Source of the DNA: Syncephalis plumigaleata
Lineage: Eukaryota; Zoopagomycota; Zoopagomycetes; Zoopagales; Piptocephalidaceae
DNA: 64,000 nt
Reading direction: 5' to 3'
NCBI GenBank assembly: GCA_025201365.1
Contig: JAIXMF010000002.1
Location: forward strand, 496,001 to 560,000
In this document: piece after piece, positions 1-64,000 of the stretch
How the letters are laid out: each line of letters begins with the position of its first letter
Position numbering within the stretch: the first letter of the stretch is position 1
Translations under genes and position numbers: made by a program
The notes under the pieces: model-generated
The model's input: the letters and a program-made list of their open reading frames with translations, nothing else
Told to the model about the DNA's origin: nothing
The model's database searches: none

Positions 1-407
1 ACACGCTGGCGTTTACGATTTGCTCATGCTGAAACGGTCCTCTTACTACTCACCAATCTGGTAGGTTAATTGTACATTTATTGGATAGAACACACGCTCA
101 CGATGACCATCTACGAATCTAGGGCATTAACACGGATAAACCCGAGTTTCGACGTGATCGATCACTTCGAGCATCGCGTCTAATACCGTTTGCGGCTAAT
201 ATGCACTTTGAACTTCTTAGTTGCTCGTCCACGCCTGGCACTACACAGGATGAGCAATATTTTGTACGCGTACTGCTTAATGAGCATCCTCTCCAAATCC
301 CAGGCTGTACCGACAAAGAAGCGCTATGCTCATGGGCGCAATTCCAGAGAATTGTACAGACACATGCGGGCGATTGCAATTACAATGCAATGTGTGCCGC
401 ACAGTAA
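1..407 (+). CDS. MINPP1-like histidine acid phosphatase, 3' end (partial)
   Basis: Only the C-terminal part is in the window; the gene enters from the left edge. Exon 1-60 reads in frame 1 and contains RFAHAETVLLLL, the HAE proton-donor motif of multiple inositol polyphosphate phosphatases. An intron at 61-122 (GTAGGT...CTAG) follows, then exon 123-407. That exon reads RLIPFAANMHFEL and YFVRVLLNEHPLQIPGC, matching the conserved C-terminal strands of the family, and ends in a cysteine-containing tail. Known members remove phosphates from inositol polyphosphates such as phytate or InsP6, usually in the secretory pathway or outside the cell; that role is inferred here. The HAE rather than HD motif favours MINPP1 over classical phytases. 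The catalytic RHGxRxP motif should lie upstream, outside the window. An AATAAA signal lies at 430-435. Confidence 0.82.
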
Positions 408-1162
408 CATTGTATGTATATCTTGCATCAATAAAATAGTATCTATATTTAGTTTTATTGCAATAGAAACTGTTGTAGGTTATTCGTAACAATCTGCTCA
501 GGAATGACGTGCGCAGTTAACAAAGCGATAAAAAGAAACAATCGATTAGCGCCATCTTGTTTGTCCTATCCTATAGGAATATGTAATGCATACTTGCCAA
601 TAGAACAAAGCAAAATGCTGGTGCATTGTTCCGACGTGTGGTTGTACTCTAGTGCAGACATTGCAATCCATGCATATCCCCACATCTTTTAGTCCAGTAA
701 TACGTCAAAGTCTTGCCTGCTAGATTGTGATGGCCCGTGATTGTTTAGAATTACAGACAGCCAATAGAAAGTCACCTATTTACGTAGAAGCCAATTGTTC
801 CTCATTGTTTATATAATAAACAATCGGCAAAGGTAACAAATAATCAGTTGGATATACGTGAACAAAGAAAGTACTTCTCCACATCATAGCCACTTTGTTG
901 AATGACAAACAGAATGCTGACATGATTGCTTGATTCGATGCTATGTTTACTCGTATAGTGTCCATACAAGCTCATTTCTCGTATAAATAACGCGTCCCAA
1001 TTTCGAGTTACAACAAATTTCTCACCACACTCACATAAGCACTTCAAGCAAGCAACCTTTTCTGCACATAGCATCTACTGCACATAGCAACATCTTCAGC
1101 ATTACACTTTACATCTCAAGCAACATCGGTTTAGCCTGTACACAACCATCTTTACCAACAAC
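408..1162. other. intergenic; 3' flank and promoter
   Basis: I see no supportable gene here. The left part is the 3' flank of the phosphatase gene (AATAAA at 430-435). The right part is the promoter and leader of the small secreted protein, with a TATA box near 982 and an ACA/CAT-rich untranslated leader. Short open frames on both strands look like chance frames. Confidence 0.6.
982..989 (+). promoter_or_regulatory. TATA box of the small secreted protein gene
   Basis: The sequence TATAAATA lies about 180 bp before the ATG at 1163, and the stretch between is an uninterrupted leader without a better start. A clear TATA box fits a regulated or highly expressed gene; this is inference. Confidence 0.5.
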
Positions 1163-1588
1163 ATGCATTCACTAAAAACCATCATTGCCATCGCCCTTTT
1201 GGCCACCGCTGGATTCGCCACAATCAACGCTAGCCCTGTACCAAATAGCAAGTTGCTCCGCCGAGATGTCCCGCGAGATAGTGTTACCCACAACGATGGC
1301 TATGCCACCACTACGGTGACTTCTACTCCAACTGGTCAAGCATCCTCCTATAGTGTAAACAATGAAGAGGAACAAGCCAAGGGACCGTACTACGAAGCTA
1401 AATGGACGGAGAACGGCAAACAGCATACTTACTTTAAGAATCATGCCGGCAGTGCTGTATCGAGCGAGAATATAGAACCAGAAGCAGCTGACGAGGAAAA
1501 CGACTATATCGATTATGAAGTCGACATGCCCGCTGATACTGCTCAATCGGTGGAATACGGTGATGATGGCAATGGCAATGATGAATGA
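1163..1588 (+). CDS. small secreted acidic protein, unknown function
   Basis: This intron-less 141-residue protein starts with a clear signal peptide: MHSLK, a hydrophobic core IIAIALLATAGFA, then a likely cleavage near INAS-PVP. About ten residues later LLRRDVPR contains a dibasic RR, a possible Kex2-type processing site. The rest is hydrophilic, Ser/Thr-rich and then strongly acidic, ending GDDGNGNDE, with no cysteines in the mature part, so it is not a disulphide-stabilised effector. I recognise no domain. It has its own TATA box, a long A/C-rich leader and an AATAAA-like signal just after the stop (about 1609). It could be a secreted or wall-associated peptide precursor. No function is assigned. 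Confidence 0.6.
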   Translation: MHSLKTIIAIALLATAGFATINASPVPNSKLLRRDVPRDSVTHNDGYATTTVTSTPTGQASSYSVNNEEEQAKGPYYEAKWTENGKQHTYFKNHAGSAVSSENIEPEAADEENDYIDYEVDMPADTAQSVEYGDDGNGNDE

Positions 1589-2745
1589 TATTAGTAAATG
1601 ATAAATTGAATAAACCGTGAATGATCAGTAAACCATACGCATATCTAGTTTATACATAATACTGCTGCTGCTGCTGCTGCTAAGTGATTATACAACTAGT
1701 TCTATTCACTATAATACATGTATGTTGAGCCAACTTAATGGAACAGCAGGATTACTACAAATAAATGATTGCAAGCACACTTGACTACTAAATAAGTAAA
1801 TCATCAATAGATAAACGAGATCATCTAATCGCTTAAAGTGATAAAACACAGACTGCCTACCGAAATGGAGACACATCACATTGACTACTATAGTTAGTCA
1901 GAATGATCTACTATAATGTATAATGGCGGCGATAAATAGGTAGATGTAACACACGTACATACTGCATACATCTCACGCAGCCATGTGCCATAGCCATGGA
2001 TCTTCTATGAGAGATGTTTATCAGTTGTTTGATCGAATCAGCAATCGCTTATTATTGTGGTTATCATCACCGCACAACAAATAATATCTGGTATATATAC
2101 ACCCATACACATGTGATAAACCTCTCGCTACTCCTTTCCTTCCTTCTCTCCCCCTTAAATACCGGTTCTCCAAGCTACTACTACGTGTAAACTTTACGCT
2201 CGTTTATTGCTTGCCTTCTAATTTGCACCATAATTGCGTTTTACCTTTAATGCGACCCTTGTGATTATAAGCAGCAATTGACTGATTACTACTGCTGGTG
2301 GCATGACTATAAAAAGCAAGAATCAACCTATATAGCCTGTTTGTTTATTCGCTATCACTACACTGTTAGGCCTCTATTCTCGACGAATGCCTATGGTCAG
2401 CAATAGCCATTACACTCGTCGATAACGCCGTCAATCATATTATTCACGCTTATTATTTCGCGAACAAGTGAGTAAGCGAGCGAGTGAGCGAGCAAGTGCT
2501 CCATTATCTATTGTGGTAAGTAGTAGTGGTGGTGGTGGTAACGGAATATAGTCTCTCGCTACCTAGTAGCTTGCTCTCTCGCTGTGTGTAGACAAGTCAA
2601 ATAGTGACGATATTATACGGCTTGGCTTAATGATAATGAGACAGATAGATAGATAGCATTGCTAACATAATATAAACAGTATCATCTAGTTTTGTTTGTT
2701 TGTTTCCTTTGTAGCTATTCGTTCGTATCAAATACACGTACAATA
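1589..2745. other. intergenic; promoter and 5' UTR intron of the kinase gene
   Basis: No gene is supportable here. A (CTG) repeat of nearly seven units lies at 1662-1681. A TATAAAAAG at about 2308 may be the promoter of the kinase gene. The leader probably contains an intron from GTAAGT at 2516 (an alternative GTGAGT donor lies near 2468) to a pyrimidine-rich acceptor ending TTTGTAG at 2714, 31 bp before the ATG at 2746. Confidence 0.5.
1662..1681. repeat. (CTG)n microsatellite
   Basis: A perfect CTG trinucleotide run of about 6.7 units in the 3' flank of the small secreted protein gene; noncoding on the strands examined. Confidence 0.9.
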
Positions 2746-4653
2746 ATGTGGCGCATATCTCGTCAATCCGTTTCAAATCCCATTTACCTTCATTATCATG
2801 CTGGCGGTAGTCGGCAATCATGTCGTGGGATTATGCGCAGTGTTGCCCAGGCAAACTTTGCACGTGTTTCCTTACGTGGAACTGTAGCGGATCGCAATGG
2901 ATCCGACGATCACGTTGATTCAGTACTGCCGCCCATGTCAGCATTCGCCTCGCAACAAGTGCCATCCAAGCCTGGAGCAGGATATGAGCAACACGATAAA
3001 GCGAACAATCATAGACAACCATCAGTGTCGCAATCCCTACTAGGCTGGGATGGTAATAGCAACATTGGCGAGAGTAATGTAGATGCATCACCGTCTAATA
3101 CTGCATTAGAATCCAATCAATCTGTACCAACAACAGCAACAGCAACAGCAACAAGTAGTAGTAGTAGTAGTAATAATGGCAAGAATCTGAGATGGAGTAA
3201 CCTAGCAGCAGAAGCAGCTGCAGCAGACTCAGCAGCTCGTCAACACTTTTATCGCAATCGTGTATTGGAACGCTACGCCGATCAACCTGTTCATCCCGTG
3301 ACCATTCGTCAATTGGTCTTTTTCGGTCGCACACTCGATGAAGACAAGCTTATACGATCGGCCAACTACGTGCGTACAGAGATTCCCGTACGTCTAGCTC
3401 ATCGAATTCGCGATTTTCAACGACTACCCTACATCATTGGTGTTAATCGACATATTGCCACGGTGTACGGTCTTTACTGGAAAGCATTCGATGCATTTCG
3501 TCGTATGCCACCCGTTCGAACTATCGCCGATAATGAAAGCTTTTGTCAACAGGTAGAGGAGATGATTCAAGAGCATCTTGTCGTCATTCCACAACTGGCT
3601 ATGGGTGTACGCGAGTCGCGTAGCTACTTCCAGAATGGAGATGCCGATCGATTCATGAACGCCTCTCTACGCAGCCGTGTATCTCGTCGTGTGCTTGCCG
3701 AACAGCATTTGGCACTTACACGACAATTCCACGAGGAGGGAGGAGCTGCACCCGATGGTCGCTACATTGGACTGGTGGATACACGCTGTCGTGCAGGACA
3801 ACTAGTGGCGCGTTGTGTTCGTACAGCGGGTAAACTTACACGGCAGGAGTTTGGTCTGCCGCCACCTTCACCGCCACCATCAACTGCCACGCTAAGTACA
3901 ACATTCCATAGCACGCACGAGGATGTGGATGACTTTGGTTACGAGAGAAACACGCCATTCACGCATGCCATTCGTTATCGTAATTCATTGGGCGGACTAA
4001 TCGGTGTTAGTGCAGCAGACATAGCAGCAGCAGATGCAGACGCGGAAGCCGAAGAAGCTATGCGTTTCTCATGTGGCGACAACTTGCTACTAGCCGATGG
4101 TCATGGCAATACAAGTGATGGACAAGTTCCGCAAATTATCGCTGATGGCCATCTGTCAACGGTATTTGCCTGTATTCCAGATCACGTCGAATACGCTTTA
4201 CACGAGCTACTGCGTAATTCAATGCGAGCAACTCTTCAGAAAAGACAAGAGGCAATGAAGAAGGATCCGTCATTGGCGAAGATCCCGTTAGCTCCCATTA
4301 GAGTGACGGTAGCTGAAGGTCCAGCCGATTTGATATTCCGTGTATCAGATCAAGGTGGCGGTATCAATAGCAATGATTGCGCGAGGCTCTGGCATTTTGG
4401 CAGCGACGGATTCCGTGCATTCGAAACGGTTCCAGAACTGGCCGGTAAAGTAGGCGAGGAGGCAGCACGTCCGAACGTTCGCCTAGGTATCGGCCTACTA
4501 ATGGCGCGTGTCTACGCCGAGTATTGGGGCGGTGGTCTTGATCTTCAAAGTATGCCAGGTTGGGGTGTGGACGCACATCTAAGAGTGAGTAAGCTAGGCA
4601 ATCGTCTCGAGAATCTAGGCGAACACCCCGAGGCTTACGCTAGCATGTCATAA
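2746..4653 (+). CDS. mitochondrial BCKDH/PDH-kinase-family protein kinase
   Basis: An uninterrupted 635-residue frame. Kinases of this family phosphorylate and inactivate the E1 subunit of mitochondrial 2-oxoacid dehydrogenases (pyruvate or branched-chain). The N-terminus (MWRISRQ...) is basic and presequence-like. The helical regulatory domain runs from about residue 180 (RQLVFFGRTLDEDKL; RIRDFQRLPYIIGVN). The GHKL ATPase domain starts near 470: N-box HELLRNSMRAT near 485, G1 box SDQGGGI near 533, G-rich lid RLGIGLLMARVYAEYWGG near 580. The N-box wording resembles BCKDK more than PDK, but the substrate cannot be settled by eye. It is longer than the usual 400-450 residues because of Thr/Ser/Ala-rich low-complexity inserts around residues 90-165 and 365-440. 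The start was chosen as the first ATG after the likely 5' UTR intron; a frame continues upstream only through intron sequence. Confidence 0.88.
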   Translation: MWRISRQSVSNPIYLHYHAGGSRQSCRGIMRSVAQANFARVSLRGTVADRNGSDDHVDSVLPPMSAFASQQVPSKPGAGYEQHDKANNHRQPSVSQSLLGWDGNSNIGESNVDASPSNTALESNQSVPTTATATATSSSSSSNNGKNLRWSNLAAEAAAADSAARQHFYRNRVLERYADQPVHPVTIRQLVFFGRTLDEDKLIRSANYVRTEIPVRLAHRIRDFQRLPYIIGVNRHIATVYGLYWKAFDAFRRMPPVRTIADNESFCQQVEEMIQEHLVVIPQLAMGVRESRSYFQNGDADRFMNASLRSRVSRRVLAEQHLALTRQFHEEGGAAPDGRYIGLVDTRCRAGQLVARCVRTAGKLTRQEFGLPPPSPPPSTATLSTTFHSTHEDVDDFGYERNTPFTHAIRYRNSLGGLIGVSAADIAAADADAEAEEAMRFSCGDNLLLADGHGNTSDGQVPQIIADGHLSTVFACIPDHVEYALHELLRNSMRATLQKRQEAMKKDPSLAKIPLAPIRVTVAEGPADLIFRVSDQGGGINSNDCARLWHFGSDGFRAFETVPELAGKVGEEAARPNVRLGIGLLMARVYAEYWGGGLDLQSMPGWGVDAHLRVSKLGNRLENLGEHPEAYASMS

Positions 4654-5027
4654 TTGAATCAAGTACTACTGCTACTATACTATTAGTAACGACCACTAAT
4701 CGTATATGCTTTTTTATTTTCTTTCTTTTCTTTACTTATTTCCAAAGTATATAAAATAATCTGAACTACTATCATAATAAACTAATTACATAAATACAAT
4801 GAACATACAAAACAACACTTTCATAATAAACAATGATTACCGATTAATAAATAGTTTATTGACTATTAGCTTGTTATCATAATAATAATAATAAAATAAA
4901 AGTATATGAGCAGTGATAATAGGTTAATTAATAGCAATGCAAGGTGCATGTGTGGTATACAGGCAATAATACTTGAATAGATGGATAGATAGATGGTAAA
5001 TGAAAGTAAAAAGAATACTATAGTAAA
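4654..5027. other. convergent 3' flank
   Basis: A/T-rich spacer between the 3' ends of the kinase gene (plus) and the kelch gene (minus), with several AATAAA-like signals on both strands and a short AATAAT run near 4881. No gene seen. Confidence 0.6.
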
Positions 5028-7869
5028 CTATGCGTTCACTACGGTAAGTCGTCGTTTGGGAATTGTCATAATGACCACATCTCGACCGGCCATTTCTTGC
5101 TCCATTCGCTCTTGTCGATGGCCGTCGTCTTCATCGTCTTGATCATCTACGAGTGGCGAGGGTAAAGAGCCGAATCCCATAGCTGCCGCCGTAATTGGAT
5201 CGACCGAGAGACGAGCACGTCCACTGCCTACATTGGATGCTCTACCATAGCTCGCCCCATACTTGTCGGCATCGGGTCCAAACATACCGTTGTTGAGTGA
5301 CTCGGCATTATTGGCACCATATGGGTACTGCTGATTACTACAACGTTTGGGCGGTTGTCCACGTCCACCTACCACGTGTAGTAGACTGGCGAGCAAGCTA
5401 CGACGTGGATAGCCGAACCACGCGGCCACTATCCACGATAGATAAAAGGCAAGCACGAATCCCAAATAGCTACCAAAGTAGGCGAGTGATGGCAGATAAA
5501 CGTAGAGTGCCACGAGTACTACTAGTTGTAATCCCAGGAACACTAAATGCGAATAAATATGATGCATTCTACGCCAGCGAGTAACTACGTTAAGTGCCGC
5601 CAATGTACTAGGATGCGGGTTATCTGGACCGAATGTGGGAACGGCATCAGGTACCGGTTCCTGTGCGTATAATGCCGCTAACGTGTTGACCGGATTAAAT
5701 CGATGACTATCACGTCGACGATCCATCGATGAGGCACGCGCGAAACCACCGGGTCCACTTGCCATCGAGGGACGTGAAGGCTGTGCACTATGTCGATTTA
5801 ACACTTGGAATCCTCCACCGCCACTACTACTACGGCGATTGTTGTCGTCATTGTCGTTGTCACCATATTCATTATTGTTGTTGTGGTGGTTGTCATTGTC
5901 ACCGTTGTTACTATGATTATCATGATGATCACTACCTAGATTTCTTGTTCTACCGATACTATTCGATGAATGAGTATCCTCATCGACACTATTACGTGTC
6001 CAGTTATAATGGCCGAGGTGTCGTTGCGAGTATTCATCAAAGTTGATTTCTCGTACATCTTGTCCTGCCATTAGCGCTGCTTTACGACGCATTACATTGA
6101 CGATATAGCTGAGAATGGCCGAGAAGACGGGCACGATGATCCATGCCAACACTAGGAGAATGAGCCCGATGATGGAATGGGTCACGCGTAGATGACCGAA
6201 AGGCCCTTGGTTAGTGTCGGCCCCCAGCATTAGAATGGCTATTAGTACACCGTAAATGGTGAACCCTAATGATCCCAGCATTAATAGCCCGTAGAAGATA
6301 TAATAACGTCGCGGTGACACGCCAATAGGACGAGCGTAACGCATGATCGATACGGCAATGGGCAGCAATGCCGTGCCTGTTGTCATCCAGATGGCGTGTT
6401 CACCCACGGGATCGCGTATAACAGGCAGGTGGCCTGGTAGTTCTTCACATCGCTACCATCGGTTTGATCTAGCAATTTACCACCTTCTACAGCAGGACCA
6501 CTTTGCGGTGTAACAGATGTTGTACTATTTGAAGTGGTAGCTGCTGCTTTAGCATCCAATAGATTACCCGATGTATCGAGGCTCTTATCAAATACACGTA
6601 GAATCCATATATCTTGCAGGGTGGTGTCCTTACTCTCCTTGTCCAAGGAATAGCCACCAAATAGAATAATATCACTACCGCTAATGGAGGTGCGTGGACT
6701 GATTACTCCCGTTGTAGTAATCATACGCGCGCCATATCGTTTGCCCGGGTAGCCGCCTTGACCCTTACTAGGTGCCGGCTGTACAATAGACCATGATCCC
6801 GTGTCGCCATCTAACAGGGCAATCTCACCCGGCGCATCATGATCATTAAGCGGTGGCTAGCCCCACCGTAAACAAAGAACTTGTTACGATAATTGTCATT
6901 AGGCGATTTAACGATAGTGGGACTGTAGCGAGCCGTGGGACATCGATCGACATGACTCCAGTTGGGTGCACCACGTTTCGCCACCTCTGTCGTTTGATCT
7001 GGAAATGACAGAATACTACCACTTGCTAGGGGACAATCAGCTAAAGCCGTACTAGAACAACCGCCAAATATAGCCAAACGTGAATTGGAAGTAACAGCAC
7101 CACCTATATTTCTACGTACTAGCAATAATAAACAGTATTAATATACATATATATATATAATCAATTGATTATATCACTTACATGATGGTAATTCTGATCC
7201 CGCCGCTAATGACATAGCCGTCCATTTACCAAGGAATTGTTGCTGCACCCAACTACCCGTCAATGTCAACGTATAAATAGTATCCATCGTACCGCTAATG
7301 CCACCTGCTCCATTGACACCGCCACCATTCGAATCGGCAACACCGCCTGCCACTAATAAACTCTGTACGGAATCCTTGTTCGTAATATCGATCCCGCCCA
7401 CTGCACCCGCCACTCGACCTGGTCCAGTACCTGTCACATTGACCATAAACCATTGTTCATTATTAAGATCGAGTGACCACACATCTTCCAGTCCGCCTGC
7501 CTGTCCATAGCCAAGACCCACAACGAACGAGTCACGACTCTGGTCACCCGGTTGATCCATACCGGACACTGCTGCATATCTAGCCGGTGGACGAGTGGTT
7601 AGCGTAGCAACAGGACGTCGCCATGTAAATGCTGCAACATCAAGAATCCATGTGTCATCAAGGGGCACATTAGCTGCAGTGCGTCCACCAAAGATATATA
7701 CGAATTTACGACGAGCATCATAGCCCATAGCGAAATCGTATCGAGGCGGTGGTCGTTCACCGACAATGTAAGCATTATAGTTGATCCATTGTAGTAGTGG
7801 AAGTGAGGCTTCAATAGGAATCAACACCTTTAAGAATACTAATAGAAAGATGATAATCGGTGTAAACAT
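5028..7869 (-). CDS. kelch-repeat protein with C-terminal multi-pass membrane domain
   Basis: The start at 7869 gives a signal peptide (MFTPIIIFLLVFLKVLIPIEA). The extracellular part carries kelch blades: YIFGGRTAANVPLDDTWILD, GGLEDVWSLDLNNEQW, LAIFGGCSS, FFVYGGAS, DIILFGGYSL. Then come several membrane helices, beginning GEHAIWMTTGTALLPIAV and continuing through GLLMLGSLGFTIYGVLIAIL and THSIIGLILLVLAWIIVPV. The layout HAIWM...GHLRVTH is reminiscent of cytochrome b561-type domains, but not all expected haem histidines are visible. After two further hydrophobic stretches a long Asn/Asp/Gly/Ser-rich tail follows. An intron lies at 7119-7181. Near 6856 and near 6420 the frame continues only if one base is added, a pattern shared by other host genes here, so I treat these as probable sequence errors. 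Function unknown; kelch propellers usually bind ligands or carbohydrate. Confidence 0.7.
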
Positions 7870-8568
7870 GATGTAATAAGGTTGTAGAGAAAAGAGAAAG
7901 AGAGGAAGAGGAAGAGAAAGGAAATAAGGAGAGTGTGCTACTGTTATTGTTGTTATTACTATTTCTGTTATCAATTCTATTATGAGCTAGTAAAAAGAAA
8001 TTCGTAATAAAAGAGAGCTACTACTAACAGAAGGAAAGAACCATCTAATAGTTGTATGCATATGATAAGGCCACACTCTGCCACAAACACAAGTTGCCAT
8101 ATGACAGGATAAGGCAATGTGGTTGGAATAATGAGACAGACTTGCTTGTAACGAGAACATCCTTCTTTATTCATACATGCATCCACTTTTAACACTCAGA
8201 TACTTGACTTACACCGACTATCGGTGTTTACATGAATAAATTACTAATTAAACCACCGACATTATTAAATAATATGTAAATCATGTTGATGTGTTATAGT
8301 AGTAGTGATAGTAGTAGTACTATTTGCCATAGTAGATGTTAGTATAATTAGCTGTTGTTTCAGCTGTTTCATTGTAGCATGATTCAGAAAAATGATGAGT
8401 ACAGCCATGGTTAACCTAATAGTATGATGAATGCACGCCTTGTAATAATACAATGTCTTGAATTGACATATAACATACATGTAAGATGAATATAAAGTAA
8501 ATAACACATCCTATTCATGTCAATAGTAGAGTAGTATCAATTAAGTAGATGTTTATAAATGATATGTT
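7870..8568. other. intergenic between kelch gene and TIM50
   Basis: Promoter side of the kelch gene (a purine-rich tract, pyrimidine-rich on the gene strand, just upstream of its ATG) and the 3' flank of TIM50. Short (GTA)n-like and (TAT)n-like runs occur near 8300-8340. The small frames here show no codon pattern or motif. Confidence 0.5.
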
Positions 8569-10557
8569 TTAAGCAGACGATGTTGTTGTTGATGATGGTG
8601 CCTGTTGATCGTATAACTTTTGATACTGACTTAGTTGTTCAGCAATGACCGTTGGATCTTGTGGCTCAGGTACGGGTGCACCCTAGATACAAATAGAATA
8701 AGGATTAGTATCCTATATATATATTATTAGCTATTTCTTACCTTTGTCATGTAATCGAGTATCGTCATTTTAGACTCTTTAAATTGCTCCATTTGTTGTT
8801 TCATTTGTTGTTTCGCTAACTCGCGGAATGCCTTATCTTCTCGTTCGTGTTGTGCCATAAACGTTTCTTGACGTAGACGACGATGACGCTGAAGAGGCAA
8901 TTCTGTTGGTGGTCCTTCATCGCCCGTTGACTTGCTCGCTCCCAGTAATAGTCCACTTAATCCTCGCGACTTCTTCTTTTGTTCCTCCTCCCATTCTTGT
9001 TGATATCGTTCAAGAAGTATTCGTTCAGATTCAGCAAACGTGGCCGGAATATCCTTGCCACTGTAGGCCTGTAGAATGGGACGTACATCGGTGGGGCGAG
9101 TCTCGGCAATAGCTAGATAGTTAATGAGAAAAGGAAAAGGTAGGAGGAGCGAGTATATGCAAGTTTAGTCAAGTCATTCACTTTTATCTTGTTATTTCCT
9201 AAGATTGCTTACTTTGCAAGAATGGAATAATATCAAATAGATATCGATCGGATGGATCACCGGTCCATGGTGGTACGGCAACACCATTCTCAGGTTGAAG
9301 GGAGAATGCCTCTGGATTAGAGTCCATTATAATTACTTGAGATAGATCACGATTCAAATGGGTTAAATCCTAGTCAATGCATTGTATAATATGCCAATTA
9401 GTTCATTAATTAATAAAGAAATCAAGCAGATTGCTTACTTTAACGTGCTTTCCATCAATATACCGAGTGGCATCACGGTAGAATCGCAATGGGACATAAC
9501 CAACTGGATCCAATTTCATTAGAATAGGTTCGGCATTCTATTCATCATCATCATCATTATTAATCTAGTCAATAGTAATTATATATCGACTACTTACCAT
9601 TTGAGGCTGAGTAGTAATAATGACCACTTCAAAGAATTGTGTAATGTAAGCGAGGAAATAATCGACACCAGGTCGTTTAGCAATACGCCAGCCATGTTTA
9701 TACTAGACAATAGTAGCAATGATGAGTACACGATAGGATACACGCATTATCTCCACTTACATCCCATGTAGAATAAATGAGTGTCTCATCAAGATTTAGC
9801 ACTAAAGTAGGTGGTTGCTGATCGGCTGGCAACGGATCTGGTAGTAACTTGGAATAAGCAGGCTCACGATAATACTACACATGTATGTAAGCAACTAGTC
9901 TAATCTGTAATCCCATATATATATATATATATATTCAATTAATCGTCCTACCTCAACCAGATCATTGAAACGTTCTTGTGCTCTCGTGTAGAATCCTTTC
10001 ATTCCTGGTTCATTCTATAAAATACATTAATGTAGTCATTATTGTTATGATTAGATGAGTATTTGAGATAAGCAACTTCACCGTCTATTCTACAATACAC
10101 ACCCACCTTACGTTCCGAGTCTTCCGGATAGGGCCGACCTACACATACATACATACATACATACATACAACAATGGTTAGACGCGATATTCCACGGCCTA
10201 GTCCTATTATTTACTACGGAATTATTACGTACCGAAATAGAAAACACTGCCCACGACACTCGTAATCGTAGCAGTTATACCAATACGTGCCGCCCATTGT
10301 TGCGGGGTCACCTCTTCTTTGGCACCCTTGGCCTTCTTCTTCTTCTTCAGTATGGGTTCTGTACGTGCAGTCTCGTGACTAGAAGCGGTTGTTGGATCAG
10401 TAGAGGGTTGCTCCTCATGATCACCGGTTTGTTTGCTTAGTGAACGACGAAACAGCGCGGCATTAGATCTCGTAACTAGTAAAGCAGGACGCACTGTAGG
10501 TCTGGCTAAAGTAGCCAACGACGAGCGTAGAAGCTTAAGCTGCACTTCACGCAACAT
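8569..10557 (-). CDS. TIM50: TIM50, mitochondrial inner-membrane presequence receptor
   Basis: The TIM23-complex subunit that receives presequence proteins leaving the TOM complex. Start at 10557 ([20 protein letters not shown]) gives a basic amphipathic presequence. After a Lys-rich stretch, a single membrane helix lies near [20 protein letters not shown], then the intermembrane-space HAD/FCP-like domain: [85 protein letters not shown]. These blocks are diagnostic. The protein ends with a charged coiled region and an Ala/Ser/Thr tail (stop 8569). There are about eight exons with short introns; one intron holds a (CATA)n run at 10144-10169, another a (TA)n run near 9917. The small exon around 10110-10138 uses donor GTGGGT to keep frame. 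No frame breaks were seen. It lies head-to-tail with PDB1, on the same strand. Confidence 0.92.
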
Positions 10558-10801
10558 ATCGGTCAGTTCAGTATAGACTAGGCTATCTCTTCCGCCAGCT
10601 ATACGCGTGTAGACAAAGGGAAATGTAACAGTTAACAAAAGGTGAAATAAAAACACTTGTTTCTTTTTTTCACTCCTATTATTTATCTCAAATTACAATA
10701 ATAACGATGATTACCGATGATTAAACTCAACACACGATATGTACTTTTTATTGTATTGATGTGATACATAAGTATGTGTCATTGGCTAAGAAGCAGAGGA
10801 G

Positions 10802-12309
10802 TTAGGACAGCATCTTTTTGGCTACATCAGCAATAAGTTCTGGAGTGGGCAGCGAGAGAGTCTCCAGATTCTTTGCATACGGCATTGGAATATCGGCACC
10901 GGTAATACGACGAACGGGTGCATCGAGGTAGTCGAATGCATCGCCTATGAAGTCACCAGCATTAATACTCGTCCAGATATTCACATGTGTACTTTAGAAT
11001 AGTGCACTTACTCTCCATAATTTGTGCGGCAATTTCCGAACCTACACCGAACATAGGCCAGCCTCCTTCAACCGTGATGAGACGGTTGGTCTTCTTTACC
11101 GATTCAATGATAGTTGGCATGTCCAATGGACGGATTGATCGTAGATTGATCACCTAATTGTTATGAATATATACATCCATTTGTTAATAAAATATTATAT
11201 AGTAATAATAATAATAATAAATACCTCAATACTGCCAACGCCTTCACGAGAAAGTTGTTCGGCTGCCTGTAGAGCAAGACCAACATGACGGGAATGAGAT
11301 ACGATGGTAATATCCGTGCCTATACAAATAAATGAATTATTAAATAAATAAATAAATAAAGCTCATTGTTGTATTTAATAATGCAAGATACTCACCTGGT
11401 CGTTCAATCTTGGCTTTACCGATCTCAATGACGAATGAATCGCTAAGCACCTCCTCGGATACAGCGAATGACTCGCCGTACATTAGTTCGTTCTCGAGTA
11501 CAACTACAGGGTTTGGATCACGGATTGCTGCCTTGAGTAGACCCTTGGCGTCCTCGCTGTTCCATGGACTTACAACCTTAAGACCGGGCACGGAGCCGTA
11601 CCATGCAGCATAACATTGCGAGTGCTGTGCAGCTACACCGGCTGCCGCACCATTAGGTCCTCGGAATACAATGGGACACTGAGCTAGACCGCCGGACATG
11701 TAGTGCACCTTGCCTGCAGAGTTGATTACTTGATCGATTGCCTATAGATGGTCGATCATCAATAATTATTTGTTTATATATATATATTTACAATGGCTCA
11801 CCTGCATACTAAAGTTGAATGTCATGAATTCACATACTGGACGCAAACCATGCAGGGCAGCACCAACGGCGAGACCGGCAAATCCAGACTCTGTGATAGG
11901 CGTATCGATAACGCGCTTTGCGCCAAACTTGTCCAACAGACCTTTAGAAACCTAGGCAGCAGCGTTAGCGTGGTCGAACGAATAACGATAGCTTACCTTG
12001 TAGGCACCATTGTATTGAGCAACTTCCTCGCCCATTAGAAAGACGCGATCGTCGCGTAGCATTTCCTCATCAAGAGCGGCGTTCAACGCCTCGCGAACTG
12101 TCATCTACGGATTAACGGCAATCATCCATAGTTATTAGCAATTACTTTGCATAGCATTTGAATAGCGACTAGAATCTATCGGTTAGATATGACGTAGTCT
12201 TGCATTAACCTACCTGGGTCGAGCCGTTATTGGCAGATGCGGCATAATTGCGAATTAGTGCGCGACTAAACGCGGTCTTGGCTCCGTGACGGAATGTAGT
12301 ACGCAACAT
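10802..12309 (-). CDS. PDB1: pyruvate dehydrogenase E1 component, beta subunit
   Basis: Beta subunit of the mitochondrial pyruvate dehydrogenase E1 heterotetramer, which decarboxylates pyruvate with thiamine diphosphate. The start [18 protein letters not shown] is a mitochondrial presequence. Diagnostic blocks follow: [98 protein letters not shown], then the transketolase C-terminal domain with [22 protein letters not shown] and [13 protein letters not shown], ending [11 protein letters not shown]. Six exons are visible; the last junction is [16 protein letters not shown]. Size and order match the family and no frame breaks were seen. TIM50 lies just downstream on the same strand. The kinase gene at 2746-4653 could regulate this or the branched-chain complex. 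Confidence 0.95.
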
Positions 12310-12983
12310 GCTGTTAACAGTGGGTAATAAGAGCGAGGTCACACGTCGTTTGCAACGAGAGACAAGAAGGATCGAGTTCGTTGAAGGAAAGAGTGATAAA
12401 TTTTTGAGTGAGGATATGAAAAGAAAAAGCAAATTGGCCTCATCATCGTCATAATTCCTAAAACTAGTCATCACAGTGTAATATTCAGTTTTGTAGCAAG
12501 TCGACGTTATCGCAAGAGTATTCCTCGATGACCCTATCTAATACTGTGTATGCTATTTACATTTAAGCAAACCTTGATTTCTCTACTTTTATACGCAATC
12601 TGTATGACTAAAAGAAGATACAGTACAAATCACTAGTCAAATAGGTACAATAGCGGACTTGCGTTTAAGCACCTTAATTACAAAGTAGCATAAATGCATC
12701 TATTATTATTGATATTGTATAGCTGTAAATATATCAAAGTAACAAGCTAGTTAATATAAATGTTATAGCAACAATAGCAATATGTATTGTAATAATAATT
12801 CAATAAAACAAATACGTTTGTTGGTAGTAGAATGATTACCCTGGTAGTTTATATTGTGAACGATTAATGTCAATTTATTTATTATAGGCAGCTACTATAT
12901 TTGGAATAAATAATCAAATCAGCCAATCAGAGGGCTCGGAATAGCGGAGGTATGCAAGTGAGATTTTCTGAGACTCAAAGATT
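12310..12983. other. intergenic; PDB1 promoter and original 5' flank of the 5S gene
   Basis: A/T-rich sequence without a supportable gene. Its right end (ending GATTTACA) is the native upstream flank of the 5S rRNA gene, separated from it by the retrotransposon insertion. Confidence 0.6.
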
Positions 12984-12987
12984 TACA
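12984..12987. repeat. target-site duplication, left copy (TACA)
   Basis: TACA directly precedes the left LTR and is repeated at 18648-18651 directly after the right LTR. A 4-bp duplication fits Ty3/Gypsy integration. The right copy overlaps the first bases of the 5S rRNA gene. Confidence 0.75.
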
Positions 12988-13487
12988 TGTAACGCGGCAA
13001 TTTGTTCTGCCTGAAATAATGTTACGATAGATTCGAGAGCTCGTGTTAAGATAAGACACTATGATAAGTTGAGAGAATTGTAGAGTAGAGGGTATTGTTC
13101 GATGAGTAAGTGTGTGATAAGATAATGTCTTTATTTCGTATAAATGTAAGTACGCTTATATAGCTAGAACAGCTATGAATGTAAAGAGGTACCAGCAGTA
13201 GATGTGAGTTTGCTACAGCGCATCTTTGCCGAGTTAGTCGAAGATGTACTAGTTCGCGTAGTACTTGTTGATGAGCGGGAAGCGTAGCATGGCGAATGCT
13301 ACTTTATGTTGAATCGTCGGGTGGTTGTTGATTGTTTGTGTAAGGGAATAAGAGGCGAGTGGGTGATCGTTATAGATCCTGACGTAGTAATGAGCAAGTG
13401 TATCATCACGTGATCAAATCTAGGTGGAGATTCGTTAAAGTGAGGAAATCCTACTGTGAAGTTCATATATCACAGGAGCGGATTACA
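12988..13487 (-). repeat. LTR (3' LTR in element orientation)
   Basis: 500-bp terminal repeat identical to 18148-18647, with TGTAA...TTACA inverted ends. The spacing between copies is exactly 5160 bp. Confidence 0.95.
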
Positions 13488-13515
13488 TGCCCACACAAAT
13501 GCTTGACGTCCTCGT

Positions 13516-16500
13516 TCAAGGTTGTCGGAAGCGGCGAAGAGTGGATCGTAGTTGGCTTGGTCGAACGACAGGTATCATTTGTTGATATTCATGGTATGGT
13601 TTAAGTCTGTCGACGTGAACGATATCGAAACTCTTACCATCCGATATAAGGTAAGTACCGGGGTGTAATAAACGAATGACTTTGTACGGTCCATCATACA
13701 AGTTAGTGAATTTTCCGCTTGATGATACCATTACCCGTAATAAAACCTCCGTATTTGGTTGGAAACAACGCGGTTGAACCGTTCGATCGTAGCGAATCTT
13801 CTGACGTATCTGTGCAATTCGCGTATTCTCTTGAGCCACTTCTCGTAACTTCGGTAATTCGTACTGAATACTTTGTAAACGCTGATCGTATTCTTCTTCG
13901 GAATCAATGAAACTATTCGTATTCAACGTCCACACGGCTGGCGTTTTGAGCTCATAACCATATAACAAACGACTAGGGGTAAACTTCGTAGTAGCACTGG
14001 TCATGGTGCGAATAACTAATAAAGCTTTCCATAAATCTACATCCCATTGTAAATTGCCGTTAGTCAGTTTAGTTAGCTGCTCTTTCAATGTTCGATTTAA
14101 CCGTTCTACTTGACCGTTCGCTTGTGGTCTATAAGCAGTAGTAGGAGTATGATGAATTCGTAAATACTTAAAGAATTCGTCGGCTAAATCGCTCGTGAAG
14201 TCGGCTCCTCGATCCGTAATTAACTGCTGAGGAACTCCATATAATGCCACAACATCTTCTATTAAGAAACGAATGACCGTCTCAGTGGTGATATCCTTGG
14301 TAGCTCGAGCAATAGGCCATTTAGTGAAGTAATCGATAGCTGTCAAAATATATCGATTTCCGGACGTACTGATGGGGTTGATGGGTCCCATGGCGTCAAC
14401 ACCGAGTAATTGGAATGGATAACTGGAACTGATAGAATGCATAGGTTCCTGTCTAATGGCCGTCGTAGTATTTCGCTGGCATATGTCGCATCCTTTTACT
14501 ACTTCTTTTACGACTTTGTATAAACCGATGCCGGCGAAACGCATCTTCACACGTCTCCATGTATTTTCGACACCATTGTGTCCTTCATTATGTATCCTTG
14601 CTATTTCCTCGTGAGCGTTATGCTCATGTAATACTTCCTTTTCCTGATTATTGATAACTTGATACAATTTATCATCGATAACCTTATACTTTCCTGCGAT
14701 TCTTCGTAATCGCTTTCTTTCAATTTCCGTGGCGTTGGTAGGATAAACCATTTTGTTCACATAATCTCTAGTTGCGTTATAGAAGGTGAATGACATTGCA
14801 AATAGGTCGGTATGCTGTTCCATAGGAGCTGGATGTCGAGATAAGTAATCGGCCGGGTTTATCTTGCCTTTGATATGTTCGATGTCGTAGTCGTATTCCA
14901 TTAACATTAATTGCCATCTAGCTAGTCGACCGGTGAGTGGTTCTGACGTCTTAAATAGCGATAATAATGCAGAGTGATCCGTTTTAAGCGTAAATCGTCG
15001 TCCATACAGGTAATGTCGGTAATGCTTTACAGCCCATATGACGGCGAGTCCTTCCAGGTGGGTGGGACTATAATTGCTTTCGGCTTGACTGAGACTACGG
15101 CTAGCATAAGAAATAACAACTTCCTTCTGATCGGGCAACCGTTGTTGTAGGATTGCTCCAAGACCTCGTCCCGATCCATCTGTAGTTAAAACAAAAGGTA
15201 AGTTCCAATCTACAAATCGTAGAATAGGAGCGTTAGCGAGTTTGGATTGCAACGTTTGAAACGCTTCTATTTGATCTTCATCCCACGACCAGGGCGTATT
15301 CTTCCGCATTAATCGATTTAATGGGCGTGATATAGTTGCAAAGCCTTCCACAAAGCGTCTATAATAACTGGCCAGGCCCATAAATGATCTAACTGTCGTA
15401 ACGTTAGTAGGTGGTTTAGCATGTATAATCGCATCGATTTTGTTCGGGGTGGGTGCTAAACCATGAGCTGAAATTCGAAAACCTAAATATTCCAGTCCTT
15501 GATATCCAATGAAGCATTTAGTGGGAGATAGTTGAAGTTGAACTTTTCGGCATCTATCGAGGGCTATTTTTAGATGTTCCAAATGTTCGTCCACATTCTT
15601 CGAGTAAATAATAATGTCGTCAATGAATACTATGACGTTTTTCCATAACATATCAGCGAACACACGTTCCATCATGCGTTGATACGTTCCAGGGGCGTTT
15701 GCTAGACCGAAAGGCATAACTAAAAAGCGGTAAAAGCCTCCACCAGGGATTGCAAAAGCCGTTTTGTCGCGATCGTCTTCCGTAGCCAAAGGGACTTGCC
15801 AATATCCAGAACGCGCATCGAGTGTTGAGTAAACTGATGATCCACCTAAGGCGTCCATGATTTCGTCAATTAAAGGTAAGGGATACTTATCCTTTCTAGT
15901 GATTGCATTTAACTTTCGATAGTCGACACATAGACGTAATCCACCGTTCTTCTTTTGAATGGGCACAAGTGGAGCACACCAGGGTGATTGTGCTTCTTCG
16001 ATTACGCCACTTTGCTTCATCTTCTCGATTTCTTCTTTGATTTGACGTAGCATTGCTTGTGGTACACGGTAAGGTCGAATTCTTACCGGCGAATGATCTC
16101 CTGTATCAATCGAGTGCGTTGCTGCGGTTGTACGTCCTAATTCCTCGATTTCCTCTGCGAAAACATCCTTAAAGTCGTCAACTACCGCTTGTAACTGGGC
16201 TCTGTCGTCTTCCGGTAACGGTTGATAAGCAGTGGTTGGTGTAGTGACTGCGAGTCCAAACAGATCGTCCGGGTCCATGATATCGAGATCTGCATCGTTT
16301 CCTGAATCGCTCTGACTGTTCACGGCAGTTACTCCTTCATTTTGTACACTGAAATGTTCGAATAAGGTTTCAATGCTAGCGGTATCCGTTGGAGGCGTGT
16401 CTGGAGCGGCAAATACGGGAGCGTCCTCTAATAGGGGGTCGATATCGTCGTACTGCTGCGTATTCATGGGAATTTCCATTGTTATACCATCCTTTCGATA

Positions 16501-18057
16501 AATTAACTTGTTTTGAATGATATCTGGGGTAATGGAATTTCTCTTCATCCAGTCGATACCTAGAATCAGTAGATGACCTGTTCTTTCGAATACAATGATA
16601 TCCGCGGGTAAAGTGAGGGGTCCAATACTTATGGGTAAGTCTTTCACCATATGCCGGGGAGTATGTCGTTGTCCATCTGCGGTGACCAATACTCGATCAA
16701 CGCGGTGTCTAGGTCGTATACCTAAGTGTGAGACCAACGCAGGGCTGATCACCGAGCTGGCAGCTCCAGTATCGATAATTGCCATTACTTCTATACCGTT
16801 GATGATTACACGTCGTCGAGCTGAAGTGTAATTGTGACCAATTTCATCATCAAGATTGTTGGCATCCATCTCACGTCGTAAAGCTCGTGCTAACTGTTGT
16901 CTGATTGCCGGTGATTGGTAAATCAGTTGTGCAATCGAGATATTTGCTGGCGTCGAACGTAGTTGATCCTCAATCTTGTACGCATTTCTGTCTGTCTCCA
17001 AATTTAGATTAGGAGGCATTCGTGGTTGCCGGGGAACTCTTGCAGCCACATTTCCTTCTTTCGCTGCGGGGGCTTTCCTTCGTGGTACATCCTTCGCTTG
17101 TACCGTTGGTTGCGCAACGTGTGTTGTTGGTACCGTCTGTTCTTGGATATCCATTTCCATATCGGTAGCAACGGCTTTTCTAGCGTTCTTCCTTGTAGCG
17201 GGAATAGCTATATCTCGTTCTTTCCTCTTTCCTAAGGGGAACAAATCATCTTCATTAGCATCGTTATCTAATAGATTCAGATTTTCTCCTTGTCTCTGGG
17301 GACATTCTCGGGCCATATGTCCTTTGCCTTGACAATTGTAACATCGTCTTTCGCTGAATGAACGCTCATTGTTTCGTTCCGTGGGTTTGTTCTTTTCTTG
17401 TACCATGGCTTGTATCATGTTGAGCGACATTTCTTGAAATCGCTCCATTAGACGTTCCATGCTGGTTTCGAGAGACTGACTCTTGCTTTCTTCGCTCTTG
17501 GTCCGACCAATTAACGCTGGTTGGTCGTAGGATGCCTTGATACTTGGTAAGATATCCTGCGCTTCTAAATCAAGACTTTCTTCTCGCAGTAATAACTCCT
17601 TGGCTCGTCGGTATGTATTTGGACCTTCCTTTCGAAATTCACGCTTGTACTCCGGTCGAATAGCTTGAGCTAGTAATTCCAACTTGACCTCGTCGCTTGT
17701 AATTTCCGCACGCTTGATCAGGCTATCCAATGTGGTGAGTAGCTCGTCGATGGATTCTTCTTTTCCTTGACGATACGAGAAGAGCTGCCTAGTTGCATGA
17801 TGTTTATAGCCAACGGTAACATATTTACTACGGAAGGCATTCTCGAATTCTTGCCAGGTCGTAGTCACTTCTTCGATGGATTCATACCATGCCTCGGCCG
17901 TCCCTTCTAAGCTGACTCCTGCCATTGCGATTGCTTGGTCGTCGAGCCAATTGTTTGCACGTTTGATCTTCTTGAATCGGCTCAGCCATTTCTCGGGGTC
18001 TTCACTCTTGCGTCCTCCGAAGGTAGGGGCTTCCATACATCCGATCTTGCCGTCCAT
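13516..18057 (-). CDS. Gag-Pol polyprotein of the Ty3/Gypsy element
   Basis: A single 1513-residue frame. The Gag-like N-terminus has WLSRFKKIKRANNW and AEAWYES, then one CCHC zinc knuckle at about 239-252 (CYNCQGKGHMAREC). The aspartic protease DTGAASSVI is at about 429. Reverse transcriptase runs from about 650 to 830, with DYRKLNAITRKDKYPLPLID and the FIDD catalytic box near 811. RNase H follows (TDGSGRGLGAIL), then integrase with an HHCC zinc region and a DDE core (LGVDAMGPI; LITDRGADFT). Gag and Pol are in one frame, as in several Ty3/Gypsy families. There is no C-terminal chromodomain. Confidence 0.95.
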   Translation of the reverse strand: MDGKIGCMEAPTFGGRKSEDPEKWLSRFKKIKRANNWLDDQAIAMAGVSLEGTAEAWYESIEEVTTTWQEFENAFRSKYVTVGYKHHATRQLFSYRQGKEESIDELLTTLDSLIKRAEITSDEVKLELLAQAIRPEYKREFRKEGPNTYRRAKELLLREESLDLEAQDILPSIKASYDQPALIGRTKSEESKSQSLETSMERLMERFQEMSLNMIQAMVQEKNKPTERNNERSFSERRCYNCQGKGHMARECPQRQGENLNLLDNDANEDDLFPLGKRKERDIAIPATRKNARKAVATDMEMDIQEQTVPTTHVAQPTVQAKDVPRRKAPAAKEGNVAARVPRQPRMPPNLNLETDRNAYKIEDQLRSTPANISIAQLIYQSPAIRQQLARALRREMDANNLDDEIGHNYTSARRRVIINGIEVMAIIDTGAASSVISPALVSHLGIRPRHRVDRVLVTADGQRHTPRHMVKDLPISIGPLTLPADIIVFERTGHLLILGIDWMKRNSITPDIIQNKLIYRKDGITMEIPMNTQQYDDIDPLLEDAPVFAAPDTPPTDTASIETLFEHFSVQNEGVTAVNSQSDSGNDADLDIMDPDDLFGLAVTTPTTAYQPLPEDDRAQLQAVVDDFKDVFAEEIEELGRTTAATHSIDTGDHSPVRIRPYRVPQAMLRQIKEEIEKMKQSGVIEEAQSPWCAPLVPIQKKNGGLRLCVDYRKLNAITRKDKYPLPLIDEIMDALGGSSVYSTLDARSGYWQVPLATEDDRDKTAFAIPGGGFYRFLVMPFGLANAPGTYQRMMERVFADMLWKNVIVFIDDIIIYSKNVDEHLEHLKIALDRCRKVQLQLSPTKCFIGYQGLEYLGFRISAHGLAPTPNKIDAIIHAKPPTNVTTVRSFMGLASYYRRFVEGFATISRPLNRLMRKNTPWSWDEDQIEAFQTLQSKLANAPILRFVDWNLPFVLTTDGSGRGLGAILQQRLPDQKEVVISYASRSLSQAESNYSPTHLEGLAVIWAVKHYRHYLYGRRFTLKTDHSALLSLFKTSEPLTGRLARWQLMLMEYDYDIEHIKGKINPADYLSRHPAPMEQHTDLFAMSFTFYNATRDYVNKMVYPTNATEIERKRLRRIAGKYKVIDDKLYQVINNQEKEVLHEHNAHEEIARIHNEGHNGVENTWRRVKMRFAGIGLYKVVKEVVKGCDICQRNTTTAIRQEPMHSISSSYPFQLLGVDAMGPINPISTSGNRYILTAIDYFTKWPIARATKDITTETVIRFLIEDVVALYGVPQQLITDRGADFTSDLADEFFKYLRIHHTPTTAYRPQANGQVERLNRTLKEQLTKLTNGNLQWDVDLWKALLVIRTMTSATTKFTPSRLLYGYELKTPAVWTLNTNSFIDSEEEYDQRLQSIQYELPKLREVAQENTRIAQIRQKIRYDRTVQPRCFQPNTEVLLRVMVSSSGKFTNLYDGPYKVIRLLHPGTYLISDGKSFDIVHVDRLKPYHEYQQMIPVVRPSQLRSTLRRFRQP

Positions 18058-18147
18058 TGCGATACTTGATGTAGAAATGTAACTAAAATATGAAAAATAA
18101 ATGTCTTAGTCTTAGCTAGAAGAACTCCCTGTAGTGAGCACCAAAAT

Positions 18148-18647
18148 TGTAACGCGGCAATTTGTTCTGCCTGAAATAATGTTACGATAGATTCGAGAGC
18201 TCGTGTTAAGATAAGACACTATGATAAGTTGAGAGAATTGTAGAGTAGAGGGTATTGTTCGATGAGTAAGTGTGTGATAAGATAATGTCTTTATTTCGTA
18301 TAAATGTAAGTACGCTTATATAGCTAGAACAGCTATGAATGTAAAGAGGTACCAGCAGTAGATGTGAGTTTGCTACAGCGCATCTTTGCCGAGTTAGTCG
18401 AAGATGTACTAGTTCGCGTAGTACTTGTTGATGAGCGGGAAGCGTAGCATGGCGAATGCTACTTTATGTTGAATCGTCGGGTGGTTGTTGATTGTTTGTG
18501 TAAGGGAATAAGAGGCGAGTGGGTGATCGTTATAGATCCTGACGTAGTAATGAGCAAGTGTATCATCACGTGATCAAATCTAGGTGGAGATTCGTTAAAG
18601 TGAGGAAATCCTACTGTGAAGTTCATATATCACAGGAGCGGATTACA
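18148..18647 (-). repeat. LTR (5' LTR in element orientation)
   Basis: Identical to the copy at 12988-13487. Its outer end abuts the first bases of the 5S rRNA gene, so element transcription would run away from the 5S gene. Confidence 0.95.
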
Positions 18648-18651
18648 TACA
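18648..18651. repeat. target-site duplication, right copy (TACA)
   Basis: Matches 12984-12987. The last three bases are also the first three bases (ACA) of the 5S rRNA. Confidence 0.75.
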
Positions 18652-18767
18652 ACTACGTTCATAGCGCCTGAAAAGCACCGGATCCCGTCCGATCTCCGAA
18701 GTTAAGCCAGGCCGCGCCCCCTTAGTACTGCGGTGGGAGACCACGCGGGAATCTCGGGTAATGTAGT
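18649..18767 (+). rRNA. 5S ribosomal RNA
   Basis: About 119 nt beginning ACAACTACG and ending GTAATGTAGT. It contains the universal 5S blocks GATCCCGTCCGATCTCCGAA and GAAGTTAAGCCAGG (internal control region, loops B/C) and CGGTGGGAGACC (loop E region), and the 5' and 3' ends can pair (ACTAC with GTAGT). A TTTT at 18767-18770 can end Pol III transcription. The native upstream flank is displaced by the retrotransposon, whose LTR ends at the base just before the gene. The internal promoter is intact; any upstream element would have been removed. Confidence 0.95.
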
Positions 18768-18776
18768 TTTCAATCA

Positions 18777-18848
18777 TCTCTGTTAGTATAGTGGCAAGTA
18801 TACCCGCCTGTCACGCGGGAGACCGGGGTTCAATTCCCCGACAGAGAG
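18777..18848 (+). tRNA. tRNA-Asp (anticodon GTC)
   Basis: A 72-nt gene without intron. The acceptor stem TCTCTGT pairs with ACAGAGA, with discriminator G. The D arm is TTAGTATAGTGGC, the anticodon stem-loop is CCCGC-CTGTCAC-GCGGG giving GTC, and the T arm is CCGGGGTTCAATTCCCCG. It starts only 9 nt after the 5S gene on the same strand, an unusually tight 5S-tRNA arrangement. Confidence 0.97.
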
Positions 18849-18854
18849 CTTGTC

Positions 18855-18860
18855 TTTTTT
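18855..18860 (+). terminator. Pol III terminator after tRNA-Asp
   Basis: A run of six T, seven bases after the tRNA discriminator base. Confidence 0.8.
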
Positions 18861-18963
18861 GCTTTTTGCAGCATGTGGCTAGCAGTCACAGTAAACGTGG
18901 TTGTGTTTTTGTAAATGTAAAGGATGACACATTGTTTTTGATACTAATAAATCTTTATTTTCA

Positions 18964-21820
18964 TTACCAATAGTATGATGCCCATTTGTAGAGTCGTTCG
19001 ACGAGTGTACAACCTCTAATGGAATACAAGCTATCCGATGGGTTAGCTAGCTGCTGGGATAGGCGAACGGCCCTTCGAATTAGTTGCATCCAAATATCGA
19101 AGCAAAAGTAAATGTATACCAGCGGTGTTTGTACTACGTGGATAGCGGTACGATAGGCCTTGCGAATTCCATGTATAAACGATCCGATACCAGGCAATTG
19201 TCTAATATCGGTGAGTGACGCTATGATTTCCGAATATTGTTTACAGAATGAATTCCATGTATTATACGGTAGGCGAGGGAATAGCCTGGTATAATCATTG
19301 GTATGACTAGCTGGCGTGGTGCGTGATGAATTGGATGAGCACGAGTAATTGCCGTTGCTATTGTTGCTGTTTTGTTGATTGCATTCACAAGTAACATTTG
19401 ATGTGCACGTATTGTCGTTCATGTGCAAGTGATTGGCAATACTTTCAATTTGGTTGATCCACGTCATTGTTTGATCTAGGCAAATGTCTAGGTTGATATC
19501 GAAATTAGAATCGAGAGCAAATTCGAGCATTTTCCTTTTCTCCTCGTCCAAATCTAAATTGCCGCCATTCTCGTTGTTCCTCATACGAAATAGCGCAGTG
19601 AGTAACGATTCGCGTATAGCCTGAATGGCGTATAATAGCGATGCTTGATCCTCGATCAGGGTATCCCTTTGTTGTTTTTGTATTCCACTTGCTTTGGTAA
19701 ATGTAGCTGCATTGACAATGTGCTCATCGCTGACGTAGATCGATTTAAGCTGTTCAACAATCACGTTGATTTGCTCTTCTACAATGCTAGCTTGCTTGGC
19801 ATGCAGTATTGTCTGGTATTCCGGTCTCGCTTTGATGGGATCATTATGGTTATGACCATTATTTACGAATACGAAACTGACCGGCCTATTTGATCCGCTT
19901 ACGTTACGATCATTTTTGGTGATGTTGCTGATATGATTAGCGTATTCATACAGCGTATTATTTATATGCTGAAAGGACATTTCTATTTCCTGCATCAACT
20001 CCTGACCCTTGCCATCGCCACCGGTCACCTTTCCACTAATGGTATCGGTTATCTTCTTCAAATGATTAATCTCACTTGCAAGCTCCCTCTACGTCATCGT
20101 TAATTTAACGTTTAGATAAAAAGATTGCACACTATACCTTTCTATTGTTAATGTAGGACTCGGTGAACAGGTTATAATTGACTCCTTGATTGGTATCAGT
20201 ACAATCGGTGACCATTTCGGTAATGGTGATGTAGGTGGGGGAGATTTCTTTACTATTACCGGTCCAATGTTCATGCATGGCGGATGTTTCGTCATTTTGA
20301 TTTGGTGGAAATAAGCTGAATGCTTGTGGGTGCGCTTTATCGTTTGACGCTATGGAGTAATCGTCTAATACTTCCTTCTAATTTGATTACATGAACAATA
20401 GGGAAATGATAGTTTGATACAAGAATAAATAAGAATAATAATAGCAATAACAATAACCTACTTTGATACCACTCTCGCTTAATGTATCGGTAGATGATGA
20501 TGATGCGTTATTCAATAAACAAGGTGTACATGATGATAAAGTAAGATCATCAGAGATGTCGTCTTTTTTTATAGCAATTAATCATATCATTAGCAATTAA
20601 TATTCGGCTAAACTAATGCTGCACTCTTTCGTACTTGCCTGATATTTCGGAAGCAGTACTTGTATAATTTCGCATTACACAATCACATCTATAATCAGCG
20701 GTATCGCTATTGTACTGCTCTAATTCCTCCATAAGCGTTATTCCTAAGTGTGATAGCATATTGAATTAGCGCGTTAAATATACGTGCATGAAGTATACTT
20801 GCCATTGTAGCCTTCATGTTCATCCTTGATGCCTGGATTTCCTGGACTGGTGAAGGTGCAGAACACGGGACTTGCATCGTTGATGAATTGCACTCCATTG
20901 TCATTGTTCTCGTGCGAGTAGGCATCGCCAGTAATCGCTAATCGTTCCTTGTTTATGCGTATGACTTGTCTTCCATTCTCGTCATCGCCCATGATAAGCA
21001 GGTCGTATTCGCTTAACCAATTAATCAAAGCAAGGAAGCTAGTCTGCCATTGATTCCCATTCGTCATATAGTCTCTGCGTTCGTTTTCCAATTCATCAAC
21101 CGTGCTACCAAGCACCTTTAATCTTTTCTCCATTCCCGACCGGACATCGTGCCAGTCGTGCCTTTCCGATTCTAAAAGCCTCACATACTTCTGAGTGGCA
21201 GCCAATTCACACTGGGTTTGACGTAGAATGTTGCTTTCCTCGGCATTCGTCTTGCGCGTCTCGTCCAAAACTGATGCCACTTGCACGTAATCCGTGTACA
21301 CTTGGTGCAAACGTTCCTTGTTATCCTTTAGGTCATTCTCACGTTTCTGAGACTCCTGGGCCATTCGAGTATTGATTTCTTGGCTGTGTTGTAGTTCCGC
21401 TTTTAGCGTGTCGCGCTCCTCTTCCGTTCTCGCTAGTAATTCTGACAGGCCGTTAAACTCCTTTTGTAATCGACGGTACCGTGTGGTGAAGCAGTCGTCT
21501 GGCCTATTATGAACGATTTCTACTTCATACGACGCGTGTTGATTATCCCCATCGCTTATGATGTGACCACTTATCGATGATGCAGAAATGGGTCTTGGCG
21601 TGCTGATGCTTTTATCCATTTCTGCACTACCGTACGATGCATTCAATACGTGATGCTGGTCAATGCAGACCGTGGAGAGTGTGACGTCTTGCATACTATT
21701 AGACGGCGAGTTTGCTCTTGGTGAAATGCTCGACGGACGACGGTATCCAGATGGTGGTTTTGGTCGTTGTGTTGACAATGTACGTTGTACACGAGGTGTT
21801 TGCAATGCGGTATATGTCAT
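18964..21820 (-). CDS. unrecognised coiled-coil protein
   Basis: Five exons (20803-21820, 20639-20743, 20462-20562, 20138-20377, 18964-20088) join in frame to 862 residues. Two of the four introns (20744-20802 and 20563-20638) need GC rather than GT donors (GCAAGT in both). The N-terminus is Ser/Pro/Arg-rich and probably disordered. Residues of roughly 110-260 form a long charged coiled coil (EFNGLSELLARTEEERDTLK and on). The middle is acidic and Ser/Thr-rich. The last third is helical, with an Asn/Ser-rich loop and a C-terminal block HVVQTPLVYIYFCFDIWMQL that is hydrophobic but followed by more residues. I do not recognise a family. The start is the first ATG in frame; an in-frame stop lies shortly upstream, so only an extra 5' exon could extend it. 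It ends 115 bp from the tRNA gene, convergent with it. Confidence 0.65.
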
Positions 21821-22577
21821 TCCCGGATAGATCAATGGTGCAAATGTTGCCACCGCGTTTTATGCATACCAGCAGTGGTTGAAGAGACGCTAAGAAGCCG
21901 CACGCGAGTCTATGGTAATCAGAGATGGGATCTTGCTTAAAGAATGCTTTACGATGGATAAAGAAGTAGATGTATTTTATGCCAATTTGTAAATGTCCTT
22001 TAGTGTTCAAATATATTTTATTATTCGTATGGTTCAGTCAGAGAAAAGCTCATGATGTAAACAAATAAGAAAGCAAACAAACAAAACGAATGATAATGTG
22101 ATATTGATAGAAGATGAATGTACGATGAATGATGCGCAATGGCATTAAGATAGCATGCCTCGATAGTCTTTTTCTTTCTTACCAGTTAGCATCCGTCTAC
22201 ATTCCAATGACTAAATCATAATAAACCACGCGTAGATTCAGGAGAAAGGGGGAGGGGAAAGGTTAATTCCCCTGATTGTATTATGCAGATGCTGACAATA
22301 TACAATTGCTGTTCTAAAGCACACACACACATACACACATACATACAAAACAAAACAAAACAAAGCAAGATCGACGTATTGTAGTGACGTTGCTAAAAAG
22401 AAGCATGGCATCATTTCACGAGCAATTGCTCGGTATGATAATGTGTACATATTCATTCTTACTTGAATAGTTCGCATTAGATTCAACTTAATCCCCACGT
22501 GCTTCCACGTGAATTCTACTGGAGCATCAATTAATATGCATGTGATATCGTAGCTCATAGAGTAACGGACGATTTTA
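21821..22577. other. intergenic with simple repeats
   Basis: Promoter side of the coiled-coil gene and 3' flank of AP-2 mu. A (CA)/(CATA) and AAAAC-rich simple-repeat stretch lies at about 22319-22362. A 106-codon minus-strand frame at 22238-22558 has no recognisable domain and is not called. Confidence 0.5.
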
Positions 22578-24474
22578 TTAGAAACGAACTTGATAGGATC
22601 CAGCCTTGGTCATATAACGAACCCATTTTACAGAGCGGTAATTGCTGCGCTCAAACACTTTAAGGAACCGAACCAGTAATCCTGACGATGTAAACATAAG
22701 CACCTGTCATCATTATACATATACATATACATATACATACATATATGATGGTATATCAATTAGTTCTCTTTCTATGGACAGAATTGCACAAGTGACTATC
22801 TACAATGGCTCACCTGAAAGTCCAATGATATCGGTGGTCGAGACCAGACCTTCTGTACCGTAAGCGTGGACAATTCCGTGTCACCACTTAGTGTGAATTC
22901 GGATTGACCTTGAAAACGATGTATCCTGTATAGCGTACACATTGTAATGAATTATTATTATTACCAAGTCATGCTTATTTCTCGTTAACGCCACTTACTT
23001 CCAAACAATGGCATTCTCCTCTGGCATGTACTTTGCCTTGCCGCCACTCACATTCACACTGACATTAATGGCGTTGTGCGGGGTAGGAACGCGGATGACC
23101 ACATCGGAAGCAAACAATTTGTTGGAGAATGTAGCGCGTACCAACACTTTATACTCGATACGGCGTTTATTTGTCTCATTGACCATTGGCCGTACTTTAA
23201 ATGGAAGGTTGATGTTCTCCCGCGTTCGATATCTATACAAATCAAGTAATAATTAGTTGACAATTGTTTGCTTGTTTGTTTGTTTGTTTGCTTACTTCAT
23301 TAGTTCAAATTCACCATCAGGCGGTACAAAGCTAATAATACGTTCAGTATCAAATTTACCCAGTTGCACGCATTGATGAAATTGGAAATCAGCAATGGAT
23401 ACATCGTCTGTCTTACGCGTTCTATATATATATATATATTCAGTATATGTTAAGCAAGCACTATTTTACTAATAATGACAACTCGTCTTACTGTACACGC
23501 TGGGTTGGATCGCTTTCAATGAGGATACGTTCATTAAGGCCGAATTTACATTCAGGCATACCTGATAGATAGGCCCGCATGATGATCTGCCCAGATACAT
23601 CGGTATTCAACACGTTTCCTATCAGTGTATATCAATAACAATTAGCGTGCTTGTTGGTCGGATGAAATAAGATGATTTGTATCATTTACCTTCAGCGCTT
23701 AATAGTAGATTCACCGATTCGATTACATCAATAAACGCTTCATTCTTACGATATCGAATATCAGGTCTACGCCAAGTGATGGCACTTGTGCTTTGCGTAG
23801 TAATCCGCGAAGATGCCTCCTTCTACATGACGATCGTATAGAGCATTTTCTTTCTTTTTAGTCTCGCTTCTCTCGCCATCACAATACTAGTACTTACCAG
23901 AGCACGTTCGGATTTAATGCCCTCTGTTGTAATGTACATTTTCAAGGTGTCAATATCGGCATTTTGTGGATAGCCAAAATCCATAACCTCTAGTATAGTG
24001 ACAATAACACAAAATTATTTGTAAGTGATGACACACGCACACATAGCTGGTTGCCCTCGCACGATAACACTCACCATCTAGTAGCTCATAAATAAGTACA
24101 AAGTTATCCTTAACGCTCTCCTCGTCCAATTGTCCAAAATAACCCTTGCCCAGAGCAATTACGCGATAGCATAGCTCAAACACAAGAGCCACGTTAGCAT
24201 TCCACCGCGTAACCGCGACCAGGTATATATTTTCATGTCGGACATGATAGAACGATGTCGAACCTAGTGTGACAATAGGCGCGCGGACATCTGGACTGGA
24301 AATAACCTGAATACGAAAGGCATCCGCTACCGAACGTCTGTCGCAAAAGAATGTAAGTAAAGCGGCAAATTGACTAGTTTGCGTCATCAAGCCATACTAC
24401 CTTAAATCCTGTCGATATAATCGAGAAATGAGTACATCGCCCTTAAGATTATAGATAAAGAAGGCACTAATCAT
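22578..24474 (-). CDS. AP-2 complex subunit mu (clathrin adaptor medium chain)
   Basis: Medium subunit of the plasma-membrane AP-2 adaptor, which recruits cargo with tyrosine motifs into clathrin-coated pits. About nine exons translate without breaks: [145 protein letters not shown], and the end [18 protein letters not shown]. The [10 protein letters not shown] block and the ending [12 protein letters not shown] are typical of AP-2 mu rather than AP-1 or AP-3 mu. The longin-like N-terminal domain is followed by the mu homology domain. The start is the conserved MIS(A/G)xFIYN. The linker with the phosphorylated threonine region is short here. Confidence 0.93.
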
Positions 24475-25299
24475 TGGAATTATCAGTAGAATGACTGCCG
24501 ATATGGGCACTGCCAATGGTAAGAATAGTAATAGTAATAGTAAATAATAATAGTAGTTGGTAGTGACAGTGACAGTAATTATATGAGAGTTGGAAAAAGG
24601 AAAGAAATCAATGATTTGTAGGAGCAAACGTCGTACATTTGACCTCTCTCTCTAAGCAAGTAGAAATATGCCATCATTTCAGTTATATTACTCATTATTA
24701 TTATATATTTATTCAATAGATGATTGATATTCATGTAATGAACATGCTAATATAATCTAGTTGGATGTAAGCCAATCCATAGCATGATGATGCCAGTGTA
24801 TTATGGCAATTACCAATAGCAACGCATGTGTGATTATTGATTCATTGAATTGAACATGCTCATCAATACTAGGTTGGCTTGAATAAGTACCTTTCTCGTA
24901 ATAAGGGCACCATTAACAGTAAACGGTCTCGTGCAATGTTTTATCCTTGCCTTTAGTGGACCACTTGCAATCGAAACATTACTACACCAAAGTAGGATGA
25001 AATAATAGGCTTGCATATACACATCATAAATAAGAACAAATACTTTAGCGGTTATTATACTGGTAATGCCAACCCACACGTGTAGTCGGAATTATTCCGT
25101 TAGTAATACAGGTTTTGTAAATGAAACATTGTTATATCCGATAGAATAGAAGGTTGACAAGTCAGAATCGTCGAGACATAAATAGAGACGACAGCATTGT
25201 CATTTTACTTGCATCAACCATCAGCCTTCAAGCATCTTCTCTCCCTCTCTCCCTCTCTCACTGCTCTACCTTTAGTTTCTTCTTGATATCAGGAATATC
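24475..25299. other. intergenic; start of tandem duplication and promoter
   Basis: Upstream of AP-2 mu this is A/T-rich. From 24773 on it is the upstream part of the first duplicated unit: about 400 bp closely matching 26626 onward, an ATAAATAG box at 25178-25185, and a CT-rich tract (about 25236-25285) just before the ATG. Confidence 0.6.
25178..25185 (+). promoter_or_regulatory. TATA-like box, kinase-like gene copy 1
   Basis: ATAAATAG 122 bp before the ATG, conserved at the same place in copy 2, followed by a CT-rich initiator-like tract. Confidence 0.45.
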
Positions 25300-26503
25300 A
25301 TGCGTTCACTACTTCAGCAAACGACATTGGCGATAACCGCAGTATTGGTGCTGATATCATGCGCCACGCAAACACAAGCAGTTGATGGCGAGCTGGAAGG
25401 TACTATAGCAATCTAAATATCTGTTCAATTCTAATACAAATACATATTTATAGGAGATGACAATCCACTTTCGTACGGTCGTCAATTTATGGATCGAGTA
25501 GCAGCAAGTAATGGACTGTCAAAACCAGTGTGGTATAAAGGTGGAAGGAGTGATCTTAGCTTTGCCACAGTCGTATACAATAATAATCAGCCTGGGTTCC
25601 TGAAATGCACCTTTGAGGGGGGTGAAAAAGCAGCATTTACTGTGAGTATAGTAAATGCCATCTGTTCTACCACTACTTACATTCGTATAAAAGAGACTTG
25701 AACTTGCTCGAGAGAATCTTAAAGGAATCAATGTGGCATATCGTAATTACGTGGCATTACCAGTGGGAAGCGTCCCAGTTCCTGAGTCTGAATCACCATC
25801 CAAGCAGGCAGGAAACTGTTTCGTTTACCGCTTCGTTAATGGCATAAAACTGCGGGATTACGCTCTCATGAAAAACTACGCAGATCGACTTATTGCTTAC
25901 AATCAAATCATGCCACAAATACTCAAGGGTAAGCTATTTATCTATGCTATCTAATGCATACGCTAACTATTTCATAGGCTCTATTTACCTCTATAATGCT
26001 GGCATTATACATAAGGATCTGAGTTCAGCCAGTAAGTATTATTAAGTTGTATCATGCCTATCTAACGTGTAAATGTAGATATTATGGTTTACGGACAAAC
26101 CCCCGAACAATTATCCGCATCTATAATTGATTTTGATATGATAGGATTGCTTCCGGATACTAAAACACCACTAGTAGCCAGTATTTTATCACAAGGAGTC
26201 AACCCCAGTACTACCGGTTCTTATTTATGTGATGGCTTTAATAAAGCACCTCTCAAATATATCTTAAGCAGCGTTAACAAGGGCATTGTGTCGAATCCAC
26301 AAATGAACCCCAACCAAATACGTAGGACGGTAGCGCAGCGCATACAACAAACTGATGCTTTCCAGCATCAAAACAACGATCCAAGATTGGCTAAAGCCAT
26401 TGATGCCTATATTTCATTGGCTGAAATATCTAAAATACTCTCAAGTAGTACAGACTGTACTGGCCTTATGATTGCATTAACCACTGTATACGGTCCTCGC
26501 TAA
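25300..26503 (+). CDS. secreted kinase-fold protein, copy 1
   Basis: Exons 25300-25399, 25454-25641, 25694-25928, 25978-26031 and 26079-26503 join in frame to 333 residues. The N-terminus is a signal peptide (LAITAVLVLISCATQTQA). The body has the landmarks of an atypical protein or small-molecule kinase: a Gly/Ser strand-loop GGRSDLSFATV, a lysine strand PGFLKCT, a Glu-bearing helix RLELAREN, a hinge-like CFVYRFVNG, the catalytic loop YNAGIIHKDLSSANIMV (HxDxxxxN), and a metal-binding IIDFDMIG in place of DFG. Asp and Asn of the catalytic loop and the metal Asp are all present, so activity is possible. The substrate is unknown. A secreted kinase-like protein in a fungus suggests an effector or extracellular role (inference). 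The neighbouring copy shares nearly identical introns but a much-changed protein. Confidence 0.8.
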
Positions 26504-27149
26504 AACCTAATTGAAATAATTGACGCGTTATTTTCATACTAGCATATTAGCATTGATTACAATGATAATCATTAATTGCTATTACTTTTATGATCGGAAT
26601 AAAGCTACAGTTTTAATAATTCAAACAATCCATAGCATGATGATGCCAGTGTATTATGGCAATTGTCAACAACAACGCATGTGTGATTATTGATCCATCG
26701 AATTGAACATGCTCACCAATATTGGGTTGGCTTGAATAAGTACCTTTCTCGTAATAAGGGCACCATTAATAGCAAGCGGTCTCGTGCAATGTTTTATCCT
26801 TATCTTTAGTGCACCACTTGCAATCGAAACATTACTACACCAAAGTAGGATGAAATAGTAGGCTTGCATATACACATCATAAATAAGAACAAATACTTTA
26901 GCGGTTATTATACTGGTAATGCCAACCCACACGTGTAGTCGGAATTATTCCGTTAGTAATACAGGTTTTGTAAATGAAACATTGTTATATCCGATAGAAT
27001 AGAAGATTGACAAGTCAGAATCGTCGAGGCATAAATAGAGACGACAGCATTGTCATTCTACTTGCATCAACCATCAAGCATCAAGCATCTTCTCTCCCCC
27101 CTCTCTCTCTCTGCTCTACCTTTAGTTTCTTCTTGATATCAGGAATATC
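26504..27149. other. intergenic between the kinase-like copies
   Basis: 3' flank of copy 1, a 77-bp unique spacer (26549-26625), then the duplicated promoter region of copy 2, with ATAAATAG at 27031-27038 and a CT-rich tract before the ATG. Confidence 0.6.
27031..27038 (+). promoter_or_regulatory. TATA-like box, kinase-like gene copy 2
   Basis: ATAAATAG 119 bp before the ATG, matching copy 1. Confidence 0.45.
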
Positions 27150-28353
27150 ATGCGTTCACTACTTCATCAAACGACATTGGCAATAACCGCAGTATTCGTG
27201 CTGATATCATGTGTCACACAAACACAAGCAGTTGATGGCGAGCTGGAAGGTACTATAGCAATCTAAATATCTGTTCAATTCTAATACAAACACGTATTTG
27301 TAGGAAGAGATAATCCAAACTCGTACGGTCGCCAATACATGAATGGAATAGCAGCAGCAAGTAATGGGCGGCTACAACTGGAGTGGCTTGGTGGTGGAAG
27401 GAGTGATCTTAGCTTTGCCACGGTCAAATACAATAATAATCAGCTTGGATTTATGAAATGTACCAAGGAGGCCGATGAAAAAGCAGCATTTACTGTGAGT
27501 ATAGTAAATGCCATCTGTTCTACCACTACTTACATTCGTATAAAAGAGACTTGAACTTGCTCGAGAGAATCTTAAAGGAATCAATGTGGCATATCGTAAT
27601 TACGTGGCATTACCAGTGGGAAGCGTCCCAGTTCCTGAGTCTGAATCACCATCCAAGCAGGCAGGAAACTGTTTCGTTTACCGCTACATTAATGGCGTAA
27701 AACTAGAGGAGTACAATGAAGATAAGGACTACGCAGATCAGCTTATAAGCATGAATCGAGTCATGCCACAAATACTCAAGGGTAAGCTATTTATCTATAC
27801 TATCTAATGCATACGCTAACTATTTCATAGGCTCTATTTACCTCTATAATGCTGGCATTATACATGAAGATCTGAGTTCAGCCAGTAAGTATTATTAAGT
27901 TGTATCATGCCTATCTAACGTATAAATGTAGATGTTATGGTTTACGGACAAACCCCCGAACAATTGACTGCATCTATAATTGATTTTGATATGATAGGAT
28001 TGCTTCCACCTAATAAACCGCGCATAGAAGCCAATATCGTACCAAAAGGGATCAACCCCGGTTCTCTCGGTGATTACTTCTGTAATAGCTTTAATATGGC
28101 ACCTCTCAACTTCATTCCAGGGGACGTTTTACAAGGTATCGTGACTAATCCACAAATGAATATCGACCAAATACGTGGGATGATAGCGCAGCGCATACAA
28201 AAAATTGATGGTGTACTGCCTTCAAGTCAAGTGAAATTAAGGAAAGCCATAGATGCTTTTATTTCACTGCGTCAAGTAGCTACTATACTCTCAAGTAGTA
28301 AAGACTGTGCTAGCCTTTTGGTTGCATTAAGTTTAGTATACGGTCTTAACTAA
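27150..28353 (+). CDS. secreted kinase-fold protein, copy 2
   Basis: Exons 27150-27249, 27304-27494, 27547-27781, 27831-27884 and 27932-28353 give 333 residues, the same length and intron positions as copy 1. The signal peptide (AITAVFVLISCVTQTQA) is kept, as are GGRSDLSFATV, the lysine strand LGFMKCT, the catalytic loop IIHEDLSSANVMV and IIDFDMIG. The residue before the catalytic Asp is Glu instead of Lys. Changes concentrate in exon 2 (QLEWLGGG against PVWYKGG), the end of exon 3 and the C-terminal lobe, where about two in five residues differ, while landmark motifs and cysteines are mostly retained. Both copies therefore look like functional proteins that have diverged in surface or substrate-facing parts. 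Confidence 0.8.
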
Positions 28354-28598
28354 ACCCAATTGAAATAAATTGACGCGTTATTTTCATACCAGCATATTGT
28401 GTGTGTGTGTGCCTGTATAGTCAAGTCGAGGCAATGATCAAATTGCGTTCCAAGTAATCCGATTTCACATTTGAATCTCGCGTTTCTCCTATCGTTTAGT
28501 GTACAATCACAACCGCACATTGATCGTTCATCTATAATTGAATCCACTTACTTATTCGCTTGTTTGTAGTAGCTGTTAACCTTATTGGAATAGTAGCA

Positions 28599-31500
28599 AT
28601 GAGTGGGGCAACTGCCACTGCAACACCTGGTGTAGGGCAGGTTATTGAACTGCCGTTGAATAGACCAGGCGAATATATCGATATCAGTTGCGATGAATTA
28701 CCGGTTACGCCGGCTGATGATCTAACGCCTATTCTATACGAGGAACGGGTGCCACTTCAGTATTATCTTCGCCTTTCGGTGAGTGCTCACTATTGCAAGC
28801 ATGATGGCTGCACCGGCTTATATTGTTACGGTGTCATGTAGTTGGAATACAACAAGCGTAACATGCGAGAGGAAGCAATTACCATGTTAGAACGTGGTCT
28901 AAATACACGCAAGTATACCTCAAGTAAATGCATTATTATACGATATTTCTGACGATGATTATTATGAATTGCAACATGTATGTATGCATGAATTCTTCTT
29001 ATTCTTGCTAATAGCATACGAGACAACGCGTCAAGCCCGTCTACCGTTGATGAATTGTCAGGCAGCCTTATTACTTGCTAAAGCAAATGCCGATGCAGGT
29101 GCAAGTAACGCTGCAACATCTACAAATGCCTCGAATGACGCGGAGGAGAAAGAGGCATTGTTAACAAGGGTCGTTGAGTTACTCAATCGAGCGAGTGAGG
29201 TTGACCCGCAGGATACGACCACATTAGCCATTCGAGGTAGGTAGCAATACATATTTATATGCATATACACATATGCATATACACATATGTTATATTGCTC
29301 ATTAATGTTATTAAACATCATAATCAGGCCAATGGTTGCTAGCACGTCAAAAACTCGAGGAAGCCGATCGTCAATTCCAGCAAGTACTCACTCGTTCACC
29401 GCAGCATTTAGCAGCATTGTATGGAAAAGTCAGTTACCATTACAGATAATATTTCATATTGAATCTAATTGCATTTACCTACTATTAGGCCAGATTGCTC
29501 TATGGTAAGAAGCAGTATAGCATGGCACTTGAGATCTATCAACGTATACTTCGACTGCAACCATTGAACGTACGACGACCCGATCCACGAGTGGGCATTG
29601 GCTTGTGTTTCGAACAACTTGATATGCATGTACAAGCACGAATGGCCTTCGAGCGTGCAATAGAATTGGTAATGCCGAACTGAATGATAGTCGCATGCTT
29701 TATTCAACGTGTAACTAATCTGTACTACACATGCTTATTAGAATCCTAGTAATGCCGATGCACTTGTGTTATTGGCGGTCCTCGATTTAAATGAAGTAAA
29801 GCGATCGGCAAATCATACTGATACGTCAACTGCCACCGATACTACTACTCCACTTAGTCCCGGTGAACAGCGACAACGCCTAGAACGCGCGCAGTCATTA
29901 TTGTTACGTGCACTGAAAGCGAACAAGCATCACGCACCAGCTGCCTGTGGTCTAGCCGATCAATTCTTTTTTAATCGACAAATGGCCAATGTAAGTGGAT
30001 TATGAAACACTGGATACATCATGACTAATATACATGTCAATATTTAGGTAATAAAATGCGCCATGGTTGCTTGTAAAACAGCTGATGCCAATGGACTACG
30101 TGCTGAAGCGTATTATCAATTGGCACGCGCACATCATTACCAGGTAGATAGTACTCGTGACGAGATGTTACCAATTGTCTAATCTAGGATTACTAGGGTA
30201 ACTGGACGGAGGCTACAAGCTATTACAAACGATCTTCACAGTTGGCACCCAATAATGCATTAGCGCAGATGGGTAATGCACAAATGATGATACATGCGGG
30301 CGACAATGATGGAGCTATTGAATTGTTGGAGAAATTGAAAAAAGAACAACCCGATTCTCTAGATATATTAATGGTAGGCACTGCTTGTGTATACACTATT
30401 AGTAGATGATTAACAATAATGACAATAATCATAGATGCTTGCCTCATTATACGCTAATTCGGGCAAATCACTCGAGAATGCTTTGCTTTGTTTCGATAAA
30501 GTAGTAGCTAAAATGTCGAATGATTCGGATACACTTACGGTAGATGCGGAATTGTTTGCAGAAATGGGTAGTGCCCTACTGATTAAGGATCCGACACGAG
30601 CACTTCGCGCGTATAGGACAGCAAATCGACTGTATAACTCGCGAGAAGATGGTACACCTATAGTTATTACTAATAATCTGGCAGCATTAGAATATCAAAC
30701 GGGCGATATGAGTGTGGCGCACACTAACTTGCAACAAGCTTATGAACGCTGCGAGACTGCTTTATCGGGTAAAGAGCAGGCATCGGCAGATACTAATGCA
30801 TCATATAAATCGGATCAATTGGATGCAATTACAATTGCCTATAATTTGGCAAGATTAAAGGAGGATTTAGGCCAATTGGCTGAGGCGCGTCAACTTTATG
30901 AAAAACTACTCAAGGCGTGTCCCGCTTACACTGATGGTAATGCTTATTGTTTAATAGTAGATTACTAAATAACGATGGCTAACTCAATTGGTAATGATCA
31001 TGATCGTGACAGCTCGTCTACGACTCTCGATAATGGAGGAGAATCCAAAGGCGGCCATGGATCAACTTGTACTGGAGTTGAAACGTCGTCCACCACCAAT
31101 CATGGCCTCCTTACTAATGGCCGAGCGTTATTTGTCGATACCACGTATTGACCCTCGTAAAGCGCGTAAACACTTTGAGACCGTACTGCAAGCACACGAT
31201 CGTTACGATGTTTGGGCGTTGTGTGGCACGGGATGGCAGCACATTTTACAGTCGAGACGCGAGACTACTCGTGCAGAGGTGAGCAACTGAGCTGACTCGT
31301 ACCTATTCATGCTATAACAATGATTCGTGATATTCCTAGCGAGATAAATTGTTGAAAAAGAGCTATGAATTCTTTACCATTGCATTACGACAAAATCCGA
31401 AATGTACATTGGCCGTTAACGGACTAGCAGTTGTACTGGCCGAGAGTGGTATGATCACGGAGGCACGCGATTTATTCGGTCAAGTGCGAGAGGCGTCATC

Positions 31501-32876
31501 GACTATACCCGGTGCTTGGATTAATCTTGCGCATGCCTACGCGGCACTTGGCCAATCTATGGAAGCGGTAAACATGTATGAAACGTGCGCTCGTCGTTTC
31601 CCTAGTATGGCCAGCGATCCACAATTATGGCTATGTGCGGCCAATCAATTGTACCGAGCAGCTCGTATTGAGAATGATCCACGCATGATGAAACGAGCCA
31701 TACGCTACGTGCAAAAGGTGTGATGATGCTTGTTCAACTAGCATGCTATTGCTGTTGCTGATACTGATTGTATTCTACGTGCTATTAGGCTTTATACATG
31801 GAGCCGGACAATCTTATGGGATTGTATAATCTGGCGCTTGGACAACAAACCTATGCCTATATGGTGGGAGATTTGGAAAGTGAAAAGAGAACGGTTGACA
31901 TGCTAGTGGAGGCAGCTGCAGGACTAGGTCATGCTAAGGGGTAAGATGATAAAGTGTTGCTGTAAAATTGCCATAATAGGGTGCAGTTATTGACCAATAT
32001 GCGATTATATGATAATACAGTCTATTCCAACAACTGGCCACCTATCCGGGCCAGGATGACCAACTGCCATATTCGCGTAAAATAGCCGATCAACGTCAGA
32101 AATACGGTGACTCGCTTTTACGCCGTATCCAAGAACGTCAACAACATCAGGCTGAATGGGAGGCAGAGCGTAATCGTGTTCTTAGCAACGCTTTAGCAGC
32201 GCGAGAAGAAGCGCGTCTAGCCAAGGAGGCGGCCATCGAGAAGGAACGACGTGAACGCGAGGAAGAAGAACGACGCATTGAGGAACTCAATCGACAAATT
32301 CAACAACAAGCCCTTATGGATATGCGCTTGTTAGATGAGGCCGAGATAGAAGCTGAGGCAGCAGAGCGTAGCCATAGTAGTGACGGTGAAGAAGGAGAAG
32401 AAGGCGGTAGTGGCACGCGAGCCAAGCGACGACGCAGTACACATGGTACTGGTAATAAGAAGCGTCAAAGGAAGACATCTAAAGAGCCGACATCATCTCG
32501 CGCCAGTGATGCTGATGATAGCAGCAACAACAATAACAACAACAACAATGAGTATACTGCTCAGGTAGATGACAATCGTCTAGAAGAGTTGGAAGAGGAA
32601 TTGGCACGGCAAGAGGTAAATATGCAATAATACTAGCCAAGACATTGCTAACAATATATGATTTAGAAGTTGCAAGCTAGTTTTAATCAGTATAACAATA
32701 GCAATAACGAGAAGCAAGAAGAGGAGAAGGAAGAGGAAGAGGAAGAATCTATTGCTACATCATCACGGCGTCGCGGGTAAGTTCTAGAATATAATGATAA
32801 GTTTGTAAATGGTATTAATAACGATTGTGCTTATAGATTGTCAGGAGCCATCATAGAAAGTGAAGAAGACGAGTGA
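28599..32876 (+). CDS. CTR9: CTR9, Paf1 complex TPR subunit
   Basis: Scaffold subunit of the Paf1 complex, which travels with RNA polymerase II and promotes H2B ubiquitylation and H3K4/K36 methylation. The N-terminus holds VIELPLNRPGEYIDISCDEL, a CTR9 signature. About fifteen exons then encode serial TPR repeats: ARLLYGKKQYSMALEIYQRI, GNWTEATSYYKRSSQLAPNN, NLAALEYQTGDMSVAHTNLQ, GAWINLAHAYAALGQSMEAV, LYMEPDNLMGLYNLALGQQT. A long charged helix follows (RREREEEERRIEELNRQI), then a Lys/Arg and acidic Ser/Asn-rich tail ending ESEEDE. Start: ATG at 28599, just after TTGTAG, so a 5' UTR intron is possible. All junctions checked stay in frame with no breaks. YME1 follows on the same strand. Confidence 0.93.
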
Positions 32877-33301
32877 ATGCTTTTTATTTACATGTTGCTG
32901 CTGTTACTACGTTATAATATACTATTTCATTGATTGTGACTCTGAAATTTTACATGCATCTCTTTCGGAAGGATACGGATATTGGCATTGATGCGCATGA
33001 ATGGTCAATTTAAATGTGATATGATTACACACATTAATCTGTCAATTAATCATTTTAGTAAATTACAAATAGTTCGAATAATCTCAAAAAGTTTATTCCC
33101 CCCTCCTTTTATTGCTTTCTTCACAAGTACTACAAACTACTGATTAGTGAGAAAGCAAACAGTAGTATTATTATAAATAGCTATCTATTTACAAGTAGAC
33201 GGTTGTTACCGAGGGAGTGGCAACCAGTAGTAACGATCTGAATATAGGACGTTTCAGTTGAATCTATCGTCTAGTCTAATACGCGAATACGTTAGTGCCT
33301 C
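32877..33301. other. intergenic; YME1 promoter
   Basis: CTR9 3' flank and YME1 promoter/leader, A/T-rich. No gene or TATA box that I would call. Confidence 0.5.
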
Positions 33302-36300
33302 ATGTGGTCGAGTAATTTACCGCTGGTTGCAGCCATAGCATCCAATGCGACAACTCCTCGAGTAAGTGCTATTGTGTATACTAACAATGTACATATATAC
33401 GCGCGATCTATTGATATTTACCCGCTTTAACAACGATACTTGTAATATAGTTGTCGGGATTAGCCACTGATGCCATGGCGGCAGCTACTATTGCCACATC
33501 ACGTCGTCTAAGAAGTTCTACACGTCGTCGCACAACAAAACACGCGATACGCCAACCATTGGCATCTAATACAGCAATGTATGACACGCTTGGCAAGACG
33601 ACATCGTCTAAAACGGATGATTTGCACATACCAACGATACTGCAAGTGGTTTCAGCATTACCGACTACACTTCTAACTGAAGCGGTTACCCTACTTCACA
33701 ATCAGCCTAGATTGCAAAGCAAACTGAACAATGAATGGCGATCCATGTGTCAATCTCATACGTCATCGATTGGTACACAGCGGTTTCAGCGTCGTGTCTA
33801 TCAAGGTAAGTTGGGTGAATATAGAGTATCCAATTGCTACTAAGAGTGTCATCAATGAATAGGACGTCGCTATCTGTCCACATCGACCGGTTCGATCGGC
33901 GGTTCACTACGAGGATCACAACGCGTAATGATGAGTAGTTTCGCCAATCCAGTTCGATACATGCAGGAGAGACGATTGGAACGATTGGAGGCAGATGCCA
34001 TTGCCATGCCGGATAATCCTGCTCGTCAAGCTGAATTTTATCGAGTAAGTGATCTATCCTAGTCTGTGTGTGTATGAGATATACCATGATATGAACCAAG
34101 TTGTATAATTATACAGGAATTGAATCGGGCTGGCTATCCAGAGATGGTTGTATCACGCTATGAAACGGGTAAATTTGCCACTGACGACACTTGTGCCCGT
34201 ATATACATTGAAGCATTGGCGAAATCCGGTCAAATGGATAAGATATGGCCCAATACGAAAACACTACATGAAGGCTCCACAACTACGACAGCCACAGGTG
34301 ATACGGGCATACCTATGGTTAACTTGTTACAAACTGCATTAGGCAGTGGTGGCAGTAGTGGCAGTAGTGGCAAACGTATGGGCAATGAATTGATGAGTGG
34401 CACTACTAGTATTGGCACTATTAATGGATCAGGTGGTAAGGAGAGCCCTATTCATGTTATAGTTGATGAACGTAAGTAATCTAGACTAGTAATAATATCA
34501 GACAAACAAACTAATCAATCAATCAATCAATCAGCGCGTGGATCTAGGTTCTGGCGAGCTGCTCGTTCATTTGGAGCAACATTTATTTACGCGTTTTGTA
34601 TGCTGACCTTTGTCTCGTTGGCATTGGAGAATTCTGGCCTACTCAAGACTTCACCGCCTCAGACTGAATTTGAACCATCGCCTGAACGTTCGGTACGCTT
34701 CACCGATGTGCAAGGTGTTGACGAGGCTAAACACGAACTGGAGGAACTCGTCGCTTTCCTTAAGGATCCTAGTAAATTCACTGAATTAGGTGGCAAACTA
34801 CCCAAGGGTGTCCTACTAACCGGTCCACCTGGTACGGGTAAGACGTTGCTGGCACGCGCAGTAGCAGGCGAGGCAGAGGTGCCATTCTTTTTCATGTCCG
34901 GTTCGGAATTTGATGAAATGTACGTGGGCGTGGGTGCACGTCGTGTACGTGAACTATTCGCAGCTGCACGTCGCAAGGCACCATCTATTATATTCATTGA
35001 CGAGCTGGATGCCATTGGTGGCAAGCGTAATCCCAAGGATCAAACCTACATGAAGCAAACGCTTAATCAGCTACTCGTTGAAATGGATGGTTTCTCGCAA
35101 ACGGAAGGTGTCATTGTTATGGCAGCAACCAACTTTCCCGAATTACTAGACAAGGCACTCGTACGACCAGGTCGATTTGATCGACATGTACCTGTGCCTT
35201 TACCTGATGTACGAGGACGTATGCAAATATTGTCACTACACACGAAGAACATTCTTATAGCTAATGGTAAAGCGATTTGTAGTAATAATTGTAATAATAG
35301 AATGCTACTAAAATAATGATATAGATGTCAATTTGAGTATTGTTGCTCGTGGTACTCCAGGATTCTCAGGTAGATTTACCGTTTATTGATCATTTAATGA
35401 GTGTACGTTGCTAACTTCTTAATTGTATTGTAGGTGCCGATCTATCTAATCTTGTTAATATTGCTGCTATTCAGGCAGCTCGTGAAGGTGAACGCGAAGT
35501 TACTATGCATCATTTCGAGTTTGCCAAAGATAGAATTATCATGGGTAAGTCATTATTATAAAATGTATATGAATTATTAGTTCTCATTACTTATTATATG
35601 AATGATGCTTAGGTGCGGAACGTCGTTCTGCCGTCATTACTGATGAGAGTAAACGAGTTACTGCTTACCATGAAGGTGGTCATGCACTGGTTGCTTATTA
35701 CACAAAGGGTGCCATTCCACTGCATAAAGCAACGATTATGCCACGCGGACAAGCACTTGGTATGGTATGTAGCATATATATCATTGTCATTGCTACGTTT
35801 GTTATTAATATTACCATGCTGTTACAATAATAGACTATACAATTACCGGAGATGGATAAGGATTCGTATACCAAGCAAGAGTATCTGGCCATGTTGGACG
35901 TGTGTATGGGTGGCCGAGTAGCAGAGGAAATGATATTTGGCGATGAAAATGTTACCTCAGGTGCACATAATGACATTATGAAAGCAACTGCTGTGGCAAG
36001 ACGTATGGTGGCACAATTCGGTATGAGTGAAAAGGCAAGTCAATGCTATGACGCATATGCAATGCAAGTATCTCTTCAAATACTAATATTACGAATGTAT
36101 ATCTAGGTGGGACCTGTTGCTTATGTCGATGAGGATATGCCACAATTATCTACGGAAACGAAACAAGTCATTGAAAGTGAAGTTCGTGCATTTATCGAGG
36201 TTAGTAATAATAATAATAGTCAACAACTATTGCTATCCTAATATCGCTTATAATGATTCTATAGAATGCGAAACAACGAGCGGAAACCTTATTGACGAAA

Positions 36301-36609
36301 CATCGTAAAGAACTTGACAATCTAGCGCATGCTCTCATCGAGAATGAGACATTATCCCGCGAACAAATTGATATCGTACTCAAGAGTGATGATACCGCAT
36401 TGCCACCCATTACAGAGGAACTAGAAAAGACAAAACCAATGCCGGCATTCATACCGATAGAAACGAATATACCAGCAACCACACCTAATAAAGAAACAAA
36501 AGGTGCCAAAGACACGGCTAGTATTGAGGCAAAAAGCAATACCGCCGTCAATGGTAAGCGACCTTCTAGTCAGTCGCCACCACAACCAGCCGCAATACCA
36601 TCTCGTTAG
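33302..36609 (+). CDS. YME1: YME1-type i-AAA mitochondrial protease (FtsH family)
   Basis: ATP-dependent zinc metalloprotease of the inner mitochondrial membrane facing the intermembrane space. Exon 1 (33302-33361) and exon 2 give an Arg/Ser-rich targeting region ([16 protein letters not shown]). A pre-membrane region with Gly/Ser repeats follows, then a membrane helix [20 protein letters not shown]. The AAA domain holds [18 protein letters not shown], Walker A GPPGTGKT, pore loop MYVGVGA, Walker [15 protein letters not shown] and second-region-of-homology residues RPGRFDRHV. The protease domain holds [13 protein letters not shown] (zinc HExxH) and the downstream zinc Asp region [14 protein letters not shown]. 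The end is a Pro/Ala-rich tail. About ten exons; no breaks seen. One intron contains an (AATC)n run near 34517. One membrane helix and the single-polypeptide layout favour YME1 over the m-AAA proteases. Confidence 0.93.
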
Positions 36610-36821
36610 CTTAGTGTATCTTTCTCCTTCTCCCCCTCCTCTTCTAGTAAACAATAAATGTCAGTTATTTAATCTAGCATAGATGTTACAATTGATTGAT
36701 TGATACAGTCAGTGATATCAAAAAGAATGATAATAAGAGGAAAAATGATGTCACATCATCATGATGATGCCTTTATCGATAGATGTCCTCATTTCATTTC
36801 TAAGCAAAGATTACCTGTATC

Positions 36822-38014
36822 ATGACAGTATTGCTCGACCATCTATGGTATTCTATTACTGCTCGTTTGTCTATTATTGATTTATTGCGCTGTCTTCCTG
36901 TATGTCGTTTCATGTACAATATTGCGGTTGTTCATCTGTATTCACAGCCACCGTTTGACGATCGCTTTGGTTCTCCTCTACCGCGGTTTCTCGCCTTCTT
37001 GAATGCATTGCCTAGACTTTCGAGTAAGACTCGACGTCTAATTACTAGCATTAATCTAGAGTATATTGAGACTACGCTTTACGAAGAAGTCCCGGAGACA
37101 TGGTTATACACGTTGGCCGTGTATTGTCCGCAGTTAACCACACTACATACCGGTGAACTAACGAGTTATCTCAATCAATCGGCCATCATTTATCTAAAAC
37201 CAAATGTACTTGCTTCACTGCGTACACTCGAACTCATTTCACCGGTAGATCTATCGGAGACAGCGTTATGTCATCTAATAGAGCAGCATCAGCATTGGAG
37301 AAGTTACAAATCGTTGATTGTAATGCAGCGGGCGTGGCTGTCTCGAAAAGAATAAGCGCGCGTTTATCGGGAACACTACGCTCGTTAACCATTCGGAAAT
37401 GTCCTCGATTCAACGATAATGCCATGATTGCACTCTTACTACAAAGTAACGGTATTTCAATCATGTTTCCTAGGCTAGAAACACTAGAATTAGAGCAACT
37501 CATGCTAACCAACAACGCATTGTTACTATTAACGAAGAGTGACACCTATCATTGTTTACCGCAACTTACACATCTAAGTTTACGTGCTACCGTCAATGTT
37601 ACTGCCGAGGGTATTCTAGCATTTATCGGTCAAAGGCGTAACTCGATTATAAGTGCAACGAATCTAGCACAACGACCAGCGCATGAGTTGGTCAGTCTTG
37701 ATCTACGTCAATTACCCAAAGTATCCTCTGTACTACTAGCGCATCTGTCAATGGAGGCTTCGTATTTACATAGTCTCTATGTAGATATTGATCTATTATG
37801 CGTAACTAGCGATACAACGATGCGACAACAGAACAATATATGTCATAGTTATACATGGGCATTGACACAATTGCAACTATTCCAGCATCTTGAACATCTT
37901 GTTATCGATATCACAAATACCGTAGAATCAAATTACAATGAGCGTGCAACGATTGGGCAATACATTCGTCGTAATCTGATCGATCTAAAAACCTTGACTT
38001 TTACCGAATGTTGA
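36822..38014 (+). CDS. F-box/LRR-like protein
   Basis: The first 150 residues begin MTVLLDHLWYSITARLSIID and continue LLRCLPVCRFMYNIAVVHLY, an F-box-like helix set. Leucine-rich repeats follow: TTLHTGELTSYLNQSAIIYL, LRTLELISPVDLSETALCHL, then LRSLTIRKCPRFNDNAMIAL, LETLELEQLMLTNNALLLL, LTHLSLRATVNVTAEGILAF, LVSLDLRQLPKVSSVLLAHL. F-box/LRR proteins usually recruit substrates to SCF ubiquitin ligases. Between about 37285 and 37300 the frame continues only if one base is added, the same one-base deficit seen in conserved genes here, so I annotate one gene. No introns are obvious. A second F-box-type gene of another subfamily follows downstream. Confidence 0.65.
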
Positions 38015-38273
38015 TTAATTATAGATATGTACCTATCTATTTATTTATTTATTTATTGTTAATAAAAGCTAGACTAATATCGTATATTAGGCCTAGTTAT
38101 ATATAACACGGCAGCATGATCGTTTTTACGTGTCACCATGCTTAATAATGTCGGACATGGTTTGCTAACCGAGGTGGTACACGAGGCCTTTCATCAGCAT
38201 ATAAATGATCAGTCATAGCACAGACATTGCCATTCAATTTTAATCCTTTCTATTCGCTTTTTACTCGACTGTT

Positions 38274-40000
38274 ATGTTGCCTATTCCAAACCTTGTTATC
38301 GAGCGTATTGCCATCTACGTCGATACAAATTCATTTATAGCTTATGCCTTATGCTCTAAAGAGCTCTTTAGAACCATTAGTCAGTTGCAGTATTGGTGGA
38401 AAAAGCGTTATCAAGAGCGATACTCGCTTAATGATGATAGAGAAGCTGACTGGATGATCTGGTATATGAAGACGCTACGTGTCTCTGGATTATCATCACC
38501 ACTTGACAAGGAATCATTACGTAATGATAAATACGCCATAAATTGGTTTCGTGCATTTTGTCATCGACGTGCCACCGATGCCAGCTGGTTCAAGAATGAT
38601 CCACGTCAATTGCAAGATATCCAGATGGACACACCGAGTAAACATCGAGTTGCCGTATTACAACGTATTACGTTTAATCGGGAAACACTCGGCGCATGCG
38701 GTGTAATCGAGCAGTGCCAACACATCAATGGATCGAGTAGTGATCGATTCTGGCGTTTACGTAAACCATATCACAATGGTATTGATCCGAATATTACGGT
38801 CAAAGACATTGTTATAGCCAATCATTGCTTTATAGTAGTAATAGATAAACCGAAAGGATGCTCGAGTAATTATACCATGCCAGGCCACGTACTTGTATGG
38901 CCTATTCATTGTCTAACCAGCGTATCACCTCGTTGTCTACCGTATCCGTGTAATAGACGAATTAGTATTCGTGGCAATTGGATGCTACTACATCATTGTG
39001 AGGAAAAACATCGAATGCAGTATGTGAATGATGGTGTAGCAACAACAGCACAACGGCCACTATTTATTTATTAAATCTTGCCTCCAATCAAGTCTACACG
39101 CATCGTTTCCGTTATCAACAAGGAGATATATTTATACAGCGAGCCACCGAGGATACGGTCACCGTGTTTGCAGCATCACTCGATGGCATCGATGATTATA
39201 AAGTGGTTACTTGGTGTATTTGGGATTCTCGCCCATTAACGACATGGCTAGATGTTTAATGCAAGGAACGGTTAATGTTGGCAACTTTAGCGACAAGATA
39301 CTCCTGTCAGAAGATTAGACGATACTCGAGTATTAGTCAAGTGTAATATTGAACAAGTCACCTCCAGTAACGGAGTCAACGATCAGACTAATAACACAGA
39401 TGACACTGTCACTCTAGGTGTACTACCCACCACAAAGCATGATCATCACAGTACAGATGGCGATATGTCATCTCGTTTATTTATCAATAATCAGGCACCA
39501 ATATGGACACATAATCATCGTATGCTACTGATAAAACAGTTTGTATCATTAAATCAAGTGATGACCATGTCCACTGACGGTTGGACCGTGTACAGTCTAG
39601 AGGATGGTAGTGTACTTTCATTTGTCAGTATAGATGTCGTCTATCTACAACTTCAACAATACAGTTCACCTCGATTACAGCACTATTTAAAGAATAATTC
39701 CTCCTATTTCCCGGATTACATTCTAAGCGAATCGATCGATTGTCAATCCTACGTGACTATCAATCTGACAACGCATCCTAGACACACGGGAAGAACGAGT
39801 ATGTCACATATATTTAGTTATTACATACAACACCTGGTAAAACGACACTACTCGAGAAGACGTGGGATTTACAGGAGTATTTACAATTGACGCGAGCAGC
39901 CCCACATCTACACGCTAAACTTATGATGATTGTTAGTTCAAAGAACGCGTTACTAATCGAATATCAGAATAGTTATAAAATAGTGGATCTTTCATTCTAA
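38274..40000 (+). CDS. F-box-type protein, frame interrupted
   Basis: Begins MLPIPNLVIERIAIYVDTNS with an F-box-like start and KELFRTISQLQYWWKKRYQE, closely related in layout to the genes at 56003 and 63329. The C-terminal part has short repeats that may form a propeller (RGNWMLLHHCEEK, QAPIWTHNHRMLLIKQFVS, TDGWTVYSLEDGSVLSFVS), ending SYKIVDLSF. The frame shifts near 39060, 39256, 39315 and 39852, each time consistent with one missing base; at 39256 and 39315 one extra T in an existing T-run restores it. There are no nonsense codons otherwise. It may be a true pseudogene, but the uniform direction of the shifts favours sequence error. Function unknown beyond the F-box resemblance. Confidence 0.55.
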
Positions 40001-40426
40001 TGAAGTTGATTTATTTTTATTATCTATAATACGTTATTCAATTATGAAGAATGAGATAGACGTGTCATCACCATCATCATCATACCTACAAGAAATGAAC
40101 ATTATAACAAGATGATGATCATCGATTCATTTAGACATCTAATCTGTAACAGTTATAATAGAATTATCACTATCCTTTATATATATATATATGTAATATA
40201 CTTGTTGTTGCTAGTTGAATGGATGGATGGATAGATAGATTATAGAAAAGCTAAGATGCATGTTGTATGTATACGTGTATACGTGTATATGTGTGATGTG
40301 TGATGTGTGTGCGATGGAATAAAAGCCATTCATCATCTTTCCTATTCATCCACACTTGCACCTATTACCACTTTCTTCATCTTGTTTTCATTTCCCAACT
40401 GTTAACTTACACCCTTCATCATCAAA
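40001..40426. other. intergenic; RanBP1 promoter
   Basis: Contains (TA)n near 40179, GGATGGAT/AGAT runs near 40220 and a (GT)-rich stretch near 40262-40312. An AATAAAAG box lies at about 40318, roughly 110 bp before the ATG, followed by a C/T-rich leader. No gene. Confidence 0.55.
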
Positions 40427-41347
40427 ATGACCGACGCCGAACAGCCAAAGGTTGAAGAAAAGATTGTCGCTGAGGTAAGTATTGTATGCAATATGCAGTA
40501 TACACAAGTGTATATCTAATAAGACGATATCAATATTGTTTGACTGATCCATCTATTATTGCTATTACTATTGTTACCATTGTTGCTATTAGACCACCGC
40601 TGCTGAGGGTGAAGAAGAAGTAGAAGCCGGCCCAGATGTTAATTTCGAGCCAGTTGTAAAGCTCAGTGAAGTAAAGGTGGAGACACTAGAAGAGAATGAA
40701 GAAGTTGTCTTCAAAATGTAAGTAAATACTTGTGAATAAAACGCCGCTACTATTACCGCGCTTGCTAAATCATTGATATTTAATCTCATTAGGCGCGCCA
40801 AACTATTCCGCTTCGACAAGGAGGGCGGTGAATGGAAGGAGCGCGGTACAGGCGATGCACGTATTCTAAAGCATAAAGATACCGGCAAGCATCGTCTAGT
40901 AATGCGTCGTGATAAGACACTAAAGATCTGTGCCAATCATCATAGTAAGTAGTAGTAGTAGCAGTAGTGCTATATAATATATATAATACTGATCTTTATG
41001 TTCATCTAGTCTCACCTGATATGGAATTGAAGCCACACTCTGGTAGCGAGCGTGCATGGGTATGGAATGCACATGCTGACATGTCGGAAGGCACACCTAA
41101 TGCTGAGACGTTGGCCATTCGTTTCGGTAACGAGGAGAATGCTAAACTATTCAAGGGTGCATTCGAGCAGGCACAAAAAGCCAACGAAGAGCTCCAAACC
41201 ACTGGCTCTAGCAAGGATGCCGAGGAAACGACCGAAACCGAAGTGAAGAAGGACGACGCCACCACCGAGGAAGCCAAGGAGGAGAAGACCGAGGAGAAGA
41301 CCGAAGAGAAGCCTGCTACCGAGGAGGAGACAAAGGAGGAAGCCTAA
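40427..41347 (+). CDS. Ran-binding protein 1 (RanBP1/Yrb1-like)
   Basis: Co-activator of RanGAP that frees RanGTP from karyopherins in the cytoplasm. Four exons (40427-40474, 40593-40717, 40793-40944, 41010-41347) encode 220 residues. The Ran-binding domain reads [80 protein letters not shown] and [12 protein letters not shown], then [20 protein letters not shown]. These are classic family blocks. The C-terminus is a Glu/Lys/Thr-rich acidic tail. The length matches yeast Yrb1 (about 200 residues). The start follows TCATCAAAATGACC. No breaks. Confidence 0.95.
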
Positions 41348-41589
41348 GTTTCTATGTTGTTGGTGGTGCATGTCGTGTATTCGTTATTATTCTCGTTATT
41401 GATGGCGAAGAGCGTTTTTAACTTTCCAATGAAAATAAACTACTGTCTCCCGTACATGTTATATTACGTAATGCAATGAGATAATCAATATTGTTAAGCA
41501 CGTCTAATAAGCCACTGGCATATTTGTTTGTTTGTTTGTTTATTAGGATAAAGTGTGGCAAATTGGATGGAAAAAGCCTGTAGTGAATC

Positions 41590-42802
41590 ATGTCTTTTGC
41601 ACCAGCCACCACTTTTACTTTTACAACAAACCATGGCTTTTTCGTCAACGATGCCACTCATCAGTTCGACAATAGTGTTGTGGTACTAGTACCAAAGGAA
41701 AGGTACGATTACTAGGTATATATATATATGAGATACTTAGCTAATTGCTACAATATACACATATACATATTGTAGAGCTATAGAACTGACAGGGTTGACA
41801 CTTGCTCATGCTGTACAATATCTGGCAAGTGATAACGATAATGACACGGACAAGAGGGATAATGAACGACCACGCTCTGTGTTATACTTGACACGCGATA
41901 AAACTAAAGTGGTTGCATGGCTACAAAGAATGTTAGCGTATGCAGACCATGAACAATCAACAGATGAAGTAGAACCAGGATCAAATCGACTAGTTCAATA
42001 TTACGTGGTCATATATCACATCATCATCATCATCAAATAAATCGGAATCTAGAGGCATTAAAGCGTATCTTCATCGAATCAATATAAGGTAAACTAATGG
42101 TATTGTATAGAAATAAAGAAGCAGATGTAATAATCGAATAATATAGATATCCACAGACATTTGCCGAATTAATAGCATTACTAGCAAGTATTCATACTAT
42201 TCAGATGATACACTACCAACAGCTATCATTATTGATCATTTATCTACATGGCTAGTACCACAAACTAGTATAACGAATGATGATGACATGGATGATGGAC
42301 GAATGAAAGACATAGAATGGCATCGTAAGTAGATGTAGAGGAATGGCTTCAAGCATTAAACTAATATCATTCTAATTGCTATTACAATCACTAGATTAGA
42401 ATCTGCAGCTAAAGTAATGTCGCTTGCCGTATCTACTATACGTCATTTACAGAATAATACATCTACATTGTAAGTGATGATAATTAGTTAGAATGAGTAC
42501 TAATACTAATATATCTGTATATATTAGGTGCCAACTTATGATTACAGATCTACTTCCATTACTACCGGGTAGGATAGATACTCGTGGAAGTAGTGAAAGA
42601 ACCGTATCACTCTATAATGTATATGAACGATGGGCCACAAGGATATACACACTTGGTGGGATGAGTAATTTGTAGAATCATAATAATCAGCTAACTCATT
42701 AACCATAGACGATACAGCAGCGAACAATCCTACTCACTATATGAGGCGAATATTCCATTTACTCGTCATTTGACAGATGCCATTTGGCGTGGTTTACACT
42801 AA
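41590..42802 (+). CDS. possible RecA-fold (Rad51-paralog/Elp6-like) protein
   Basis: Exon 1 at 41590-41702 and exon 2 from 41776 join in frame: NSVVVLVPKERAIELTGLTL, AHAVQYLA, RSVLYLTRDKTKVVAWLQRM. Later exons hold YPQTFAELIALLASIHTI, then LPTAIIIDHLSTWLVPQ, and QLMITDLLPLLPGRIDTRGS, ending FTRHLTDAIWRGLH. The order 'strand, helix, VLYLTRD, YPxxxxEL, IIIDHLxxW' resembles RecA-fold proteins such as SWSAP1, Shu or Elp6 subunits. No GKT/S Walker A is visible, so ATP binding is doubtful. Near 42201 one base seems missing; junctions around 42040-42070 and 42670-42710 are unclear, so the exon model is provisional. Family assignment is inference. Confidence 0.4.
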
Positions 42803-43436
42803 TTGCTTCTGTTCTATTCAGATGTGCCTGTCAATAACAATGTACTAATGGTATCAGATCGACTACTACTACTACTACTACTAGAGCATTGTTATTGATC
42901 TATTTATAATTATAACAATAAAGTAATCAAGCTGTAATGGATCTGCTTATCTCATTGTTCATTCGACTTGTCTACTTGACATGATCATTATTGCTGTATT
43001 GATATGCTCATCCAACACGTGTGCTATTTATTAAACGACACGTGCTAAAGAAGCAAGGATGCGTGGAACAAGGTGACTTGATTGATACAAGCATAGTACA
43101 TACACACATTGCATCCATACATTTACTATATGGTAGTTCCTAAACAAGTGATTACACATTTATTATTCTCATTAGATATTTGGTCTTGACATTTGCTTAG
43201 TCGTCTTGTACAAAGGGTCTCTGCATATTACTCGTACTTTAGCATAGCATAGTCATTCGTTTGTTGTGGTGATAGTTAGCGTTTACTTATTTTACTGGCA
43301 TCTTGTTTTGTTTACGACTTTCAGTATTCATCGTTTCTTTCACCGCTTGACACCTTTATTTTTGTAGACATTATTGCATAGTCTCCTTTATCTCTCTGTC
43401 TCCTTCTTCTTCCCTATCCTACTTGTTGACTTTTCT
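42803..43436. other. intergenic
   Basis: A/T-rich spacer with a short ACT repeat near 42863. The last 100 bp form a C/T-rich leader before the next ATG. No supportable gene. Confidence 0.5.
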
Positions 43437-46400
43437 ATGGAGGACGATGAGGAAACAACTCGTAGTGGTAGAGGGAGAACAGGCCGTCGCCATGACGAGG
43501 AAACGAATGAATTGGTTGGCGGCCTAGCAACCCGACGTCAACAACCACGCCTCTACTTGCCGTTAAACACCAGTAGGGTCCCGTCTGTACCGGAAGCACC
43601 TGGTTCGCCCGGCATACTTGGTTCATCTGTAGCTCGTCGCAATATGCATGATCGTGTACACTCTATGCCTAGGAGTCCGTTGGCTACCCCTACTGCTTCG
43701 TTGCCGTCACAAGCAGCAGCAGCAGCAACAGAGGAGGTACGACCGCAGACACCTGGCAAACGACACTCGCAAGTCGCTGCTTGGGTGGCAGAGACGCAGC
43801 GAGTAATGAATGCCGACTGGATAAATCGCGTGTCACACGGTTATGGTCTCAATGAAGAGACAGCAACAGCATCGTCTTCGTTGTCGCTACCTCCATCACG
43901 TCATCGAGAACGACCGGGTAAGTCTTGCCGATAATAGTACTCTATTACTTGATCATTATGACGTACGTATTAATGTATATGTATATACTATATAATTGCC
44001 TTAGCCATTACCGGTACACTGTTTCAACGATCACTATCTAGTCGTTCTGATGTGGTAGATTCAAAACCAATACCATTGACACGTAAACAATTGTCAGCGG
44101 GTAATATTCCACAGAAACCTATGATGACGGGTAAATCTATTAGTCGAGATGTTCCCGTTTCATCCAACAAACTAGATGATGTTAGCTATCGTCCTAGTGG
44201 AGATAATAACGATAACCGGCATATAGAAGAAGACGACGAAGATGATGATGATGATGAGGAAGATGAGAATCAACTACAATCATTACTGTCGTCAGTACGC
44301 GATGAAGATGTATTGCAACTGTCACGTATGACACGAGGCCATGCTGAACAACGACGAGCAAATGGTATGAATGCTGGATCTGGTATGGATCCACCTGCTA
44401 TATCATACTCATTACATGAAGACTCATCTAATCATGGAGGTGTACGAAGATCACGTCCTGTATCTCCTTATGCGAGTAAGTCAACCTGTACACTTGTGAA
44501 TTGCATAGCAATATTAATCGATTCTCATTTACAGCATTGTCAGCGGATAGTAGGACACAGGAATTACAAGTATCCGATGCAACATTAGATCGCAGTGAAC
44601 GCTGTAAGGCTGATCTAAATGGACGATACGCTAATATGTACGCACAAATGGCCGATCACAACAATTACAATCCATTGAGTAGGATACGAGAGCAACAGAA
44701 ACAGCAACAGAAACAGCAGCAGGAACGCTTGCAAATGCATACACGCGCTGCCTCGTGGACTGGCTCACCGCGTTCCGATCGATTTCCTGACTCGGCTCGA
44801 CCCATATCGCCTAAATTGCCCATTCAATCGCATGCCACAAATCGAGGATATCGTCAGATGGATCATCTTACACCGCCGATTGAAGCAGTGGAACATGCAA
44901 CCGATACGAATATTCCATTTGCCCTATCGCATCACAATAGTACGGTCAAGTATCAGGGTGTTGACTTTAATCGAGAGAATCCAAATGCAGTACACAATGA
45001 CGATGACGACGCTGATGATGCGGATGATGTTCGTTCGGTAACCTCTGATTCACATTTGATACGGCGTGGTCGAACTATTGCACGGGAAATCAAGCATGTA
45101 TTAACGCATGCTCGACTAAAGAATCCACTACGTAAAGCGATTACCCGTAAAAACGAGTAAGTGTATACACAAATGGATGTAGCGTATACTGAACTAACCA
45201 TACAATTGCTATCAGGCTAGTTTCAGTGGTAATGACGTGGAATCAGGCACGGAGCATGCATCTAATGCCACCACATCGAATGTCGATTCAGCATCGGAAG
45301 GTGATCTACCAATGGCGACACCGCAAGAATTGGTACATAACAATCAGCAACAATCGTTAAATAAGCGAAATACTATAGCACACTTCCAACAAGGAGTCAA
45401 GCCATGGATCAGTGAATCGACTGATCAACATGATATCACATCATCTAAATCATTGGTAAGTAGATGCAGTAACCATTTAGCTACATGCTAATAATGACTA
45501 CTATTCTTGAGCAGACTGATCCGCAAGATATCGTAGAGTCATCGCTAACACAAGTGGCTCGGAAGGCACTCTCTGATCGTCAAATGTCGAGTTATCCGCG
45601 ATTACAATTTGTACCGGCAGATCGACGCTTATCGTGGAATCAAGGCAAGTAGCATTGTTCATAATTGATCAATCAATCAATCAATCAATCCATTAATACT
45701 AGTTGAAATAATAGCTTTAGAGGCTGCTGTCGATGCTAGTGCCATGCCCGTGAATACAAAGTCGTTGAATGATCCCGAGGAATTTCGAAAGGCTGTCATG
45801 TCTGATCGTGTGTCTCGATTATTTGCACGTTTCTACGAACGAGGTATGTCATTATACAATGAATACACCGGGTACAATATACTAATAGATGTGATAATCA
45901 TTAGAAGCGCATGATAACTACTTTAGAATGCGTCGCTTAATAACTGTTCAAGGTAATTGGGAATTGAATAATGTCATTAAGGTACTAATAGAAGGATACA
46001 CGTAGATACACTGGTTGAACTTGATATTACATTATTAGAGGCACAACGTAAAATGTAAGTAATGCCATGTCATTAATGATGTCTGTATTAATATATATAT
46101 ATATGTCATTAGATTTGGTGAATTTAGCGAATTAGTTAAACAATTACAATCTGATATGGATGAAACGAGAGAAACTCGTAAACATTACTTGGTAAATGAT
46201 GATGATGATGATGAGTATAATACTCTATTATGTATTAATATATATTAATATATATTATTAGGATGACTATAATCAAGATATTGAATCGATTAAACAATAT
46301 CAGAATACAAAAGGTATATCCAGTAGTAATAGTAATAATACGCTAGATGGATCGATGTCATACAACTATTTGTTACCAGCATCGATTGCTACACTTATTG

Positions 46401-46953
46401 ATCAATTGAATTCACGTCATGCTGATATTTATGAGCAATTACATGAAGTGTCAGATTGTCAGAAACGGTATGACATTTCTATTCTATTCTATCCATTGAT
46501 TAACATACAGCTAATTATTATTATTATTGTTGTTTACTCTTAGTCTGACAAGCCATACACGCGACACCATGTCACGTACCAATAGTTTATCACAAACAAG
46601 TAGTTTATGCTTCCAACAAGTAAGATTGATAGGTACATGCACATCTACTCATTAACTAACTGATATTGCCATTAGTTAAATATACTTATTGATGAGCATC
46701 AACGATTTGTCACCTCTTATCATAGCTATTGGATGGATGTATTTTATTCGTTTATATCATATGTACTAGCAGGTAAGTTAGTATACATCATTACATCATT
46801 ACATATCAATTGTTAATACATATGTCATCATGATTAGGCACAGCCTATGGCTTCTGGCTGATAGCACTGTTTATTATCTATATTCGTCGTATTCTATTAT
46901 TACCGCGTAATCTGTTAACACCAAGTACTCGTCGTCGATCTGATCCTACTTGA
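43437..46953 (+). CDS. unrecognised acidic coiled-coil protein with C-terminal membrane anchor
   Basis: At least twelve exons. The N-terminal half is long and disordered (Ser/Pro/Arg with acidic DDEDDDDDEEDE, Gln runs EQQKQQQKQQQE). A basic block follows: HLIRRGRTIAREIKHVLTHA. The C-terminal third has structured coiled coil (FGEFSELVKQLQSDMDETRE; ATLIDQLNSRHADIYEQL), then SYWMDVFYSFISYVLAGTAY and GFWLIALFIIYIRRILLL, one or two membrane helices, ending TRRRSDPT. This looks like an ER or nuclear-envelope tail anchor (inference). Near 45990 one base seems missing. I do not recognise the family. An intron near 45665 carries (AATC)n, and another ends at a TATATTAATATATATTATTAG acceptor. The start ATG follows a C/T-rich leader. 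Confidence 0.55.
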
Positions 46954-47124
46954 TAATGATCAGACCATTGTAATGCTATCACTATACCAACATCTAATAA
47001 TAATAAGAAAAAAAAAACAGTCTAACAATTTCATGATCGATTATATTGATTATATTTTAACTGTGAAATCCACATATAACAAGTGTAGATAGCATGGTCA
47101 TTCTGACATGTGTGTGTATCTCTT

Positions 47125-48935
47125 TTACTCGAATGCAATAGAAGTAGATGGTAATGACTTTGGCGTGAATGCCATTAACTTATACGTGTTACCCATGGCT
47201 AATGGATCTGTTAAGCGTTGATATGCTTTTTGTAGCAATTGTTGATCCTCTACATTGGCACCTTTTTGTAGCATGGCCAATCTTATCTCAATACCCATAC
47301 GATGAAGGAAATCACGTTGTGTAACAGGACCATGTATATTAGCTGATGAACATATATGGTTAATGACTATCTTGTATACATATAATAAATTGTAGCTAGT
47401 ACTTGCCTAGATCATGAGCAGCTTGACGTAATTGTGAGAAATCAACATCAACACTAAGATCAGTCTCGCCCGGTTGACTTAATGGATCATAGAACTTGTG
47501 ATTTCGAATTCCCTTTATTATTATTATAATTAACAGAGTTGTAAATACGAAAAGAGGACATGCATCGATTACTTACACGTAGTGAATTAGGTTTGTTAAA
47601 ATCATTACCATAATCTATGATTAATGCCTGACCTTGTCGTTCTGTAACTGTTCGTGCCAAATTAGTAGCTAGTTGCCATCCCTCGGATGACACTTCAATA
47701 CGTGATCCTACGGGTAGTTTGGCATATTGTGCACCTGATGTAAATAGTTGACTATGCAATGTAGTACCCGGGGCTAGAACAAATCTGAAATGTAGTTGAC
47801 TGTAGTAACAAGCATGGTTCATTCAATAAATACTCGTATATATAATGATGATGATGATTACTTACGATGTTGTACTATGATCTACATCAACGAGTATTTC
47901 TCGCCAACCACGCGTTGTTTTCTAATAGACATCACTAGTAATTAGTCTTTGCTTATCCATTTGCAATCTATATCAATGTATTACCTCAAACATTTGAATA
48001 GGCAATGCATCGAATAGTTCATGAGCAATAATCCATGGTTGTTCATGGGAATAAAGCTAGATTATTTGATGTTGTCAGTTTAATTACATCTACACTATTG
48101 ACTACATACATGTCTTTGACCAATCGATAAATGTATCATGCCAATACACTGGAATATGTTCATCACCATGAACCGGTTGTATGGATGAGGGAATACACAA
48201 TCGTTCTCGTTGTATTTTCTGCAACTCTGGACTAACCTCTACTAGATGTACACCTTTAATGGCTTGTCGAAACTTGGGAAAGCGTTTCGATATCTAAGTA
48301 CATATGTATATACATATATGAATAGTATGCATTGATTATAAGATGATGGGATCATGACTTACACGTAGTATATCGGACATGAGTGTGCCACGTCCTGGTC
48401 CCAACTCAATCAAACGAATACCCTGAGTGGTTTGCGATATTTGGTGCATTTGCTGTTGCCATTGTGCAATGAGCCATATACCTAGTAGCTGCACAGCATA
48501 ATGATAACTATAGTGTACTGGTATATCCATCGACTAGCCACTTACCTCACCGAACATTTGAATAACTTCAGGCGAGGTGATAAAATCGCCTTGTTTACCA
48601 AAGACATCACGTTTCATGTAATAGCCATGTTGTGGATGAGTTAGTGCTTGTCGCATAAACTGAGCCACCGACAATGGTCCTGTAGCCTTGATAGATAATA
48701 TACTATTAGTAGATGGAATATCGCTTACTTTATGATATTACCTTAATCTGAGATTGCAATTGACGCGTCAACGGAGTCGCTGACTCTTTAGCGGAGACAG
48801 TCGTGTCATTATATTAGACTGATTCGTATGAAGTGCACGATAATAACAGTGAATATAGTTTGAGTATGGTTTACTAGACCCTAATCGCGGTACAGGACGA
48901 AACCCTCGAATAGAGTGAACAAGAACGATACACAT
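47125..48935 (-). CDS. NDUFAF7: NDUFAF7/MidA-like mitochondrial arginine methyltransferase
   Basis: Complex I assembly factor that dimethylates an arginine of the NDUFS2 (49-kDa) subunit in the matrix. From the N-terminus: presequence-like MCIVLVHSIRGFRPVPRLGS, PLSVAQFMRQALTHPQHGYY, VFGKQGDFITSPEVIQMFGE, LLGIWLIAQW, the SAM-binding LIELGPGRGTLMSDILR, GVHLVEVSPELQKIQR, IIAHELFDALPIQMFE, KTTRGWREILVDVD, RFVLAPGTTL, QALIIDYG, DLSVDVDFSQLRQAA, VTQRDFLHRMGIEIRL and a final MGNTYKLMAFTPKS. Order and motifs match the family. About nine exons. Near 48815 the presequence exon needs one added base to join the conserved frame. Only 157 bp separate its start from MRE11, transcribed in the opposite direction. 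Confidence 0.88.
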
Positions 48936-49092
48936 TGACTACAAGTGTCGTTAGTCTACGAGTCATAATGGGTAATAATAGAGTAATAATAGATAAAAGA
49001 ATTCGTCACTTGTAGGAAGAAAAGGAAAACTACTCGCTGAGTTGTAACCTTTGATACTATTTCAATATCATATCAATTCTAGTCAAGTGTCA
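48936..49092. promoter_or_regulatory. bidirectional promoter, NDUFAF7 / MRE11
   Basis: A 157-bp spacer between two divergent start codons must contain both core promoters and leaders. No TATA box stands out. Confidence 0.5.
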
Positions 49093-51969
49093 ATGACCAT
49101 GGAGGAAACACCGGTATCCAACACGATATCTATCCTAGTGGCCACTGACAATCACTTGGGCTACTTGGAGAAGGATCCGGTACGTGGCGAGGATTCATTT
49201 CAAGCCTTTGAGGAGATTCTTCGTTTGGCGCAAGTACACGAAGTCGATATGATTCTACTAGGAGGCGATTTATTCCACGACAATAAACCGTCGCGTTCCT
49301 GTCTTCATAAGACCATGTCGCTTCTTCGACAATACTGTATGGGAGACAGACCATGCGCACTAGACTTTCAAAGTGATCCCTTGACTAATTTCGCAGACCA
49401 GTAAGTACAAGTGAGCAGTTGCTATAGATATTGGCCAATTGATATGTATATAGATTTGGTACGGTCAATTATCAGGATCCCAACTATAACATAGCCATAC
49501 CTATCTTCTCTATTCATGGTAATCATGATGATCCATCGGGAGTATGTACTAGTTATGATGTGTATATAGCACAATGTAGACAACTAATGTATTGATTATA
49601 CAACGTGTATTAGGATGGTAACTTGTGTGCACTCGATCTATTATCCGTGTCAGGTTTATGTAATTATTTCGGTCGTGCTAAACAAATAGACGATATTGCC
49701 ATTAGTCCATTGCTATTACGTAAGGGAAATACTCGCTTGGCTCTCTATGGTTTGGGCAATATTAGAGATGAGCGATTATATCGTACATTTGTTCGACGTA
49801 AAGTGAAAGTACTACGACCATGCGAGGACACCGATGAATGGTTAATCTAATGGTAATTCATCAAAATCGGTTAGTATCTATATGATTAGTATGTTTTATC
49901 AACTATTACTAAATGAATGAATGAATATATTAGAGTAGCTCATGGTCCATCTAATTACATACCTGAAGCATTTCTCGATGATCTATTCCATTTGGTGTAT
50001 GGGGTCATGAACACGAGTGCGTATTGATCCGACATTCAATGAGATTCAAAAGTTCTACGTTTCTCAGCCTGGTTCCTCGGTGGCCACCTCATTAAGTGAG
50101 GGTGAATCGAAACGAAAGTAAGAGACATGAAATGAACGAGTTGCCTTCTTATATCATTATGGCTGATAGCAAATTAGATATGTTGGCCTATTAAAGGTAC
50201 AAGGTACTCGATTCAAGTTGCGTAAATTACCACTGCAAACAGTACGACCATTTGTTATGAAGGATGTTGTACTGGCCAATGTAGATGGACTAAGACCATC
50301 GATGAAAAAGGAATTATGGATATTTGGCTAAAACGGTAATGAGTGATAGATTAGATACTTATGAAATGATAAACTAACTAACTAATGAACGATATATATA
50401 TTATATAGGTGAATCAAATGATCAAGGAGGCACACGCAGAATGGGAACAGACACGAGCGGATAGTCAGTTAGCGTCGAGTGGATCCATACCACAAGAGCA
50501 GGAATGTCCACGTCCACTTATTCGACTAAGAGTAAGCTATTAGCATGACATGCTTAGTGTATTCGTCAAACTAATGATCATTCGTATTTACTACGCGGTA
50601 GGTAGATTATAGCGATGGTTATACGGCATTTCATCCACAACGATTTGGACAGCAGTATGTCGATCAAGTGGCTAATCCGAAAGATATACTACAGTTCCAT
50701 AGACGTCGTAATCTTCGTGCTAACACACAAGGTAATATAGTTAATATAGCAATTGCAATTTATTCATCATATCTCATATCTCATGCTTACTATTGTAGAA
50801 TCTCGTCGTGTTCCATTGGAGGATATTATGCCCGAGAAGTTGGAAACATTTAGAGTTGAAGATCTAGTGGAGGAGATGTTAAATGACGCCTTATTATCTG
50901 TATTCCCTGAAAATGCATTTGGTGGAGCAGTTCGTCAATTTGTCGAGAAAGATGATCGTGATGCCATCAAAGAGTAAGCTAATCAATACTAATACTATTC
51001 GTATTGATTAACACATATACATATGATAATAATAGATTTATTGAAGGTACACTCAACAAGACACAAAGCTCACTTGTTACACTAGAGAGCATGTCCATGT
51101 CAGATCTATTGAGCAAGGTTAGTCTACTAATCAAATAATCAATTAATAAAAGTATCACTTTACTTATTACTATTATTACTATTAGACGGAAGAAGAGAAA
51201 AAGACACAATCACTACGCTATGAACATCAACATCCATCACGTCACACGACTGTACTTGCAACAGAATCATCTGATAATACTAATAGTAACACTAGTAGTA
51301 ATGTTATGGATGGTGTAGAACAATTGATACCTAAAGTAGAATCGCCGATTAATGAATTGAGTGCAAATCCATCTAATCCATCTGAAGATGATAAAAGTGC
51401 AATCTATCTATCCGATGATCATGTGGAACAACCTAGTAGAGTAAATAGCGGATATGGTAAACGACGAGGAGAAGTTACGGCAACATGGATAGAACACGTC
51501 AAAGCAAAGTAAGTCAATAGTGCAATGACATGTGTATTTATTATAACACTATGATTCTATTTAGAGATCACGTCATACCGTTGACTCTATGGAGGAAGAG
51601 GCTATACCGTCTAGTATGTCAACACGATCACGGTAAGTAGCATGATCATGTGATTGTCAATGTTATTACTTACTCAAGGCATTTGCCAATTAGAGCATCA
51701 AGTCAATCCACAATTATGAGTTCACCACCATCATCTTTAGTGAGTTTAGTTATATTCATATATACTAATATGTTGTACTAATACAAGTTGAATAGAAACC
51801 ACGTAAAACACGCTCTAATGCATCATTACGTCGTCAACAAAATAGTCGTAATAGTAATAATAATGAAGATAACGATGAAGACATTGATGATGATGATGAT
51901 GATGAAAGTGGAGAAGGTTCATTTTTACGCTTTTCTCGTTCAACACATCATAGTAAGAAATCAACATAG
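49093..51969 (+). CDS. MRE11: MRE11, double-strand-break repair nuclease
   Basis: Mn-dependent 3'-5' exonuclease/endonuclease of the MRE11-RAD50-NBS1 complex. Phosphodiesterase motifs in order: [10 protein letters not shown] (DxH), [26 protein letters not shown], then the HQNR and GHEHEC motifs, followed by [48 protein letters not shown], and the later [20 protein letters not shown] capping and RAD50-binding region. The C-terminal tail is Ser/Arg and Asp-rich with GAR-poor sequence. About eleven exons. Frame continuity fails near 49842, 49997, 50023 and 50314, each time by exactly one missing base: at 49842 the text after DEW needs TTT, not TT, to give [10 protein letters not shown]. These look like sequence errors in an intact gene. 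ATG at 49093 is the first in frame. Confidence 0.93.
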
Positions 51970-52218
51970 TTTATTTAGTAGTAGTAGTAGCGGTAATATG
52001 CCTAAGAAGAAACTATTCATGTTGCTCATATTAGTATTACAATCAAGTATTATTTTACCGCTGATTTAACATATTGGATAGCACGGGATGATGCATCGAT
52101 TCCAATGCTTGTGATGTCTATAATGCATCTAGATTATTATTATTATGTTCACTTAGTATATACATATCTATATATACACATACCTTTACTAAAGATTCGA
52201 TATTAGATTGTAATCGTT

Positions 52219-52902
52219 TCATGTGTGTTGAATACGTTCACGCTTTTCTTGATAATCCTTTAATAATTGATCATTCTCCTCTTGTGTCTATTCATCTCTA
52301 TTAATATTGTTATGAATAGTTAATGTATACACTATACCTCAGTAATGGATGTTTCTAATCGAGTCAACTCTTGCTTCATTACTGGTACTGTTCTCAATGC
52401 TAATAGATCAGTTGATGATTGAATGGGGATTTGTGGTACAGGTGCTCCAGTTCGTTGACGCTCTTTGGCTTCCTCGATGGCAGTATCAAGTTCATTGAGT
52501 TTACGTGCTAAATCTCGATTCTTGACTATAGTATCGAATTGCTCCTATTATTTGTAGGAATATTGAGTTGTCTCTCCATCTATCTACTTGTTCATTCGTG
52601 ACATACCGTCATTTTATCTTGTAAGAATTGACGCATCTGTTGAATGGCGTCAGTCAACTCATTGGGAACATCACGCTTCAATTGAGGAAAGCATAGTTCA
52701 ACGTGACGATCACTATACAATAAAAGAACCCGATTAATGTCAACTTATATATATATATCTATATTGCAATAGTTTACCTGCAGTGGTTAAGTGAACGAGT
52801 CAGTGCTTCATTGACAGTTTCGCGTAGTCTAGTCATACGATCACTCTCCGGTGAACACGTCGTTTCCGTTTGTTCAGTAGGCTGACTCTCGTCTGTCATC
52901 AT
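52219..52902 (-). CDS. NNF1: NNF1-like kinetochore protein (MIND complex)
   Basis: Subunit of the MIND/Mis12 complex that links centromeric chromatin to the outer kinetochore. Four exons: MMTDESQPTEQTETTCSPES, RMTRLRETVNEALTRSLNHC, HVELCFPQLKRDVPNELTDA, IQQMRQFLQDKMTEQFDTIV, RDLARKLNELDTAIEEAKER, then VPQIPIQSSTDLLALRTVPV, MKQELTRLETSITEVE and a short last exon ending KRERIQHT. The pattern of an FP motif, QM..FL, EQFD.IV..RDL..KLNELD and a C-terminal coiled coil with EN..L follows Nnf1/PMF1. Length about 180 residues is normal. Either of two adjacent ATGs (52902 or 52899) could start. It is divergent from CDC23 with 147 bp between starts. Confidence 0.8.
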
Positions 52903-53049
52903 AGCAAAATAGTAGTAAACGCGAATAAAGTAAATGTAAACAAAAAAGAAATAGATATGGATAATGAGTACACACACACACATCGTGTCTTATTGAATTG
53001 TTTCTCTTTATACATTACTATTTACAATAACATAAACAAAGCACATCTC
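52903..53049. promoter_or_regulatory. bidirectional promoter, NNF1 / CDC23
   Basis: 147 bp between divergent start codons of two mitotic genes. It holds a short (AC)n run near 52969. Shared control of kinetochore and APC/C genes is plausible but unproven. Confidence 0.5.
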
Positions 53050-55437
53050 ATGGATAACATTCGACTTCAACTACAAGAGGCCATAATCAGCTGTCAGGAA
53101 CGAGGTCTAATCAGTGCCAGTCAATGGTAAATAGTATGCTTATAGTGTTATATGCAACACTGAATATTGTATGTGTATGTGTATGTGTACACGCGTGTCA
53201 TTTATAATAGGGCAGCTGAGATGCTTATGGGTATGACACCCGTTGAACCATTATCGCCCGAGCAAGTAGAGCAACAAACACTAACAGCTGAATTCTATCG
53301 ACGTGACATGCCAGCATTGTCTGATATTTATATGGAACGAGCAAACGACCCAGATTCATTGCGGATAGCACGCGTATACTTTGATAAAAAGGAATATCGT
53401 CGCTGTGTCTATGCACTCAAGGAGTGTCATGATCAAAAATCACTATTTCTACGATTATATGCTCGTTATATGGTAAGTATAAGTATCAAGTATAGATGTG
53501 GATATAACTAATTGATTGCACATAGGCAGGCGAGAAAGATGTACAAGACATTTGTATGGATGTATTTGGTAGGATAATAAGATGATTGCTATTAGACATA
53601 GACAATAGTAGCAATATTGACTACTTGTTATTTATTTATACAAATAGGCTCGGATGATTCAGATGAACGTGTCAATGCTGAACTAGTAGGAATTGTTGAT
53701 GAATTGAAACCACTATATAAGCTTGATCAATTAGATGGATTCAATTGTTACTTGTTAGTATCATAGCAGAATACTCGATGTATATATGCATATATCTTAC
53801 TCATTTGTTATTATAGATTAGGTGTGGCATTACGACAACAACAATGTGAAGAGGAAGCGATTGAAGTCTTGATACGTTCACTGACGCGTTATCCATTGAA
53901 CTGGAGTGCCTGGCTTGAATTAGGCAAATGCTTTGATACATTCGATAAGGCAAGTCAAGCTACTTATGCTGTCATTATCATTATTGTTTGTCATGTCTAA
54001 TTAGTTATTAGGCCAATGTAGTTCTAGCTCAATTGTCAGATCATTTTACACGTACACTCTTCCAATGCTATTTGGCTATTGAACGATTTTCACATTTTGA
54101 AGTGACAGATACTACGGTAAATAGGATTGAGCATATATTCCCAACGAGTGGATTCATTAAATCACTACGTGCATCAGAGGCATACAAATTACAAGGTAGA
54201 TTATCTTGATATAGTTATTTTATAGTAGCTAATATATACATGTATATGTATGTAGATTTTGTTATGGCAGAGGAACATTTTAATGTTATTCGACAGCGTG
54301 ATCCATATCGATTAGAACAGATGGATACACTATCACACGTATTATTCGTTAATAAGGATGCAGCTAAACTGAGTATACTAGCACATGACTGCGAGGAAGT
54401 AGACAGATTCCGACCAGAGACTTGTCTCGTACTTGGTACGTGTCTTTATCCATTACAGTTGAGAGAATAATTGATAGATTGATGCCACTATGTCACACTA
54501 GGTAATTATTATGGATTACGTCAAGATCATGAAAAGGCAATTTTGTATTATAGACGGGCACTTAAACTTGATCGTCGCTACGTGCAAGCATGGACACTTA
54601 TGGGACATGAATATTTAGAATTGGGCAATATGCATGCAGCCATTGAAGCATATCGTCGAGCTATTGGTAAGCAAGTTGCTGCAGCTTTGCAAAAGAAAAA
54701 CACTAATGATTAATGTAATTTTCTATTGATTTGTATAGACATCGATAGCTATGATTATCGTGCATTGTTTGCATTAGGACATGCTTATGAAATGCTACGA
54801 CTATTTCATTATGCTATTACATACTTTGAGAAAGCCACGGCAGCAAGGTAGACTAGATTGATAGTAAGGAGATACTCGATGTTATTAACCATACAATGGA
54901 ATGATGATAGACCGCTTGATGCTCGTATGTGGAAGGGTCAAGCATCATGCTATGAGAATATGGAGAGGATATTGCCGCCATTAAATGTTATCAACGCGCA
55001 TTAATCTACGAGGCCGACAAGAATGAAACACTCGCTAAACTGGCATTTCTGTACAAGAAACAAAAGAAGACTGAACAAGCTATTATGTGCTATAAGAAAA
55101 TAATATCCTACGAGGAGTGAAAGGGCAGGTAAGTGATGATGTACACGTTAAACTACTAGGTAAATGATAATATTAATGTCATATTTACTAGGATATTGAT
55201 ATAATAGCGCATGCCTTTTATGAATTGGCTAATCATGAAAAGGAACAAAAACGATATGACGAAGCATTGGGATACATTAATAGAATGCTCGATTTAGATT
55301 CTAGTGTAAGTAGTCAATAGAAGGATAAATAGATAGATAGTTACTCATATCAATGATTATATTACTAGTTACGTGATGAAGCACGTACATTAAATCGTGA
55401 GATAATACAGTTAATACGTCGATCAGGAGGACGATAG
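53050..55437 (+). CDS. CDC23: CDC23/APC8, anaphase-promoting complex TPR subunit
   Basis: TPR subunit of the APC/C ubiquitin ligase. The N-terminus [20 protein letters not shown] and the APC8-type [34 protein letters not shown] precede the TPR array: [207 protein letters not shown]. About twelve exons, stop at 55437. The frame needs one added base near 54966 and near 55119 (a G-run), like other genes here. Length of roughly 570 residues is normal. Confidence 0.93.
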
Positions 55438-55591
55438 TTGCATAGATTGTCTGTGTGCTTACATTTTGTAATAAATCATTTTATATACGTCATTCAATGG
55501 AGCTGTTAGCCCTTTTGTTTTATGGGTGATAGCTATGTAACAAAACTTACGTATTTAGATGTGAAAGCGACAACCATCACGGATAAGTTGT
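55438..55591. other. CDC23 3' flank
   Basis: Short A/T-rich spacer containing an AATAAAT at about 55471. No gene seen. Confidence 0.4.
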
Positions 55592-55915
55592 TTATTGTTG
55601 TCCTTGTCCTTCATTTCTTGAACATTTAGAAGTAATGACACTTTGATGTAATTGTGTTGTAACACCATTTCCATTGCAAAGACTGAGAATAATCTGAATA
55701 AAGGTCAGACATGCTGCCATATCCTGATTCCATACACGATACTCGAATCCTTTACCTTTCATGTCATCTTTACAATTCTGATGTGTGCATCTAATAAAAT
55801 AATCAATTAGTATATTGTTATAGATTGTACTCATATTAAGAAGGCATGACAAGTGACAGTAGGATATCTCGTCAATTAGAAAGACTTGAACAGCATGCTT
55901 CATTGTTATCCACAC
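55592..55915 (-). pseudogene. TnpB/Fanzor-like C-terminal zinc-ribbon fragment, copy A
   Basis: A 107-codon minus-strand frame reads DEISYCHLSC, then after an insert RCTHQNCKDDMKGKGFEYRV and WNQDMAACLTFIQIIL. This fits the C-terminal zinc ribbon plus RuvC-III of TnpB/Fanzor (Cas12f1-like TNB) proteins: DE(x)TSxxCxxC ... RCxxxxC ... WNRDxxAxxN. The insert between the Cys pairs looks like an unspliced intron (TACTAATTG, then TTTTATTAG), and copy B has the canonical WNRD where this copy has WNQD. The N-terminal RuvC and DNA-binding parts are absent, so this is a remnant of a mobile nuclease gene rather than a working one. It lies about 90 bp from the divergent F-box gene and was duplicated with it. 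Confidence 0.5.
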
Positions 55916-56675
55916 TTGTGTATGATTTATTTGTGTATTCTTGATTAAAATAACGTCATCGTATTTCTCTACCCCTTACTGTCTTTCTTGTCCCGTTCCA
56001 CTATGTCTACTACTACTACTGAAATATTGAGTAATCCCAACTCGTCTTGTAGATTACTAGTTTGTCTAAATAGTCTTCCATTTCAGGACCAGCGTGTCTT
56101 CCGTAACCAACTTGGTCATATCGAACTATTGCGTTTATCAGCATGTTGTCGCTCGTTAAGAAGCAGTATACGAAATGATAAAGCATTATGGCAAGAACGA
56201 TATCATAGGGCTTTCCTATCAGGAGCGTATTATGCTAAAGAAATGGATTTCGTATTATGGTGTATACGCACGGATGTCAACAATCCATGTACATCGGATA
56301 AACGAGCCGATCTACTAGAGAACGTGGACTGGTACAACACATATCGTCGACGAGTGAGCACCGAGAATAATTGGCGATTTGGACGGTACAAGACCACGCG
56401 TATCAATATGGAACATGACGAGCGTGGACCAATGTACTACGTACGAGCTGAAAATGATCGCATATTTATTACGCAGCGAGATTGCTCAGACAGAGCATCA
56501 TATCATAATTACGCTGTAGAATATTTGCCCCATCCAAATCTTAGATCAAGCAACAGTATTGTACAAAAAATACATTCTCCATATCGCCAAACATTCTTTT
56601 GCTAGATACTGGTAATGAAGCTGAGTATAATTATGTCACGGGTGACCATTATATAGCTGTATCTCCTAGGATAAT
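55597..56675. repeat. segmental duplication, copy A (fragment plus F-box gene)
   Basis: Matches 62930-64000 in direct orientation over at least 1.07 kb (the second copy runs off the window). Identity is high, with substitutions and small length differences. Confidence 0.8.
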
Positions 56676-57627
56676 CGAGAGCGACACCAACTATAATGTA
56701 AAAATACTTTCTCGTAAACATGGTGGTGTTTTCACTACATTTGATGTTCCAGGACGATATCGAGTGACGACAATTGAAGGGAAATGGGCATTATTAGTGA
56801 ACACATCACAAGAATTAGTCAATAATTCGGTAATTGTAAAAGGTAAGAGTACTAGTTGTACAATGATGCCATATAACTAGTACTAATAATCAATGAATTT
56901 AGTGGATATAATGGTATTCGATATAGATAATAGTATCATGTGTCAAGGAAGCACTGGTGATACATGGAATACGGTCCATTTCTACAAAACAACCAATAAT
57001 ACGGCAATAGTATACACGGCAAGACTAGTCAAAGATGATGTGGGTCGTATTGAATGGGCATTATACGAGTTCTCGAGTAATAATCCTGTTGTACAATTGC
57101 GAAGTGGCTGGTTCCAACTACGTGAGACGATGTCAACTGATTGGCTATTGGTGTATAATTCGCATGATTCGCATATGATAATTGAATTACATGGTGATCC
57201 TAGTTATGATTCATACATAATGCATAGCGTAGCATCCAATGGTCAAAGCCATACTCCACGTAATTGCTACACTATATCTGACCAACATATACCCATTCCA
57301 CTATTAAGGGCTGGATACATGTATTCAATATATGATTCCAGACCAAGAAAAATATGGACAAACCTATCCTACAATGACGATCAAGTATTACAAATACCGG
57401 GCACAGATTACATCAGAAATTTTATTGGAGATCTCTATGTGTTTATTACAAAAGAGCATAATCATGTATACAATCAGTTGCTTGTAGACATCAATACAAA
57501 GGAATTAATCCGCGAATTGGAAGCACCTAACATAAATGGGGATTTGAAAATTGATGCAATGTTTGGTACGATATGTAATCCATCTGACAGTGATGAGCTA
57601 GTGATAGAAGAATATGGTGAGCTCTAA
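56003..57627 (+). CDS. F-box-type protein with propeller-like C-terminus
   Basis: The N-terminus CRLLVCLNSLPFQDQRVFRN, LLRLSACCRSLRSSIRNDKA and LWQERYHRAF is F-box-like (LP..., C+SLR, LWQERY). The rest has repeated strands such as NNWRFGRYKTTRINME, NDRIFITQRDCSD, GDHYIAVSPRIIE, GKWALLVNTSQE, MVFDIDNSIMC, PGTDYIRNFIGDLYVFITKE, suggesting a beta-propeller. An intron lies at about 56844-56902 (GTAAGA...TACTAATAATC...TTTAG), which removes three in-frame stops. At the A-run 56575-56580 one A seems missing; the related copy at 63890 has one more base there and reads through in frame. Same family as 38274-40000. F-box proteins usually act in SCF ubiquitin ligases; the target is unknown. Confidence 0.65.
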
Positions 57628-57845
57628 CAAACATCAATAAATCATTATTTATTAATAAAGAGCAAAAGTTAAAGGCTAACTCTGTATATACGCCATTCAA
57701 TAGAGCAGATGCCACCATTACACACACAATATAAAATACGGTTAGAAGAGAGAACGAGTTTTTTTTACCATTTTTCTTTTTTTTTCGAGTAATCCTTCAT
57801 TCAAAAAGAAGAAAATTTGTCTTCCCTTTCTTTCTTTCTTGAATA

Positions 57846-60800
57846 ATGCCAATTGCCATGAAGCGTAAATTACACAAAGAACGCGGTGTAGAGCAAGCTA
57901 GTCAAAAGAAGAAGACAGTGGTGGAACCAGTAGTCGATACTAGTGACAATGATTATATTAGTGACGATGGCGAGGATTTAATGACAAAAGCCCAGGACTA
58001 TGAATCGGCTTCTAGTATGGATTCAGACGCTAGTGTTGAAGAGATGGACATGGATGAAGATGCTAATAGTATGAGTGATGCAGCATCCATGGATGAATCT
58101 GATGAACAAGTGTCCGACAACACGAAGGAGAGTCATGATAAAACACCTAGTAATGAGGAGATACAATCATTGCAGGATACGGTTGAACTATTCAAGTCTA
58201 ATTTATTCAAATTACAGGTAAGCTACTCTTACTCTATTATGCATATATATATATATTATATATATAGATGATGAACAATACTAATGACATCTATTAGATT
58301 GATGAAATGCTAAATGAAGTACGCATTAATTATAGAAAGGTGGAGCCATTGGAGAAGGCATTACATCAGATTAAAAGCATATTAGATTGCCATTTGGAAC
58401 ATGATGGTTATACGGTAAGTGAAGTATATGTCTCTTCTCTAGAATACTTATGCTAATTATCTCTGATATGCATATAGCTCAATGATGCTATTCGTCGTCT
58501 AGATCGTGATCATGTTAAAATACCCTTCCCTGAACCTAAACCCAATGATAGTATTCAGTATACATTTGCATGGAAACGACCAGCAGCCATTCATCTAGTA
58601 GGCAGTTATGCCATCAAAGCCATCGCTAAGAATAGACATGGATTCAATGTGGATATAGCGGTTGAGATGCCTAAGGTAAGCATTCTACTAATACTGCTAC
58701 TAATACTGATCTAATAAATATGAATAGGATTTATTCACAGAAAAGGATATACTCAATTATCGATACTTTCATAAACGTGCCTATTACTTGGCAGAGATGG
58801 CATCTGCATTGAAGCGTGCCTCACCCACCTCGTTAGCCGTTCATTTATCGTATACATTTATCGATAATGATCCACGTCGACCCATCCTCGTATTAACGGG
58901 TAATGGCAAGGGTGGCGACACTGATATCTCGTCATTAGGTGGTGTATGTATTCGTATATTCCCTGCATTGAATGAATGTACATTGCCTATACGTAAATTG
59001 GCACCTGGACGTAATTGTGTAAGGCCACAATTTATAGGACAGATAAAGGAGAGCAATGAGAATGAGAATGAGCATGAGGATGCCAATCGTGCTATGATGG
59101 CAACACCACGTTATAATGCATCATTACTAGCTGATACGCTATTCAAAGAGCATCTCGCTTATTTATACGCTCAAACGAAAACATGTCCCGGTCTAGTAGA
59201 TGCATGTGCATTGGCGCGTGTCTGGTTGTATCAACGTGGATTCGGTCAGAAAGGACGTGTATTTAATGGATTTCTATGGTCGATGCTTACCGTCTATTTA
59301 TTACATGGCGGTAATGGTAAATTTAAACTAGCATCTGGATTCAGTTCCTATCAACTATTTAAAGGTACCATGGATTTCATTGCTAATCACGACTTTAAGC
59401 ATCATCCTATTATAATGAATAAGACACCACCCATGGAAGGCGAGGTAAGATATTTTAAGTAATACTATATATCTATATTAATGTACTAATTGCCTTGTTA
59501 TTATAGTTTACTGCATCAGAGTTTACTCGTCATTACAGTGTTGTGATTATTGATCCAACTCATCGACTTAATCTTGCAGCTGGCATTACACTCGCTGAAC
59601 TTGAACTGGTAAGCTAGTTTTTCTATTTATAAATGTATATATATACTAATTCATACATGTATATAGTTGCAATATGAGGCACGTCTAGCCATGGCTTGTT
59701 TCCGTGATGCCAATCGAGATACATTTGCTCCATTGTTCCTTTGTCATGTCGATGATCCACGAGTTCAGAATGACTATTCTATTCGGTAAGTAATAGGATA
59801 ATAAGCTATGTAATCATTCACTAACACATACAATATATATATATATATAATATTAGTATTCCTTTGGCTAGTATCAATCATCCAGATGTAGCAGTCAACG
59901 AAATGGATCGTGTCATTCGAGGTGAACGAGTGGCACGTCGTATTTGTCAATTACTACGACAAGGCTTGACCAATCGAGCACGTTTGGTCACGTATAGTTT
60001 CGATGTTCTCTCGTCGTGGAAGATCAATCAAGACCCTGCCTATACTGATAGGAAGCAACGCTCATTACTAATCGGTCTACTAGTGGATCCAGAACATGTG
60101 GCACGTCAAGTGGACAAGGGTCCATCGCCTGAAGATAAAGCGGCAGCCGACGAGTTCCGTCAATTGTGGGGTGACAATGCCGATTACGTCGTTTCAAGGA
60201 TGGCAGTATTGTCGAGAGTGTAGTATGGCAGAATGACGATCGTAGTCTAATTATACGCGATATGGCACTCTACCTTATACAGCGTCATTTGGGCGTATCT
60301 CCATCGAGTGTTGAGAATGAAGACACGCTATGTTTTGTTGGTACACAACTCAACGAGATGACACGTTTACCGGGACGTACGGCAAAAGTACTCGGATTAG
60401 CAACGCAAACTGCAACAACCACCACACCGACAACCACATTCCAGCCTGTTATGCTTGCCTTTAATCAATTGTCGAAACAATTGAAATCATTATCCGATCT
60501 GCCATTGGATATATCTGCCGTACTACCAGCACACGCTAGTCTCTACTATGGCACGCTATTCCCGCCACAATCGCGTACATTTACGCAATGGTCTCGTTTA
60601 CCGAGTACCGCTCGCTATTTAGAACCAATGGATATTGTATTACAATTTGAACGATCTGGTGCATGGCCTGAAGACTTGGTGGCCATACAACATATGAAGT
60701 CGGCGTTCTATCTTAAAATACGTGAACAACTCTTAGCGCTAAATACAGGCTATCGTGCTACTGTAGCGACAGCACCGACCAATATTAACCAAGAGATCAC

Positions 60801-62109
60801 TTCATTGGGCTATGTCGACATTTATACGCCTACCGGTTTCGTGTTCCGTTGTCGTATTGAGCATACACCCGAGGTGTATATACTACGTCGTCTTATTAGC
60901 GGCAAGGATACACTGTCCATCAAGTGCGACTACTACAACAAAGCGTTAACACAATACGAGCATCTTTACACGCATTGTCCGACGCATGCTCTACAATTGC
61001 AAGCACTTGGACAGCGTTATCCCGCTCTTTCCGACACATTAAGATTAACGAAACGATGGTTCGCTGCACACATGCTACTAGGTGATCATCTAACGATTAC
61101 CGATCAAGCAGTTGAACTATTATGTGCTGCTGTCTTTGTTGACGCGGCACCATGGCAACCACCAGGCACAGGTCATGCTGGATTTGCACGCGTACTACGT
61201 TTACTGCATACATGGTCATGGCAACGCGAACCATTAATCGTAGATCTAAACGAGAGTGTTACCGCGGAACAACGTGAAACCATACATCAATCATTCCAAC
61301 AACAATTAGAATCATCATCATCATCATCATTGGGTATGATCATTGCTACCGGTCAGGATCCTAGTGGTAATTGGTGGCGTGCCAATCAAATCGATGCCAT
61401 TCTTGTAGCAAGAATAAGTCAACTTGCTAAAGCTTCATATACGTGTATTGAACAAGCACTCAATGGCCATCTTAATGAACTCAAAGTAAGTAGCTTATTT
61501 ATTAGACATCATCATGACAATAACAACCTGCTAATCCTCAATGTTACTAGCGTATATTTACACCATCCATGACAGATTACGATATAGTATTGCAGCTTAA
61601 TCCGCATGCATGCCCACGCTATTTGAACGAGTTCATCCCGCTAAATCTCATTTGTCATCAACATCCACGGATGCATTCAAGAACTAGCATTATCTGAGGC
61701 CGACTACAATGTCGAGGCTATTCCCGTTGGATTTGATCCGATCGAGTGTTACTTGCAGGATTTACAAGCACATTTCGGTCGACTCGCCTACTTCTTCCAT
61801 GATCGCTACGGTGGTACTGCCATCGGTGTCGTTTGGCGTCGTCCAATGTTAACGGCCAAACCACTACGCGTTCATCTAGATTACTCTACTCGACCCATCC
61901 AGGTAAGCACGTTGTATTACTCAATAACAAATGATTGTTCAAGTAGCAATATACTAACACGATATTATTTCTAATATTTTATATCATTGTTCTAGACTAA
62001 ACAAGTAGTACCTAATCTAACGGCTATCATAGCTGAAATGCGTCGATTAGGTCAGGGTATAGTGGATCAAGTACAAGTACAACGGGATCTCGACAATATT
62101 AATAACTAA
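57846..62109 (+). CDS. UTP22: UTP22/Nrap (NOL6), small-subunit processome protein
   Basis: Component of the UTP-C module with Rrp7, needed for 18S rRNA maturation in the nucleolus. After an acidic, Ser/Asp-rich N-terminus come Nrap blocks: FKSNLFKLQIDEMLNEVRIN, FTWKRP-like FAWKRPAAIHLVGSYAIKAI, MPKDLFTEKDILNYRYFHKR, AYYLAEMASAL, SLGGVCIRIFPAL, TPRYNASLLADTLFKEHLAY, RVWLYQRGFGQKGRVFNGFL, WSMLTVYLL, YQLFKGTMDFI, IIDPTHRLNLAAGIT, LRQGLTNRARLVTYSFDVLS, FKDGSIVESVVW, KALTQYEHLYTHCPTHALQL, VELLCAAVFVDAAPWQPPGT, HPAKSHLSST, YNVEAIPVGFDPIECYLQDL, YFFHDRYGGTAIGVVWRRPM. Paired nucleotidyltransferase-like folds are known for the family. Frame requires one extra base near 60193 (TTT), 61611 and 61677 (TT). 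About nine exons. Start ATG 57846; a second ATG lies four codons on. Confidence 0.93.
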
Positions 62110-62341
62110 TAATAATAGTAATAATGCCGCGTAATCCAAGTATCTATCTATTCATCTATACGTACAAAATATAAAATTACAATCAAGCATTCTAATACTA
62201 CTATTGTCCAATCTCATCTATCTAATCTATTCATTTAAATCCACCTATTTATTCATGTATACGTATTTACTAAATGCCACTACAATAATTATAATTGATG
62301 TGACTATAGCTGAATGACTATATCGATAATGAGAGCTTCTC

Positions 62342-62820
62342 TTATTGAAGAAGTACATTGACGGCCATGGCAACACATGATAATGCTACGTAAAAGCTTA
62401 ATCGTTCACCTAGTCGAATGAAGCATATCCATTAAATAATTGCACAATAATAACAACCATTGTATATTACATACCTATTCTTGCTGCTTTCCAAAATAGA
62501 CCAAGGAATCTAGTAGTATAGTCAGTAATAATAATAATATTGAGCATAATCATCTAGTTGCTACTTACCCTTGTTTATTACGATCCAGTATAGTGGGAGC
62601 CTAAACGAATAATATAGGTTAATAAGTAAGATTCATCAGTAGTGATACTGGTGTATCTATTGACATACTTGAGCTCTAAGATAAGTACTTGTACAAATGA
62701 CAAGTAGAATCACAAATAACAAGCTTTGAAAGTTGAATAACGCCGACTATATTGAAATAGTATGCAGATTAGTATGCAAGTATGTATAGATTCTAATAAA
62801 GGTACGTGTTAAATTACCAT
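62342..62820 (-). CDS. KSH1: KISH/TMEM167 family Golgi membrane protein
   Basis: A 71-residue, two-helix membrane protein of the early secretory pathway (yeast Ksh1, animal Kish). Five coding exons: 62818-62820, 62669-62746, 62569-62600, 62475-62509 and 62342-62409. The first coding exon is the ATG alone, followed by donor GTAATT. Spliced blocks read SALFNFQSLLFVILLVICTS, TYLRAQ, APTILDRNKQG, FLGLFWKAARIGERLSFYVA and LSCVAMAVNVLLQ. These match the family end to end (SAxFNFQSLL, LDRNKxG, GxFWKxARIGER). Total 216 coding bases, exactly 72 codons with stop. No breaks. Each exon is too short to appear as a long frame, so it is easily missed. It is convergent with UTP22. Confidence 0.92.
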
Positions 62821-62929
62821 GATAAGTGTAGTTCACAATAAAGAGAAGAAAGGAATGATGTTATGTCACACTCATCATCATCATCATTATGATTTGAATT
62901 TGATTACAATTTTTGTTGTTTAATTCTTC

Positions 62930-63244
62930 GTTGTCCTTGTCCTTCATTTCTTGAACATTTAGAAGTAATGCACTTTGATGTAGTTGTGTTGGAACACCGT
63001 TTCCATTGCAAAGACTGAGAATAATCTGAATGACATTCAGACATGCTGTCATATCCCGATTCCATACACGATACTCGAATCCTTTACCTTTCATGTCATC
63101 TTTACAATTCTGATGTGTACATCTAATAGAATAATGAATGAGTATATTGTTATAGATTGTACTCATATTAAGAAGGCATGACAAGTGACAGTAGGATATC
63201 TCGTCAATAGAAATACTTGAACACCATGCTTCATTATTATCCAC
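62930..63244 (-). pseudogene. TnpB/Fanzor-like C-terminal zinc-ribbon fragment, copy B
   Basis: Second copy of the fragment at 55592-55915. It reads SIDEISYCHLSC, then RCTHQNCKDDMKGKGFEYRV and WNRDMTACLNVIQIILSLCN, keeping the canonical WNRD where copy A has WNQD. The open frame runs on to 62861 through non-homologous sequence. Again only the extreme C-terminus is present, with the same intron-like insert between the two Cys pairs. Confidence 0.5.
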
Positions 63245-63328
63245 ACTTGGTATGATTTATTTGTGTATTCTGATTAAAATAACGTCATTATTCCTCTACC
63301 CATATCGCCTTTCTTATTCCATTCCACT

Positions 63329-64000
63329 ATGTACTACTACTGCTACTACTGAAATATCGAGTAATTCCAACTCGTCTTGTAGATTACTAGTTGTCTAATA
63401 GTCTTCCATTTCATGATCAGCGTGTCTTCCGTAGTCTACTTGGTCATACAATTATTGCGTTTATCAGCATGTTGTCGCTCATTAAGAAGCAGTATTCGAA
63501 ATGATACATATTATGGCAACAACTATACCATAGGATTTCCTATCAGGAGCGTATTATGCTAAAGAAATGGATTTCGTATTATGGTGTATACGCACGGATG
63601 TCAACAATCCATGTACATCGGATAAACGAGCCGATCTACTAGAGAATGCGGACTGGTACAACACATATCGTCGACGAGTGAGCACCGAGAATAATTGGCG
63701 ATATGGACGATGCAACACCACGCATATTTATATGGAACAGGACAAGAGTAACGTATATTATAGCAAATATATTAACGATAATCGTATTTTTATCAAACAG
63801 CGAGATTGCTCAGACGGCGCATCATATCATAATTACGCTGTAGAATGTTTGCCCCATCCAAATCTTAGATCAAGCAACAGTATTGTACAAAGAAATACAT
63901 TCTCCATATCGCCAAACATTCTTTTGTTAGATACTGGTAATGAAGCTGAGTATCATTATGTCCTGGGTGACCATTATATAGCCGCATCTCCTAGGATAAT
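63329..64000 (+). pseudogene. F-box-type gene copy, 5' part, frame disrupted
   Basis: A copy of the gene at 56003, entering at an ATG and running off the window. It keeps long identical stretches (AKEMDFVLWCIRTDVNNPCT) but has several small length changes in the first 250 bp relative to copy A, for example TTT to TT and AAA to AA near 63392-63400. Later parts read cleanly and also differ by substitution (RWRYGRCN-like region, new residues before IFIKQRDCSD). It could be a pseudogene or a working copy obscured by base loss. At 63890 it has the base that copy A lacks. Confidence 0.55.

Follow-up and report, generated by a model that had tools for sequence, protein, structure and literature searches.

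A tandem pair of kinase-like genes in Syncephalis plumigaleata whose alike and divergent tracts are likely kept by gene conversion and selection

The gene pair and its tracts

The window, which is the whole stretch of 64,000 nucleotides analyzed here (Syncephalis plumigaleata contig JAIXMF010000002.1, positions 496,001 to 560,000), carries two kinase-like genes, A and B, which form a direct duplication with a spacing of 1.85 kb. Each gene consists of five exons separated by four introns, placed alike in the two copies, and the products correspond to two deposited S. plumigaleata proteins, P0001 and P0002. The features of the duplicated unit are as follows.

25300..26503, + strand: gene A, 333 aa, exons 25300-25399, 25454-25641, 25694-25928, 25978-26031, and 26079-26503; letter-identical to P0001
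27150..28353, + strand: gene B, 333 aa, exons 27150-27249, 27304-27494, 27547-27781, 27831-27884, and 27932-28353; letter-identical to P0002
26626..27149, + strand: 5' flank of B, a repeat of 24773-25299, 25 of 524 positions different
26518..26548, + strand: low tract 4, the last similar stretch past the stop codon of A, partner 28368-28398, 1 of 31 positions different; the detected repeat ends here

Elsewhere in the window, a 1,513-codon frame on the minus strand (13516-18057) represents a Ty3-type retroelement with gag, protease, reverse transcriptase, RNase H, and integrase domains, and a frame on the plus strand (2692-4650) is BCKDH-kinase-like and has a relative in Syncephalis fuscata that is 93% identical over the best-aligned third.

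An exact count of the differences between A and B agrees with the estimates of an earlier note, which had been made by eye from the sequence of this locus. Introns 1 to 4 differ at 3/54, 0/52, 1/49, and 1/47 positions, which sums to the 5 of 202 that had been given, with intron 2 identical. Exons 1 to 5 differ at 6/100, 40/188, 28/235, 2/54, and 103/422 positions, the last being 24% of the exon 5 bases, and the protein segments encoded by exon 5 share 56% identity across residues 193 to 331, as expected from the two in five changed amino acids that had been claimed. The strong change reported for exon 2 and toward the end of exon 3 and the conservation reported for the flanks are likewise borne out, the 5' flank differing at 25/524 positions and the 3' flank at 2/41 before the similarity ends.

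Both products score above the cut-off of 23.1 bits for PF07714 (A, 24.1; B, 25.4) and just under the cut-off of 31.7 bits for PF00069 (A, 30.6; B, 31.0). Residues K84 (beta-3), D188 (HxD), N193 (catalytic loop), and D210 (DFG position) of A are also present in B, and both proteins retain the kinase-loop motifs HxDLSSAN and IIDFD that had been noticed earlier. A and B share the Hanks-type fold and the motif residues with the protein kinase superfamily (PF00069/PF07714), but they differ from it in scores that lie at the family cut-offs, in a DFD in place of DFG, and in their short length of 333 residues and predicted signal peptide. The N-terminus of both proteins, as judged by eye, is hydrophobic and highly conserved. 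A and B are predicted to be secreted and to phosphorylate something, the variable segments would set what they bind, and the family may act on the fungal hosts of this mycoparasite.

A two-state hidden Markov model (HMM) segmentation of the A/B alignment divided the unit into seven tracts, four of them low (3.5% different) and three high (28.7%), with 2*dlnL = 168.7 for the two-state versus the single-rate segmentation. One tract border lies in intron 1 and one 14 bases 3' of the stop codon; the others interrupt exons 2, 3, and 5.

24773..25440, + strand: low tract 1, comprising the 5' flank, exon 1 (predicted signal peptide), and most of intron 1; partner 26626-27290; 31 of 665 positions different
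25441..25622, + strand: high tract 1, covering the bulk of exon 2 (N-lobe, residues 34-90) together with the 13 bases of intron 1 that precede it; partner 27291-27475; 43 of 182 positions different
25623..25832, + strand: low tract 2, comprising the end of exon 2, intron 2, and the start of exon 3; partner 27476-27685; 0 of 210 positions different in this haplotype
25833..25907, + strand: high tract 2, within exon 3 (residues 143-168, the hinge and the next helices in the model); partner 27686-27760; 28 of 75 positions different
25908..26154, + strand: low tract 3, running from the end of exon 3 through intron 3, exon 4, and intron 4 into the start of exon 5 (catalytic loop HxDLSSAN, IIDFD); partner 27761-28007; 8 of 247 positions different
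26155..26517, + strand: high tract 3, from residue 218 in exon 5 to 14 bases past the stop codon (activation segment and C-lobe); partner 28008-28367; 106 of 360 positions different

Of the 620 bases in the high tracts, 593 are coding, 13 belong to an intron, and 14 to flank; the coding portion amounts to 59% of the coding bases of A, and the low tracts hold the other 409 of 1,002 (41%). All three differences in intron 1 fall at its 3' end, among the 13 bases that belong to a high tract. The contrast drawn in the earlier note between alike introns and changed exons is therefore right in its figures, but it is a contrast between tracts, since low tracts hold so much coding sequence and the end of intron 1 belongs to a high one. 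When the three high tracts were placed at random, as much coding sequence was rarely covered over the unit (p = 0.002), and as little intron was rarely covered from start to stop (p = 0.008); over the whole unit, the latter p value is only 0.083. Among 15 segmented pairs, which are not independent of each other, introns take up less than their share of the high tracts in 9 pairs, more in 4, and an equal share in 2.

Silent change and tests for selection in the pair and the family

By the Nei-Gojobori method, dS between A and B over the whole gene is 0.255 and dN is 0.197, such that silent change is as high as replacement change and dS is about 10 times the intron divergence. The pairwise maximum likelihood (ML) estimate of omega is 0.84 over the whole gene; restricted to the high tracts, it is 0.90 (p = 0.64), and neither value differs from 1. 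Codons with an unchanged residue show a silent difference in 21 of 105 cases in the high tracts, compared with 2 of 98 cases across low tracts 2 and 3 (p = 3e-5); with exon 1 added to the low tracts, the count there becomes 5 of 129 (p = 1e-4). The silent changes track the tracts, and selection on replacements alone after a young duplication is therefore a poor fit, because the silent sites would have stayed as quiet as the introns. The replacement-to-silent ratio between A and B is higher than that between alleles (p = 0.012).

In one reading, close to one offered by the earlier note, the copies are young, as their introns show, and strong positive selection has acted since the duplication on nothing but the exons; the earlier note expected a dN/dS well above 1 in this case. 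The low intron and flank divergence and the family-level site models described below agree with this reading, but dS is about 10-fold above the intron divergence gene-wide and higher still in the high tracts, omega is near 1, and the silent sites themselves form a mosaic, all of which make it very unlikely. As the pairwise omega does not exceed 1, the A/B pair by itself is no proof of selection, and relaxed constraint could also keep such differences.

Spliced alignment yielded 44 models of the family at 40 loci, with fragments included (L013b, L035a, L041a, L047a, and L048a). Clean models, defined as those longer than 250 aa without a frameshift or stop, number 25 of the 44 and form two clades, one kinase-like (15 clean models) and one pseudokinase-like (10 clean models), with haplotig copies included. 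All four catalytic residues are present in 14 of the 15 clean models of the first clade, with L043a being without the Asn. In the 10 clean models of the second clade, the DFG Asp is found in none, the beta-3 Lys in 2, and the HxD Asp in 1, a pattern that points to pseudokinase-like proteins in which the catalytic residues have been lost. Frameshifts or stops occur at L014, L016 to L018, L020, L023, L025, L026, L028, and L030, some of which may be model errors, and the family probably also loses genes. In addition, L019, L025, L027 to L030, L032, and L033 of the second clade have exons 1 and 2 fused, leaving four exons and no intron 1; some of these are frameshifted, and the arrangement suggests a loss of intron 1 within the family, possibly by way of cDNA.

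A total of 88 pairs passed the 25% intron filter, comprising 8 haplotig-like and 80 paralog pairs. In all 80 paralog pairs, dS exceeds the intron distance (median ratio, 2.8); in the 8 haplotig-like pairs, dS and the intron divergence are broadly comparable, with dS being higher in 3 pairs with few changes. Six haplotig pairs were pooled, which leaves out L029/L031 and L027/L032 (8 to 10% intron divergence), and gave 18/1225 intron (0.0147), 29/1374 silent (0.0211), and 36/4695 replacement differences, with an omega of about 0.36. The pooled values indicate that introns are not intrinsically much slower than silent sites and that the alleles are under constraint. They bear on exon-targeted hypermutation, in which coding segments would mutate faster than introns, and for which the joint rise of silent and replacement changes with an omega near 1 and the excess of dS in every paralog pair could be cited. 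Such a process is extremely improbable here, given that 41% of the coding bases of A lie in low tracts, that silent and intron divergence are similar over the haplotig-like pairs, both pairwise and pooled, and that whole tracts share states with a further paralog, C (see below).

For the site models, haplotig copies, L040a, and L044a were set aside in the first clade and L022a in the second, such that 8 of 15 and 9 of 10 clean genes, respectively, were used. M2a was favored over M1a in the kinase-like clade (p = 1e-15) and in the second clade (p = 1e-10). The whole-gene fits placed 11% of the sites of one clade in a class with an omega of 5.8 and 21% of those of the other clade in a class with an omega of 2.8. 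M2a was also favored in six of six exon blocks, each with its own tree (largest p, 0.0018). In simulations under the M1a null, conducted for six of the eight fits, none of 24 replicates reached the observed value in any of them. Twelve of the 14 high-probability M2a sites of the first clade lie within the high tracts, and the divergence peaks are coding. The fits ignore recombination within exons and use fixed branch-length ratios, two first-clade blocks return implausible omegas of 21 and 39, and the first-clade trees are 10 to 18 long and near saturation. For these reasons, the models are read as support for, rather than proof of, positively selected sites in both clades. They also bear on the possibility that A and B are decaying duplicates, with parts of the protein under relaxed constraint and the differences of no benefit, which would suit an omega near 1 in the high tracts and the several family members with frameshifts or stops. 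This explanation is quite unlikely, because A and B are intact in both haplotypes and keep their kinase residues, the allelic omega is about 0.36, and site classes with omegas of 5.8 and 2.8 are found in the family.

Probable conversion between A and B and the search for donors

A second contig of 32.7 kb (C41) aligns collinearly with 13.5 kb of the window at 99.06% identity and carries both genes (here A' and B'), and it is most simply a second haplotype. In window positions 32501 to 33000, the two differ at 15 of 500 positions plus 25 gap columns, several times more than in neighboring bins. Across A, B, A', and B', gene-specific sites number 40 in exon 2, 28 in exon 3, and 102 in exon 5. 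The first part of exon 3, which belongs to low tract 2, has no gene-specific sites, and it contains four sites at which A equals B and A' equals B' while the haplotypes differ; one further site of this kind lies in the high tract of exon 5. Conversion after the haplotypes had split would leave such sites, with the copies alike within each haplotype and the haplotypes different. The opsin-type pattern, in which paralogs outside the divergence peak are closer within a haplotype than alleles are, is found in low tract 2 alone. The sharing in this tract is a mark of gene conversion between A and B, an argument that involves four sites in one tract and depends on the correct assembly of near-identical repeats. 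The haplotype-specific homogenization also weighs against duplication and selection alone. The patchy conversion that the earlier note had offered as its other reading accordingly finds support between A and B themselves, but import from another paralog is only half supported.

A dispersed paralog, C (contigs C212 and C246), is about 81% identical over the unit. On its 3' side, C (L010/L011) stays similar beyond the A unit for roughly 50 bases, across the start of the following duplicated unit (to window position 26676), and C may derive from a tandem array like that of A and B. Sites informative among A, B, and C are clustered (151 runs versus 236 expected; p = 5e-5). Quartet trees of A, B, C, and D (L012) were compared by the AU test. 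The combined low-tract data, consisting of 250 bases of 5' flank, the introns, E3a, and E3c-E5a, support AB|CD, with p-AU < 0.001 for the other trees; taken one at a time, E3a rejects the other trees, but none of the remaining three sets does. Exon 2 supports BC|AD (p-AU of 0.029 for AB|CD), a grouping of B with C that weighs against recent duplication followed by selection. The sharing between B and C starts inside intron 1, and the two differ by 13.3% in exon 2, similar to the 14.7% of their flanks, in a paralog comparison from which L015a was removed by exon length. The exon 5 quartets are not significant, E5b leaning toward A with C (AB|CD p-AU, 0.17) and E5d toward B with C (0.095); for E5d, a 10-taxon tree places A with C, in conflict with the quartet, and the bootstrap labels of this tree, which come from re-rooted trees, were not relied on.

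In genome-wide searches with the second haplotype set aside, exon 2 of A had no long match above 80% identity, and the divergent exon 5 of A or B had none above 75%, with the exception of one stretch of B.

28243..28313, + strand: stretch of 71 bases in exon 5 of B; identity is 86% with both L012 and C and 80% with A

This stretch differs from L012 at 10 of 71 positions and from C at 10 of 71, compared with 46% and 33%, respectively, elsewhere in exon 5, and it is possibly a short shared or converted tract. The check for donors proposed in the earlier note thus returned B exon 2 with C and the 71-base match to L012 but otherwise no close long donor. That note had also set against selection a silent divergence of the exons as high as the replacement divergence and traceable to another paralog; the silent divergence is as described, and the tracing mostly fails. 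After a recent duplication, divergent donors may instead have overwritten exon segments of A or B piece by piece, in which case most of the donors would be gone, unassembled, or present in other isolates. The exon 2 tree, the intron 1 start of the B-C sharing, the flank-like B-C distance in exon 2, and the 71-base stretch with its 86% identity to L012 (54% elsewhere in exon 5) are the points in favor of such import. We regard it as unlikely, because the genome-wide searches gave no other long match above the identities stated, B is equally close to C and to L012 in the 71-base stretch, and random import does not predict high tracts that are nearly all coding.

The simplest account combines conversion with selection. 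Conversion between A and B likely keeps the introns, the 5' flank, the predicted signal peptide, and the catalytic core alike, and selection probably preserves the differences in three segments. Under this account, repeated conversion between the two neighbors would homogenize whatever is free to be homogenized, and old differences would be preserved by selection in the N-lobe, the hinge region, and the activation segment with the C-lobe. Conversions that reach the high tracts would be removed by selection, and these tracts would stay different.

Known systems and the biology of the family

Introns and signal-peptide exons that are more alike than the exons of the mature protein were reportedly described in 1993 for snake venom phospholipase A2, under the term "accelerated evolution"; A and B encode a different protein. 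The best match in the literature searched is that of the primate red and green opsin genes, in which conversion acts in the introns, and a divergence peak lies in exon 5, which carries the functional difference (PMC3924837). A and B resemble the opsins as duplicates with introns likely homogenized by conversion and divergence peaks over coding sequence, but they have three high tracts with 59% of the coding bases, and they belong to a fungal family of about 40 loci that is predicted to be secreted. The Toxoplasma ROPK family, including ROP18 and ROP5, consists of lineage-restricted kinases and pseudokinases, often in tandem, many under diversifying selection and several with predicted signal peptides (PMC3682881, PMC3635977). 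The Syncephalis family likewise appears to mix kinase-like and pseudokinase-like members and to be lineage-restricted and predicted secreted. Syncephalis is a fungus without a rhoptry organelle, however, and the likeness is one of design, a functional analogy with no claim of membership.

A single-sequence search and a profile search with the family gave 9 and 13 hits, respectively, all from S. plumigaleata. As a control, the BCKDH-kinase-like frame was searched against the same database and matched S. fuscata (93% identity over a third of the query) and Thamnocephalis among the best 120 of 354 hits, which indicates that relatives are represented there. At this sensitivity, no family member was found among the S. 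fuscata proteins of the searched database; the short-word and length limits of the search could hide distant members, and an S. fuscata member may be absent, unannotated, or too diverged to share short words. Among the papers searched on Syncephalis kinases and S. plumigaleata, no title or abstract opening concerned this kinase-like family. Syncephalis is described as an obligate mycoparasite, and the same 2018 study of several mycoparasite genomes reports no ortholog that marks the lifestyle across all taxa (PMC6784888). Given the obligate mycoparasitism of the genus, it is reasonable to guess, but no more than a guess, that the family acts on host fungi.

If the account of conversion and selection is true, A and B would allow the effects of conversion and of selection to be told apart, one tract after another, in a single tandem duplication of a fungus, and the borders of the three divergence peaks would point to the protein surfaces under selection. 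The pair also draws attention to a family of predicted secreted kinases and pseudokinases that appears confined to its lineage, within an obligate mycoparasite genus. A more tentative and rather doubtful extension is that the dispersed family serves the fungus as a system for exchanging modules. Conversion would continually refresh the catalytic core and the regulatory parts, the modules of the N-lobe, the hinge, and the activation segment would diversify and pass from one paralog to another, and host fungi would face a changing set of secreted kinases, in the way that Toxoplasma employs ROP kinases against animal cells.
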